Assembly (NCBI GenBank): GCA_949751835.1
Contig: CATKHK010000043.1
Coordinates: 1 to 64,000 of the forward strand
DNA length: 64,000 nt
Direction of reading: 5' to 3'
Source: Blepharisma japonicum
Taxonomy: Eukaryota > Ciliophora > Heterotrichea > Heterotrichida > Blepharismidae
This document shows, one piece after another, positions 1 to 64,000 of the stretch. The notes under the pieces were generated by a model. That model was not told the origin of the DNA, made no database searches, and worked only from the letters and a program-made list of their open reading frames with translations. Every line of letters begins with the position of its first letter. Positions within the stretch are counted from its first letter, which is position 1. The translations under genes and the position numbers were made by a program.

Positions 1-581
1 GTAAGAAGGACGAATTTATTTTATATTTTTGTCTTAGTAAGGTATTATCTTTGAGCTTTCATGGTTCTATTTTCTGGAATAGATAAGACTGCGTATTCAA
101 TAAAACTGGAAATTTCAATATTTTCATAATATTTTGATCAAATTTTAAAGGGGTGCTAGCTGAAATAGTTATATTTTGAGATAGGTTTTAAAAAATGATT
201 TTTCAATTAAATTTATCAAATATTATTTTAACAATTTTATATCATTTTAAACGCTCTGCTCCAGTAATGATGAAAGAAAAAAATTCAATATTAATTGCTT
301 ACATATTTAGCTAAAGAAATTTAATAAGGGGGCTAATTTTATAAATATAAAATAAATCTGAAATTCTTAATAAAGATATTTAAAATTCTATGAAAAAAAT
401 TTTGTCAATTTTTTTCTTTCTTAATTGCAAAGATATTTTAGAGGTGAGAATCTTTGACTGATTTTTACTTTAATTCACTTTAATTTGCTTATTTCTTCAT
501 TAATCTTGCATGCATATGAGTAAGGGAAAGTGTTTTATATTGTTGAGCAAAATGCAATGATTTGGTTTAAAGATTTATTTT
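1..581. other. AT-rich intergenic stretch
   Basis: No reading frame of useful length in either strand even when TGA is read as Trp, no tRNA-like fold and no repeat that recurs in the window. It is probably the 3' flank of the gene on the minus strand that ends at 582. Confidence 0.5.
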
Positions 582-3214
582 TTATGAATCAAGATTATTT
601 ATTACAAATGAATAGAACAATAATCTAAGCTGAGAGACTGTATCAATTATGGCTTTTTGATACTCATTAGCTTCTTTTTGTATTTGCAATATTGCTTCGT
701 TTGACCTATCTTTATAATTAAATAGGCAATCAGCTGTTCTTTTGAGAAGATCCCAATGCTCTTTTTTAACTATTGCTTCTTTTTCCTCAATCTTTTCAAT
801 TATTTCTAAATATTTTTGACGTTCAAATTTTTGAACTTCATCTTTGAGTTTTTGAATTTTATCTTTAAATTCAGCTACACTCTCCTGTACTTTAACAAGT
901 GCCTCGATTGATTCAACTCGACATTGAATTAATGTTTTTTGCATAAAATCATAGTTTTCGCCAGGGTATATTCAATGAAAGTTCATGTTAATTTGACGAT
1001 TGATCAAATAATTTGCTTTATTGCAATCCAAAATCGCTTCTGCTTCTTGCCCTAGACTGCTGTGTAAGTGAGCGCGGTAGCAGATATATAAAGGATCATC
1101 AGGATCGAGTTCAATCGTTTCATGATAACACTCCATTGCTTCCTGTTTTCTTTCCAAATCATACAGAACACAACCTTTTTTTAAGATATAGCTGCTGAAA
1201 TGTCTGATTTCGATTGCTTTGCTATAGCACTCTAATGCTTCATTTTTTTGATCCAATTTATACAGCGCATTGCCTTTTCAATAGTAAGGGCATCAATAGA
1301 AAGAGTAAAGATTATTTTTCTTGATTCCATTGTTAAAGGCATCTATTGCTTCAACATATCTGCCTAAATAATAAAGAGAATAACCTTTCCGAGTGTAGTA
1401 TTCATGGATCTTTGAAGGGTTTAATTTTATTGCTCGTTTATAGCAATTTAAGGCTTCAAGATATCTGCCAATATTGCATAGAGCATCTCCTTTACAAAAA
1501 TAGCAATCCCTACTTTTAGGATCGAGGCTGATTTCTTTGTCATAATGCTCTACAGCTTCGAGATATTGTCCAAAAAATGATGCAGCATTCCCTTTATTTC
1601 TATAAATAATTGGTGATGAAATATTGGATTTGATACATTTATTAGATCATTCTATATTTTTAATTTTATCCACGAAACTGCTAAGATCATGTCCTTTATG
1701 AATGCAAGCTGCAACAAGAATAGGATCAAGTTTAAAGTTTTTGTCGTCACACTCTATTTTTTGAAGCTTAGATCCTGTTCTTTTTAAAGTCATTTCATTG
1801 GCTCAGTAAGTAATATTAATAAGTGCTTTACGATTTAAATCAAATTTGAAATGCCTCCTAACAACCGTATCATCATCGTCGTCGACTCAGATTACTGAAA
1901 TGTATATATTATCTTTATTTATCAAGCAGTCAAATTGAGTTGGTTCACCATATATAGTATTTGATTTTAAGACTCGTTGCCAGGCATACTTATTTCCAAT
2001 ATCGCTTTCATATATTGAACCTTCTGAGCATTCAATCAAATACAGTCTCTCTTTTGCATTTGCAAGGATTTTACTTTTAGACTCTGCAAACTCATAGGAA
2101 ATTATTGATAAAGAGTCAAGATCAATTGAATATATTAAAAGATTTCTACATTTAAATCCTGAAATTATAATATCTCCAGTAAATATTGTGAGATTGCCCA
2201 AACAATCAAATCATGGCATTGGAGCTATTTTAGTTCATCGGCTTCCATCCAAATTAAATCTTCAAGATGGAGCGAAATAAGGAAAGTTATGGCCATAATT
2301 AGAAGTATATTGATTCCCTCCTCCAAAGCAATAAATATTTCTGTTAAAATAATAAATGATGGTCTTGGGCTAAAACTTGCAGATGCCACAGGTATTACTG
2401 TATAATCTTTATTAACTATAAATGGTCTAAAGCTTTCATAAACAATACAAAATAGCTTGCCATTTGGTAGATGAACACAGCGTATATCTGCACAACTCGT
2501 ATAAAGCATATGGGTTGTGTTAAACCTCTTTTTTGTTTCTCTTTCACTTTCAGTGTCATAAATGTATAAATTTATACCCCTGATATAATAAAGAGAAGTA
2601 ATATGATGGTAATCGCTATTATGCCCTTGCAATGGATCAGAAGCACTATTTCCATGCAATAAAAAAGCTCTCATATAATCTTGATTGTTATTTGTTTGAC
2701 TTAGAAATGCAAATCTTTTAGCTTTTAGCTGTCTAATTTTCCAACATGCCTTATCGCTAATGGATAGTTTTTGGTCATCTGGAAGCATTTCTATCATTTT
2801 TTGAGGGTTAGCATCAGGCTGTGATCTAAAAGAGTTTAAAAGAGACTCTTGCTCTTTCTTTGAAGTTTGAGAGATTTCTTTCATTATAGCATTTATTTCT
2901 TCTAATTCATCGTTCAGCTTTCTTAAGGTGTCATTAATGCTACTTTGAGGATTATAAAGATTTTGTCTAAAGGAAGCCAAAACGATCTTCATAAGCTTTT
3001 CTTTATTGGACTTTTCTTTTGAAAAAAATTCAAGGATTCCATCTTTCATTTCTTCGCAAGGATCTGCAGGAATAGAATCAAAGGTATGAGTTTTATTGGG
3101 TGATTTGAGATGGTCTTCAAGATGCAACTCACAACTGTAAGTTTTTGAAGAAAAGCACAGGCATACATATTGAATTTCAAGCTCACAATCTTTTTTAAAA
3201 CAATGACAGACCAT
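582..3214 (-). CDS. B-box-like zinc-binding / coiled-coil / Kelch-like / TPR protein, with one frame break
   Basis: The start at 3214 gives a Cys/His cluster (C-x4-C-x7-C-x-C-x7-C-x2-H-x3-H-x7-H, residues 3-45) like a B-box, then a helical coiled-coil part (to about residue 160), a Kelch-like beta-propeller segment with a CFGGG motif, at least four tetratricopeptide repeats (about nt 1680-980) and a C-terminal coiled coil. TGA-Trp codons at about 1884, 1290 and 969 join the pieces in one frame. The reading frame shifts once near 2350, inside the Kelch part: both sides match the family but the join lacks one base, and no 15- or 16-nt intron fits. Either a sequence error in a T-rich run or a recent host-gene lesion. 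Likely a scaffold or ubiquitin-ligase-like adaptor; the function is inferred from domains only. Confidence 0.6.
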
Positions 3215-3334
3215 ACTTATAGGCTCACATTTTAACTCATTTAGCCTAAATTTAATTTCTTGCCTTATAAATTATGTTCCAAATTAATTTATAAATCTCT
3301 GATGAGCTTTTCAAAATTTCACACTATATTCAGA

Positions 3335-3655
3335 ATATTAAACAAAATGCATTAATTTGGTCTGAATATTTATTTTCTATTCTTAGGATCAAGGTTGCTT
3401 GTTACTAATGAATAGAGCTGAGATTCCATATCAATTTTAGTTTTTTGATGCTAATTAGCTTCTTTTTCCTCAATCTTTCCAAGCATTTCTAAATTTTTTC
3501 ACCTTCAAGTTGTTGAACTTCAACTTTAAGCTCTTAAATTTTATCTTAAAATCTCTCCTGCACTTTAATTAGTATCTTTATTGATTCAACTCGACATTAA
3601 TTAATGTTTTTGCATAAAGTCATAATTTTCACCAGGGTAAATTAAATGAGAAGAG
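3335..3655 (-). pseudogene. Decayed tail of a second copy of the 582-3214 gene
   Basis: The stretch resembles 540-975 closely (shared words such as GATTCAACTCGACATT and CACCAGGGTA) in the same orientation, but with internal deletions and no open frame. It is the remnant of the C-terminal coiled coil and 3' flank of a tandem paralogue, lying just upstream of the intact gene's start. Confidence 0.75.
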
Positions 3656-3684
3656 TTAGGGATATCTCTAATAAATTATGCGTA

Positions 3685-3873
3685 CTACAATAAATCCAAA
3701 AAGCGTGCAGATATTACAGATTCATAACTTTCATTAAGTTTAAAATTCGTCAAGAAATTAAAGATAATAAAAAGAATGCCGATTATAATGAAATTCAAAT
3801 TAACGATCTCATCAATATCAATATCAAGATACAATAAAAGTGATGAAAAGAAAGCGAAAACTTCAACTTTCAC
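3685..3873 (-). CDS. Possible small membrane protein (62 aa)
   Basis: An ATG-to-stop frame encodes 62 residues with a strongly hydrophobic middle (IIIGILFIIFNFL), which could be one transmembrane segment. It lies between a pseudogene and the 3' end of another gene, has no recognisable domain, and AT-rich DNA gives such hydrophobic frames by chance. Treat as weak. Confidence 0.2.
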   Translation of the reverse strand: MKVEVFAFFSSLLLYLDIDIDEIVNLNFIIIGILFIIFNFLTNFKLNESYESVISARFLDLL

Positions 3874-4122
3874 CTAATAATGATGTCTAGTAGTAATTAA
3901 ATAAAAAATAAATGTCTTTTTTCTTCAAATGGAAATAGCAATTCATGTTTTAATTTTTAGGTTCAATCTCATTAAAAAATATATTTATTTAATTTTTTTT
4001 AAAATCTGTTTTCTCCTAAAACTGATAGTTTAAAAGCAACCCTTTAACAGTTTATTTACTTTTAGCAAAGATATTTGCAGAATAGTTAAAAAATCATTTA
4101 ATTATTTTAAAATCCAATAAAT

Positions 4123-6966
4123 TTATAATCTAAATTCCTGACTATTTTCTAGTGTACCTTTATTAAAGTTGAACTTATAGTATTTGTAGCTCTGCCCATC
4201 TTGACAATAACCGTAATTTGGATTGAAAAATCCAATATATGCTGCATCGTTAATTGATGCCATGCAAAGTTGTGAGAAAGTATTTAAATTTGAATATCCA
4301 AGCTTTTTCCATGTATTTTCATTTGAAACTCCACTTTCATATACGTTTCCCGACTCAATTAAATAAATTTTATTTTTGCCTTGAAATAGAAACTTAGTTA
4401 TGTTACTACTGATATTGAATGAAGGGACTTCAGAATAATTATTGCTCTGTATGTTATACTTATAAATTTTTGAATGAAAGTAACCTGTCAATAAAATTTT
4501 TTGATTGAAATATACGCATGAGCATGAACCTGATGCAGCTGGAAGAGGAGATAATCTGGATCATGAATTTTGAATAAGATTAAAGCAAGATGCAAGTTGG
4601 GATCTGCTATCATTTGATTCTTTTCCTCCAAAAACGTAAACTGAGTTATTAAAGTAAATGGCTCCTGAATCATAGCAAGGAGTACCAGGTGGAAGCATTC
4701 TTCCTAAGACATTGTTTTTAGTGCTAATTATGCATGAAATTCCTGAAAACGGATTTTTAGTGCCGTAACAAAATAATTCATTATCAGGAAGCAGAGTAAT
4801 GCATGTATTGATGTTTAAAGGATCTGGAGTTTCTATATAATAGGAATTCTTCGTATTATTTGTAATGTCAATCTTGGTAAATATGGTTTTTGTTATAGAA
4901 ATATAAAATCCCCGATTATCTTTCTCTCTCACAGTCCGATTAGATACTGCATAAAGAAGTTTGCTGCTTTCAGGAATAGAGATCATCCTATTATAAGCCT
5001 TTGAGACATTTAAATACTCCTGGGCGTATTGCCGATAAAGTTCTTTCAATTTTGCACAAACATCAAATAAGTCCTTCATAGTTTTATTGTTTTCATAAAT
5101 ATTTGAGATTTCTTTATATTCTTTTGTGATTCCTTCATATATCGCTTTTAGACCTGGAATATCGCTAGAGAATAAAGTTTCTGAGCAGCAAATCATTTGA
5201 GGTTCAATTTGAGATTTGAATTGGGAGCATATGTTTATCCGACTTTTGAGATTGTTTATTTCTTCATTAATCTTGCTTACACATGAGTAAGTAAAAGCTT
5301 TAAATTTTTCACATGCATCTTCCTTAATTTTTTTATATTCATTAAAATGCTTTTGTAGTTCTGGATAATTCTGAATTAAATCCTTTAAATCCGGGTTTTT
5401 GCTATATAGGTCATTAATATGATTAAACTTGTCCTCAATTACAGTATTTAGATTTTTAAGCTCTTTCGATAGATTTTGAAAATTCTCTTGAGATAGCTCA
5501 AAATAGTTATGATTAATTTTATCAATTTTACCTTCAAAATCTTTAATTTTATCTCCCATGCTTTTAAGGTTGCTTACTTCTTCGTGATAATGATTAAAAC
5601 AAAACAGTGCTCTCCTACTCTTTTCGTAATGAGCTCTGAAACTTTTATAATATTTCTTATATTTCGATTTTATTTCGTTGCTGTATTCAAATAATTGGAT
5701 ATAATCCGCTTTTGTCTCGTAATTGATAGCTGTTTGTTCATAGTCTTGAAGAATTAGCTTATTAGAAATTTCTAAGGTCGCTGTTTTAGACTGAGCCATT
5801 TCTGCAGATATGTTTACAATTTTTTTTTTGAGAGACTCTATTTTATTTTGACAATTTAAAATATCGGAACTCTTCTTATCAAAATTATCCAGTTCTTCGC
5901 ATTCAAGCTCAATTTTTCTGTTTGGAGTTAAATTAGAAATGCTTGTTGGATTTACTTTAACTTGAGAACTGAATCCTTGATTTATATTTTTTAGGTCAGC
6001 AGAAAATTTATCCTTTAGATCATTGATCTTTGCATCTATAGCTGTTAAATATCTCATTTCAAACTCTTTAAAATGAGTTGGGAAGATATTTTTGAACCCA
6101 GAAGAAAGTTCATCTTTTAAAGTTTTAATTTTTGCATCTAGCATAGGCAAAATTTTTGCTTCAATTTCTTTAGGCTGCACTTCTAAGCTCTTTTTTAACT
6201 TCAAGTACTCGCTATTAAGTAGCTCAATTTTCTCTTTACTATTTTCTATATCATTTTCGACAATAAATCTCTCATTCGCATTGTAATTTTCAATTTCTCC
6301 AATTTTTCTGTCATATTTCAGCATGGCTTCATTAATTTTCTTATCATTATTCTTTTCAAGTAAGCTCATTTTGCTGTCAAATTTATTCATTCGATTTTCT
6401 ATGGGATTCGCTCGTTTATTTATCATAGCTTTGATTTTATTCTCAACAAGCTGGCTAATCAGTTTTTCTACATCAAAGGTACATAAAAATTTTATTGTGT
6501 TGTCAAAATTAGAAGCTTGGGGAATAAGATTTTTGTAGAGCTGAATAGCCTCTTGTTGAGATAATGTCAAAGATTTTATAAGCATGTCTTTTTCGTGTTT
6601 TGAGATCTTTTCAGTGCTTGATACAAGATTAATCAATGTTTCAACTTTGTTGAGATTTGGATTTAGACTTTTTAAGGTTTCATCAAGGTTGATTTCTGCT
6701 TGTTTTGAGTTCTCTGAAATCTGTTTTAAAGCATTTTTTATTGATTCTTCAAGAATGCTTTTTTCGCTTTTGAGAAGCTCAAGCACTGCTTCCTTGGATT
6801 GAGGATTTGGTTTCTCAAATAATGCTTCGATTTTGTGAGCCACAGGGTTGCTTAAGTGTAGAGCCATATGTTGGTTGCATAATATAGTTTCTATAGAGCT
6901 ACAATTGCAACTAAATTCAGGACTTTCTCTGCAGTTTTCGTAAAAGCACATTATTCGCTCCTCCAT
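4123..6966 (-). CDS. B-box-like / long coiled-coil / Kelch protein (947 aa)
   Basis: One uninterrupted frame with TGA-Trp at about 4558 and a TAA stop at 4123. Residues 7-50 hold the same zinc-ligand pattern as the 582-3214 gene (C-x4-C-x7-C-x-C-x7-C-x2-H-x3-H-x6-H). About 550 residues of heptad-rich coiled coil follow, then Kelch-like repeats from about residue 640 to the end, with YFNNSVYVFGG and a second SGSCSCVYFNQKILLTGY blade. The N-terminal zinc finger, coiled coil and propeller order is TRIM-like, though no RING is present. Probably a cytoskeletal or signalling scaffold. It is a paralogue of the genes at 582-3214 and, for the zinc part, 12283-13242. Confidence 0.75.
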
Positions 6967-7042
6967 TACTATATATTATGTTATAAAATCTAAATAACTT
7001 TAATAATTTTTATAAATATTGATGACATTCTAATAAGGAAAA

Positions 7043-7768
7043 TTAATTATATCCTCCTTTGTGTCTGGGAGGTACCGGTAGATGCCCAACTTTATCCATA
7101 CTCTCCAACAAAGTGAAATCTTTCCTCAAAATAACTTGTGAAACACCAGTATTATAAAAATTCAACAGAGGCTCAAAAAATGAATTTCCCTTATAAATTC
7201 TTTCCTTCAGTAAAAAATAAAACAAAAAATTCAAAAATTTTCCGTGTGTTATCAGCGCAATGCTTGTAAACGGATAATCCTTACTATTCGCATACCCAAT
7301 AAGCCTATTTCACAAATTTCTTGCTCTGTTCTCTGCTTCTTCTAACGTTTCTACAGTTTCTTTGAAAAACCATCCTTTCTCATTGATCTCATTAGGAATT
7401 TCAAACTCAGGAAACATCGTTGCAAGCTGCGACCTTGTAGATCCAGGAAAAGGAACCCCGTTTTTCCTCGGCCCTCTAACTTCATATATATCAGTCCAAA
7501 CTTCTCTTTTCGCATCAATCCCATCAAATGCAAATCTTGCAGTTTGAAGCGTCCGTATCATAGGACTTGCATAAACACACTGTATCTCAAAATTCCTCCA
7601 ATTTTTTTTCATGTGTTCTCCCAATTTTGTCGCTTGTTCTTGCCCGACTGATGTCAAAAGTGGGTCAATTTCTCTATATGATTCATAGTTCTCCCTATGT
7701 GTTAATTTCATATAATTATTGTAAGATTCTGCATGGCGGATGAGAAAGACTTTGAGTCCTTTGCTCAT
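7043..7768 (-). CDS. Histidine phosphatase family protein (phosphoglycerate mutase-like), 241 aa
   Basis: The N-terminus carries the clade signature LIRHAES (catalytic His12 with Arg11), followed by YASPMIRTLQTA with the second phosphate-binding Arg, a GVPFPGSTRSQL insertion and a second catalytic histidine in ALITHGKF after the TGA-Trp at about 7307. Length and motif order fit a single-domain acid or phosphoglycerate-mutase-like phosphatase; the substrate cannot be told. No targeting signal is seen. A decayed copy of its first third lies at 8850-9092, part of a local duplication. Confidence 0.85.
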
Positions 7769-7900
7769 TTTTTTGATAATTTTATTTATGATTAATGAAT
7801 CTCTAGCATTTCAAGAAAGAAGAGTAGTCATTTATAAAGAATAAAATAAGGCGCAAGCCGCTTTATTAAAGATGAAAGTCCTCCTTATAAGTTTGCATTA

Positions 7901-8130
7901 TGGCTCAACAAAAGAGTTTAAAAAAATTAGAGGAGTATTATTAAACTTGAAAATAATTTTTCAGAAAATTGATAAAGGATGCATATTTGAGAAAAAATTG
8001 AGCTACAAATTGAAAAAATAAAACAACAGAAGGGAATAATACAGTTATGAGGGAAATCGAAGCTCGCCACACTATTTTATATATAAGGGAGTTATTACAA
8101 AATCAAAGAGAGCATAAATATTAACATTAA
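7901..8130 (+). pseudogene. Decayed copy of the 79-aa coiled-coil gene at 9229
   Basis: The ATGGCT start, the GAAAATTGA core and the AAGGGAATAATACA and GAGGGAAATCGAAG words of 9229-9420 are all present in order, but with stops and indels. The flank just upstream (7769-7900) also matches 9093-9228, so the whole block was duplicated. Confidence 0.8.
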
Positions 8131-8849
8131 AAAATTAAATTTCAAAAGATATATATATTCAAGCTGCTAAAATCCTAGAGATTAAATTGTTTTTCCTGCT
8201 GTTACTAGAAAAATGAGTATTATAATAAAATGTCTTTAAAATCAAAAATTAATGCTTTCTGAATAGGTGGAATACTTTTAACTATCTATTTTGATTATAG
8301 ACAAGACATCAGATTTCTACAAACTTTTAATTCTGATTAATTCTCCCATTATTAATTGAATGATTCAATTAAAGATTTTAAAATTTTGAATTTAAGTGTA
8401 ATATTTTAATTTGCTAGATCTGTGAAACTAAAACCACTGCCAATTTGCATGATATACTGGTAATTTCATATGATGATTATTTAAAGTGCAAGTGCCGCTC
8501 TTGCTTTGCCATACTTTATTTACTTTGAATTAAATAGACTTTGTTGAGTTCCATAGTAAAAATTAAGTATCGAATGCATTTCCACTATTAAAATATACTA
8601 GGGATAAAATATTCATCACACTCTGTAAATTACATAGCCATTACCCAAATATGATTAAAATTTAATAGCATTTTATGGATAAATTGCAATAATTTTATGC
8701 AACTCTGCTTGTTTGCATGAATCTTAAGAGTAGGAAATTTCATAAGAGGCAATTTATTGTAAAAATGACTCTAAATTTTGAAAAAGCTGATCTCTACCTT
8801 ACTTGTTTGCATTAATCTTTAGAATAGGGAGTTTCATAAGAGGCACATC
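8131..8849. other. Intergenic stretch with a short direct repeat
   Basis: No convincing gene. Two diverged copies of a 45-bp segment (about 8703-8749 and 8804-8850, sharing CTTGTTTGCAT and TTTCATAAGAGGCA) sit about 100 bp apart. The rest is AT-rich and featureless. Confidence 0.45.
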
Positions 8850-9092
8850 AATCTCATCAAATGCAAAATTCACAGCTTGAAGTGTCCTTACCATAGGACT
8901 GGCGAAAACATATTGTATCTCAAAATTCTTCCGATTTTTTCCCCATGTGCTTGCTCAGCTTGTTTTTGCCTAAATGACGCCAAAAATGAGTCAGTTTCTC
9001 TATATGATTCATAGTTATCCTATATGCTAATTTCATTAATTATTGTAAGATTCTGCGTGGCGGATGAGAAAGACTTTGAGTCCTTTGCCCAT
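8850..9092 (-). pseudogene. Decayed N-terminal third of the histidine phosphatase gene
   Basis: It matches 7525-7768 in the same orientation, including the segments for the start, the RHAES region and the YASPMIRTL region, but frames are interrupted and the remainder of the gene is absent. With 7769-8130 and 9093-9468 it defines a tandem duplication. Confidence 0.8.
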
Positions 9093-9228
9093 TTATTTGA
9101 TAATTTTATTAATGATTAATGAATATCTAGCATTTCAAGAAAGAAGGGCAGTCATCTATAAAGAATGAAATAAGGCACTGAGCAGCTTTATTAAAGATAA
9201 AGACCCTGAGCCTTTTCAAATTTGCATT

Positions 9229-9468
9229 ATGGCTTCCACAAAAGAGCTAAGAGAAATTAGAGAAAGCATTATCAAACTGCAATTAGATGGCAAGGCAATG
9301 GAAATTATCCAGAAAATTGAAGCGCTAGAGGACACACATTTGAGGAGAAACGTCGAGTTGCAAAGAGAAAAAGTGCAACAAATGGAAGGGAATAATACAC
9401 TTGTGAGGGAAATCGAAGAAGAAATCATGGATTTGATCCAAGAACTCATATATATTGATCGGACATAA
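9229..9468 (+). CDS. Small coiled-coil protein (79 aa)
   Basis: An ATG-to-TAA frame of 80 codons, almost entirely charged helix with heptad spacing (IRESIIKLQLDGKAMEII and VREIEEEIMDLIQELI). No known family recognised. Its integrity, against the ruined copy at 7901-8130, suggests that it is a real gene under selection. A telomere-like repeat lies 12 bp past its stop codon. Confidence 0.6.
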   Translation: MASTKELREIRESIIKLQLDGKAMEIIQKIEALEDTHLRRNVELQREKVQQMEGNNTLVREIEEEIMDLIQELIYIDRT

Positions 9469-9479
9469 TTAATTATTTT

Positions 9480-9497
9480 CTAACACCCTAACACCCT
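9480..9497 (+). repeat. Interstitial telomere-like repeat (CCCTAACA)n
   Basis: The 18 bases CTAACACCCTAACACCCT are a perfect run of the octamer CCCTAACA in permuted form (2.25 units). This octamer is, from memory, the telomere unit of Blepharisma and Stentor. It lies in the 90-bp gap between two genes, at the outer edge of the duplicated block. Confidence 0.6.
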
Positions 9498-9558
9498 GGA
9501 AATCCCAACCTTTCCTATAAAAAAATCGTTTCCAATTGATAAGAAAATTTTAATAAAA

Positions 9559-10302
9559 ATGGATGACTCAATTAGTATTGACAGCACAATTGAAGGCGAC
9601 CCTGAGTACATTATTATCAAAATTTCTGATTTGCACCCTCTTCACTGCAATAAGCAACGTCTTATAGAATCAAGCGACTATTTTGAAGCTTTAGTTCGCA
9701 ATGGCGGGTTCAAAGAAGGGATTCTTGGCTGTGTGAATTTTTCATTATCAGAATGACGTGAAGAATATTATACTTTTTTCTCCTGACTTTCCTCAGGAAC
9801 CGATCTCCTTAAAGTCCTGAATACTCGCTGCTTATTATTTTTTATTATTTTCGGGAATTATTTTCAATTGAAACCCCAATATTTCAAAATTTTAGACCAA
9901 TATGCAGGGAATATAAATATTTTGGATCAAAATGTGCAAGCTTATTTGATGAATTACTGATCGTATAGATATATACCGTTTACCACAATGACGACAATGA
10001 TTTTAAGCAATCAATCTTCTCAAGGAAATCAACAATTGGTGAAGCTAGTGTTGGCATGGCTAGATGAAAAATCATTTGAAGACAGAAGAGCATTGGAGTC
10101 TTCAGAGCAGTTTCATCAAGTCAGAGCATTTTTAAAAACAGTCAGCTCATGGATCCCTACAAATGTGACAGAACTTATGGGTATCATATCAGATTACCCA
10201 TACGCTGCCCAAGTCTTTGACATAATTTCTCTATTTTCCTCTATGAAAGCAGTTTGTTTCTGTACAAGATTCACCCCTACTGTAGTGTTTAAATATGTTT
10301 AA
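9559..10302 (+). CDS. BTB/POZ-like domain protein (247 aa)
   Basis: The frame from ATG to TAA includes four TGA codons read as Trp (near 9754, 9793, 9958). Residues 20-60 resemble the BTB core (LHPLHCNKQRLIESSDYF followed by EALVRNGGFKE), in which a His anchors the fold and SDYFEAL matches the S-x-YF-x-x-L motif. The remainder is helical, consistent with a degenerate BACK-type extension. BTB proteins dimerise and often recruit targets to Cullin-3 ligases; that role is inference here. No catalytic motif is seen. Confidence 0.55.
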
Positions 10303-10398
10303 TTCATTTGCATTTTCTAATTATTTTGCCTAATAATTAATTATTTTATAAATTTTTATCAGCTTTACTTTTAAATCTGAATTTAATAAAGCAATAAA

Positions 10399-11511
10399 AT
10401 GTTTGGTAAATCCTCTCTAAAGCAACGTACAATTTCAAGCACCAATTTTTCTCCCAATTTTTCATCAGGTGTCAGTTTCCGCTTAATAGAAGCCCGACTT
10501 ACAAAAAGCATTGCCATTATAGGCTCAATGAACATCTATGCAAAAGTTTACTATTCTAATCAAATTTGGGAAAGCTCGGTTTGTTCTAACCTTGGGCTTC
10601 ATCCAAAATGAGACGCTTCTCATCATTTTGACTACTCAGACTCACACACCATCCAATTAATTCTTTTTCATAAAGCTTTTCTATTAGGCGATTCTGAAAT
10701 CGGTCGGTGCACTATAGATCTTCATGATGTTTTGCAAGGCCACTTAACTGAATGATGGGACTTATTATCCTTAACTAATGAGACCACTGGGACTGTCTTG
10801 GTCAGTTTTAATCTAGGAAATTTGACAGTTCCTGCAGACAAATTATTAACAACCCACAGTTCGAACTGTTCTTGAGATATCAGAGTCCCTGAATTTGAAA
10901 TGGACTTTTCGCCTATACGTCCAAGTAGGCCTTCTCCAGATACCCGAAGACAGCTGAGCGAGAGGACGACAGAAAAGAAAATGATTCGCTTTAGCACTGA
11001 GCCAGATGAAGTTTTAGAGGTCGATGATATTAAATCAGACCTGATGGAAGAAAATGAAAGACTAAGGAGACAAGAAGCCAAGGTAAGAAAAATGTTTGAA
11101 AAACTTAAAGATGAATTTGTGAAGATGAAAGAGGATAAAATTGGACTAAAAAAATCTAAAGAAAGTTTGCAAGTTAGAGAAGAATGCATAGTCGCTGAAA
11201 AAACGTCCTTACAAGAAGAAAAAGAAAGGCTGGAACGAGAAAAAGAAGAAATCGAAAAACAAAAAGAAATTTTAAACCGTGACTACTTAAAGCTGAAGCA
11301 AGAAAAATACAAATTAAACGCGAAGAAAAAAGTGATAGAAAAGACTGGAAAACAGCTGAGCTCAGCTTCAAAGCAGCTTGAAAAACAAAAAGATGTGATG
11401 AAAAAAGGGACTTTGAGAAGTGTAAATAGAGATCTGAACGATCTTGAAGACCTCGAAGACATCTCCAGAGAACTTGCTGGGCTTCCTGAAGACTCCACTG
11501 ATTCCTATTAA
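10399..11511 (+). CDS. C2-domain / coiled-coil protein (370 aa)
   Basis: Residues 25-145 form a C2-like beta-sandwich: a basic first strand, NIYAKVYYSNQIWESS, the diagnostic N-P-x-W position as HPKWDASHHFDY (Trp encoded by TGA at about 10609), GDSEIGRCTIDLHDVL and WWDLLSLTNETTGTVLVSF. The acidic calcium-binding loops look incomplete, so lipid or protein binding without calcium is possible. A basic linker follows, then about 130 residues of coiled coil and an acidic tail. The stop codon is 24 bp from the ATG of the next gene, a Rab GTPase on the same strand, so UTRs must be very short. A membrane-traffic tether is a fair guess. Confidence 0.7.
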
Positions 11512-11529
11512 TGTAATTGAATTAGATAA

Positions 11530-12144
<615 letters not shown>

Positions 12145-12282
12145 GTTAACATACATTAAAAGCAATAAATAATAAAATTAATGCTTATATATTATTTAAG
12201 ATTCTCCATTTTTAACTTAATTAATTAGGATATCATCTCTTTGCATTAATCCTTGAAAATACAAGGTGAATAATCAATTAAT

Positions 12283-13242
12283 ATGGACTCAACTCACCAC
12301 TGTAACTTCGAACACTGCCACGACCCTTCCAAATGTGTTTGTTCCTGCGATGGCCAAACCACATATCTCTGCAAAAAGCATATAGAAGCCCACAAATCTT
12401 CAAAACCTGATGCAAATCACCAGCTTATTTGGCTTATAATAGACCCAGACAACTGTGTTCGTAACAACCTGAGGAGTTATTTTCAGAAAAATATTGGTGT
12501 TTTGAGAGATCTGGAAACTTCAATTATACAAAGGCTTGAGACGGAATCGAAGAAACTGAGGGAAGACACCGACAAAACTGTAGCTTTTATCTCTGAAATT
12601 AAGGAAAAATACCAAAAAATAGAACAAGAAATACAAAATACAGTAGAAATCCCAGCGCACGGGCTAACCTTGGCACAAAAGTTGTTAAGGCTGAGCCCAG
12701 ATACTATTTGGGAGTCTCTTGAAAATTTAAAAAATACTGGGGAGCTTCTATCAACTGACCGAGCCTTTGAAATTGCTCATTTTTATGTGCTAAGGTACTG
12801 CCAAAGGCCAGTGAAAAAGATTTTGGACCATATGCTTGAGCTAAACAAATGTAATATCGTGTATGGCAAGCGTCAGACTTTAAGGCAGGAAAGACTACAA
12901 AATTTGGACAGAGAGCTCACCTCATTTAAAAAAAAAATAAGCCAACTTAACGAAGAAACTTTAAAATTCGTCAAAGCTTGCAATGAAAGACCTAATATAG
13001 AATCAAATATAAGTGAAAAAGTGAATGTGCAGTCTGAGAAAACGTGGGCTGAAGAAATGCTTGAATTTTACCAGGACAACTCGTCAGTTCCTACAAATTC
13101 AAGCCAAACCCAAAGCACGATTTCTCAGTTTGATGCACATTCAACTATTTCTGATGTAGATGCAAGGTCAACGATTTCAGATGCAAGATCATCGTGTTCG
13201 GACCATCATCTGCATACAAATAACTCAAACAATTCAAGATAA
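12283..13242 (+). CDS. B-box-like zinc-binding / coiled-coil protein (319 aa)
   Basis: Residues 7-50 hold C-x4-C-x7-C-x-C-x7-C-x2-H-x3-H-x8-H, the same spacing as the genes at 582-3214 and 4123-6966. A helical region with coiled-coil stretches (about 60-250) follows. The tail is low-complexity, Ser/Thr/Asp-rich, with three repeats of the type STISD-x-DA-x. No Kelch part is present, so this is a short member of the family. Function unknown; a role as an adaptor is inference. Confidence 0.7.
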   Translation: MDSTHHCNFEHCHDPSKCVCSCDGQTTYLCKKHIEAHKSSKPDANHQLIWLIIDPDNCVRNNLRSYFQKNIGVLRDLETSIIQRLETESKKLREDTDKTVAFISEIKEKYQKIEQEIQNTVEIPAHGLTLAQKLLRLSPDTIWESLENLKNTGELLSTDRAFEIAHFYVLRYCQRPVKKILDHMLELNKCNIVYGKRQTLRQERLQNLDRELTSFKKKISQLNEETLKFVKACNERPNIESNISEKVNVQSEKTWAEEMLEFYQDNSSVPTNSSQTQSTISQFDAHSTISDVDARSTISDARSSCSDHHLHTNNSNNSR

Positions 13243-13983
13243 TTTTAAATATAATTTCAAATCATTTTAAATAGTGAGAATTTATATGAGTTTTATTAGA
13301 TTTTATATTAATTTTAAAATAACGCACTGATTCAATAGTATTTTTCTTTTAAATTGCGTTATTATCTAGCAGATAAAGCATTTTATATATAATCTTACCA
13401 GTAGCTAATCAAAATTAATGAAAGTTCCTATTGAAGTAAAATGATAATATAAGTATATCCTTTAAATACAGTAGATAAGAGCTTATTTTAAAACACAATG
13501 ATAGGGCTTTGGTCTTATTAGCAATTCTACTAGTGAAATCTCTATTAAAGAAGAAGAAGAAGAAGAAGGAAAATCACTTGGTCAGATATATTTCAAAATG
13601 GAGTGAAATATTATGGGTAAGAAACTTGTTAAATTAATTATATTTCTATATCTAAATGGTATTAACTCTCATAGATATCACAAAGAAATTTGCTTTATAC
13701 CTCTTTAATTCGTGGAATGTTGAGCTGATAAATTAATGATTTTTAATTTAGCTAATTAAGGCTTTCAAAGGTAAATTATAGTAAAATTTTTAAAAATAAA
13801 ATTTTTATTTTGTTTTAATGTTTTTTTTATGTTTATCTACTTAATAATATTTTACTTGACATTGTATTTTTCATTCAAATATTTTTAGAGTTCGATCACA
13901 ATTCTAAATTTCTAAATTTCATTTCGCAAAAATTAAAATTGTTTTTATAGTAATTTATTTTATAAAAAATTAGCTTTATCAAC
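13243..13983 (+). pseudogene. AT-rich stretch with a faint fifth copy of the array gene family
   Basis: About 13540-13620 has a GAAGAA run followed by ATATTTCAAAATGGAGTG, resembling the segment of the array genes that encodes the acidic run and ISIWGVEYL. About 13660-13803 resembles the 5' flank of those genes (14265-14423), including the final TATAGTAAAAT-type box. No frame is open. About 13885-13983 is shared with 18200-18303. Confidence 0.45.
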
Positions 13984-14160
13984 ATCTTTCTATGTTAAGG
14001 CTCAATATGCTTAATTTCTGGCTTTTCTTCACTCAAATTACTTTTAAGGAAATCCTTTTCTTTTTAGCTCATCATTAAGCTGATCGAATGGAAATAGACT
14101 TAAATCTTATTTAATTGATGGAATTAATTATTTTGAAATTGCTGAAGTAGATCCAAATAT
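13984..14160 (-). pseudogene. Truncated 3' tail of an oxoglutarate dehydrogenase gene (remnant 1)
   Basis: The minus strand matches the coding stretch 21469-21660 of the intact paralogue (shared words include TTTTTAGCTCATCATTAAGC and TGCTGAAGTAGATCCAAATAT), covering part of the C-terminal domain. Frames are broken and nothing upstream of this tail is present. Confidence 0.8.
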
Positions 14161-14423
14161 TTTCAATTGTAAATATCCTATAAATTTAGTGAATAGTTTT
14201 TGATGAATTTTATATGAACAATTTTTATTAATTAGCAATAATAAATATATCTTATTAACACTTATAGAAATCATAAAGTTTTACTTTATACTTTTTTAAA
14301 GTCTCTTTACGAATTGTATGTCTCAATTCAGAATATGCCAATACTCTGATGATAAAATAATGATTTTAAATTAGCTTATCAAATGACTTAAAGCCCCCAT
14401 TATAGTAAATTTATAAAAATAGA

Positions 14424-15842
14424 ATGATGATTTCAAACACTGAAGCATTCAATCTTCTTCGCAGATACAATACAATAGTGATGGATCTCATTGAAAGATC
14501 CACTGTTAAGGATCCAATGTCAGAAGACGAAAAAGAAGAGGAAGAAGAAGAAAAAAGCGCTGCAAATGAACAAGAGAATACTATAGGTATTTCAATATGG
14601 GGTGTTGAGTATTTGCATCTACAATCTGAAGTAGACTCAATAAAGGCTTTATATCCAGCCTTTTTTGAACCAAATAATGAGTATATAATGAATTTAGACT
14701 TACTTCAAGAACAAAATGTAGTTAATGTGCTCCTCTATTCTGCAGTCGCAATTCAATGGTCTTCTTTAAATACAACAAACTTATTTTCTGCCAGTGAAAT
14801 CGCTGATGGCACTGCTTTTGGTCACTTTGATATAAATAGAATGAAACGTAACCTCCTAATACTTTCAATACCCAAATATATTGATTTGTTGACAGATCAA
14901 AATATCAATTATGAAATCAAAATGCTTATAAGAACTTTGGCGCTCTATTTTTATATTAGGGCACATAGTGGCGGCATTACACTCAACTTAGAACTGTTCA
15001 GAGATAAAAAGTACAAATATAAAATATGTAAGATTATTCAAAATAATAGAAAATTAGAAGAGTTTTTAAGAAATCTTATTTACACGAATGTTTGCAAGGA
15101 AATATTCAAAAATATAATAATTGAAGATGGAAGTTCTTTTGAATCCAAACTTGAAGAGCTCATTAATTACGCGATAGATAATTCATATTATGCTAACCTT
15201 CCAAAAGGCTTGTATGGACTCATAGCAGTTGGCCACAAAATATTCATTTCAAGTGAATACAAGGTGAAAGAACAAGTAAGAGTAGAAGAAGACATAGAAG
15301 AAGACAAAAATGAAAGCAAAGAAGAAGACATAAAAAATGAAGAAGTAAAAAATGAAGAAGAAGTAAAAAATGAAGAAGAGAAAGATGAAGAAGAGAAAGA
15401 TGAAGTAGAAAAAATTAAAAAAAAATTGAAAAATATAGAAAAAGATGAGTTCGAAATTGGTCCTACACTACTAATACTTTTGTACGAAATAGCACAACTT
15501 TCTACTAGATTTTGGGGGAATCAAATTTCTTATTTTATAACGACTCCCAGAGATTCAAAATGCCCATCAGATTCTGAAAATTCATATGGAGAGTTAGGAG
15601 ACTATCTCGAGTCGTTGCTTTTTGGTACAAAGTTGAAACGCCTTTATAGAGGGGCTGCAATCTTTTTGTTAAATATTAAAAATTGGAACTTGCCACTAGA
15701 TATATTTCAAGATCTCTTTAAAAAGAAGCAACAAATAAGCAAAGCAAAAAAAGGGAAATTCTACCTCCTTCCAAGGGGAAAAAGAAACGGCAACTATATA
15801 AAATTCGGCAGATGTGGGATGTCTTATCGAAATTCACGTTAA
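14424..15842 (+). CDS. Array family protein, copy 1: HExxH-like fold with altered active site (472 aa)
   Basis: An intact ORF with no known family name recognised. Two conserved helical/beta regions are separated by an acidic Glu/Lys repeat (about residues 290-335). At 15483-15497 the motif reads YEIAQ where sister copies 3 and 4 read HEIAH, the zinc-metallopeptidase HExxH signature; a conserved downstream block YGELGDYLESLLFG could supply the third, glutamate ligand. If this family is a gluzincin-type peptidase, copy 1 has lost both zinc histidines and would be a pseudoenzyme. No signal peptide. It shares its 5' flank with copies 2 and 3, so all probably use the same promoter sequence. The metallopeptidase assignment is inference. 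Confidence 0.6.
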   Translation: MMISNTEAFNLLRRYNTIVMDLIERSTVKDPMSEDEKEEEEEEKSAANEQENTIGISIWGVEYLHLQSEVDSIKALYPAFFEPNNEYIMNLDLLQEQNVVNVLLYSAVAIQWSSLNTTNLFSASEIADGTAFGHFDINRMKRNLLILSIPKYIDLLTDQNINYEIKMLIRTLALYFYIRAHSGGITLNLELFRDKKYKYKICKIIQNNRKLEEFLRNLIYTNVCKEIFKNIIIEDGSSFESKLEELINYAIDNSYYANLPKGLYGLIAVGHKIFISSEYKVKEQVRVEEDIEEDKNESKEEDIKNEEVKNEEEVKNEEEKDEEEKDEVEKIKKKLKNIEKDEFEIGPTLLILLYEIAQLSTRFWGNQISYFITTPRDSKCPSDSENSYGELGDYLESLLFGTKLKRLYRGAAIFLLNIKNWNLPLDIFQDLFKKKQQISKAKKGKFYLLPRGKRNGNYIKFGRCGMSYRNSR

Positions 15843-15907
15843 TAATACTTAAAATGCAGTTAATAATAGAGAATTTTAGTTAATTAGAAAGCATCTAAAT
15901 ATAATAA

Positions 15908-16080
15908 GCTTAAGCTATGGTTCAATATGCCTAATTTCTGGCTCTTCTTGCACTCAAATTATTTTTAAAGAAATCCTTTTCTTTTTAGCTCATCATTAAG
16001 CTGATCAAATGGAAATAGACTTAAATCTTATTTAATTGATGGAATTAATTATTTTGAAATTATTGAAGTAGATCAAATAT
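15908..16080 (-). pseudogene. Truncated 3' tail of an oxoglutarate dehydrogenase gene (remnant 2)
   Basis: Matches the same part of the C-terminal coding region as remnant 1, on the minus strand between array copies 1 and 2, with further indels. It is part of the repeated unit rather than a separate event. Confidence 0.8.
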
Positions 16081-16268
16081 TTTCAATTGTAAATATCCTA
16101 TTAACACTTATAGAAATCATAAAGTTGTACTTTATATTTTTTTAAAGTCTCTTTACGAATTGTATGTCTCCATTCAATATATGCCGATACTCTGATGATA
16201 AAATAATAATTTTAAATTTGCTTATAAAATGACTTAAAGCCCCATTTTAGTAAATTTATAAAAATAAA

Positions 16269-17663
16269 ATGACGATTTCAAACACTGAAGCATTAAAGCT
16301 TCTTCGCAGATACAATACAATAGTGATTGATCTCATTGAAAGATCCACTGTTGAGGCTCCAAGATTATCATGAGAAAAAAAAGAAAGCTCTGCAAATAAA
16401 CAAAGGATTACTATAGGTATTTCAATATGGGGTGTTGAGTATTTGCATCTACAATCTGAAGTAGACTCAATAAAGGCTTCATATCCAGCCTTTTTCGAAC
16501 TAAATAATGAGTATATAATGAATTTAGACTTACTTCAAGAACAAAATGTAGTTAATGTGCTCCTCTATTCTGCAGTAGCAATTCAATGGCCTTCTTTAAA
16601 TGCAACAAACTTATTTTCTTCTAGTGAAATCGCTGATGGCACTGCTTTGGATCGCTTTGCTATAAATAGAATGAAGCGTAATCTCCTAATACTTTCAATA
16701 CCCGAATGTTATGATTTTTTGACAGATCAAAATATCGATCCTGAAATCAAATTGCTTATAAGAACTTTGGCGCTCTATTTCTATATTAGGGCACATGCCG
16801 GCGGCATTACACTCAACTTAGATCTGTTCATAGATAAAAAGTATAAATATAAAATATGTGGGATTATTCAAAATAATAGAAAATTAGAAGAGTTTTTAAG
16901 AAATCTTATTCACACGAGTATTTGCAAGGAAATATTCAAAAACATAATAATTGAAGAAGATGGAAGTTCTTTTGAATCCAAGCTTGAAGAGCTCTTTAAT
17001 TATGCAATAGATAATTCATATTATGCTAAGCTTCCAAAAGGCTTGCATGGGCTCATAGCACTTGGCCGCAAAATATTCATTTCAAGTGAATACAAGGTGA
17101 AAGAACAAGTAAGAGTAGAAGAAGACAAAAATGAAAGCAGAAAAGAAGACATAAAAAATGAAGAAGCAAAAAATGAAGAAGAAGTAAAAGAAGAAGAAGA
17201 AGAAGAAGAAGAAGAAAAGAAAGAAGAAGAAAAAATTTTAGAAAAATTAAAAAATATAGAAAAAGATGAGTTCGAAATTGGTCCTACACTACTAATACTT
17301 TTGTACGAAATAGCACAACTTTCTACTAGATTTTGGGGGAATCAAATTTCTTACTTTATAACGACTCCCAGAGATTCAAAATGCCCATCAGATTTTGAAA
17401 ATTCATATGGAGAGTTAGGAGACTATCTCGAATCGTTGCTTTTTGGTACAAAGTTGGAAGTCCTTTATAGAGGAGCTGCAATGTTTTTGTTAAATATTGA
17501 AAATTGGAACTTGCCATTAGATATATTTCAAGATCTCTTTAAAAAGTATCAACAACATTGCAAAGCAAGAAAATGGGAATTCTACCTTCTACCAAGAGGA
17601 AAAAGAACAGGCAACTATGTAAAATTCGGCAGATGTGGGATGTCTTATTGAAATTCACGTTAA
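16269..17663 (+). CDS. Array family protein, copy 2: altered HExxH-like motif (464 aa)
   Basis: The ATG at 16269 aligns with that of copy 1, and the frame runs to a TAA at 17661 with TGA-Trp near 16371 and at 17649. In copy 1 the last of these is CGA (Arg), so the CGA-to-TGA change is sense in this code. Most of the protein is over 85% like copy 1. The acidic repeat differs in length. The active-site motif at 17304-17318 is again YEIAQ, so the loss of both histidines preceded the split of copies 1 and 2. Function unknown. Confidence 0.6.
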
Positions 17664-17773
17664 TAATGCTTAAAATGCAGTTAATAATAGAGAATTCTGG
17701 TTAATTAGAAAGCATCTAAATAAGAATAAGTTTAGTAGATATTTTATAAGATGAAATTTATATAAAGATAATC

Positions 17774-18056
17774 TTTAGCTGCAGAGTAATAGCTTCTTGA
17801 TAAGCTTAAAGTCGAAACTATTTTATCATTATTACAGCTCATCCCTGGCCTTTAAATCATCTAGATTGCACATTAGCAACCTTCCTAAGCTGAGACTCAA
17901 TATATCTAAACAATCCTACATTTTCTGGTTCTTCTATTCCCAAATTGTTGCTTGGAAAATCTTCTGCTTTTTAGCTCATCATTAAGATTATCAAACGGAA
18001 ATGGGCTTAATTCTTCAATTAAAAGTATAGAAATTTTATTATTTTGAAATTGCTAG
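17774..18056 (-). pseudogene. Truncated 3' tail of an oxoglutarate dehydrogenase gene (remnant 3)
   Basis: Corresponds to 21360-21640 of the intact gene, reaching closer to its stop codon than remnants 1, 2 and 4. It is convergent with array copy 2, the same arrangement as array copy 4 and the intact dehydrogenase. Confidence 0.8.
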
Positions 18057-18303
18057 GTTTTTGGTCAAGAAATAGGGATATTTCCAATTGTTTTGTCGCT
18101 AACTGTAGGGGAAGCAAAGAAATTTCTGATAACACTGGCTAGGTAAATTAAAATAAAATGTTTTCTAAATGTTTTAGTCAAAATTTAATGTAAGAAATAT
18201 TTTTATAGTTCGATCACAATTCTAAATTTTTATATTTCATTTCGCAAAAATTAAAATTGTTTTTATAGTAATTTATTTTATAAAAAATTAGCTTTATCAA
18301 CAT

Positions 18304-18479
18304 CTTTCTAAGCTAAGGTTCAATATGCCTAATTTTCTGGCTCTTCTTGCACTCAAATTACTTTTAAGGAAATCCTTTTCTTTTTAGCTCATCATTAAGC
18401 AGATCGAAGGGAAATAGACTTAAATCTTATTTAATTGATGGAATTTATTATTTTGAAATTGCTGAAGTAGATCCAAATA
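18304..18479 (-). pseudogene. Truncated 3' tail of an oxoglutarate dehydrogenase gene (remnant 4)
   Basis: Nearly the same as remnant 1, and preceded by the same flank (13885-13983 versus 18205-18303). It ends next to the 55-bp palindrome. Confidence 0.8.
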
Positions 18480-18490
18480 GCAATCATAAA

Positions 18491-18545
18491 TATACAACTT
18501 TCCGAGGATGGCGCGGAATGGCGCCATCCTCGGGAAAGTTGTATA
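18491..18545. repeat. 55-bp GC-rich near-perfect palindrome, TA-flanked insertion
   Basis: Arms 18491-18514 and 18521-18545 are reverse complements except for one extra C, around a 6-nt loop (GGAATG). The arms begin and end with TATA and contain GAGGATGGCGC, very GC-rich for this genome. The equivalent flanks of copies 1 and 2 lack it: copy 1 reads ATAAATATATCTTATT without the insert. So it entered after the array duplicated, with a TA or TATA target-site duplication. That is the form of a tiny MITE or of a TA-bounded internal eliminated sequence left in the DNA. Confidence 0.8.
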
Positions 18546-18719
18546 TATCTTATTAGCACTTATAGAAATCATAAAGTTTTACTTATACTTTTTTAAAATC
18601 TCTTTAAAAATTGTATGTCTCCATTCAGAATATGCCGATACTCTGATGATAAAATAATGAAATTAAATTAGCTTATCAAATGACTTAAAGCCCCATTATA
18701 GTAAATTTATAAAAATAAA

Positions 18720-20057
18720 ATGACGATTTCAAGTACTGATGCATTAAAGCTTCTTCGCAGATACAATAAAATAGTGATGGATCTCATTGAAAGATCCACT
18801 GTTGAGGCTCCTATGTCAGAAGACGAAAAAGAACAGGAAGAAAAAAAAAAAGCGCTGCAAATGTACAACAGAATGCTATAGATATTTCAACATGGGGTGT
18901 TGAGTATTTGACTCTACAATCTGAAGTAGACTCCATAAAGGCTTTATATCCAACCTTTTTTGGACCAAATAATGAGGATATAATGAATTTAGACTTACTT
19001 CAAGAGCAAAATGTAGTTAATGTGCTCCTCTATTCTGCAGTCGCAATTCAATGGCCTTATTTAGATTCAGCGGTCTTATTTTCTAAGAGTGATATCTCTA
19101 ATGGCACTACTTTTGATCGCTTTGCTATAAATAGAATGGAGCGTAATCTCCTAATACTTTCAACACCCGAATGTATTGATTTTTTGACAGATCAAAATAT
19201 TGATAAATGATTTCAGGACAGGAAATTTTACTATCAAAAATTCACATACGTGGCCATTTTATCAATATTTAACTAAAAAGTACGACTTTAATATATGTGG
19301 GATTATTCAAAATAATAGAAAATTAGAAGAGTTTTTAAGAAATCTTATTCACACGAGTATTTGCAAGGAAATATTCAAAAATATAATAATTGAAGATGAA
19401 AGTATATTTGAATCCAAACTTGAAGAGCTCTTTAATTACGCTATAGATAATTCATATTACGCTAACCTTCCAAAAGGATTGTATGGGCTCACAGCACTTG
19501 ACCGCAAAATATTCATTTCAAGTGAATACAAGGAAAAAGAACAAGTAAGGGTAGAAGAAGACATAAAAATTGAAGAAGTAAAAAATGAAGAAGAAAAGAA
19601 AGAAGAAGAGAAAGATGAAGTAGAAAAAATTAAAGAAAAATTAAACAATATAGAAGCTGATGAGTTCAGATTTGGTCCTACACTAATAATACTTTTGCAC
19701 GAAATAGCACACCTTTCTACTAGACTTTGGAGGAATCAAATTTCTTACTTTATAATAACTCCCAGAGAATTAAAATGCCCATCAGATTCTGAAAATTCAT
19801 ATGGGGAGTTAGGAGACTATCTCGAGTCGTTGCTTTTCTATACAAGGTTGAAACGCCTTTATAGTGGAGCTATACCTTTTTTGTTAAATATTGAAAATTG
19901 GAACTTGCCACTAGACACATTTAAAGATATCTTTAAAACGAAACAACAAAAACGCAAAGCAAGAAAAGATAAATACTGCACTCTTTCAAGGGGAAAAGGA
20001 ACAGGCAACTATGTAAAATTCGGCAGATGTGGGATGTCTTATTGAAATTCACGTTAA
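18720..20057 (+). pseudogene. Array family, copy 3: retains HEIAH but its frame is broken
   Basis: The start and the end (MSYWNSR, TAA at 20055) align with copies 1 and 2. The frame shifts once at an A11 run (18841-18851), and again around 19205-19275, where about 96 bases of the other copies are replaced by 70 unrelated-looking bases with an in-frame TAA. No short intron repairs either. The motif at 19698-19712 is HEIAH, the intact zinc-binding signature, followed by the conserved YGELGDYLESLLF block. The A-run slip could be a sequencing error; the second lesion is real. Confidence 0.65.
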
Positions 20058-20149
20058 TAATGCTTAAAATGCAGTTAATAATAGAGAATTCTGATTAATT
20101 AGAAAGTATCTAAATACAATAAGCTTAGTAGATATTTTATAAGATGAAA

Positions 20150-20472
20150 TTTATATAAATACTTTGAATTGAATAGCTATAATAGATAATCTTTAGCTAC
20201 AGAGTAAATAGCTTCTTGATGAAGCTTAAAGTTGAAACTATTTTATCACTACTACAGCTCATCCTTGACCTGAAAACCATCTCAATTGTACATTAACAAC
20301 CTTCTAAGCTGAGATTCAATATATCTAAACAATCCTACATTTTCTGGTTCTTCTATACCCAAATTGTTGTTTGGAAAATCTTCTTCTTTTTAGCTCATTA
20401 AGATTATCAAACGGAAATGGGCTTAATTCTTCAATTAAAAGTATAGAAATTTTATTATTTTGAAATCGCTGA
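20150..20472 (-). pseudogene. Truncated 3' tail of an oxoglutarate dehydrogenase gene (remnant 5)
   Basis: Matches the 3' flank and last ~90 codons of the gene at 21343 (21325-21640), with several indels and stops, convergent with array copy 3. Confidence 0.8.
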
Positions 20473-20529
20473 TGGATTTTTCCTGGGTACTTCGCCATTT
20501 TATCGTTATAAAATTAAAAAACTATAAAT

Positions 20530-21225
20530 AAAAAATAATTAAAAATTAGAAATGCTTTTAAGAAGTCTTTATTACAGGAGTATTTGCAAAGAATTTTAAA
20601 GGAATAATAGCTGCTAAAGATGAAGATGTTTTTGAAGCCAAGCTTGCAGACTTCTTTAATTATGTGATAGAGAAATCATATTATGCTAACCTTCTAGAAG
20701 GCTTGCATGGGCTAATAGTGATTGACCGTAAAATTTTCATTTAAGCAAATATATTGAGGAAAAAATAGAATTGTAAAAATGTGAAGAAGTTATGAATGAA
20801 TAATATTAATAAGAAAAAGAAAAAGAGAATAAAAAAATTGGGAAGTCGAAGAAGAAGAAGAAGAGGATGAGCTTAAATTTTGTCCTACGCTGATACTTCT
20901 TTTGCACGAAATAGCGCACCTCGCTCATCGATATTGGGACTAGCAAAACTCATACTTTATAATGACGCCTAGAAACTCATATGGAGAGATAGAAGATTAT
21001 TTTGAGTTGTTTGCTCTTTAGTGGTAGGCTAGATAGCCTTTATATTGGAGGAGTAGGGGTTTTATTAAATATTGATAGCTGGAACTCACAACTACATATG
21101 TTTCAATCTGCCTTCAAAATTAGTCAAGAAGATAGCAAATCAAGGAAGGGACAATTTTGATCTCTTCAAAGAGAGAAAGGAATAGCCAACTGTAAAATTC
21201 AATAGATGTGGGATGTCTTATTGAA
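20530..21225 (+). pseudogene. Array family, copy 4: 5'-truncated, decayed
   Basis: Starts in the middle of the family (the equivalent of RKLEEFLRNLIHTSICKE) and keeps order to the terminal GCGMSY segment, with many stops and indels. HEIAH is preserved at 20905-20919. It lies tail-to-tail with the intact dehydrogenase gene 118 bp away, and probably represents the original neighbour arrangement of the duplicated unit. Confidence 0.75.
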
Positions 21226-21342
21226 ATTCGCGTTCATAAAATTAAAATAATATTAATAATAGATAATTTTTATGAAGAAAGTCTTTAAATTGAATAAATA
21301 TTTTAGAAGATGAAATTTATATGAATACTTTAAATTAATGAG

Positions 21343-23760
21343 CTATAATAAACGTTCTTTAACTGCAGAGTAAATAGCTTCTTGATGAAGCTTAAAGTCG
21401 ACGCTATTCCCGTCACTGCTGCAGCTCATCCCTGGCCTTGAAACTAGCTCAATTGGCCCTATAAACAACTTTCTAAGCTGAGGCTCAATATACCTAAACA
21501 GCCCTACATTTTCTGGCTCTTCTTGTACCCAAATTGCTTGCTTAGGAAATCCTCTTCTTTTTAGCTCATCATTAAGCTGATCAAATGGAAAAGGACTAAA
21601 TTCTTCAATTAATAGTATAGAAATTTTATCATTTTGGAATTGCTGAAGTAAATCCAAATATATTTTTCCATTACAAATAAATAATTTCTCACTTCCTCCG
21701 TTCACATCATTAAAGAAAAATGGCTGAAACTTTGTTCCTGGAGCTAAACTATCTATATCTGAAATAGCAAATTTATTTCTTAGCCCGCTTTTAGGTGTCC
21801 CTAATATACAAGGAATTCTAAATTTCCTATGTACTTGTTCTCTCAACAAATGGAAATAATTTGATGGGATAACTGAATTTACAACTCTCATATTAAATTG
21901 TGCTGATTGGGTATTATTCACAAGCTCTAAAGCTCTTCCTATTCTTGCTGAAGAATGATCAGGACCCATCCCTTCTTGTCCATTAGGCAAAAGAACTACA
22001 ATTCCATTCTGCCTTATCCATCTTGCTTCACCTCCAGCTATAAATAAATCAATCATCGGCTGAGCCATATTAGCAAAGTCTCCAAACTGGGCTTCCCATA
22101 AAACTAAGTTATTTGGGTCATCCATAGAATATCCTACCTCAAATCCTAGCACAGCAAATTCCGATAACAAGCTGCTCACAGCTCTGAATTTTCCAGGCTT
22201 TATCTGCTGGAAAGGAATGTGCAGCTTTTCTGTTTCTTGGCAGTAAAACCCTGCATGTCTTTGAGAGAAAGTTCCTCTTATAGTATCTTCTCCACAGATT
22301 CTTACATTGAACCCTTCTTGAAGTAAACTTCCAATTGCCATTGCTTCAGCTGTAGCCCAATCAACTTTATTTTTCGCTAAATTTTCAAGTCTTCCTGAAA
22401 TATGTCCTTTTGCGATTATTGGGTGGATTTTGAAGTCTTCAGGGACTTTTACGCTGAGCTCAGCAATTTCTTTGAGTTTTTGGGTATCATAGCCACTTTC
22501 AATATGGGTTCGGTTGTGCAGAGGAGTCATATTCTGCCATGGGCCTCTAAAAGAATCATTAAGTCAATTGTTTTCGTATCCTGTTGTATTTCCTTGGAGG
22601 CTTTCTTCGTATTCTTTTTGTAAATGGTCGTCAAACTGTTTTCTTATCTTTTTATAGACAGCTTCAGTAAAAGTCCCATCATTTATGAGTTCTTCAGCAT
22701 ATAAAGCTGCAGTTTGCTTCATATTACTTATATTTTTATACATAAGTGGGTTTGTAAAAGAAGGGTTATCAAGCTCGTTATGTCCATATTTTCGATACCC
22801 AACTAAGTCAATTATAAAGTCTTTTTTGAATTTATTTCTATATAATATTCCCAGTTTACCTATTTTGCAAGCTTCTTCAGGGCTTAGTACATTTACATGA
22901 AATATGGGCGCTCCAATAATTTTATAAACATCTGTGCAATATTTAGTTGACCTTAAATGGTCTTTACAGGTAGTGAAGCCGATTTGGTTGTTCAAAATCA
23001 TATGTAAAGTTCCATTGACACTAAAATCAGGCAGATTTGCCATTTGGGCTGCTTCATAAATAATTCCTTGTCCAGAAACAGCAGCATCTCCATGATATCA
23101 TATATGCAAAGCTTCTTTTCCCGAGTCAATTTTTGACCTAGTTTTTCCTATCCCTAATGTCCCTCCAATCTCCAAATGTGCTGGCCTATGCAGCATGCTG
23201 ATTTTAAGCCCCTTGAATTCTTTTCTCTCAAAAGTTGTCGATATCATTTGTGATACGTCATCAGTGAAATAATAACAAGAATCGTTTAATTCAGGCGGCA
23301 TCAAAGATTTGCCTTGGATATTCCAAAATAAATTTCTTATTGGATAGTTCATAAAGCTTGCAAGGAGTGCCAATTTCCCTCTATGATGAAACGACAAAAT
23401 AGCTGCTGATTGAGGATGTAAGTTATATTGAGCTTCAATTATCGAGAAAGTCAATGGAATAAAAGATTCCATGCCTTCTCCTGAAAAGCGCTTATATGAG
23501 CTGAATTTTTTTTGCATAAACTCTTCAAATGAATCACACATCTGAAGCTGCCGAAAAATATTAATTTTTTGTGAAGCATTAAGAGGAGTTGTCATGAAGG
23601 ATTCATAATTAGTATTCAGCCAGTCTTTTTCTTCCTGTGTCCACACATGGTCAAATTCCGCTTTTACAGGGCCATTGTGCAAGTCTTTGCCTGGCCTTTG
23701 GTATTTTAGTGGGTTAATTTTTGGTTCCTCAGAAAACTTCCTAATTAAATAGCGCCACAT
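21343..23760 (-). CDS. 2-oxo acid dehydrogenase E1 (OGDH/DHTKD1 family), paralogue A (805 aa)
   Basis: Thiamine-diphosphate-dependent E1 of the 2-oxoglutarate (or 2-oxoadipate) dehydrogenase complex in the mitochondrial matrix. The N-terminus MWRYLIRKFSEEP looks like a short presequence. Seen in order: GEGMESFIP, HHRGKLALL (substrate-loop His), PAHLEIGG, HGDAA with GQGIIYE (TDP site), NNQIGFTT, GYRKYGHNE, DWATAEAMAIGSLLQEG and GTFSQRHAG. TGA-Trp at about 23095 and 22560 joins three frame blocks. It is 60-70% like paralogue B but more diverged at usually fixed places (HHRGKL for AHRGKL, PAHLE for PSHLE). The N-terminal peripheral domain of bacterial and animal OGDH is missing, as in paralogue B. 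Which 2-oxo acid it uses is not decidable. Confidence 0.85.
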
Positions 23761-23854
23761 TTATTATCGAAATATTTTTATATCAAACTAATATCTTTAC
23801 TGGCTGGGCTGACTGCATTTATAAATAAGACTATTATTTTCTAAATATTCTTAT

Positions 23855-26287
23855 TTAGCTTTCATAAAAGTGGCTTCTAATAGACTGGAAAATGGCCTCT
23901 TGGTGGGCTTTGAAGTCGCCAGAATTTCCTTCAGAAGAGCAGCTCAGTCCTATCCTTGAAATTAAATCAATCCCTCCAAACAATTTTCTAAGCTGAGGCT
24001 CTATATATCTGAAAACCCCAGTGTTTTCAGGCTCTTCTTGGACAAAAATCGCTTTTTCTGGGAATCCTCGTCTGCTGAGCTCTGCATATAATTCATCATA
24101 TGGGAAAGGAGATAACTCCTCTATCAATAAAATCGAAATTTTGTCCTGCTGGAACTGCTGCAGAAGCTCTACATAAATTTTCCCATTGCAAATGAACAAT
24201 TTGTCGCTTCTCCCTCCATTAATATCTTTAAAGAAAAATGGCTTAAAAGAGGTCCCAGGTCCCATGGACTCCAAATCTGAATAAAGAAGTTTGCTTCTTA
24301 AGGCACTTTTAGGAGTCCCAAGGACCAGTGGCCTTCTGAAATCTTTTTTGACTTGCTCTCTTAATAAATGGAAATAATTAGATGGGATAATACAATTGGC
24401 AACTTGGAGGTTAAGCTGTGTGGCTTGAAGGTTGTTGACTAGCTCTAGATATCGGCCGATTCTGGCTGAAGAGTGGTCAGGTCCTGCTCCTTCTTGTCCA
24501 TTAGGAAGAAGAAGCACAAGTCCACTTTGTCTGAGCCATTTGGCTTCACCTGATGCTACATAAGTATCAATGATTGGCTGGGCCATATTGGCAAAGTCTC
24601 CATATTGGGCTTCCCAGAGGACTAGATGTTTGGGATCGTCTAAAGAGTATCCATACTCAAATCCTAAGACTGCAAGCTCTGATAAAAAGCTATTTATGAC
24701 TGTAAATTTGCCTGGCTTTAGCTGCTCAAAAGGAATAAATAATTTTTCAGTTTCCTGGCAATAATATCCAGCATGTCTCTGTGAATAAGTCCCTCTTACT
24801 GTATCTTCTCCACATATCCTCACATTATACCCTTCCTGGAGCAAGCTTCCAAATGCCATTGCTTCGGCTGTCGCCCAATCGACTTTTCCTTCAGCAAGAT
24901 TTGCTTTTCTATTTCCTATATGTCCCTTCACAATCAGTGGGTGTACTTTTATATTATCCGGAATATTTACAGTCATTTCTGCAATTTCCTTCAATTTCCC
25001 TACCTCAACCCCAGTCTCTATATGCCCTTTCTTATGAAATGGAGAAATCCCAGCCCATTGGTCTTTAAAGGAATCCACTTTGATCCAACCTTTTTCGTCC
25101 TTTTCTAGCCCTTCAATATTACTAGCTTCAAATTCTTTATTTAAATGCTCTTCCAGCTGTTTTTTCATTTTTTCATAAACTTTTTCATTGATAACACCTT
25201 CATTTATAAGCTGTTCTGCGTAATTTGTGGCGCAGCCTTTCATTTCTCCTCTAATCACCTTATACATTAGCGGGTTTGTAAAGGAAGGCTCGTCTACTTC
25301 ATTATGGCCGTATTTTCGATAGCCTATTAGGTCAATGGCAAAATCATTTTTAAAGAGTTTTCGGTACTCTACAGCTAACTGGCCTGCTTTAACGACCTCT
25401 TCAGGACTGTAAGCATTTACGCGGAGAATTGGGGCTCCTATAATTTTGAAAATATCTGTGCAGTGTGGGCTAGATCTTCCTAAAGCTTCAGGGGTGGTAA
25501 AACCTACTTGGTTATTTGCGACGATATGGATACAGCCGTTCACTGAAAAATCTGGCAAATGAGCCATTTGGGTAGTTTCGTAGACGACACCTTGGCCGGC
25601 TAATGCAGCGTCGCCATGAATCCATAAATGAAGGGCTTCTTTTCCAGAGTCAATTTTGGATTTTGTTTTTCCTAGGCCAACAGCACCTCCGATTTCTAAA
25701 TGCGAAGGGTTGTGGAGCATACTGATTCTTAGACCTTTTAGTTCTGGTCTTTCTGAAGTGACTGCAATATGTGTGCTTATATCATCAGTAAAGTAAAACT
25801 CCTTTTCATTTAATTGTAAAGGCAAAACTGAATTCCCTTTGATTTTTCAGAATAAATTCCTTATAGGGTAATTCATAATACTAGTTAGAACTGCTAGCTT
25901 TCCTCTATGAGCAATTGTCATAATGACGTTTGAGTTTGGCTCAACCCCATGCTGAGATTCAAGGACTGAATAAATAGATGGGACTAAGGCTTCTAAGCCT
26001 TCTCCAGAATACCGCTTATAAGTGCTGAATTTTTTGTGTACAAAACGTTCAAAGCTCTCTGCCATCTGAAGAAGACGTAAGGTCTGAATTTTTTGTGAAG
26101 CTTTAAAAGGAGATTCCATTAGCCTTTCATAATGAGAAATTAGTCAGTCTTTTTCCTCAGAGCTGCGGACATGGTCAAACTCTACTTGTATAGGACCACC
26201 ATAGGCACTGTGTCCTGGGTTAGGATATTGGAGTGGATTTGTTTTTGGATATTCTGTGGAAAACCGTCTAATTACATATCTCCACAT
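23855..26287 (-). CDS. 2-oxo acid dehydrogenase E1 (OGDH/DHTKD1 family), paralogue B (810 aa)
   Basis: The ATG at 26287 gives MWRYVIRRFSTEYPKT, a good mitochondrial presequence with an Arg-rich helix and an RFST cleavage context. Motifs are canonical: GEGLEALVP, AHRGKLAVL, NPSHLEIGGAVG, HGDAALAGQGVVYE, NNQVGFTT, GYRKYGHNEVDEPSF, GTYSQRHAG and GPDHSSARIGR. TGA-Trp codons occur at about 25844 and 26150. It is the more conservative of two tandem paralogues 94 bp apart, hence the likelier housekeeping enzyme. Its start is divergent from the next gene's start by only 55 bp, implying a shared, very compact promoter. Confidence 0.9.
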
Positions 26288-26342
26288 ATTTTATTTGTAA
26301 TTACCTAAAAGGAATTATATGAGATAATTTTTTGTAATAAAA

Positions 26343-26780
26343 ATGCTAAAAGTAGCTTTACTGATACTTATAGCTTATATTTGTGAAGGAAAAGAGCCTC
26401 ATGAAAATAGTAAATTGGGAAGAGAAGAAGCTTGTATGACCCTTGTCGAGCATATGCCTAAGATGGACAGAAAGAAATTTGAAGAAACTTTAAGCCTTCG
26501 CCCAGATTTAAGAAGACGTGAGCTTCAAGAAAAGCTTCTAGAAAGAGCTTATAATTATTGTATGACACAAATTTCGGACAGCCAAGCCAGAGAAATTCTG
26601 GAATTTCGCCCTAAAAAGTTCAGAAACTTCTTCAACTTAGTCCCATTGGAAGTGGAAAATATAAATAATCCTGAAGATTTAGCACTGGATCCAGACTGAA
26701 ATGCACGTAAAAAAGAAATCAGAAATAGAATGAAAAGGAGCAGAGGAAAGCGCTTTACAAATCTCCCTAATGATCTTTAG
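26343..26780 (+). CDS. Small secreted or ER protein (145 aa), unknown
   Basis: A signal peptide is clear (MLKVALLILIAYICEG). The mature part is charged and helical, with two cysteines (ACMTLVEH and YNYCMTQ) and two similar segments (KFEETLSLRPDLRRRELQE and REILEFRPKKF) that may be a duplicated motif. TGA-Trp lies at about 26697, and the C-terminus is very basic. No family recognised. It could be a granule or luminal protein. Confidence 0.65.
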
Positions 26781-26902
26781 CTAAATATTCAAATATCTAT
26801 TAACTTTTTTTCAATTATTTTTTATTAATTATTATTTTATATTTCAATCTATTTTTTAATTAGGCTTACCATTCATATTTTTTCTATTATTCTATATTTC
26901 AA

Positions 26903-29191
26903 TTAAGCTCTAGCAAAGTTAAACTCAGCAATGTTGTCTTCTTGTAGTTCCTCTTCTTCTGCGTAGTCTTCATCTTCCACCAATGTTTTTTGATGTGTCA
27001 TCACGTTCGCTTGCTCTTCTTCGTATTCGTCTAGCTGCACCCATTTGCTTCCTAACCTTGGTGGTCTCACTTTTTTCTTTTCTAGCTCTTCCCAGTCAAT
27101 TCCTTTAAAGAAAATATGGCTTTTTGCCTGAGTCATTGTCGGTCTTTTTGTAGGGTCTTTGTTCATTAATTTTCTCATTAAATCTTGAGCTTCAGGTTTC
27201 ACTACTTTTGGGAATTGCAATAAGCCTCTTTTTATATTTCTGAAGAGTTCTTTTATATTATCTGAATAAAAAGGTGGCATTCCTGTTAAAAATTCATATA
27301 AAATTGCCCCGATACCATAGACATCAGCCGATTTTTCTGAGCCTGTTTTACTAAGCATTTCTGGGGCTAAATAAGCAGGAGAACCACAAAATGACATAGC
27401 AGGATTAAGCGGGTTGACGTTTTCTTTAGCAAGACCAAAATCAGCAAGCCTAATATGTCCTGCACGGTCAATAAGTATATTTTCTGGCTTTAAATCTCTA
27501 TATACAATATCTAGAGAATGCAAATACTCTACCGCTAAAATAGTTTCCGCTATATAAAATCTTGCCACACTTTCTGCGAATCTGCTTCGTTCTGATAAAT
27601 GAGTCATCAGATCTCCATTTGGGCAGTATTCCAAAACCATATACAAGTGTTTAGGTGTCTGAAAAGCATAGTCCATTGTAATAATAAACGGGTGGCTTAA
27701 ATATCTCAAAATTTTGCATTCCCCAACAGCATATTTCAGCTGCTTATGCTTCACTAGAAACTGCTTATTAAGCTGCTTAAGTGCATATACATGTTTTGTG
27801 TCATTTTTAATGACTTTATAAACTTTCCCAAAGCTTCCGCTTCCAAGCTCTTCTAGCGTTGTAAAACTTTTGAAGTTAATTATTTCATTTGTAGAGCTTG
27901 ATGAAAAAAGCATATCTTCCCTCGGGCCTAATTCTTCAGTGTTTTGACCATTTTGGTCTTCATTTTTCATTCCAATTTTATGCTGCTGGCAGTAGTCAAT
28001 CCCGTCCTGGATCCTTCTGATCCACATATTGGTTAAATCTTCCATAAGGGTGTAAAACTTAAAATTGCCTGTTTTTGAATGGATAATAAAACAAACAGCG
28101 TCTTTATTTCCGTATTGTAGACCTTTGGTAACCCTAATATCCCAAATATCGAGCAGCCTCATACGGTGGGAAGGCTCTTCATTTTTAATGAAATTGTCTT
28201 TGTCCATATACACGCTGAGATACCCTTGATCTATATCTAGCGATAATAAAATTTGTTTATCATGGATTTGTGTGCTTCCTGTATAGAAGACTTCTCCATT
28301 GAATGAGGTCATTTCTCCCCTGTGCTCTCCTCTTACCTTTTGAAGCTCTCTTTCTCCCATATATTTCGGAATTATTTCAAAAATTTCATGCGTTGAAGCT
28401 ACCATCAATGGTATGGCCCCACTATGGTCTTCAATAGTCATACTTGCATTATTTTCTAATAAAAGCTGTACAATGGGAGCATGACCTTTTCTGCAAGCTT
28501 GATGCAAAGCTGTACCTTTGGACGAGGTCATTTTATTTATTTGGATTCGTGGGTGTTTAAGTAAAGCTCTTACACATTCTGCATGGCCGTGATAAGAAGC
28601 CAAAATTAAAGGGGTCCAGTTGTCTTGGGTTTCTCTGTTACAGTTAGCACCTCTTGCTACAAAGAGTTGGGCTATGTTAGAATGGCCAAGCTGGCACGCA
28701 AAATGCAAGCCAGTCCAGCCATCAGCGTTTGGGGTGCTTAATAAGTCTTCTTCTTCGTCCATAACATTTCCAGCTTCTTCACGGTCGTATTCTCCTATAA
28801 GCTGAAGCAAGCCTGATAAGCTACCATCCATAATTTTGGCAATGAGCAGTCCAAGCCAATCTTTGCTTGGAGCTGGCTCTTGTTGATCTTTAAGGCCACG
28901 CTTGTTTTTGATTCGCTCTCTGGCTGCGAGCTCTTCTTCTCTTTCTGGTCGAATTATATCGACTAATAGGCGGCTTGATTCGTTTATGTCGTAGGACAAA
29001 ATAGTGTTATCGTCTGATAGCAAAATTTCGTGACCTTCTTTGAGTTGGATTAGGCGAAGTAAGTTTGGTGGCTGGCTAAGCATAGGAGAAAGGATTGATT
29101 TGACGTGTTGGACACTGTGCTCTGATAGACAGTCTATTTGGAGCGTGTTTTCTGCAACTTCTAAGTCTAGTACCTTGAAGGTTAGTTGCAT
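26903..29191 (-). CDS. Ubiquitin-like / ankyrin / PH / AGC-type protein kinase (762 aa)
   Basis: Residues 1-80 resemble a ubiquitin-like domain (MQLTFKVLDLEVAENT onward). Ankyrin repeats follow at about 155-290 (DGWTGLHFACQLGHSNIA, DNWTPLILASYHGHAE, KGTALHQACRKGHAP), then a PH-like beta domain (about 305-410) and a Ser/Thr kinase (about 450-715). The kinase has GSGSFGKV, VYALKQL, YRDLKPENIL, ADFGLAKE, SFCGSPAYLAPEM and is active-looking with HRD as YRD. Sequence and the PH context fit the AGC group, probably phosphoinositide-regulated. The C-tail is acidic. The mix of ubiquitin-like, ankyrin, PH and kinase domains is unusual; the role is unknown. Confidence 0.85.
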   Translation of the reverse strand: MQLTFKVLDLEVAENTLQIDCLSEHSVQHVKSILSPMLSQPPNLLRLIQLKEGHEILLSDDNTILSYDINESSRLLVDIIRPEREEELAARERIKNKRGLKDQQEPAPSKDWLGLLIAKIMDGSLSGLLQLIGEYDREEAGNVMDEEEDLLSTPNADGWTGLHFACQLGHSNIAQLFVARGANCNRETQDNWTPLILASYHGHAECVRALLKHPRIQINKMTSSKGTALHQACRKGHAPIVQLLLENNASMTIEDHSGAIPLMVASTHEIFEIIPKYMGERELQKVRGEHRGEMTSFNGEVFYTGSTQIHDKQILLSLDIDQGYLSVYMDKDNFIKNEEPSHRMRLLDIWDIRVTKGLQYGNKDAVCFIIHSKTGNFKFYTLMEDLTNMWIRRIQDGIDYCQQHKIGMKNEDQNGQNTEELGPREDMLFSSSSTNEIINFKSFTTLEELGSGSFGKVYKVIKNDTKHVYALKQLNKQFLVKHKQLKYAVGECKILRYLSHPFIITMDYAFQTPKHLYMVLEYCPNGDLMTHLSERSRFAESVARFYIAETILAVEYLHSLDIVYRDLKPENILIDRAGHIRLADFGLAKENVNPLNPAMSFCGSPAYLAPEMLSKTGSEKSADVYGIGAILYEFLTGMPPFYSDNIKELFRNIKRGLLQFPKVVKPEAQDLMRKLMNKDPTKRPTMTQAKSHIFFKGIDWEELEKKKVRPPRLGSKWVQLDEYEEEQANVMTHQKTLVEDEDYAEEEELQEDNIAEFNFARA

Positions 29192-29786
29192 ATTTATATT
29201 AGAAACTATTTATGTTTTAAAGAGGTAATTACCATCTAGATAGGCTATAGATTAGTATGATTTTACAAACGGGAATGATATCATTACATCAGGCATTTTA
29301 AAGCTTAATTTTGCAATTAAGTTGCAAATAAGTTTGATTAGGTGAAAATTTATATAAAAGTATTTTTTGCATTATTACAAAGCTGAAAAAATCAGAAAAT
29401 TATTAATCTTGACAGTAAATCATATTTTAATTTAAAAAACTCAAAATATAATTTAAAATTCAAATAATGTTTTTATAAAATTTCTGTTGCTAATTTAAAG
29501 AAGATTATAATTGCGATAATATAGTTTTAAGTTGAAGTACAATAAATTAGATAGATCTCGTGCAGCTGTTGAATAATATATCAATTCTGTCTAGAGTATT
29601 TAAAAAGCGTCCAAAAAATTTTCCTATAGTAAAATTTAAATTTAGTTTTGTAATGATAAATCTCAAAGACAAAAAACTATCTATTACAATGGGAATCATA
29701 TTTTAATTTATGCTAAAAAATAAAGAATCATCTATTATTTATCAATTTTATATTTTAAAGCTTTGCTCGATATCACAAGAAAGACT
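29192..29786. other. AT-rich intergenic stretch
   Basis: Between a divergent kinase start and a minus-strand gene's stop. I see no frame, repeat or RNA-like structure here beyond AT-rich runs. Confidence 0.4.
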
Positions 29787-30038
29787 TTATTTATTGCTGC
29801 TATTATATTTTGGCTGATACTCATAGTCGTTTTTTTCATCTTCAGAAGATGAGGAGCATGATGAATCTTCAGGATTTGTACGCTTTTTTCTAAATATGCA
29901 GCAAATATTCGATTTCTTCTTATTCATCTCTTCGTTGTCAATAGTGTCTTCAGTAAACATAACATGCCTTGGAGGAGGCTGTAATCTTACATTATATGTA
30001 TTTTCTGTCTCGACTAGCGATCTTTGTCTTGATTCCAT
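29787..30038 (-). CDS. PPP1R11: Protein phosphatase 1 inhibitor-3 (PPP1R11/YPI1 family), 83 aa
   Basis: The core RHVMFTEDTIDNEEMNKKKS followed by NICCIF matches the family signature (V-x-W/F-x-x-DTVDNE-x-M-x-x-K-x-S-K-x-CCI). It includes the RVxF-like VMF that docks on PP1 and a Ser/acidic tail (DSSCSSSSEDEK). Length is typical of short members such as yeast Ypi1. The family regulates nuclear PP1. The ATG at 30038 is the only suitable start. Confidence 0.85.
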   Translation of the reverse strand: MESRQRSLVETENTYNVRLQPPPRHVMFTEDTIDNEEMNKKKSNICCIFRKKRTNPEDSSCSSSSEDEKNDYEYQPKYNSSNK

Positions 30039-30244
30039 TTATTTAATTAGAATTTTTAGAACCTATTATCTTAATAATTATTTTAAATAATAAAATTATC
30101 ATTTTCTCATAGAATTTGCAAGCTATCGAAAGGAGATTCATAAAATATTTTTTATATAAATTTTTAAGCTTTATGCTTAAAATTTATATCAATTTAGTAT
30201 TTATAATACACCTTAAGCTGCTGAAAGGAGAAAAATGATAATAA

Positions 30245-31264
30245 ATGGATAATAGCTACTCAGCGCTTAAATTCCGCAGCTTGTCGCCAGCAGCTCCTAT
30301 TTCAAAAACCAGGACTAGCAGATTCCCAAAACTCAGCCTACAGAAAACAATGGAAAAAAATTTGATCAATCGTCTCTCTCTTTTCTCTAAAAAACCCTCC
30401 TCCAAAGCTCCGCTCAGTGCTCTGACTGCTTCTTCTATAGAGAAAATTCGAAATTCTGAAGAAATTGCCTATCAGCGAAATATTCATAAGCCACGCATAA
30501 CTGCTCAATCATGAATAGTCCTTGACGGTAAAAAAGGGAAACTTCTTGATGGAAAAGACTTCGAGAACCAGCGAGAAATTGCAAGTTTGACTAAAATTAT
30601 GACATGCTATGTGGCTGTTGAAGAAATAAATAGTAGAGGCAAAAGCTTTGAAGAATATGCGACCATTTCAAAAGAGGCTGCTGCTATGTCAGGGACGTCA
30701 GCATCCTTGCAGGCTGGTGATGAAATTAAATTGTGGGATCTTTTGCATGGATTAATGCTTCCTTCAGGTAATGACGCGGCTATTGTGATTGCTGAGCATA
30801 TAGGAAGAATTATTGACCCTTTAAGTATCAACCCGATACAAAATTTTACCAAAAAAATGAATGAAACCTGCAAAGCGCTGAAACTGAATTCTACATATTT
30901 TACGAATCCTCATGGATTATCAACTTCTTTGAATATTTCGACAGCAAAAAATATTGCAATACTATCATATAGTGCTATGAAAGTAAGAGAAATAAAAAAA
31001 ATTGTACAAACAGAAAGCTATAGATGCATAGTGAAAAATGGAGGAAATGACAGAGAAATCGTATGGCTTAATACAAATAGGTTGCTGAAATTCGGATTTT
31101 CCGGAATAAAAACTGGGTATACACCTGGTGCTGGGCCTTGCTTATGCTGCTATGTAGAAAAAAGAAAGACAAAAAGAATAATTGTGCTCTTGAACTCTGT
31201 TTCTATGGAAAGTAGGTGGAGCGAAGGGCTGGGATTGTGGAGATGGAGCAGCAAGTATTTTTAA
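30245..31264 (+). CDS. D-alanyl-D-alanine carboxypeptidase-like serine hydrolase (peptidase S11), 339 aa
   Basis: All three penicillin-binding active-site motifs are present at proper spacing: SLTK (114-117, nucleophile Ser114), SGN (174-176) and KTG (289-291). Supporting family words are GLMLPSGNDAAIVIAEHIG, FTNPHGLS and KTGYTPGAGPCL. TGA-Trp lies at about 30512. There is no signal peptide; instead about 85 residues of basic, Ser-rich N-terminus. A ciliate has no peptidoglycan of its own, so the substrate may be food bacteria or a non-murein peptide. Other ciliates are known to carry such genes. A bacterial origin by transfer is likely but old, as base composition and TGA use match the neighbours. 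Confidence 0.85.
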
Positions 31265-32062
31265 CTTAAAAAGTATATAAATAATAGTATTTTTGAAAAA
31301 ATTCAGAATATTATCTATTTTAGTGTGATGCATGGTTCAAATCCCTATTTTAAAATCAATTTGACAAAAGATTTCATATATTTTATCCAGTCTTATTATA
31401 AAAAATTAGGATTAAAACTATTGATTTCTAACCTTTAAAAAAAGTTCCTACAAACTGCCTTCGCTTGCCCAAAACCTCTTTCAGGGTATAATCTGCACCC
31501 TGAAAACTTTATTAAGATGATTCTGCAAGTTAGCTTAAAATAATAGTCTTAAACTGTATCGAGCGTAATTCTTTTTTTAATATATATTTCTAGCACAATA
31601 TCATTTTAAATTTATAATCATAATTGAACAATGTAATAAATGAGCAGAGAGCCCAAAATTAATCGGTAGATTTGTATCAAAATGCCTTAACCAATATATA
31701 AATTGACATTATAAAAATTCAAGAATTCTTCATGAGCCTTCTAGTAAATTTCTGCTGAAAAATCTACAAAGGCTCATTCTTGATTTATTTGCATCTTATC
31801 ATAAGTTCAATTCGAGTGTGAATTAATGAGTTTAAATGAATATTATAATTAAGATGATAAGCTGGATATCTTAATAAAAGTTTAAGTTATCATAGATATA
31901 AGTTTTCTAAATAATTGCTTATGTTAAGTAACACTTTGACCTTAAACTAAATAGATATTTATTATTTAATTTTTTCAACTTATAAACCCTGTTATCCATA
32001 TTTCACTATTATTCTTGCAACTTTTGATACAACAACAAACTCAACACCTATAAATTTTAAAT
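31265..32062. other. Gene-free 0.8 kb with two hairpins
   Basis: No open frame. Two inverted repeats stand out: 31479-31505 (TTTCAGGGT/ACCCTGAAA, 9 bp with a 9-nt loop) and 31732-31777 (ATGAGCCTT/AAGGCTCAT with a 28-nt loop). They could belong to a non-coding RNA, but I cannot match any known one. Confidence 0.35.
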
Positions 32063-32578
32063 ATGAGCTTAGTTGACGCTACTTATGTGGAGCAATTTTC
32101 AAATCCCTTTTACAGATTCCACCCATCCACAATTGAGGAAACAGCAAATGGCCTTGCAGTTCTCGGACACAACTTTGTTGCATCCCTGATTGTAAAATAC
32201 GACCATCTCGACAAAACATTAGCAAATGCTCTTTCCTTAAAAATCGACCAAGAAATGAAAAGAGTTTCTGACTCTCTTCACCATAAAGTGATAATTCCTG
32301 AGCTTAGTGACAAGTTTACGATCTCTACTGCTGATGCCCACCATAGACTGAATTTACGTGAAGGGAAAGAACATTTAACTTTTCCTGAAAGGGCAAGCGT
32401 GATTGTGCCTATTTCGGATTGCTCCTTAAGAGAAATTGCGAATTATTTCGGAAGAAGGATTTTAGAACAAGTCGGAGTGCAAGAGTTTACGACAGCAGGG
32501 GTCAAGAAGATTAGAGTGGAAATCAATTATAATGAATCGATGAAGAAAGCGACTGCTACTTTTGATCTCAGATCATAA
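32063..32578 (+). CDS. Unknown protein, possibly 6-pyruvoyl-tetrahydropterin-synthase-like T-fold (171 aa)
   Basis: A clean ATG-to-TAA frame. The order LGHNFVASLIVKYDHLD, then SDSLHHKVIIPELSDKF, then SLREIANYFGRRILEQVGV and KKIRVEINY loosely follows PTPS (HGHNY-x-V, LDHK-x-LD, TEN-x-A-x-Y, YKVKVYET). However, the first zinc histidine and the catalytic Cys are not obvious, and an extra HHRLNLREGKEHLTF segment intervenes. So the fold match is tentative and the activity doubtful. Confidence 0.6.
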   Translation: MSLVDATYVEQFSNPFYRFHPSTIEETANGLAVLGHNFVASLIVKYDHLDKTLANALSLKIDQEMKRVSDSLHHKVIIPELSDKFTISTADAHHRLNLREGKEHLTFPERASVIVPISDCSLREIANYFGRRILEQVGVQEFTTAGVKKIRVEINYNESMKKATATFDLRS

Positions 32579-32942
32579 TTAATTTCTATTGATTTTAGTT
32601 TTATTATTTTTGGGTTAATGAATAATTTTTGTAATAGATAATTAAATTTTAAATCATATTGGTCAGGTTTTTATTATAGATTTTCCTTTTTTAATTGGAT
32701 CATGTTTCCAAGTTCTTAATCACAAATTAATTAAAGTTCTATAAATTAGCTTATGATAGTTTAAAATTATATATTTTTTTATCACATTAAATATTCCTCC
32801 TATAAGCTAGCCAATTTGGCATAATTTTAAATATAAAATGCATTTTAATTTTGTTTTTTAATTGTATTATTGAATTTATATAAATATAAGCCAGTTTTTT
32901 CAATATTTTCTGTTTTTAATAAGCTAACTAAAAATTATATTA
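32579..32942. other. AT-rich intergenic stretch
   Basis: Roughly 360 bp between two same-strand genes; nothing recognisable is seen. Confidence 0.4.
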
Positions 32943-34403
32943 ATGGATGAATTTATTAACCAAAGTTTTCAAAATAGAGTCAACGACTATATTCAACAAA
33001 AAAGTTTAATAAATGACCAACAAAAAGTAAAGACTACATAGAACAAAGCTCGTATAATCCTAGAAACCTGTGGATTTGTAAGAGATCCTTCGCGACCTGC
33101 AGTTGATATGTAATCACTACTTAGTGGCCCAATTAAAGTTTCAGGCCAACAAAAATCTTCAATCGCAGCATCCTCAAATGAAGAGCCGCAAGACATATAT
33201 TCTTCAATTTACATGAGATGCCAATCTCAAGACAAATTATTCTGCAAAGCTGGACGCTTTGACCATAGTGAAATCCCATGCGGGATATTTTCTTTTACAG
33301 TACTTGAAAAAATTTTATTAAAATCCCCAAATTTTTACATCCCAGTTCCAGAAACAATGGTTTTCAACTGTAATTTTGATCTGCCAATGCTAATTAAAAA
33401 TAATGGAAACACTTTAGAGATAAATCCATATAAGCGAGGACTCAAAGGATTAAAAAAAAATACAGTATCCATGATGAGGACGCATGATATAGAACCTAAT
33501 AAAATTTCATGTCCAAAAGTAATTATCAAGTTTCCAGGAAAAATAAAAAGATTAGTAAATAAGCTAAAAGAGCTACCTGAAAGTTGGCCTGAAACAAATC
33601 AAGATGCAGTTATACAAAGATTTATCAGACCAAAAGGTCTTCGTGCTACAAAATATAGGGTCATTTTGAAAGAAAATTTCAACCCAAAAGTCTATATTTT
33701 TACTAATAGAGACCGATTTGATAGCCAAAATGACCCAATTCCTCATCATATAGCAGCCAATTCTCATTTTAATGATACAGAAATTCTGCATGAAATTAAA
33801 AGAACAGTAATAGACCACAAACAAATTTTAAAACTTTTGCATTCAAGTGTGTATAATCCATATCTAAGGTCTCAATCAGCGATGAAATTTTTGGATTTAA
33901 GCCAAGCTTCCCCTGAGAAAATGAAAGTTTTTGAATTATTTAATAATGATTATGGAGCTGCCCATAAGAAAAAAATACAAAAATTCAAAAGTATCACAAT
34001 GACTGCAAGGTACACAACAAAAACTGAGCAGGATAAGTGCGATATTTATGAAGGAAAAACCCAGAGTTATATGAAAATCATTGAAATGGCGTTGTATTTA
34101 CAAGATAAAATCAATAAATTTGTACTAAAAGACCGCGCTTTGTGTGAATTTGTCTTGGATTTTTTGCAAGATTATAAAGGAAATTGATATTTTTTAAGAA
34201 TTGAGTATGGGAAAACTAAAGAAATGGCGAGGATGAAATTAAAGCCAAGAATAGGGAGAATTGATTTTAAAAGGCATAGTGATGATAAAGGTGAGCTAAA
34301 GCACGACTTGTCATATCTTGATGATAACAAATGGCCATTTCCAAGGAAGAAAAGTCTAGGGGCAAAGCTGAATTTAAGTTTGATTAACTGAAAATGAAAA
34401 TAA
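32943..34403 (+). CDS. Unknown ciliate protein with two 15-nt introns (476 aa)
   Basis: The ATG at 32943 leads to 28 codons, intron 33027-33041 (GTAAAGACTACATAG, phase 0), a second exon, and intron 33110-33124 (GTAATCACTACTTAG, phase 2). The long frame then runs to TAA at 34401, with TGA-Trp at 34186, 34389 and 34395. The introns are needed to avoid TAG and TAA and restore one frame. The protein is basic, without signal peptide or membrane segments. Stretches such as DAVIQRFIRPKGLRATKYRV and CEFVLDFLQDYKGNWYFLRI look like conserved folded parts, but I recognise no family. It converges on the next gene, with only 22 bp between stop codons. Confidence 0.8.
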
Positions 34404-34425
34404 TGTAAATTATATAAAAATACAT

Positions 34426-35655
34426 TTAACTAAAAAGATTTGCCTTGGAAAAGCTTCGTTTACAACGCTTGTGAGAGGAGAGGATCACCACTCTGTTCAT
34501 GCTGTCTAATGATTCACTTTCTCGTAACAGACTTTCAAAGCCTCCACAGAGAGAAGGAGTTCTTAGTTCAGATCTTGATACTGATTGTAAAATATTTGCT
34601 GAGAATGAATTTTTAATAGACCTTCTTCTTGAAGTTGATATTGATCTTGACACATTTGAATTTACTCTATGAAGCTTTTTGGATAAAGAAATTTCTTCAG
34701 AAAATTGGTTTTTGCTTTTTAATTCCGTCATGATTTCACTTAAGTTTTTAAGTAAAACAGCTTCTTCGGGTAAAAATTTTTTCAAAAAATTATAAGCCTT
34801 AACACATATATTATATCCATCTGAAAACGACCGCACATAGCTCAATTCTCTTCCTATACAATATAGTGACAATCCAATTAAAATTACTTTATAAAGCAAA
34901 TAATCTTTTGTAAATTCCGACTGGATTCCCAATCGCACTGAAAAAACTTCTAAAGGGCAATGTGGAATGTCAATAATTTCCGATAATGAATAATCAAAAA
35001 TTCATTGTGGGTGTCCAAGCACCCCAACTGAAGACCTAATTTCTATAACCTCCTGTAAATCTCCTTTTTCTAAAAAATTACTAATTGCTGACAGTGCAGG
35101 AAACGCTCTTTGAATCATCGCAGTTTTACTTTGCGACAATTTTCCTTCAACGCTCTTCACAAGTTGTTTTTTAGCAGCTATTGCTGTATTATTAATTAAA
35201 GTGACAGAATGCTTATACGCAAGTTTTGCTTTATCTAAGGCTTCATTATGTCTATTTTCTTTTGATAAAAGACAGCAAAATTGTAAGCAAAGAGAGCTGA
35301 GATATTTGTCTTTAACCATCTGCTCTTCTAACATTGAACACTTTTGATTATTAAACATAAGAGAATTTGCACGAAAATAGCAGGTTTCCAAGCATGTAAT
35401 GCATTTATCTATAATATTTAATCTACTTGGGCGTTACTTGTGATAGCAAAAGGAGAGGTTGTGTAAGATGGCAATTATAAGATCATAATCGAGGATTTGT
35501 CCTTGATTTTCTAGTGTGTAAAACATTGATTCGCAGATTTCAAGACAATTGATGGAGAGCTTATAGTCTTTAGCTTTAATTCTTTTATAAGCTTCAGAAG
35601 TGAACAAATTTGAGATTGAATTAATGTTGCAGACACCCTTGATAACTTCTGCCAT
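34426..35655 (-). CDS. Helical-repeat (TPR-like) protein with one 15-nt intron (404 aa)
   Basis: Start at 35655; intron 35423-35437 (GTAACGCCCAAGTAG, phase 2) removes an in-frame TAA. TGA-Trp at about 34989 links the two later blocks. The protein is all-helical with repeated Leu/Ala/Tyr patterns (EAYKRIKAKDYKLSINCLE, NRHNEALDKAKLAYKHSV) typical of TPR-like solenoids, and a Ser/Arg-rich tail (RSISTSRRRSIKNSFS) that could be phosphorylated. No family recognised. Confidence 0.75.
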
Positions 35656-35838
35656 TAAGCGGATTATTTTTCTATTAAAATTTCAAATAATAATAATAAT
35701 CAATTGAATAATATTAGGCTTCTTTATTTTTAGAAATTTCTCAAAATCCTTAAATTTGATCGTTTTAATTGTAAAAATGATAGATTCCTTATGAGTTAAA
35801 ATTTATCTAAGTCCTTTCCATATTTTAAGTGGTATAAA

Positions 35839-36354
35839 ATGCCTCCTAAAGTTGAAGCCACAGATGCTCCTAGATACGGTAATTCCTAAGCAGTGTTCTT
35901 AAAATCCGTTGGTGGTGAAGTAGGTGCAGCAGCTTCTTTAGCTCCAAAAGTCGGTCCATTAGGTCTATCTCCTAAAAAGATTGGTGATGACATCAAAGCA
36001 GCCACAGAAGCATGGAAAGGCATCAAAGTTATGGTCAAGCTCACCATTATAAACAGACAAGCAACCGTCGAAGTTGTTCCTTCAGCCTCTGCACTTGTGA
36101 TTAAAGAACTCGCAGAGCCACCAAGAGATAGAAAAAAGACTAAAAATATAAAACACAATGGTAATCTTAGTTGGGATCAAATCAGGAACATCGCAAAAAT
36201 CATGAGATCAAGATCAGGCGCAAAATCCTTTGAAGGCACCTTAAAAGAAATCGTTGGAACTTGCGTGTCAGTTGGCTGCACCATTGAAAAGAAGACTCCA
36301 AAAGAAATCATTGCAATGGTTGAAGGTGGAGAGTTGAACGTTAGCGAACCTTAA
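35839..36354 (+). CDS. RPL12: 60S ribosomal protein uL11 (L12), 166 aa
   Basis: Exon 1 (35839-35878) encodes [13 protein letters not shown]. Intron 35879-35893 is GTAATTCCTAAGCAG (phase 1), and exon 2 continues with [19 protein letters not shown] and so on. Family marks: [44 protein letters not shown] and [10 protein letters not shown]; total length equals the usual 165 residues. It forms the base of the ribosomal stalk and binds 28S rRNA. The stop lies 14 bp from that of the convergent gene. Retained intron would give an in-frame TAA. Confidence 0.97.
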
Positions 36355-36368
36355 CTAAAAACTCTTTA

Positions 36369-36845
36369 TTAGTCACATTTTTTACCTGTTATCCCACTAA
36401 GGGATTCCAGCTTTATATGGTTAAAATTTTCTTTACGGCGAAAATGTTGGTTAAGTCGGATACGGATGATCCCTTGTAGGTTTATATTGTTTGCTGGGAA
36501 TATTTTTGACCTATATAAGTCATCTATATAAGATGATCTTGAATAATGGTGACCTTTAGGTGGCGATTGATCGTGATTGACTATATTTAAAACGTTTTTA
36601 ATGGGAGCTCTCAATTCTGAGCGTGTATAAGCTCCTCCTAACTCTTTATGTCTTTTATAGCTCAAATTATGTTCGTATCTGTCGGTGTTACTACCACTTT
36701 CAAATAACCCATTGAAATCTATTAGTCGATCTACTGCTAATTGTCCATATAGTCTTCCGTTGTGTTTTCTTGTGGTAACAGCGCCAATTGATTTTGCTTT
36801 TGCTTTATAAGGCTTGATATTTTGTAAAAATTCTGAAGGCTGCAT
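36369..36845 (-). CDS. Unknown basic protein (158 aa)
   Basis: A complete ATG-to-TAA frame, rich in Arg, Asn, Tyr and His, with no hydrophobic segment. Motif-like parts: NGRLYGQLAVDRLIDFNGLF and GGAYTRSELRAPIKN. It could be a cytoskeletal or axonemal accessory protein, but no family is recognised. It lies 27 bp downstream of another minus-strand gene and 14 bp from the uL11 stop. Confidence 0.6.
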   Translation of the reverse strand: MQPSEFLQNIKPYKAKAKSIGAVTTRKHNGRLYGQLAVDRLIDFNGLFESGSNTDRYEHNLSYKRHKELGGAYTRSELRAPIKNVLNIVNHDQSPPKGHHYSRSSYIDDLYRSKIFPANNINLQGIIRIRLNQHFRRKENFNHIKLESLSGITGKKCD

Positions 36846-36872
36846 AGTTTAAAAAGATTATCAAAATTATTG

Positions 36873-37334
36873 TTAAAATAATATAGTGAGAGGGCGTTTT
36901 ATAAGGAGATCTTCAGTATCAGGGATTATAGTATTTATTGCTGTGCCTGGGACTCCTAAAACTTCTACACTAAGTAAATTTTACTCTTTTCGCTTTAGCC
37001 CAACTGTTTTTCCGATACATAACTTTAGATATTTACAAGGCATATTTCCGATTTTCACCTTACGTGGAGATCCAGCTGCGACACTTAAGTCTTCGACAAC
37101 TAAATAGGAAATACCTTTAACGTAATTAATAGATTCTTCTAGGCTGATGAACACAGAAAGTTTGGCACGTGTTTTTAGATTTAAAAGTAAAGCATGAGCA
37201 AAAACGACGTCTTGGAACTGGATTATTCAAACTCTCGATGAAGTTGTAGGTGCAAGCCAAGTGTCAGGCAAATTTGCTGTTTGATGTGGAGTTATATCTG
37301 TTGAATAGAGGAGTTTATAGGGTAAAGGATCCAT
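36873..37334 (-). CDS. Small beta-sandwich-like protein with one 15-nt intron (148 aa)
   Basis: Too fragmented to be seen without the code and the intron. The start is at 37334, TGA-Trp at about 37228, and intron 36970-36984 (GTAAAATTTACTTAG, phase 2) removes a TAA. The frame ends with TAA at 36873. Alternating hydrophobic strands (VWIIQFQDVVFAHALLLNL, AKLSVFISLEES, CKYLKLCIGK, VEVLGVPGT) suggest a galactose-binding/F5-8-type jelly roll, as found in ciliary and tubulin-associated proteins. The fold guess is weak. Confidence 0.7.
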
Positions 37335-37865
37335 GAATGAAAATTAATATGATGATTAAAGTTTTGAAAAAATCAAATTTGTGTAAGAAAATAATAAGGA
37401 GGAATTTTTATTGATTATTTCATATTTAATAGATAATCTTTAATAATCATGACGTCAGAAAATTTTAGTATTAATTAGTTCAGTATTCCAGAATATAAAT
37501 TAATATTTCTCCAAGCCAATATATTCGATCAAAGAAATGCTAATTATTTATATAATACTCATAAATATTATTAGAAAATTATTAGCTTCTGATTGCAACG
37601 TTCTTCATATAAAAATCTAAAAATGGCGATTTTAAATGGATATGCAAAGATATGCGAAAGGTTTTTGAATGAAATATTCTTAGTATTCGCATTGCATTCA
37701 CTTTGAATACATATCTAACTTTGTATGATGCATTATATCATTATTTCTTCTAAGATTTTTCTATGATAAAAAAATTTATAAAAAAATGTTAATATTACAT
37801 TATTCTTCTAGGATGCTACTATATCCTTTTTAGTATAATTGTAATCAGTTGCAACCATTTAGATT
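37335..37865. other. AT-rich intergenic stretch
   Basis: Nothing recognisable; no frame longer than a few tens of codons with TGA read as Trp. Confidence 0.4.
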
Positions 37866-38051
37866 TTATGATGGTTGCTCTTCATCTGCTATAATTTTAA
37901 TTTTGTATACAATTCCACCTATGAGATAGCACTTTTCTTTTGAGAACTCGAAAGAATAAGTAAGTTTTCTGTAGCTTGTATTTAGATTTGAAGATGAATT
38001 AGTCTCATCTTGCATCTTGTTTGATCGTTTTCGACTTATTCCACAACCCAT
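37866..38051 (-). CDS. MGCG small acylated protein 1 (61 aa)
   Basis: MGCGISRKRS is a textbook N-myristoylation site with an adjacent palmitoylatable Cys and a basic patch, so the protein should sit on a membrane. The last third (CYLIGGIVYKIKII) resembles GGKHYKVKSKIFKIKIV in the gene at 39751, so the two are probable paralogues. No known domain. Confidence 0.5.
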   Translation of the reverse strand: MGCGISRKRSNKMQDETNSSSNLNTSYRKLTYSFEFSKEKCYLIGGIVYKIKIIADEEQPS

Positions 38052-39123
38052 TTATTAAAATATAATCACATTTTCTATTACTCCATTTCTATGGATTTCT
38101 AGAATACTAACAAAAATTTCGAACCAAAGAAAGTAGTGGATAATTGGATTTACTGTCTTTTTAGAAGGCTTATAGTGTTTTTAAGGCTATCATTGATATG
38201 ATTGACACCATGAGAGTACAGAAATACTGAAATTATCATTATTTAAACGCTTAAGAAAATATAGGGATTTTTTATAAGACAAGCAAAAAGTTATTAAATT
38301 ATATCAAAATCGATGTGAAATTTGATTTATGAATTCCTTATGATATTGTGGTGACGTCTCGCACTTAAAAAATTGCTGTATTTGGAAAATTGATTTTTTT
38401 ATACAAACAGATAGGAGAAAGCAAAATTTTTTTGAATTTTATTGAAATTAATAAAAGCTGTATGAGCTGGGGATATTCTTTTTAAAGAATTTTATTGAGT
38501 TATAATGTGCTTGAACTATTTTAGACATTATTAAAGCTATTTATTATTTTAAATTTTAATTTATTATGTTAATTCTTGTTTTACTGGTGCACTAATTCAA
38601 AAATAATATACTTTTTTTATATCTAAGACAGCTTATTTATGCATAAAATGCTATCTAATAGAGTTATGGCTAAAATCTTTCTAGTAAATGAAATTTTTAT
38701 TTAAATGAATTGCTTTAATAGAAATTTATTTATTATAATACCTTAAAATATTCAGAAATCATTTTTAAATAAATAATTAATATGATATATAAAAAAAAGG
38801 AAATATAATCCATAAAGAAAGTCGCTTAATTTTTAAAAATCAAAAATCATTTCATAGCTTCCATCAAGCCAGATTATTATAAATTTTAAAAATAAAGCTT
38901 GATATAATTTGCAAAGCAGATTTATTATAATAATAAATTAGACTAAATGCTTAGTGCCGATTATATTTGAGTAAACATCTGAACTTTCAAAAATATTAAT
39001 TATTAATTTATATAAAATGCTTGATAGAATTTTGATTAAAACATTTACTATATTATTTAATAGAATACCAAAAAGTAACCTTTATAAGTAGTAGGTAATC
39101 AAAAATTTGTTTAGGTTACCACT
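38052..39123. other. Gene-poor 1.1 kb
   Basis: Very AT-rich, with short A/T runs. No frame, no intron-joined coding pattern and no repeat seen. Possibly decayed sequence between two related small genes. Confidence 0.4.
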
Positions 39124-39321
39124 TTATTGTTTTCTAATGTGCTGCTTTAATATTTTTATATCTATTATTTCGAATTTTTCCATGCTTTGAGGAAATTCCA
39201 CATGTGAGGTCTCTAGATATGGCTTAGCGTACAGAATTTTTCTCTGAACAAGAACGAAAATTCCAAAGATATTACTTAATGCAAAGATAAAAACTATTAA
39301 AAGTAGAAAAACAATAAGCAT
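39124..39321 (-). CDS. Small single-pass membrane protein (65 aa)
   Basis: Begins MLIVFLLLIVFIFALSNIFGIF, a membrane anchor or signal anchor, followed by a 40-residue soluble tail with conserved-looking composition. No family recognised. The combination of a clean ATG and a balanced tail makes it likelier than chance, but not certain. Confidence 0.4.
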   Translation of the reverse strand: MLIVFLLLIVFIFALSNIFGIFVLVQRKILYAKPYLETSHVEFPQSMEKFEIIDIKILKQHIRKQ

Positions 39322-39750
39322 TATATTTTACTGCAGCATAATTTTTATACCAGAAAAATTTGAAAAATTAAGTTTTGCCATCCAAAAAATTAATTAAATT
39401 TGCTCTTTTATATTAATCCCAAGATAAAAATAATTAAATTGAAAATTAAAAATTTAGAACAACAGCTATCAGAAATAAATAAGTCTAAATTCTGGCATCA
39501 CTTGCAAAAAAACCACCATTTTTTTATCAGTAACGGTTGCACAAAGACTCATTAAGACCGAATAAATGAATTAATAACGTTGATTATCGAAAATTTCAAT
39601 AAATTAAAGCCTTCCCATCTAAAACTCATAAAACTCTACTTTTAGTCTAGAAGGCAATCTAAAATCTCTTAAATTTTGTATTTAATTAAATAATAAAAAA
39701 TTCTTGCATATGAACAAGCTACTTATATATTTATATGGACATCTGAAACC
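39322..39750. other. AT-rich intergenic stretch
   Basis: No feature recognised on either strand. Confidence 0.4.
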
Positions 39751-39945
39751 TTAATTTTCCACCGATATCGGCTCGGGTGGAACAATTTTGATTTTGAAAA
39801 TTTTGCTCTTCACTTTATAGTGTTTGCCTCCGAAGTAGAGAGATTTGTTAAGCTCTTTCTCATTTGTGTCAATGATACTTGGTGTCTCGTTTCTGTTGGT
39901 TTGCAAAGCCAATTTGCTTCCTTTGACTGGCAATCCGCAACCCAT
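39751..39945 (-). CDS. MGCG small acylated protein 2 (64 aa)
   Basis: MGCGLPVKGSK provides N-myristoylation (Gly2) and a palmitoylatable Cys3. The C-terminal basic/hydrophobic segment GGKHYKVKSKIFKIKIV followed by Pro matches the gene at 37866 loosely. Both lie on the same strand about 1.7 kb apart and are likely an old duplication. Confidence 0.5.
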   Translation of the reverse strand: MGCGLPVKGSKLALQTNRNETPSIIDTNEKELNKSLYFGGKHYKVKSKIFKIKIVPPEPISVEN

Positions 39946-40574
39946 ATTTTAATTTTTATAATGGCCATAACCTTAGAATAGATCTGCATAAAACGCAATT
40001 ACTCTACTAATTTCAGCTCATATAAAGTTTCAACAATGAAATATGAAGCAATACCATATTTCAGAAGAATGTAAGTTAATGCAATATCTATAGTTAGTGT
40101 TGTTAAGCAATTTTGGATAAAAAAATTTGCGTTTTGATTTTTTTTTTCTTAATTTGGTTGATTTTTGTATTTAAATAATAAATTAGTTATTCATATCTAA
40201 CATAAATTGCTTAATAATTTCCATTATGAGTGCATTGATATTAATCTTTAAAAGAAAAATATAGAGGCAAGTTTAGGTAATCTCGATACCTCAAATAGCC
40301 TCTCTCAGGATAAATGCGTGATTTTATTTTAAGTTATAATAAACCTTCTCTATTTTCATCTCTAACCAAATGATCAGCTTAAATATTTTTCTAAGCAATT
40401 GATAATAATGAAAGAAATAAGCCACAATTTATAAATAATTTCAGTAGTTTTAAGCTTTTCATCACATAATTCTTGAAAATTTGGAAAATTCACTAAATAT
40501 TAAAAAAAAGCATTAATTTATCACAATTTCACAAAACTTCATATCATACATATTTTAAGGTGTTATTAATCTAA
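39946..40574. other. AT-rich intergenic stretch
   Basis: About 630 bp with nothing I can support. Confidence 0.4.
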
Positions 40575-41420
40575 CTAGATATCTTCTTCTTTTATATTTG
40601 ATGGAATTCTGCTTAAATTCGGAAGCAAAAATGGGACATTATCTATCTCATTTCCCGAAGAAGGTTGGAAAAGATCATAATTGTTGATTGCTTTTCCAGA
40701 ATACTGGTCAGGCACGTCTGCAGCATCTTTAAGAACAGAACTTAAATTAAGCAGTTCTGGTAGTTTTGGATCATCCGGCTCCACATTTATTGACGCGACT
40801 TCGATTTTGACTTCTTTTTCATTCGCATTAGAAGGAGGAGCAATTTGTAAGATGTCGTCTACATAATAGTTGTAGTCAATTATTTCTGATTCCAATAAGG
40901 TTGGGGGAGTAGAAAGAGTAAGGTATTTCGAATTTAATTTTTTAGGACTGACTTTTATTAAATCCTGATTTGTCATCAGCCAATTTTGGTAGCTATGCAT
41001 AAAATTTTCGTATTTTTTTAGCACAAAATGTTCAAAAACCTGCATGTCTTCATTTAAATATCGTTTGGCTGCATAAGCTGAATAAAGAAGCAGTCAATGT
41101 AATGGAAGAGAATGATTATTTCAGACAACCTTTTCAAGAAATATTGACCACATAGAGATTTCAAGTTCATTGAATAAAAATTCTTTGCATGTATCACTGA
41201 GCATTCTGAGAAGGGGAATATGTCGTCATTCTGAAGGGACTTCTGGCGAGCTTGCAATTCTTCGTAAAAATAATTGAGTTTGTTGGCCTAATCCGTCCTT
41301 TGTATAATGCTCATGCAGCATATCATACTTTTGAGCTAAAATTTCAGATTCATCTGAAATCTTGCTTCTTTTGGTCGGAATTGGAATGTCAAAATCTTGG
41401 AGTTTTTCTTGAGAAGTCAT
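40575..41420 (-). CDS. Unknown acidic protein (281 aa)
   Basis: One frame from 41420 to the stop at 40575, with TGA-Trp at three places (about 41223, 41127, 41091). The first half is helical (EILAQKYDMLHEHYTKDGL, SMWSIFLEKVVWNNHS, LPLHWLLLYSAYAAKRYLN). The second half is acidic and probably disordered. KRSK near the N-terminus could be a nuclear signal. No family recognised; a transcription or Mediator-type subunit would fit the build, but this is a guess. Confidence 0.65.
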
Positions 41421-41581
41421 TTAAAAATATAAAAATAAAGGATAAAAAGTTATAATAAAATGATTGTTCATTTATTAGTTTTAACAGTTTAAACTGTGTG
41501 CTATCAGAATAAAGCTAATGAAATTCAGCTACTATTTATATTTTTATAAAGAAATTTAGATAATTATTAGTACAATTTTTA

Positions 41582-43138
41582 TTATGTTTTCGGAACTTTT
41601 GGATGCAAAAGTTTTGCCTTTATTTCATCTTGTATAATTCTATATGGATATTTCAGCTTTTTTGGCTTTAGAATTATAAATGTATTTGTCATAAACATGC
41701 TCGGTATTTCTTTTCCATTTACCAAATAATCTAAAAAGAACTTTTCTGTATTGCAAGTTTTATATTCTTCTAGTAAACATTCTTTTTTGATATCACTTGG
41801 ACACTTGCATAGGTTTTTCTCTTTAATTTTGCTTCCTAAGCCAATTTTCTGCTTTTTATCATTGCCTCCACTAAAACTTGTATGAACATTCAATTTTTTT
41901 TGAATTTTTTGGTTAAAATAATCATTTACCTGTATTGCTGTTGTGTTAAATCTTTTTAGACCTAAAGCATATTGAAAAAATGATGTTTCAATTATTTCAA
42001 GCTTTATTTTTCCTCTATTATTTTGTGTATTTGTGATAGTCAATCAAGATTGGATAGGCTCATTACTAAGAGAATTCAATGATTTTGCGATTTGGTTGAA
42101 TGAAATGCTTAAATATGAAGGATTAGCTCTTGGGTCGGGGACTATTAGAGTAATAGGCAAAGGGGAAGCTGATTTTGATTGGGTTGGAATGCCTTTACAC
42201 AAACATTGAAAATGCCTGTTTTCTCCTTTTCTGAATAATAAATCTGTTCCTGAAGAATATTTTAGCTCTACTGAATCTAAAGATGTACTTGTAATTACAA
42301 GCAATTTTTCAGCAACTTGATTTTGGATTCCAAAATCAATAGAAATTTGTCTATAATTTTGTAATGTTTCTGGCGATTTTAATAAACTCTGGCACATTGC
42401 ACTGCTTTTTCTTAATTTTTGGTCTTTTATATAGTCATAAATAGTTAAAGCTCTATAAACTCCATCAAATTTTATATTTTTCATTGAAAAATACTCTATA
42501 AGTTTTGACACTTTTACTCTAGACGAATTGACAAACAGCACAACCTGATACTCCTTTATCATAGCTCTAATGCCTTTAATCGCTTGTCTCCTCATATATA
42601 GCTTTGCTGGTTCAATATCTCAAATATTGTGTTTAAAAACATCTCCTATAACTCCTTCAAAATTAATAACTACGACGCATTTATTAGCTGAGTCTAATCT
42701 TCTGTGGATTTGGACTCTTTTAGTAGTTTTATGCACCGCTTTGGTCAATGGGCTTAGTTTTTTTGGGTTCAAAAAGTATAAATCAGGCTCGATTATTAAG
42801 TTTTCTGCTATTGGGTGGAGTTTTTTCCAGGTTATATGAAACTCTTGCTTTGGGCTTTTTACTTCATTAGAAAACAATTCTTCGACTTTTAATACATTTA
42901 TATGCAAATCTACATTATTTGTAGGGGAAGAGTCATTTTTTTCAATGATATTTCTGCTATGGCTACTTTTGACTCTTCCATTTGGGGTTTTTGATCTATT
43001 TGATTTTTTGATTTTTGGTAATTTTACTATTGGGATCCCAGAAGCAGGGTTTTCGATTAAAAGGGGGAGAAGCTTTTGCTCCCAGCCTAAAGTGCCTTCA
43101 AATGAGTCTATGTATGAATTGCATCTTAAAGAATTCAT
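41582..43138 (-). CDS. HAD/FCP1-like fold protein with altered motif I (518 aa)
   Basis: The single frame is joined by TGA-Trp at about 42596 and 42044. A basic N-terminal region comes first, then about residues 160-260 resemble the start of a HAD/FCP1 domain: CVVVINFEGVIGDVF in place of hhhDFDGTL. YQVVLFVNSSRVKVSKLIEYF follows at the motif II position. The two catalytic aspartates of motif I are Asn and Glu, so phosphatase activity is unlikely. The C-terminal 250 residues are of unknown type. Function not assigned. Confidence 0.6.
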
Positions 43139-43250
43139 TTATGATTAATCCTACATGATATTACTTATTACATATTCATATAATATAAATTCATAATTAA
43201 AGTGTTCTTTTTTATTTAATAATTTTTCTACTTGATTTCTTTGTAATTTA

Positions 43251-44195
43251 TTAATTATTTCCTACTTTTTCCTTTAGACTATTAATTTTGCGCTCATACC
43301 CGTCTTTAAGCGCTTCAATGTCATTTTTCAGCTTATCTATATGCTGATTAAGCTCTTCTTGTATATTTTGGTCGCAGTTTCATTGGTCTTGATATGATTG
43401 TATCATTTGATTTAACGCTTGATTTTTCTTTTTATAAGCTTCTAAGGCATCAAAATTTTCATTACCCTTTACTTTCAGTTCACGTTCAAGCTCATTTATC
43501 CTTTCTTCCTTTTTTACGACCTCTTTCATTAGAGCCTCGTTTTGTATTTTAAGACCCTTTGTTTTATTTTCTTCTTCAAAAACTTCATTTTCTAGCGATT
43601 TTATAAGCTCGATATATTTTCCTTCATCAATTTCTTTCCCTTTAAAAGAATTTTCTTTTAAATGAAATATTTCTTCCTGTAGCTTTAGATTTTTTCTGTT
43701 TTCTTCTTCTAGCAGCTTTATTGTAAATTCCAATTTTTTATTATTTTCTTCTTCTTTATGATTTGTTTCGAATGCTAAGACCTGGAATTTTTCAATTAAA
43801 TTGTCATTTTCTTCTTGTTGAGAGTGAATAATATCTGAAAGCTCTTTTAAATTGTCAATTATTATTTTCCATTTCTCTTCTTCATTCAATGTTGCTAAAT
43901 AATGATGATTTGCATCGATTATTGGAATAATTGAGTTTTCTAGCTCATCTATCAATTCATTTTTCTTCAAAAATTCTTTTTTAATAACTTCTTCTATTTC
44001 CACGAGCAATTCTAAATAATTTATAATTTGCTCAGCATATACTTCTTCATTTTCACTGTCCTTTTTTTGTAAATATTCATATAATTCTTTTGCACTTGCA
44101 AAACACACATATAAATCGCTTTTCCCTAGAATTCTCTTGATTTCTTCCCTTACAATTCCATCATACTCTTTCTCATCCTTTTCATTATTTTCCAT
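43251..44195 (-). CDS. Coiled-coil protein (314 aa)
   Basis: Frame from 44195 to TAA at 43251, with TGA-Trp at about 43379. Residues 1-100 are helical and contain LYVCFASAKELYEYLQKK; residues 110-314 are nearly continuous coiled coil with Glu/Lys heptads. No enzymatic motif. It lies in a tight same-strand series (36 bp to the next upstream gene's stop). Confidence 0.7.
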
Positions 44196-44231
44196 ATCTT
44201 TAATATTCCTTCTTAATAAACTTAATTAAGA

Positions 44232-44579
44232 TTAATGTTTTTTGTCTTTTTTTCCTTCTTTGGCTAGCAAACTTGTTGTAAGACTTGCAGAATCAAATGC
44301 AGGATTTGCAATTTTTTCAGATTTTTTATTTTTCTTGCTTTTCTTATCTGAAACCTTTTTAGATGATTTTTCTTTCTTTTCTGAAGAGCATTGCCAAATC
44401 CCAAGCACAATCGCAAGGATTGCATAGACTAGTGCGGTTCAATAACATAAATTTGCATGAGATGGCTTATCATCCATCTCAATATACTTGTAATCAGAAC
44501 TAAGAGCAGCCCCAAGTCCTAGTAGAAAAATAGTACCAATTACAGCTGTAACAAGACAATAAGACCTGCAAAATCCCAT
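44232..44579 (-). CDS. Small two-TM membrane protein with basic tail (115 aa)
   Basis: It becomes visible only with TGA as Trp (LCYWTALVYAI). Two hydrophobic helices (about residues 8-27 and 50-66) flank a short acidic loop; a Lys-rich tail (KKSKKNKKSEK) follows. Topology predicts both ends in the cytosol. TAA at 44232. The 47-bp gap to the NFU1 stop and 36-bp gap to the next gene support a real gene. Family unknown. Confidence 0.7.
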
Positions 44580-44626
44580 TTATTTTAAGCCAAGCTAATT
44601 ATGGGTTTAGAAATTACTTATAAAAA

Positions 44627-45217
44627 TTAGGCATCAACTCCTTCAACTTTTTTGACATTAGGAACATAATGAGTAAGCATTTTTTCAATCCCGTTTTTTA
44701 ATGTGACTGCACTTGAAGGACACCCCGCACAACTTCCCCTCATTTCTAATGTAACAACACCTGTTCCTTCGTCGAAGCTTAAAAATCGAACATCGCCACC
44801 ATCATCTCTTACGAAGGGTTTTACTCGGTACTCAATAATTTCTTTTATCATTGCTAAATCTTCAGAATCTGTATCATTAATTTTTGTATCTTCATCTTGT
44901 GGGATATCGGAAATTACAGATTTTCCTGATGTAAAATAGTCCATGAGCACTTCGAAAATCAAGGGTTTTAAGTTTTCCCAGTTTTTATCTTGAACTTTAC
45001 CAATTCCGATATAATCTTTGGAAAGAAAAACTCTGCTAACACCTTCGATCTGGAAAAGTTGGACTGCAAGTGGACAATTTGCAGCTTGACGGAGAGATGG
45101 ATAATCGATAGTACCTTCTTCTATTACTGTGCTGCCAGGATAGAATTGGAGAAAAGAAGGGTTTGGTGATTTTTGTGTTCTAATGAATATTGATCTCCAT
45201 AATCTAATTCCAAGCAT
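44627..45217 (-). CDS. NFU1: NFU1 iron-sulfur cluster carrier, mitochondrial (196 aa)
   Basis: The N-terminus MLGIRLWRSIFIRTQ is a mitochondrial presequence running into the NFU_N domain (RTQKSPNPSFLQFYPG, CPLAVQLFQIEGVSRVFL). The C-terminal NifU domain has RPFVRDDGGD-like VKPFVRDDGGDV and the cluster-binding CAGC (Cys163, Cys166). It carries 4Fe-4S clusters to lipoate synthase and others, which in turn supply the 2-oxo acid dehydrogenases, two of which are also in this window. Length is usual for the family. Confidence 0.95.
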   Translation of the reverse strand: MLGIRLWRSIFIRTQKSPNPSFLQFYPGSTVIEEGTIDYPSLRQAANCPLAVQLFQIEGVSRVFLSKDYIGIGKVQDKNWENLKPLIFEVLMDYFTSGKSVISDIPQDEDTKINDTDSEDLAMIKEIIEYRVKPFVRDDGGDVRFLSFDEGTGVVTLEMRGSCAGCPSSAVTLKNGIEKMLTHYVPNVKKVEGVDA

Positions 45218-45438
45218 TTTTATAATTTCATTGAAATTACTTAATTCAATTACCCAAAAAGACTTAATAATTTTTAAAAAATCATCACTAGCTTAACTGA
45301 ATTCTTCTAAGTCCTAAAATCAATTATTTTTATTTTCTATCATTATTCGCCTATTAGCAAGTATATTTAAGTATTTATTTTAATTTTTTCTAAAATTCTT
45401 TCTCATTTTTATGAAGAAATCAATTATTTTCTATTTCT

Positions 45439-46074
45439 TTAGCAGCAGCCTCCTTTTTTCGCTTGGCCTTGAGGCTCCCCATTTTGATTATTCGGATTAT
45501 CTCTCGCTATAGAAATCGTTCTAGGCTTCTCTGCCTGCTGCGCGCTACTGCTTGGCACGGTCCCCACAGTAATTCTATATGCGATATCTTTAAAAAGTTG
45601 ATCCACTCCGTATTTTGTTTTTGCACTCGTTTTTCTAAAAATCGCTCCAATTGAGTCTGCATATTCTTTGGCTTCAATTAAATCGACTTCTTCTTTGTCA
45701 ACTAAATCTTCTTTATTCCCTGCAATGGCAATAACTAAATTTCTCGGCCCGAATTCAGCCAGCTCGTCCCTTCAATGTTTCATAGCTTCATATGAAGCTC
45801 TATTTGTAATGTCATAAACTAAAACAGCAGCTGCTGTGTCTGCATAATACATCCTTGCTAATGAATGATATCTTTCTTGTCCAGCCGTATCCCAGATGCT
45901 GAATTTTATGCTGTGATTTTCTACTTCAATAGCCTTTGATAAAAACGAAGCCCCAATTGTTGGGTCCAGGTTGTTGTGAAAAGTATCAGCCACAAACCTT
46001 AATACAATGCTTGATTTTCCCACGCCTGAGTCTCCAAGAAGAACTACTTTTACTTGACTGATTTCTTTTTGCAT
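45439..46074 (-). CDS. Rab5/Rab21/22-like small GTPase (211 aa)
   Basis: Motifs: GDSGVGKSS, DPTIGASFLSK (Rab5-group switch I), WDTAGQERYHSL with the catalytic Gln kept, NKEDL, TSAKT and a terminal GGCC prenylation site. TGA-Trp at about 45771 (MKHWRDEL) joins the two halves. It should act on early endosomes or phagosomes. The active-site Gln contrasts with the Rab2-like gene at 11536. Confidence 0.92.
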
Positions 46075-46183
46075 AAAAATGATTTGAATTGTTTAAATGT
46101 TATTTTATTCGATAACGAGTGTTTTAAAAGCTTGTATAAGTTAAATAGAGAGGGAAATTCCTTATATTATTTATTAGCAAGAA

Positions 46184-46744
46184 ATGGTATGGACTATATA
46201 GGGAGTTGACTTAGTGGCTGGTGGTAAAAAACCTAACCTTAACAGAAGAAAGGTGACAACTACTAACCTTTACTTGAGACTTCTTTTAAAACTCTACAAG
46301 TTTCTTGCTCGCAGAACTGAATCAGGCTTCAACAAAGTAGTCGCCAAAAGACTTGCAATGTCAAGACACAATAGACCACCACTTTCATTAAAACACATTG
46401 CCAAGTATATGCAAGGAAAGGAATCAAGAACTTGTGTTATCATTGGCTCAGTTTTAGATGACCCAAGACTCATTAATGCTCCAGAAAACCTACAGCTTGT
46501 CGCTTTAAGAGTCAGCGAAACAGCAAGAGCAAGAATTGTAGCCGCTGGAGGCAAGGTTTTGACCCTCGACCAGTTTGCAGTACAGAACCCAACTGGAGCT
46601 AATACAGTGCTTCTTAGAGGTAAGAAAACTGCAAGAGAAAGCTACAAACACTTTGGAAAAGCCCCTGGATCCAAGAATTCTCATGCTAGACCTTATGTGA
46701 GAAGCCATGGCAGAAAATTCGAAAAGGCTAGAGGAAGAAGATAA
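46184..46744 (+). CDS. RPL18: 60S ribosomal protein eL18 (181 aa), intron straight after the start codon
   Basis: The ATG at 46184 is followed at once by intron 46187-46201 (GTATGGACTATATAG, phase 0), then GVDLVAGGKKPNLNRRKV, which matches the eL18 N-terminus. Further marks: YLRLLLKLYKFLARRT, RPPLSLKHI, VGSVLDDPRL-like IGSVLDDPRL, LTLDQFAV and the GRKFEKARGRR end. Length is typical (about 180-188). Without splicing the frame closes at TAG five codons in, so the intron could act as an on/off point for expression. It is the only intron here with GTAT rather than GTAA. Confidence 0.97.
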
Positions 46745-46874
46745 ATTAAAATATTTTCTTCGATTTTTTAGTAAAAATTTAAATAAATTAGTAGGGAAGT
46801 CATTTTATTGATAAATGCTTATTAATTGATATATTAAAGAAATACTGCAATGATTATTTAATTAATTTAAATTT

Positions 46875-49283
46875 TTATACAATGCTATCACTATCGTCAA
46901 GCAGACTTTGAGATAAAAGTCCTTTTTGATGAAGCTTTGGATAGTAATTTCTTTTCGAAATAATAAATCTGTGGGCGATCTCAACTTCTGCTAATAGCCT
47001 TGGAACATAGCATATCAATTCTGAGCCCACAGGATAACTTTCTTGCATATTTTGAAAAACGCCAGCTACTCCTTGACCCCAGCCATAAAGTTTTTTTGAC
47101 TCAGATAAGCATATGATATTATATTCTCCACAAGTAAAATCGGTGATAAAATCATCATTTAAACCTTCAACTGCGATTGGAAATTGAGCTGATTTAATAT
47201 TATTTCCAAGCCCTAGCTGGCCTTGCTCTCCATTTCCCCATGTAAAAAGCTGCCCATACTCGCTGAGAGCTGCTGAAAAAATCGACCCAGCCCCAATTTT
47301 TATAATTTTTTGATTTTTAAGAGCTGTTATTTTTTTGCATGTATTGTTCATAGAGCTATTTTTCACTTCATTTAACGGTAAACCAAGCTGCCCAAACTCT
47401 GACCATCCAAATGAATAAACAGCTCCTAATGAGTCAAGAACCAATGTATGGGCTTCTCCACATGCAATTCCTTTGACCTTTATATCATTTTTAAAAAAAT
47501 AATCATTTCTTAGCGGTCTTAAAGCAACATACCCAAGCTCATCTTTTGCAAGGGCTCTTGAGCTTATACCAAGCTGATTTACATCACTTCGTCCCCATGC
47601 AAACAGTTCTCCTTCATAAGAAATGGCTACATTATGATACGCCCCTGACTCCATATAAACAATAGCTTTATTTGCTAAGTCTGTAATAAGGGTAGGGAAA
47701 ATATAGGAATTTGTGTTACCGTGACCTAAACAGCCTGATGCTCCATATCCCCAGCTCATAACAGAGCCTAAAGCAGTGACTAGACAGCAATGCTCAAAAC
47801 CACACGTTATCCAGCTAACTGGAGTTGATATAAAGCTTCCTAATATTTCAGGAGCTAACAAAGAAGTCAAAACTTGAGGCTTTTCAGGCTGAAATGATAT
47901 AAAAGCTTTGGATTTCCCTTCAATGTTAGTAAATTCAAGCTGAGGGACGGGCAAAAATCCTGCACAAGTGCATGAGCTCACGATTTCAAGCCTTTTGTAT
48001 CGGTCATCTTCTTCCAGCTCACAGATGACGATTTTTTTATAGAGGGGAGAAAAAAGGTCGGGAAAATCAATATTTTCAGTTTCTTGGCCAAATGATATTT
48101 CTTGTCCTGATAAACGTAAATCGGAGTTTGTTAGATTTTTTGGTGGTATTTTTGCAAATATTGTGGGTTGAAAACACATGCCTTTCATAACCTGCTTTGT
48201 TGCTCCACAGTCCTGCAAAAACACTCTATTTGTTATATGTATTGATCCTTCATCAGCAGAAATTGTCGACCCATTGCTTGACGAGCATGACGATCTCAGC
48301 GTCCCTGGATTTATTTTTAACCCAGAAAGAGCATATCTCGAGTTAAACATATTTTTCGATATTTCTTCAGAATTTTCTGGCAGTAATTCTGCCATATGTG
48401 AAGGCAAATTATTGGACATGCCAGCTTCTTCACTGCTTGAAATCTGATAGCAATCTTCTTCGCTTATCGAACTGATCACATTATTTTTTCGTTTAAATTC
48501 AAAATCAAATTCATTAAAATCTCTTTGAAATTCTTCTGATTGGTATAAATTTGACCCACTGCTTATGCTAGAAATACTACTTCTTGCGTCAATTATTTTT
48601 TTTGGATTTTCAAAATCATTAGTCAAGTCTATAGTATTTTCTATAGTCTGCGCAATATTCGTGCTAGAATTAAACTCAATAGATGACGCAGGAGTAGTAT
48701 GAGGGTTATATTGAATTATCTCTTGGTCGAAATTATTAATTTTCCACATATCTTCTTTTTTCGGCATCTTTACTGTAATTTTTTTGGTCGGAGTAGCTGA
48801 TTCGTTGGAAAATTCGTCAGAAATTTTTTCTTGGTTGACTTTTTTGGTTTCCTCTGCAAAAGTTTCATCAATTGCAAACAATTGAATATCGCTGATGATT
48901 TCATCGTAGTTTCCTCTTTTAAAAGGACTTGATGCCTGCAAGTTTTTTAACGTGCTTTTTATATCAACTTCATCTATAAAGGTGCAGTCTTCTTTTGAGA
49001 TTAAAATTCAGGAGTCTGCCACCCTATCGATAGAGCGAGGGTCATTTAAGATGGGGAATCTATAGAGAGGATCGGACTTAAATTGAGAGTGCCTAGACTT
49101 GTCTGAGTTTCATATTTGCAACGTGACTGGGTGAGGCCCGGAGTAAGAACGAGATTTTTGCAAGATAAATGAAGACTGCGATACAGTTTCTACCGTAGTT
49201 GATCTATCTGAGATACGAGAAAGGCGGGTCTTGATAAATTTATCCTGGTCGCTTGAAATCATTATAGATGCCACTTCTTTCAT
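46875..49283 (-). CDS. RCC1-repeat protein with long disordered N-terminus (802 aa)
   Basis: The ATG at 49283 is reached by reading TGA-Trp at about 49113 and 48999. The first ~350 residues are Ser-rich and acidic, likely disordered. About residues 490-770 form an RCC1 beta-propeller: SWGYGASGCLGHGN, AWGRSDVNQLG, SFGWSEFGQLGLP, TWGNGEQGQLGLGNN and GWGQGVAGVF. It has no visible nuclear signal of the Ran-GEF RCC1 type and no other enzyme domain, so a regulator or adaptor is likelier than the Ran exchange factor. Confidence 0.85.
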
Positions 49284-49519
49284 ATATTTTTAATTATATT
49301 AAAATCTAAGGGAGTTAAGTCCGAGATTCAGGGTAAAACAGGACTTGATTTAGGATAAATCAAAATTATTTTTATTATATTTTATAAGTATTCTAAGCAC
49401 ATCTTTGAGCCTCTTTTCTATTCTCTGGCTAACCTTAAAATAAAAATGGAAATCTATCTAATAAGATAAACAAAAAATTTATTGTGAAAGATATTTACAT
49501 TTTAATTTATATCGTATCC

Positions 49520-49822
49520 TTAGGGAGACATTTCTTTATCAAATTCTTTGAAAAGTTCGTCTTCTATTATAGGGTTTGATGATCTTGGTGTTACTAATAT
49601 TTTGGGTTTTCACTGTGTTGGTGAAGTATCTAATTTATTTTGTGATCTTTTTCCATTAATTATTTGGCTTATTTCATCGTAAAGCTGATTTTTCAGGCTC
49701 GTATCTGATTTTGAAGATATAGAATAAGCAGTGGATACTTTTGTATGGATTTGGTAGCGCTTTGGCTTTGGCAATAAGAGTTCTGATGGGAGACTAAAAT
49801 ACGAGCTACTGACTTCTGCCAT
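49520..49822 (-). CDS. Unknown small basic protein (100 aa)
   Basis: Start at 49822, TGA-Trp at about 49607 and TAA at 49520. Ser/Lys-rich, no hydrophobic segment; the C-terminus EDELFKEFDKEMSP is acidic. Possibly a disordered regulatory protein. No family recognised. Confidence 0.55.
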
Positions 49823-49995
49823 TTATATATTACTTCCATTCGGTAGTAAAAAACAGAAAAAGAAAAAAAACGCTTGCTAGGATTTCAGGCAGCTATCTCT
49901 AAAGAAAAATATAGTAAATGTTAATTTGATGCAGGGTCAACTTTAATACCAACAGCTGAAAATAATTAAAATATGCATTCCATGTTCCAATATGA

Positions 49996-50094
49996 ATGAG
50001 TATTTTTTTATTTAATTTACTGATTGGAATTTTAATTATTTATTCCCTAATAAAATGGGCTGAGCTTTTCTATGAGAAGTGTATTCTAGGCTAG
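49996..50094 (+). CDS. Possible membrane microprotein (32 aa)
   Basis: ATG-to-TAG frame with one membrane helix (FLFNLLIGILIIYSLI) and a short charged end (KWAELFYEK). Like several 30-40 aa membrane subunits in build, but with no family match. The same 500-bp gap (49823-50324) holds nothing else. A chance hydrophobic frame is quite possible in AT-rich DNA. Confidence 0.25.
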   Translation: MSIFLFNLLIGILIIYSLIKWAELFYEKCILG

Positions 50095-50324
50095 CCTAAA
50101 AAATCCCTCATAAAAAATGCTGAAACCAATAAAATGCACCTTCAGATATCAGTAAAATACTTTAATTTTTTAAGCATAATTATCTACCTATCAGCTTGAA
50201 TTTTTTATTATGCAATTTAGCACACAAGTTAAAATATATATGATTATCTTATCTGCACCAACTCTAGATTCCTGATTCTTTTTCTCCTTTCCCAACCCTA
50301 ATTTTTTTAATTTATTATTTACCA

Positions 50325-51011
50325 TTACACTCTTCTTTTTTTCGAATTCTCATTCAAATCCGCCAAAAGGCTATCATTCAGCTGTTCTTCTTCCTCCTTC
50401 ACAACAGTAATTCTTTCCACCTCCTTATTTTTCAAATCATTCAAAATCCCTAAGAACTGTGCAGCCAGCTCAAGCCCTGTTTCTTCCCTCATCCTTGCCA
50501 CTTCTACCCTTGCAGTATCAATTTCTACTGAAAGTTCGGTCAAATCAGCCACCCTTTTATTTTGCCTATCAATAACCTCATTTTTAAACCTTACCACCTC
50601 CATGGCCTGAACCAAAAAATCCTGCATCCCATCTCCTTTAAAGCTTTTTTCCAGCCTCGCCTTAAACATTGACACAAATAATTTTGCAGCTTCGTCCATA
50701 GGCATATGAAGCTCAAGTTCTGCTGAATTTTCTTCTTTATCCTCTCTAAAGAAAAATCGGCATTTATGAGAGGTTTCTTTAAAAGCGCTGCGTAAGATAG
50801 TAAAATAATCAGTACTTATAAGCTGGGAATTGCAAGAATTAGTAAAAATATCGCTTGGAGTATAAAAAAGAGAGCCATTTATAGAGATCCAGAGCTTGCA
50901 GAGAGGGAGAGTAGGGTTGTATGTACAAGGGTGAGGGTATCAATTGCTAATAATCCACATTGGGGTTCCGTCTAGTGTAGATGAGTGGATAAAGAAAGAA
51001 TCTTCGTTCAT
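50325..51011 (-). CDS. XRCC4: XRCC4-like non-homologous end-joining protein (228 aa)
   Basis: The ATG at 51011 (TGA-Trp at about 50942) adds a ~105-residue beta head to a coiled-coil stalk. Marks shared with XRCC4 are DYFTILRSAFKE, CRFFFREDKEENSAELELH, and in the stalk ELAAQFLGILNDLKNK, which parallels the XRCC4 F-x-x-VLN-x-KK-x-KI segment. A basic KKRRV end could be a nuclear signal. XRCC4 holds DNA ligase IV at breaks; in Paramecium the pair is needed to close chromosomes after germline sequence excision. The tail beyond the stalk is much shorter than in animals. SAS-6 or PAXX, which share the fold, are less likely given the motifs. Confidence 0.7.
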
Positions 51012-51111
51012 AAATTGTCAGAAATTAATAATGGAATTAAAATATTTAGGATTTTAGGGAAAATTGAGTATTTTCTTAATAAATGTTATTAATTTAATCC
51101 TAAATTTATTA

Positions 51112-53595
51112 TTATCTACGCTTAGGCTGCTGCTGTTGCTTTGAATTTTGTGGGACTTTATCTGGATTCATTGATTCTGAAGGTATAGAATGGGCAGGAT
51201 TTCTCATATATTCTTCATATTGTGTATGAATAAACTGGCATAGCTCAGCAGACGGAACTACAATAGGTGAGCCTACATGTCCATTGCTTAGAGGTAGCAC
51301 TAAATTGACTTCTCCTAAAATCAATTTAATTGCATCAGTTTCATTAGCAAGCTTTACACACATTATTCTATGATAGCTTTCTATGTTATTTTCTGCAGAA
51401 ATATCCATAAGAAGCATATTTGCAAGTAAGCTATCTTTGTCTATAAGAATCATATCTTCAATATTGATCCTACCTAATTTATTTCTGATTTCTTTGGCAA
51501 CTAGCTCTTTTAGTCCTTTTTTATATGAGTCTAATCCTGCCAAAAAGAAATGAAAAGAATTTCTGAGGTTATACCCAATATGTGTAGTATCGTCTATAAA
51601 ATCTTGACGAGTATAAGAGTTTTCTTCATATTCAGCTTTATCATAATTATGGCTTATATCTGACTCTGCTATTGGATGATACGCGTACTCTAAAAACGTA
51701 TTTCCTATATGATCCATTCCTTCTGTCAGCTGTTTACCTTCAAGATTCGATATAAGAGGTTGTGATGACAAAAAATTGAAAATTTTCCCTTCTTTTTTTA
51801 ATGCAGAATTTTGGCTTATAGTATTTCTTGGCAGCCCAGAATCTAATACCACTTGTAGCTCTTGGTTAGCTCCTTTCATTGTTTCAGCCCCTAAGTAGAA
51901 TCTTGGCCTGTACCACGTATAAATTCCTTCTTCTAGCATATGGCGAATCATCATATGGAATTTCCCGACTTTTTCTGGGATTTTTCTTATCATCGTCCCT
52001 GGGTTCATATCAAGCAGCCTTCTATTCTGCAATGATACTGTCAAAATGGGCGGTGATGAATATGATGAATGTTGTGTACTGCAGCAGTACAAAGGATTTG
52101 AGGAAAACCGTGAACAGCAATCAGCACATAGATCATTATTACATTCTTTAGGCCGTGTACACTGTAAGCAGAGGCTAGGTGGCTTTAAAAATGGACACGG
52201 GATTAAGTGAGAAAGTTTATGAGAAATTAAGAATTGGAAGTAAGGTTGAGCGTTGAAAAAAGTTTGGCATGAGTCTGCTGATGGAAATTCCAAATAAAAT
52301 TCACGCACAGAGAAGTTATCACTTAAAGGGTTTTGAGATGCCTCTGCATGGATCATTGAAGCATGGAGCCCAGTTAATGAAGCCGCCAAGTGGATAATTT
52401 CAGGTATGACTTGGTGCTTAGGAGGGATCAGAGGCTTTGTTTTTCGCAAGCAAGGGTCTATAATTATAAGGACCCGGTCAGGATTTATTCCACGATTTCG
52501 ATAGCGCTTCTGCAGCTCTTGAAGATTTTCAGGCAGATATTCAATTCTAAAACGCAGGTCAGTTTTCTTAATAAGTTCTCTTCTAGAAAGATAGGTGGCT
52601 TTGGCATCTTCCTGGGTTAAAAAAGTTAAATAAATGTATTGAATTCTATGGGTGGAAGGATTGTGCCATACTTGAATCCTATCCCATCTGACTGCGTAGC
52701 CTTCAAAAACTCGGTAAAGCTGAATTTTTCGTAAAGGATCTTTAATAAACAGACGAAGCGTAAGAGAGCGGTCCATGTTTTCTTCGAATTCATATAAGCT
52801 TCGTAGCCGATATCTGAAAAATTGAACTGGCCGATCATGTATGTGGCACGGAACTCGTTGTTGATGCAGCCCACAGCAGATCGAGCACATGAAGTTGGTG
52901 CATAAAGAAGACGCAGGATATCGGCATAAGGAAAAATGAGTTTGGCAAAATGTGACCCCATGCAGAGCTTCACTGTCTAAAACAGTGTAAATCATTTCTA
53001 GCAGTTTTTGCCTTTCGACTGCTTGTTGAAGCTCTTTGTGCTCAAGCTTACACGTGAGTCCTAAAGCGGCAGCAAGATGTCTGATGATGCTTTCAGGAGC
53101 TTGTGAGGCGAAATCACAGGTGTATGGGAGAAATACTAAAGCGACCAGCCGCTCAGCGAGCTTATTATCCACAATATGATTGTAAAAGCAAAAAGTGGGC
53201 CTCATCAAAGCGCCAATTGCTTTTAAGACGTCGTCAGAAGCAATTTTTTTATTCATATAGCTAATTTCTGGAACAACTTTTCAAGGTAATTTGGTGTTCA
53301 TCTGCGGAGAGGCGTCATTTACAAGTTGAATTGCAGTTGTCAGTCATGATGAGGAAGCGAAGCGTTCTAGTGGGGTGTCACTTAATTTTTCTAATTCCTC
53401 TGGGGGTAACTTATTGACTACATTTTCTGAGTTGAATGAAAAAAGCTCAAATCTACGAATCAGCTCTTCTCTTGTGCCTATGCAGGAAAGACCTAAAGAT
53501 TGACACCTGGCACGTGCCCGCCAATATGGTTCTGCTCTAATGCAGCGAGCATCTCTATATTCAAATTCTTCTTTCAATGACAAATTTTTTGCCAT
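51112..53595 (-). CDS. SAP / RRM / Cys-rich nucleic-acid-binding protein (827 aa)
   Basis: The start at 53595 and TGA-Trp at about 53341 and 53281 link two blocks. Near residues 20-50 lies a SAP-like motif (ARCQSLGLSCIGTREELI). Two Cys/His clusters follow (about residues 215-255 and 470-520, e.g. CSICCGLHQQRVPCHIH and CLQCTRPKECNNDLCADCC), each probably binding zinc. Between them are RRM-like folds (RLFIKDPLRKIQLYRVFEGY with YIYLTFLTQEDAKATY). The C-terminal 300 residues are unassigned, ending in a Gln/Lys tail. Likely RNA- or chromatin-binding. No known protein of this layout is recalled. Confidence 0.65.
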
Positions 53596-53638
53596 TTAAT
53601 GGAATTGATTATAATGGGATTTTAATATTTTTATTTAA

Positions 53639-54559
53639 TTATGGACGTGTAGACATCATGCAAGATATAGAGCCACCTCCTACTCTTTCAATGGTGGGGA
53701 TATCAACACAAATAATTTCCCTATCAAGTGTCAACAAGTTTCTAGCTTGTCCTGACATGAAAATCACTTCAGTTTTAAGTTTTGGGGAGTATAAAGTTTT
53801 GAAATTTCCTGCAAACTTGAGCATATCTTCATATGATAAATCCCAAATTTTATAGTGGTTCAGTGCGTCTTGGACTTTATTTTTATCTGAAATATCTGTA
53901 ATTGACTCTAAATTCACTACTGCAATTGTAGGCGTCAGTCCTAAAAATAATCCTGTATGGAAAATCGGGAAATTTGTTTTGTCAAATGCCCTGAAAGTGA
54001 CAGGATTTCACGGAGTTTCTCTGTATTGGTTTAAGCGTGACAGAAGCTCGTGTAGAACTCTTTCAGAGGCTCTTTCTGAGGTGCACATCAGAACATTGTT
54101 ACTTAAGTCATCAAAAGTTAAGCACCCTGGACCCTCTAAAGCTAATTTTCCATGTTCTGGAGCTTCAAAATAAGTCAAATCAATAACAACAGGAAATTCC
54201 TGCCTAAATCTCTCAATAAATTCTGGTCTCCTTTCCCGTTGTCTTGAAGGATGCTTAACAGGGTATAGGACCAGTATTTTTTCTTTATATTCAGGAGGCC
54301 CTAAAAAAGAAACCCAGTCACATACAAAGCAGGCATCGGGAGCTTTTTCATCAGGATTATTCAATTGAGTTATTTCGATTCCATAAGATTCCACAGTCTG
54401 CCTAAAATTTGTGTATTCAGAATCAAAATTGCTTGTATTTGTATCTTTATACATAAATTTGTTGTCTGTTGCTGCTTCTTCGTTATGGAAGAATTTCGCA
54501 GGCTTGATCATAAGAATTTTACTTGCAAATCTTGAGACTGCTTTCATTATTTTTATCAA
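53639..54559 (-). CDS. Amidinotransferase/deiminase-family protein, CtlX-like (306 aa)
   Basis: Guanidino-modifying beta/alpha-propeller family. Marks: MIKPAKFFHNEEAATDNKF, PDACFVCDWVSF, VLYPVKHPSRQRERRP, ALEGPGCLTFDD, HTGLFLG and a terminal GGGSISCMMSTRP with the nucleophile Cys at about residue 300. The order and the RERR segment resemble bacterial CtlX (citrulline/arginine hydrolase) more than eukaryotic DDAH. TGA-Trp at about 54006. The end of the gene is 43 bp from the next start on the strand. The exact substrate is unknown. Confidence 0.8.
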
Positions 54560-54697
54560 ATAATTAAATTGATCTTAAGTGTGCCCATCTTATGAAAAAT
54601 TGATGCTTTGGTCATTTTTCAACTATAAATATAAGCTAAATGTGCAAATAATATTGATCAACTTATTTGAAAAGATTATAAATATTAATAAAAATAT

Positions 54698-54790
54698 ATG
54701 AGTGATTCAATCTCTCCTTTTAACACAGGAAAAAGGAAAAAGTCCATTTATTATGCTTCTAAGAAAAACCGTTATTTCTTCGCTGTCTAA
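54698..54790 (+). CDS. Possible microprotein (30 aa)
   Basis: ATG-to-TAA frame of 31 codons with a basic centre (TGKRKKSIYYASKKNRYFF) just upstream of another gene on the same strand. It might be an upstream ORF of the 54845 gene or chance. Confidence 0.2.
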   Translation: MSDSISPFNTGKRKKSIYYASKKNRYFFAV

Positions 54791-54844
54791 TATCTTAAAG
54801 CTATAGTTAGACTGTAATGGATACTTATAATTAAAAAATTGAAA

Positions 54845-55237
54845 ATGCAAAGATCTAATAAAAATGTAGTCTCATCTAAGCAAATTGCTTATCAAAGCCA
54901 TATCTCAAAGTCTTTACCTATTCCTTTTATCACAAATCAGTTTGGCAAACATCAAAACTGGTTTGAAAAAATCCTGAATCATAAAACTTATATAAATAAT
55001 TTCAGTCCTAAAAGTGTGAGCCATAGCAGATCTAACTCAAATATAGCTTTTACTAATCGCTCTATGTCAAGATTAACAAGCTGTAGCACTCCATGATATA
55101 ACCATAATAGCTACATTCAAAGAGGAAGTTCTTCAGTTTTTAAACCTTTTCAAAGTTCTCAGATGGCTCTTCACAGAAAAGCTAAAAGCATGGGAGAAGA
55201 TATGATGCAACAATTATCAGTGTCTTTCAGAAGATAA
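54845..55237 (+). CDS. Unknown basic Ser-rich protein (130 aa)
   Basis: ATG at 54845, TGA-Trp at 55094 and TAA at 55235. Composition is basic, Ser/Asn-rich, without hydrophobic segments (SVSHSRSNSNIAF, NRSMSRLTSCSTP), as in disordered cytoskeletal or nucleic-acid-associated proteins. No family recognised. Confidence 0.6.
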
Positions 55238-55511
55238 TAATTAATATTTCTTGATTTTTTTCTATGTTTTATAATAATTGTTTATTTAAATTAGTTTAAG
55301 AATTTTAGTAGAATTTATTTTTTTCAACTCCATAATAAACTAAACGCATAATATGGGAAAGAATCATTACAAAACTCTTTATTATTTTATATTTTCTCAA
55401 TTTTTCTGATTTTTCAGATTCAATAATACTTCACAATTTATTTTTAAATAAAAACAATTTTTTGACATCACCAAAATACCATAGATTACCATATCATTTT
55501 CGAGTAATAAA

Positions 55512-56415
55512 ATGGCAGATTTAAGAGATGAACTGGGAGATATAGATGAAGAAAATTACATTTATTTAGATAAAGACGGAAAACCAATGAAACTAATAGA
55601 GTTAACTATCCATTGAAACCCGGTCCCGAAAAAGTTAATATTAATCACATGTCAAAAAAAGTAATCCTTACAAAGTGCTTCATTATCCTACCTACGTTTT
55701 CGGATTGGCGAAGCTATGGAAAGATATTCAACCTTTGCGGGTCTCACAAATCTTCAAGCAGTTAATCTTGAAATTGAAGATTCGCCGCTACCAAGAGTAA
55801 GCCTCTATTCAGATTGGCTTAGTTGGGGATTATTTAAAAGACGGAGATCAGCTTACTTGTGACATTTCATCTCTAGATATATGGCTTAACGTCCAAATTG
55901 ACTGTAAAGAAGCCAATTTGTTGATAAAATTTGATATAAAAGTCCCGCTGACGACAACTTTTGCTGGAATTCAGGTATCAATTTTAGAGATCGCGAACAA
56001 AATCTTGAGTTTGAGGAATATTCCATTGAAATATGACCAGTCTGAAATAAAAATCCACAAAAGTCGCAATGTGTGTTCAAGCTTAATTATAAATGAAACA
56101 ATGAATAAAGACCATGTGCTAGATAACGAAGAGTTGTTTGGGAATCTAAAGGTAAAAGATTCTGTTGATTACTTACATAGACATATTATATGTTCTCTAA
56201 GAAAAAACTTAGAAGTCCACATGAACTATGTCAGCCAAACCAACACGAAATCATCTATATCAGAAATAGACGAAGTTAAAGGAATTCTCCCAATAAGACT
56301 ACTTACGATCGAACAAAGAAAAGCTTCCTACATAAACGAATCTTCTTCCCCACATAATAAAGTGGAAGAAGAGTATAAACAAAGTATAGCTTGCATTAGA
56401 TGCTCTATATTTTAA
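55512..56415 (+). CDS. Unknown protein with a 15-nt and a 16-nt intron (290 aa)
   Basis: Starts MADLRDELGDIDEENYIYLD. Intron 1 is 55661-55675 (GTAATCCTTACAAAG, phase 2). Intron 2 is 55797-55812 (GTAAGCCTCTATTCAG, 16 nt, phase 0). TGA-Trp lies at about 55614. Both introns are needed for one frame ending in TAA at 56413. Parts such as YLRFRIGEAMERYSTFAG and LKDGDQLTCDISSL suggest ubiquitin-like beta-grasp modules, possibly two in tandem (second at LLIKFDIKVPLTTTFAGIQV). The C-terminus CIRCSIF ends four residues after a Cys, close to but not a CaaX box. Confidence 0.75.
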
Positions 56416-56467
56416 TATTTTTACATGTCGTATAACGATTTTGCAGTTTTGTCTTAGTCTTGTCTTT

Positions 56468-56803
56468 ATGAGTAATAATAAATTTATTATGGCAGTGCCT
56501 GCACATAAACTTCCTGCCTTATTGCAGAATCCAGTGATTTTTCAGAAATTCGCCAAAATTTCTTTTGTCTACGCGCCTAAAAGCTTCGCAAAAAACAATG
56601 TAAGGTGGTTTTACAAGAATAATGCCCCATTGCTCAAATATTACAATCCTCATATGAAATTGGAAATACAATTACAAGAAAAAGCGGAACCGGTACTTCA
56701 GGTGTTTGGGCTAAATGGACAAAAAATCGGAGAAATTCCTAATACCAAGAAAAGTGAAGAGTTTTTGGCAACTTTGACAAAAATTCATGAAGGAATAAAC
56801 TAA
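56468..56803 (+). CDS. Mitochondrial small-subunit ribosomal protein mS25-like (111 aa)
   Basis: Thioredoxin-fold L51/S25/CI-B8 domain: FAKISFVYAPKSFAKNNVRW, KNNAPLLKYYNPHMKLEIQL, PVLQVFGLNGQKI and PNTKKSEEFLATLTKI follow the mS25 pattern (NY, ARKFV-x-FN-x-P-x-I-x-YKNP, P-x-PFLR-x-Y-x-x-SGE, K-x-x-x-EI). Complex I subunit NDUFA2 and mL43 share the domain and cannot be fully excluded. The ATG at 56468 is the first in frame. Confidence 0.65.
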   Translation: MSNNKFIMAVPAHKLPALLQNPVIFQKFAKISFVYAPKSFAKNNVRWFYKNNAPLLKYYNPHMKLEIQLQEKAEPVLQVFGLNGQKIGEIPNTKKSEEFLATLTKIHEGIN

Positions 56804-56953
56804 TAGATCTTTTAGCATGGATAATTTTGGGGTTTAAGTTAAATTAAGAAGTGCAGCTATAAAGTAAATAAAATTTAATAAATCTTAAAAGCGGCACAAA
56901 TAATCACAAGAAAAGCGTTATTTAAATGTTTTTCTAATAAAATTATTATTGAC

Positions 56954-58159
56954 TTATTTTCTATACTCAGTATGCCTCCTTAATATAGTTTTCATCCTTT
57001 CATTGAGATCATTTATTTGATCTTCAATCTTTTCTGGACTTTCTTCATTATCCTCTTTTTTGCGATTAAATTCTTCTTCTAGTTTTTGCAAGCGGTGGAA
57101 TTCTTTTTCAAGCGATTCACTATGTGAAAATTACTTTTTTTCTTCTAGTGAGTTATTATTTGTTTTTAGAGAATGGATTATTTCTGCTTTAATTGCTGTT
57201 TTTCCTTTAAGTTTAGCAATATCTTCTTCCAGGTCTAAAACTTTTGACTCCAAATGGCTTACTTTTTTGCTTTCCTTTGATTTTTCTTCATTTATTTCTT
57301 TTAATTTTTCACTGAATATTCTTTACATTTCTTTCTTTTCCTTTATTATTAACTCTTCTAGCTCTGCTTGTCCTCCTTTTAACTTTGTTATATTTTTCTT
57401 AAGCTCTTTACCCTTTGATTTTGTCCTGTCAAGCTTTTCTTCTAGCTCTTCATGATACTTCTCTTTCTTTTCTTTTTCTTTTAAATTTTCTCTTAATTCT
57501 TGATTCTCATTGCTAATTTCTTCAATTTTCGCTAAATTTTTTTCAAGTTTTTCTTTATAAATTTGGATTTCCTCTATGGCATTTCCAAATAAAGAAGAAT
57601 CTGACTCTCCTTTAGACTCTTCATGATTCTCTTCAATTTTAGTTTCAAGATTTTCAGCCTGTTTTAATGCTTTTTCAGCATTTTCCATTTCCATTTCTAC
57701 TTCTTCTTTGTGAGTTTCTATATGTTCAGCTTTTATAGAAAGGCAAATTTCAGCATTTTTGTCCTTTGATTTTAGAATTTGATAGCTTGATTCCCTGATA
57801 GGAGATTCTATGTAATCAGCTAAATTTAATATAACTTTTCCAATATCAAAATGTTTTCCATTAGATTCGCCTTCAATTTTTAGTTCAGTTTCTTTCGGCC
57901 TATACATTCCAGTAGCTTTTTTCTTATATAAAGTATTAATAGGCATTATCAATTGCTCATTAATCTCAACCTTTTTCTCTTCAGGAGTCATTGTAATTAC
58001 ACGAGTCTCCACTAAAAATTCCTCTATGTAGAAATTACTTTTCTTTCACACAACCTTCAAAAAAGTTTCTTTTGGGACAGATAAAATAATATAATGGACG
58101 TGAATCTCATAACTAAAAGTCTCCCTTATAGTATTTATCCTTTGGAATACCTTAGACAT
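56954..58159 (-). CDS. NT-C2 domain / coiled-coil protein with two 15-nt introns (391 aa)
   Basis: The ATG at 58159 starts MSKVFQRINTIRETFSYEIH; the N-terminal ~145 residues form an NT-C2 domain (EIHVHYIILSVPKETFLKVVW, GMYRPKETELKIEGES, FDIGKVILNLADYIESP, KNAEICLSIKAE), as in EEIG1/EHBP1 proteins. Coiled coil continues to the end. Introns 57314-57328 (GTAAAGAATATTCAG) and 57120-57134 (GTAATTTTCACATAG), both phase 2, replace in-frame TAA codons. TGA-Trp at about 58063. NT-C2 proteins tether membranes to the cytoskeleton or to Rabs; two Rabs are also in this window. Confidence 0.8.
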
Positions 58160-58252
58160 TTATGTTTATTGATCTTATTATTTGAAAAAATTAATAAACC
58201 TATAGAAAACAGCTAATGATTTTAGTGAGATAAGATTATTATATTAATTATT

Positions 58253-60184
58253 ATGGGATGCTGCGAAGGCAGAGGGGGTAATGAAGATATAGAGGACGCT
58301 AACAAGCAGCAAGAAGCAGACAGGGCGAAACCTATGAAAAAAGTCCTTAAAGAGCTTGATATTGAAAATATTAACTCTGATGAATCAGAAAATGAAAACC
58401 CTCAAGCAAATCCCCAAATTATTGACCAAGACAAAAATACTGTTCAGAATAGCAAAGAAAGTTATAAAAATGAAGATAAACAAGAAAATCAGAGAGAGCT
58501 TGAAGCCAATGGTATAGGCAATTCTGTACAAAAAGAAAATGCAAGTGAAAATATACCAAAAGCTGAGGAAATAAACCTAATAAAGATTGAAGAAAAAATA
58601 AAATTGGAAAATGAAAATCCTGTCAAAAATGAATTCATTATAAAACTAGATGCTTCGAAAATTATTCAAAGCGATTATAGTCCTCAATTATCTCCAAAAA
58701 ATCATCTTAACCCTCTATCAAAAAGCGAATTGATTGAAATTTCTCAAAATTTAGATAAACAGTATTACAAAACCCCTGAAAACAAAAAAACAATTACACC
58801 AGAACTAATTAAAAGGCTAATAGCATCACTTAAGGATCCAGACTCAGAAATCATTGAACTTGCTTTAAAAGATTTACTTGGCCTACTAAAAATTCCAATT
58901 GGGTATAACGATGTAGAACCTTTATATGAAGACGATGCTTTATATGTAATAAATTGCCTGCTTCACGATACGGTTGAAATTCTTAGATTTTTAGCTTCCA
59001 AACTTGTCAGAGAAATGCTGAAACAAAAATCATTAGAAGCAGATTCTATTAAAAGATATCAAAAAGGAGCGATAATTGCTGCATTAGTTCAAGCAAACCC
59101 TAACTTTACTAATCCGAAGTATTTAAAAAGCAATCTTCATACTCTATTTCACTTTTTGTATGATTCCGATCATGAAATTATAGTTAGCAATCAAGAATTA
59201 TTATTTTTCAATAACATGATACACCTTCTAAATCAAACTCAATTGGTAATTTTAATTTAGAAATTCCCTAAATTATCCACTCACCCAGACTGAAATTTAT
59301 ATGATATAAAAATCACGAAATTAATTGAAGACCTCAAAAATGACGCAAAAATTGATTTAAATGAAAGAAAAAGCCTATTTTCTCCTAGACAGTCATATTC
59401 TTCATTTTCATCAGAAACTGAGTAATATTTATGCAGTACTATTTTCCCTTTGAATATTTATAAATATTCATTAGAAGACTTAATCGCAGAACTAAATACT
59501 CCACGTCGAATTAAATCTGAACTATTAAACGAAACATGGGCAGAGGCCCCTACTACTGTAGGTTCCCTTTCAGCTGCCAGAATGGCTGAACTATTTGCTG
59601 ACAAAATTTTAGATAACCCAGAAACGATTTCCCTGATAATTCAATTAAATGCTATTGAAAAATTAAGAGAAAATTTAAAAAGCAGGCTCAGAGACAAAAG
59701 AGAGTCTTCAATTATTTGTCTTTTATATATGGTTCAGCCTCAATATCCTGAATTATGTGATTTATTTATGAATGATGAAGGTTTAGCTCTAATATTTACA
59801 TTTTTGCAAGATAGTAAAGAAGGAATGAGGGCAGCTGCAGTTGACATACTTAGAGGGTACTATTTTAATCGGCCAGAAGCTATAGAAAGAATTGAAAAAT
59901 GTGGGCTTGACTTTGTTGGAGAGATTATATCAGTTTTAAATGGATTAAATAGTCCTAGTAATGTTAGTGTGATACTCTTGAATATAAGAGATATGTTTGT
60001 TAATGAAAAAGGAGTGATTGATAGGAAAGTTCTTAATTTTTGGAAATATAAAGGACTTAGTGAAGCTTTAGAGAAGATAGATATAGAAAAATTGAAATTA
60101 GATATGGAGTATCCTATGTATGGAAATCAAATAATTGATTCCATAAATACAATAAAAGAAGAACTCCTATCTGAAGATTCATAA
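58253..60184 (+). CDS. N-acylated ARM/HEAT-like repeat protein with two 15-nt introns (633 aa)
   Basis: MGCCEGRGG gives myristoylation at Gly2 and palmitoylation at Cys3/Cys4. A ~150-residue acidic, disordered region follows, then two helical-repeat blocks (IKRLIASLKDPDSEIIELALKDLLGLL; CLLHDTVEILRFLASKLV; LIFTFLQDSKEGMRAAAVDIL). Introns 59246-59260 (GTAATTTTAATTTAG, phase 0) and 59422-59436 (GTAATATTTATGCAG, phase 2) join the halves, with TGA-Trp at about 59291. Probably a membrane-attached scaffold. It converges on the next gene with 22 bp between stops. Confidence 0.8.
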
Positions 60185-60206
60185 TTTATATAATTTTTTT
60201 AAATAT

Positions 60207-61826
60207 TTAAGCTTTACGTGTCATCTTCCACTGCAGCTGTGATAGAAATTGTTTATCAGTTCCAACCCTCTTCACTGATTGCTTCCACTGGTTACTTGAC
60301 CTCCCAGCGCTCCCAAAAACCTCAGAGCTTTCCAAATTTTTCATTTTCGCTACTATTGCACTAGTTTCTTGGCTTTTAGGTTTCACCTGTTTACTGCTAC
60401 ATTTTTTCTCATTTTCCGGATTTTTAAACTCAATACCTTTTTCCGCAAGGGTCATTTCAAGGCTTTTCAGTTCTTTTTCTCTCATAGAATTTGTCCTTAC
60501 TTTAATCCTGCCAGTCCCTTTGCATTTTCCAGTAAAATTATCAATTTCAGCTCTGGCTGAAACAATGTGCACACTACTGCATATTTTTTTTAAATCTTGG
60601 TCTGTCATAGTTGACGATAATCCTTTAAGATCAAGCTCAATCAAATTAAGATCTTTTGAAAGAACAGGCGTATAATTAGAATAATCCTTGAAGTCTTGGA
60701 ATGAAGAAACCAGTTCTTTTGCTTTCAAACGCTTTGTTGGAGAACAATTTGGCATGTTGTGAATTTGTTTTTCAGGCTCAGAGTTTTCGGTTTGTATTGT
60801 GATTGGCTCTGAGGACTCGTGAGAAGCTCGCAAGTTCTTGTAAAGCTGAGTTTTAGGGTCATAGTCTTGAGTTTTGTTTAAAGGTGACACGCTTTCGTTC
60901 CACTTTTCTGTTGCTGAAATAAGCTTTTCGGCTGTTTTTTTCTTGGGTGAATAATGTGAACTTCCAAATAAATCAGAATAATTTGCGTCTTTTCTTCTTA
61001 AAGAATCATCAGGCTTTTCAATTTGCTCTTTAGGGATCTCTACCACTTTTCGGTCATCAAAAATCGCACTTGATCGCATTTCAGCTTTTCTTCTCTCAGG
61101 AGAAAACCCGATTTGTTCATTATTTTCCTTTAGAATTTTAGGGTTGTCATAACTTTTTCTGTTATTTTCAAAGTGTGAGGAGGCTAAATTTTCTTCTTTT
61201 AATTGTTTAACAGTTTTTATTGGGGAATCATTTCTTTCAGATTTTTTATCAATTTCAATCGCAAGGCCTCCATGAAATTCTTTAGCTTTTCTTTCAGCTG
61301 CTGAATCTTCTTTATATCTTGGCTCAAAAGATTCATTTGTTTCTATATGTTCGTTAATTGATTTTTTATAAAAAACAAGTGGCTCACTACCTAATAAAGA
61401 CTCTTGGTCTCTTGGCTTATGCGGGCTAATTCTAGGTGCAAGAGCACTGCTTGGGGTAAAAACGCTGCTTTTCATTGTTTGGTTAACCCTTGGTCTAGGA
61501 CTGACATCAATATCAGCAGGTTTTACTCCTGCTGGGCTCATAGTTCTTGTATCGATTTTTGCAGGTTTTGCTTCTTCTTTGCAGGTTTTAGCTTGTTCTA
61601 CACATCCATCTAAGACTTCACTTCTTTGGTTGTATTTTTGGTTCGCAAAAGTATTTCTAATAAGGCGAGAATCTGGAGATTCTCTCGAGGAATTATTTAA
61701 AAAATTTGATTCAGACTTTCTGAAATTTTGAGGAGTGCGGGTCCTTTGAGAAGGAGCAGAAAGGTCATCGTTAGTAAATATATGAGAAGAGTTGTGGGCT
61801 TGGAGTCGATTTCGAGCTTCAGACAT
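60207..61826 (-). CDS. Disordered protein with a C-terminal RRM-like domain (539 aa)
   Basis: I choose the ATG at 61826 (MSEARNRLQAHNSSHIF); the frame is open 26 codons further but without an ATG. About 380 residues are Ser/Pro/Lys-rich and likely disordered, with several SP sites. Then about residues 395-465 read LNLIELDLKGLSSTMTDQDL with a RAEIDNFTGKCKGTGRIKV core, close to an RRM beta-alpha-beta layout. The C-terminus is basic. An RNA-binding or centrosomal protein is possible; no name can be given. Confidence 0.65.
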   Translation of the reverse strand: MSEARNRLQAHNSSHIFTNDDLSAPSQRTRTPQNFRKSESNFLNNSSRESPDSRLIRNTFANQKYNQRSEVLDGCVEQAKTCKEEAKPAKIDTRTMSPAGVKPADIDVSPRPRVNQTMKSSVFTPSSALAPRISPHKPRDQESLLGSEPLVFYKKSINEHIETNESFEPRYKEDSAAERKAKEFHGGLAIEIDKKSERNDSPIKTVKQLKEENLASSHFENNRKSYDNPKILKENNEQIGFSPERRKAEMRSSAIFDDRKVVEIPKEQIEKPDDSLRRKDANYSDLFGSSHYSPKKKTAEKLISATEKWNESVSPLNKTQDYDPKTQLYKNLRASHESSEPITIQTENSEPEKQIHNMPNCSPTKRLKAKELVSSFQDFKDYSNYTPVLSKDLNLIELDLKGLSSTMTDQDLKKICSSVHIVSARAEIDNFTGKCKGTGRIKVRTNSMREKELKSLEMTLAEKGIEFKNPENEKKCSSKQVKPKSQETSAIVAKMKNLESSEVFGSAGRSSNQWKQSVKRVGTDKQFLSQLQWKMTRKA

Positions 61827-62089
61827 ATTTTCGTTAAATTTTAAAGATTCGGTTAAATGATAAATTATGCAAAGCCTAATAAAAAATATTGAAAAAATTC
61901 TCAACTGAAAAAATCAATATTTTATTAATATAAAATTTTTACCCCTTCAGTATCTATATTTTCCCAATTCGTAATTTCTTAAAAATAGCATTCAGATTTC
62001 AATGGATTTCCCAGAAACTTAACCATAGAATTAATTCTCTTTGTAAACTATAGTAATCATATATATCGATAATAATATTTAAACGAAAA

Positions 62090-62722
62090 ATGTTTTCCTA
62101 TGATGATATAGACGCTCTTCACAAAAAACCTCTTAATTTTTACCAATATAAAATAGACAACACAAATATCCAAGAAAAAATTGATATTTCTATTGACACT
62201 CCTCGATTAACTAATCCTCCGCAAAAAGAAATCATAGCCCAGCCACAGCTAAAATTCCCAGCATTCAAACCTACAGGGAAAATCAAGCGAAAAAACAATT
62301 CTCTTCCAAAAAAATCGAAAAAACCTAAATTAGCTGCTCCATTAGCTGTAAAAACAGTCCCAGCCTCTTCTTATAACTTTTTAGTATCCCAAACACAAAT
62401 TAACGCGCCATCTCGACAAAGTTCAGGAAAAAGGCTAAGCACAGAAAGCAGGCCAAGTACTTTTAAGTAATTTATATGAAGAGGCCCACTTATACAAGCA
62501 TTTGAATACTTAATTGATGATAAATCAAAAGAAAAAATTATGATAAATGTGATGGAAGTAAAAAATGTTTATGGGAGCCATTTGGTGTCGGGAAAAGTTA
62601 TAGAGAGTGAAATAGAGAAAATAAAGGTAGGATGCATAGTAAGCTTAATAATTGGGCCTGATGTGAATATTGAACCCAAACTTGTGATCACAAATCCAAT
62701 AATTAAAAGCTTGAAATATTAA
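62090..62722 (+). CDS. Possible OB-fold protein with one 15-nt intron (205 aa)
   Basis: Exon 1 is basic and Pro/Lys-rich. Intron 62467-62481 (GTAATTTATATGAAG, phase 2) removes a TAA. Exon 2 encodes a compact beta-rich domain (KIMINVMEVKNVYGSHLVSG, IKVGCIVSLIIGPDV, LVITNPIIKSLKY) like an OB fold. Its last part recalls the C-terminus of the recombination factor HROB. That link is tentative; I would not name the gene. Confidence 0.65.
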
Positions 62723-62843
62723 GGTAAAATGTATTTTTCAGTATTTAGCAAGTAAATTTCTAAAAATAGCTGAATTAATCTTTCTAATTATAATTTTATT
62801 TTTTTGTTATAATCAGCAATGATAATTGAAATATTATGATTAA

Positions 62844-64000
62844 ATGGGAAATGCTCTAATTGTATTGGATGTGACTTGGGGTCTTTTTTTTGTTACAGCA
62901 ACTGCTATTTACCTGATCCTTACAATATATATTTGTAAGAAACGAAACGTTGGTGAGTTATTTGCGAGGTCTCCTGGGATTCTTATTTTTTCAATAGCAT
63001 CAAATTACATTGATACGGTTTCTTCAATTACTCTAGGGATTTATGAGTATATAGGAGAATCTGATTATGAAATAAACTCGATTCCTGCTTATATTGTATA
63101 TAATATTTCTCATCAAGCTTTATTTGCTTCAAATATTCTACGACTCTATCGATTAAATTTACTAGAAAAAATTAGAACAGGCGCAATTGTAACTCATACT
63201 AAATACTTAAAAAGAAAAACTAGACTTACAAGTTGATGAAATATTAAAATGTCCACTCTTTATATAATCCCCGTTTCTAGTATTTTTATAGTTTTAAAAG
63301 TTCTTGAGCTTTCTTATAACATGCAAAATACATTGACACGCCGGCGAAAATCTCAGATTGAGCTTGCTTATTACATTTTCTGGTTTTTTATGGCAATAGT
63401 TGAGCAAATTTTATGTTTTATTTTTCTTTATAAAATCCGAAAGGTTCAATCCAGTTTTTATATCAAGCTTGAGCTTTGCTTGTTTTCATTAATATGGTCA
63501 ATTGGGATTATTTCTCCATTATGTAACACCTATCCTTTTCATTTGTATACTGTTCCTATCCGCAATTTGGTAATGATTCTTGTCACAATTTCTAGCCTAT
63601 TGCATCAGACTATTATAAATCAAGTGGTTCCTTTGCCTGAATTAATGGACTCAAGGCTTATTATAGAAAATGAATCTGTGCACCGGCATTTTCGAAGATT
63701 TATAAATAAGATTAAATGCGAAAAATGAATAATTTACTTGGATATACTTGTAAAAATTAGCATTTTTAAGCTAAAACCGTCGATTCAAGAAGCAAAAATA
63801 ATTTGTAAGATGCTGATTACAAACCAAATGTATTTTTCCGAAAATTTGTCAAAAGATATAATGGATGGTCTATCTGATGTAGCTGAGGTTGAAGAGTCTG
63901 TATTTGATGAAATCCAAATTTTTATTACAGATCAATTTGATACACACATTTACCCAAAATTCAGAAATTCAAGCTGTTATTCAAGCTTAGCTCGAGAAGC
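62844..64000 (+). CDS. 7TM receptor-like protein with RGS domain, cut by window end (at least 385 aa)
   Basis: The ATG at 62844 leads to seven hydrophobic helices (residues about 10-30, 45-65, 85-105, 140-155, 175-195, 210-230, 235-255), then an RGS-like domain. TGA-Trp codons at about 63234 and 63726 keep the frame open. The RGS part shows LMDSRLIIENESVHRHFRRF, EEFLVE-like WIIYLDILVK, IYPKFRNSSCYSSL. RGS domains speed GTP hydrolysis on G-alpha; the 7TM-RGS fusion is known from plants and some protists. The C-terminus lies beyond 64000. Confidence 0.75.

Follow-up and report, generated by a model that had tools for sequence, protein, structure and literature searches.

The window analysed here, meaning the whole 64,000-nucleotide stretch at positions 1 to 64,000 of Blepharisma japonicum contig CATKHK010000043.1 (assembly GCA_949751835.1), carries at 13877-21270 a tandem array of an uncharacterised gene, consisting of three main copies and a diverged partial copy (20532-21270). 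A Glu/Lys-rich stretch of the gene differs in length between copies. Copy 1 (14424-15842) is an open frame of 472 amino acids in which no Pfam family was found, copy 2 is open provided that TGA encodes Trp, and the frame of copy 3 (18720-20054, plus strand) is apparently broken at more than one place. Each of these three copies is preceded, on the reverse strand, by a 3' remnant of a 2-oxoglutarate dehydrogenase gene; the remnant before copy 3 (18328-18479, minus strand), from the 3' part of the E1 gene, matches 21503-21660 at 84%, a region within a minus-strand frame (21343-22530) that has Pfam OxoGdeHyase_C. Elsewhere in the window, 7513-8062 and 8846-9418 belong to a duplicate that has diverged, its two pieces being 83% and 77% identical, and that overlaps part of what we take, from its sequence, to be a phosphoglycerate-mutase-like gene.

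The neighbouring 2-oxoglutarate dehydrogenase E1 genes at 21346-23760 and 23858-26290 are open only with TGA read through as Trp, and the in-frame standard-code stops of both fall where the paralogue has Trp; UGA likewise encodes Trp in B. stoltei (PMC9942806). The window contains 27 frames that span 250 codons or more without TAA or TAG, 22 of which contain TGA. Because about 70% of the 39,799 IESs of the B. stoltei germline, set against a 41-Mb somatic genome, sit inside genes (PMC9942856), the uninterrupted state of these long frames argues for macronuclear sequence, although frames chosen by length furnish an argument for this origin and not a test of it. Overall, the DNA looks Blepharisma-like and macronuclear. 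One of the long frames, of 595 codons on the minus strand (585-2369), uses 9 TGA and 2 TGG codons, compared with 0 to 3 TGA in each of the other 26, and might not represent a genuine gene.

In the noncoding flank of copy 3, the segment at 18491-18545 reads TA-TACAACTTTCCGAGGATGGCGC-GGAATG-GCGCCATCCTCGGGAAAGTTGTA-TA. It consists of a near-perfect palindromic element of 51 bp (TACAAC...GTTGTA; 18493-18543, no strand assigned) between a left TA (18491-18492, no strand assigned), which is a candidate target duplication of ambiguous register because the flank is TATA-rich, and a right TA (18544-18545, no strand assigned) that 174 bp separate from the start codon of copy 3 at 18720. The arms, TACAACTTTCC-GAGGATGGCGC and the complement of GCGCCATCCTCGGGAAAGTTGTA, differ by a single extra base in the C/G run of the right arm. 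With the flanking TAs included, they form about 25 pairs with one bulge around the 6-nt loop GGAATG, and their symmetry extends into the TA borders and ends at TA on both sides.

Allowing one bulge, this 25-bp stem is the best in the 64 kb, whereas the best stem in 100 first-order Markov simulations of a 64-kb sequence was at most 17 bp (mean 14.0). The single-strand DNA fold of 18486-18550 has a calculated energy of -27.8 kcal/mol (z -11.3), which none of 200 shuffles equalled. Since the stem exceeds the simulated maximum and the fold outdoes every shuffle, the palindrome is not a chance product. It was the only return of an ungapped compact-hairpin scan of the window (loop at most 40, penalised score at least 13), and as pair I12 it is among the 25 longest of the window's 88 pairs of widely spaced inverted repeats with arms of at least 16 nt, the arms of these 25 being 70-95% complementary. 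With 28 of its 51 bases G or C (55%), it stands well above its surroundings (~30%); 230 of the 63,949 overlapping 51-bp windows, a count that includes the element itself, are at least as GC-rich. A first-pass annotation of this DNA had described both the high G+C and a hairpin with two near-identical arms, a one-base difference and a 6-nt loop, and these descriptions hold. Its figure of 55 bp for the insert is right with both flanking TAs included; the element itself measures 51 bp, and the net gain is 53 bp.

The loop GGAATG and the adjoining GCGC together make up GGAATGGCGC (18515-18524, plus strand), which closely resembles GGATGGCGC of the left arm (18506-18514). A similarity to the neighbouring arm as good as that of the loop would be shown by 37 of all 4,096 six-mers, and GGAATGGCGC looks like a small internal tandem duplication. 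Because its removal leaves 41 bases that are self-complementary save for one extra base, the ancestor was probably a palindrome of ~41 bp without a loop, to which a 10-nt slippage duplication would later have added one. A loop-less TA-bounded palindrome has the look of two transposon ends that have lost their interior, and some repair events leave the same structure.

Comparison with the other array copies defines the insertion site. As the first-pass annotation had proposed, copy 1 lacks the insert, reading GCAATAATAAATATATCTTATT (14235-14256, plus strand) where copy 3 has GCAATCATAAATATA-palindrome-TATATATCTTATT. With the flanks read by eye, copy 3 shows a net gain of 53 bp and a floating terminal direct repeat ATATA; in this TA-rich flank TA, TATA and ATATA all fit, which leaves the exact register of the proposed TATA/TA insertion point ambiguous. 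The left anchor of this comparison is just 15 bp (14 identical to copy 1) because copy 3 is without the 75 bp immediately left of the site (14160-14234 in copy 1, plus strand; direct repeat TA, flanks by eye), and it is further weakened because a similar 14-mer, ATAGAAATCATAAA, recurs downstream at 18562. Within copy 3, 13 bp separate the 75-bp deletion from the palindrome. The deletion and the insertion are both eye readings, MAFFT having failed to return the 75 bp as one gap and having paired the palindrome with copy-1 sequence rather than opening a clean insertion; self-BLAST at word size 11 breaks at the palindrome stretch and at word size 7 continues through it as one 86.5% piece. Since the short anchor adjoins a deletion and default alignments show no clean insertion, a complex replacement at the site instead of a simple insertion is possible. 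The difference between copies 1 and 3 is fairly recent, as their flanks are 95.4% identical over 285 bp.

Copy 2, which had been put forward as another empty site (near 16100), does not qualify as one: the whole site lies inside 74 bp of copy 1 (14179-14252, plus strand; direct repeat TAT in the MAFFT alignment) that are missing from copy 2, so that the empty site is documented by copy 1 alone. Three differences between tandem paralogues hence meet at one spot, with 74 and 75 bp absent from copies 2 and 3, respectively, and an additional 53 bp in copy 3. The overlapping 74-bp and 75-bp pieces (14160-14252) have nearly the length of 72 bp that is common among Blepharisma IESs.

Three pairwise MAFFT comparisons of the array copies gave 15 gaps of at least 10 bp, nine of which lie in the coding region and were excluded from the count (three of the nine have TA in a low-complexity repeat). 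The six noncoding rows include gaps of 74 bp (repeat TAT) and 25 bp (repeat A), two rows that represent a single difference of 108 bp (repeat T) where the alignment meets its edge, and two rows of 17 and 55 bp without a repeat, which are the MAFFT rendering of the palindrome and were replaced by the eye readings of 75 bp (TA) and 53 bp (ATATA). Among the five distinct noncoding differences, three (53, 74 and 75 bp) are TA-bounded by eye and one on the MAFFT gaps. When deletions of these lengths are placed at random in this DNA, 4-6% of them have a TA-containing repeat (6.3% at 53 bp), a share that rises to 15-20% among placements with a repeat of 2 bp or more, as in microhomology deletion. The TA-bounded differences are only suggestive of IES-type events, and microhomology-mediated deletion fits them too. 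It is conceivable, if rather improbable, that the site records a length limit of the excision machinery, such that the 74- and 75-bp pieces would be excisable, being kept by copies 2 and 3 as germline IESs and by copy 1 as ordinary DNA, and the 53-bp palindrome would be too short and stay somatic.

Searches for relatives returned no second copy of the palindrome in the 64-kb window (best non-self match E 2.4), where neither a source for the arm sequence nor an element with the same ends was found; a longer single-arm pattern likewise had 0 matches in viral contigs. Neither search turned up the autonomous transposon with shared arm ends that the first-pass annotation had suggested looking for. 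The pattern GAGGATGGCGC-(0 to 30)-GCGCCATCCTC is also missing from viral contigs and occurs in 46 stretches of prokaryote genomes. We read these stretches as unrelated bacterial sequence and not as relatives because the outer arm is preserved in none of the 46, with at most 7 of its 13 bases matching. BLAST with 65 bases gave four phage records (E 6) and nine plasmid records (best E 0.1 among the five of the nine listed), and none of the phage and plasmid matches listed covers at least 80% of the query. The best plasmid match listed (H5, Alloyangia pacifica) involves 41 of the 65 bases at 83% and falls within a bacterial coding sequence, with a 9-bp inner stem preserved letter for letter; at E 0.1 in 7.3 Gb, it is taken as chance rather than as a relative, and shows that part of the palindrome core can arise by chance. 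A new family, as had been suggested, thus finds no backing in a single window copy without a convincing relative in the phage, plasmid, viral and prokaryote searches.

Identity as an RNA gene was rejected, since the window as a whole yields no Rfam match at gathering score and ARAGORN found no tRNA or tmRNA. A local Rfam scan of 18300-18800 at E of at most 1 yielded nine sub-threshold matches, the best of which, RAGATH-7, has E 0.0092 and 22 bits against a cut-off of 111.8. The palindrome is not followed by a T-run either.

The Blepharisma precedent on which that annotation drew is real, palindromic and MITE-derived IESs having been described in B. stoltei (PMC9942856); in the literature searched, this paper alone joins Blepharisma, IESs and the term palindromic, and no description of a ~50-bp palindrome in a Blepharisma macronuclear genome was found in the main-text passages covered. 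According to that paper, three-quarters of B. stoltei IESs are TA-bound, the commonest terminal repeats being TA, TAT/ATA and TATA; forms that are TA-bound and forms bearing terminal inverted repeats (TIRs) are abundant, palindromic IESs are called numerous, and one Tc1-type element has the target duplication TATA (PMC9942856). Short IESs show size peaks from 65 bp up in 10-11 bp steps, and the GC content of IESs as a class is 33.3% (PMC9942856). With ATATA, the palindrome has the TA-containing terminal direct repeat of an IES; its net 53 bp, by contrast, falls about one helical turn below the shortest size class, the first peak at 65 bp, a lower limit that is not sharp evidence because filters on length (under 50 bp) and retention score had been applied to the published IESs (PMC9942856).

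Several known elements share part of this anatomy. Two palindromic repeat families of B. stoltei IESs, for which the authors suspect an origin from MITEs, resemble the palindrome in symmetry when compared by description, and rnd-1_family-87 accounts for about a quarter of the 153-bp IES peak in the same source (PMC9942856). BogoMITE and other MITE-derived IESs (MITIES) are, like the palindrome, short and noncoding, with inverted terminal repeats and a T/A-rich target duplication in a Blepharisma-type genome. BogoMITE is reported as ~389 bp long, with a C-rich TIR, the target duplication TAA/TTA and ~8,000 copies, mostly in IESs (PMC9942856), whereas the palindrome has 51 bp, other ends (TACAACTTTCC), TA borders and one copy seen, in apparently macronuclear DNA. 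The TATA target duplication of the B. stoltei Tc1-type transposon BstTc1 would suit the palindrome site, but the 38-bp C-rich TIR given for it starts GTACCCCC and has no likeness to TACAACTTTCC (PMC9942856); runs of C or of G in the window are all shorter than six. Outside ciliates, the organelle and nuclear palindromes of the green alga Volvox carteri are similar in averaging 50 nt and forming small-loop hairpins in noncoding DNA, those of the plastid being 39-55% AT, and differ in that their loops are mostly TAAA/TTTA and their organelle copy number is very high; a TA duplication is not mentioned for them in the passages considered (PMC2670323).

Among the processes that could have produced the palindrome, a repair event, by fold-back, template switching or capture of a small hairpin of foreign or organellar origin in the course of the rearrangement by which the adjacent 75 bp were lost, strikes us as somewhat unlikely. 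The 13-bp distance between palindrome and deletion, the single copy, a GC content well above that of the flanks and a centre almost without a loop would all suit such an event, as would the occurrence of organelle-type short palindromes in Volvox nuclear DNA (PMC2670323), but the window holds no source for the arms and the symmetry stops at TA on both sides. We regard as unlikely that the palindrome is a TA-bound palindromic IES which is normally excised and has escaped excision, in part or entirely, in the macronuclei that were sequenced, or which came from micronuclear reads in the assembly. Its size, below the 65-bp peak, and its GC content, 55% against 33.3% for the class (PMC9942856), both speak against this, and the 27 long frames, even though picked by length, suggest an assembly generally without IESs; against these points stand the prevalence of TA-bound and of palindromic IESs with the repeats TA, TAT/ATA and TATA (PMC9942856), and the short-IES sizes and borders of the neighbouring 74-bp (TAT) and 75-bp (TA) copy differences.

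Two further explanations appear very improbable. A role upstream of the copy-3 gene, as a functional hairpin or as a palindrome to which a protein binds, would be in keeping with the strong fold and the 174 bp to the ATG; yet it is copy 3 whose frame looks broken, the open-frame copies 1 and 2 do without the palindrome, and neither an Rfam family at gathering score in the window nor a T-run after the palindrome supports such a role. An artefact of assembly or library preparation, such as an adapter or a chimeric palindrome, might be suspected from a symmetric sequence in single copy, but homologous flanks border the element left and right at a TA, and nothing resembling a vector or an adapter came up when phage, plasmid, viral and prokaryote sequences were searched.

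Our leading explanation, held tentatively, is that the TA-bounded palindrome is a minimal MITE-like element that resides stably in somatic DNA. It is observed as a palindrome with TA borders, one empty paralogue and a single copy in the window, and its 25-bp stem with one bulge supplies the terminal inverted repeats of a MITE. The mini-MITE originally proposed thus survives in its TA-bounded, MITE-like anatomy and in one empty paralogue, only one of the two claimed empty sites having held. The reading is weakened by the expectation that a MITE should recur, by a duplication that lies in a TA-rich stretch with its 15-bp left anchor beside the 75-bp deletion, and by ends unlike the C-rich TIRs described for Bogo and BstTc1 (PMC9942856).

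Under the MITE-like explanation, two terminal inverted repeats of ~20-25 bp each, joined almost back to back, would have entered the noncoding flank of one tandem-array gene copy at a TA (or TATA) target, presumably placed there by a TA-targeting transposase of Tc1/mariner or similar type supplied in trans. The palindrome would then stay in the macronucleus, perhaps because its 53-bp span is under the shortest common IES excision span, the 65-bp first peak in the B. stoltei data (PMC9942856), and, lying outside any coding frame, it would experience no selection for removal.

In summary, the palindrome upstream of array copy 3 is probably a minimal mobile-element remnant of which one copy is known. 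At present it is one well-formed palindrome in a type of genome already known for TA-bound, palindromic elements, and its value is that of a pointer to an easily made genome-wide count. If confirmed as a mobile element too short for excision, it would show how MITE fragments can settle in a ciliate somatic genome and would offer a naturally occurring case on which to test the minimum length that the domesticated excisase requires.
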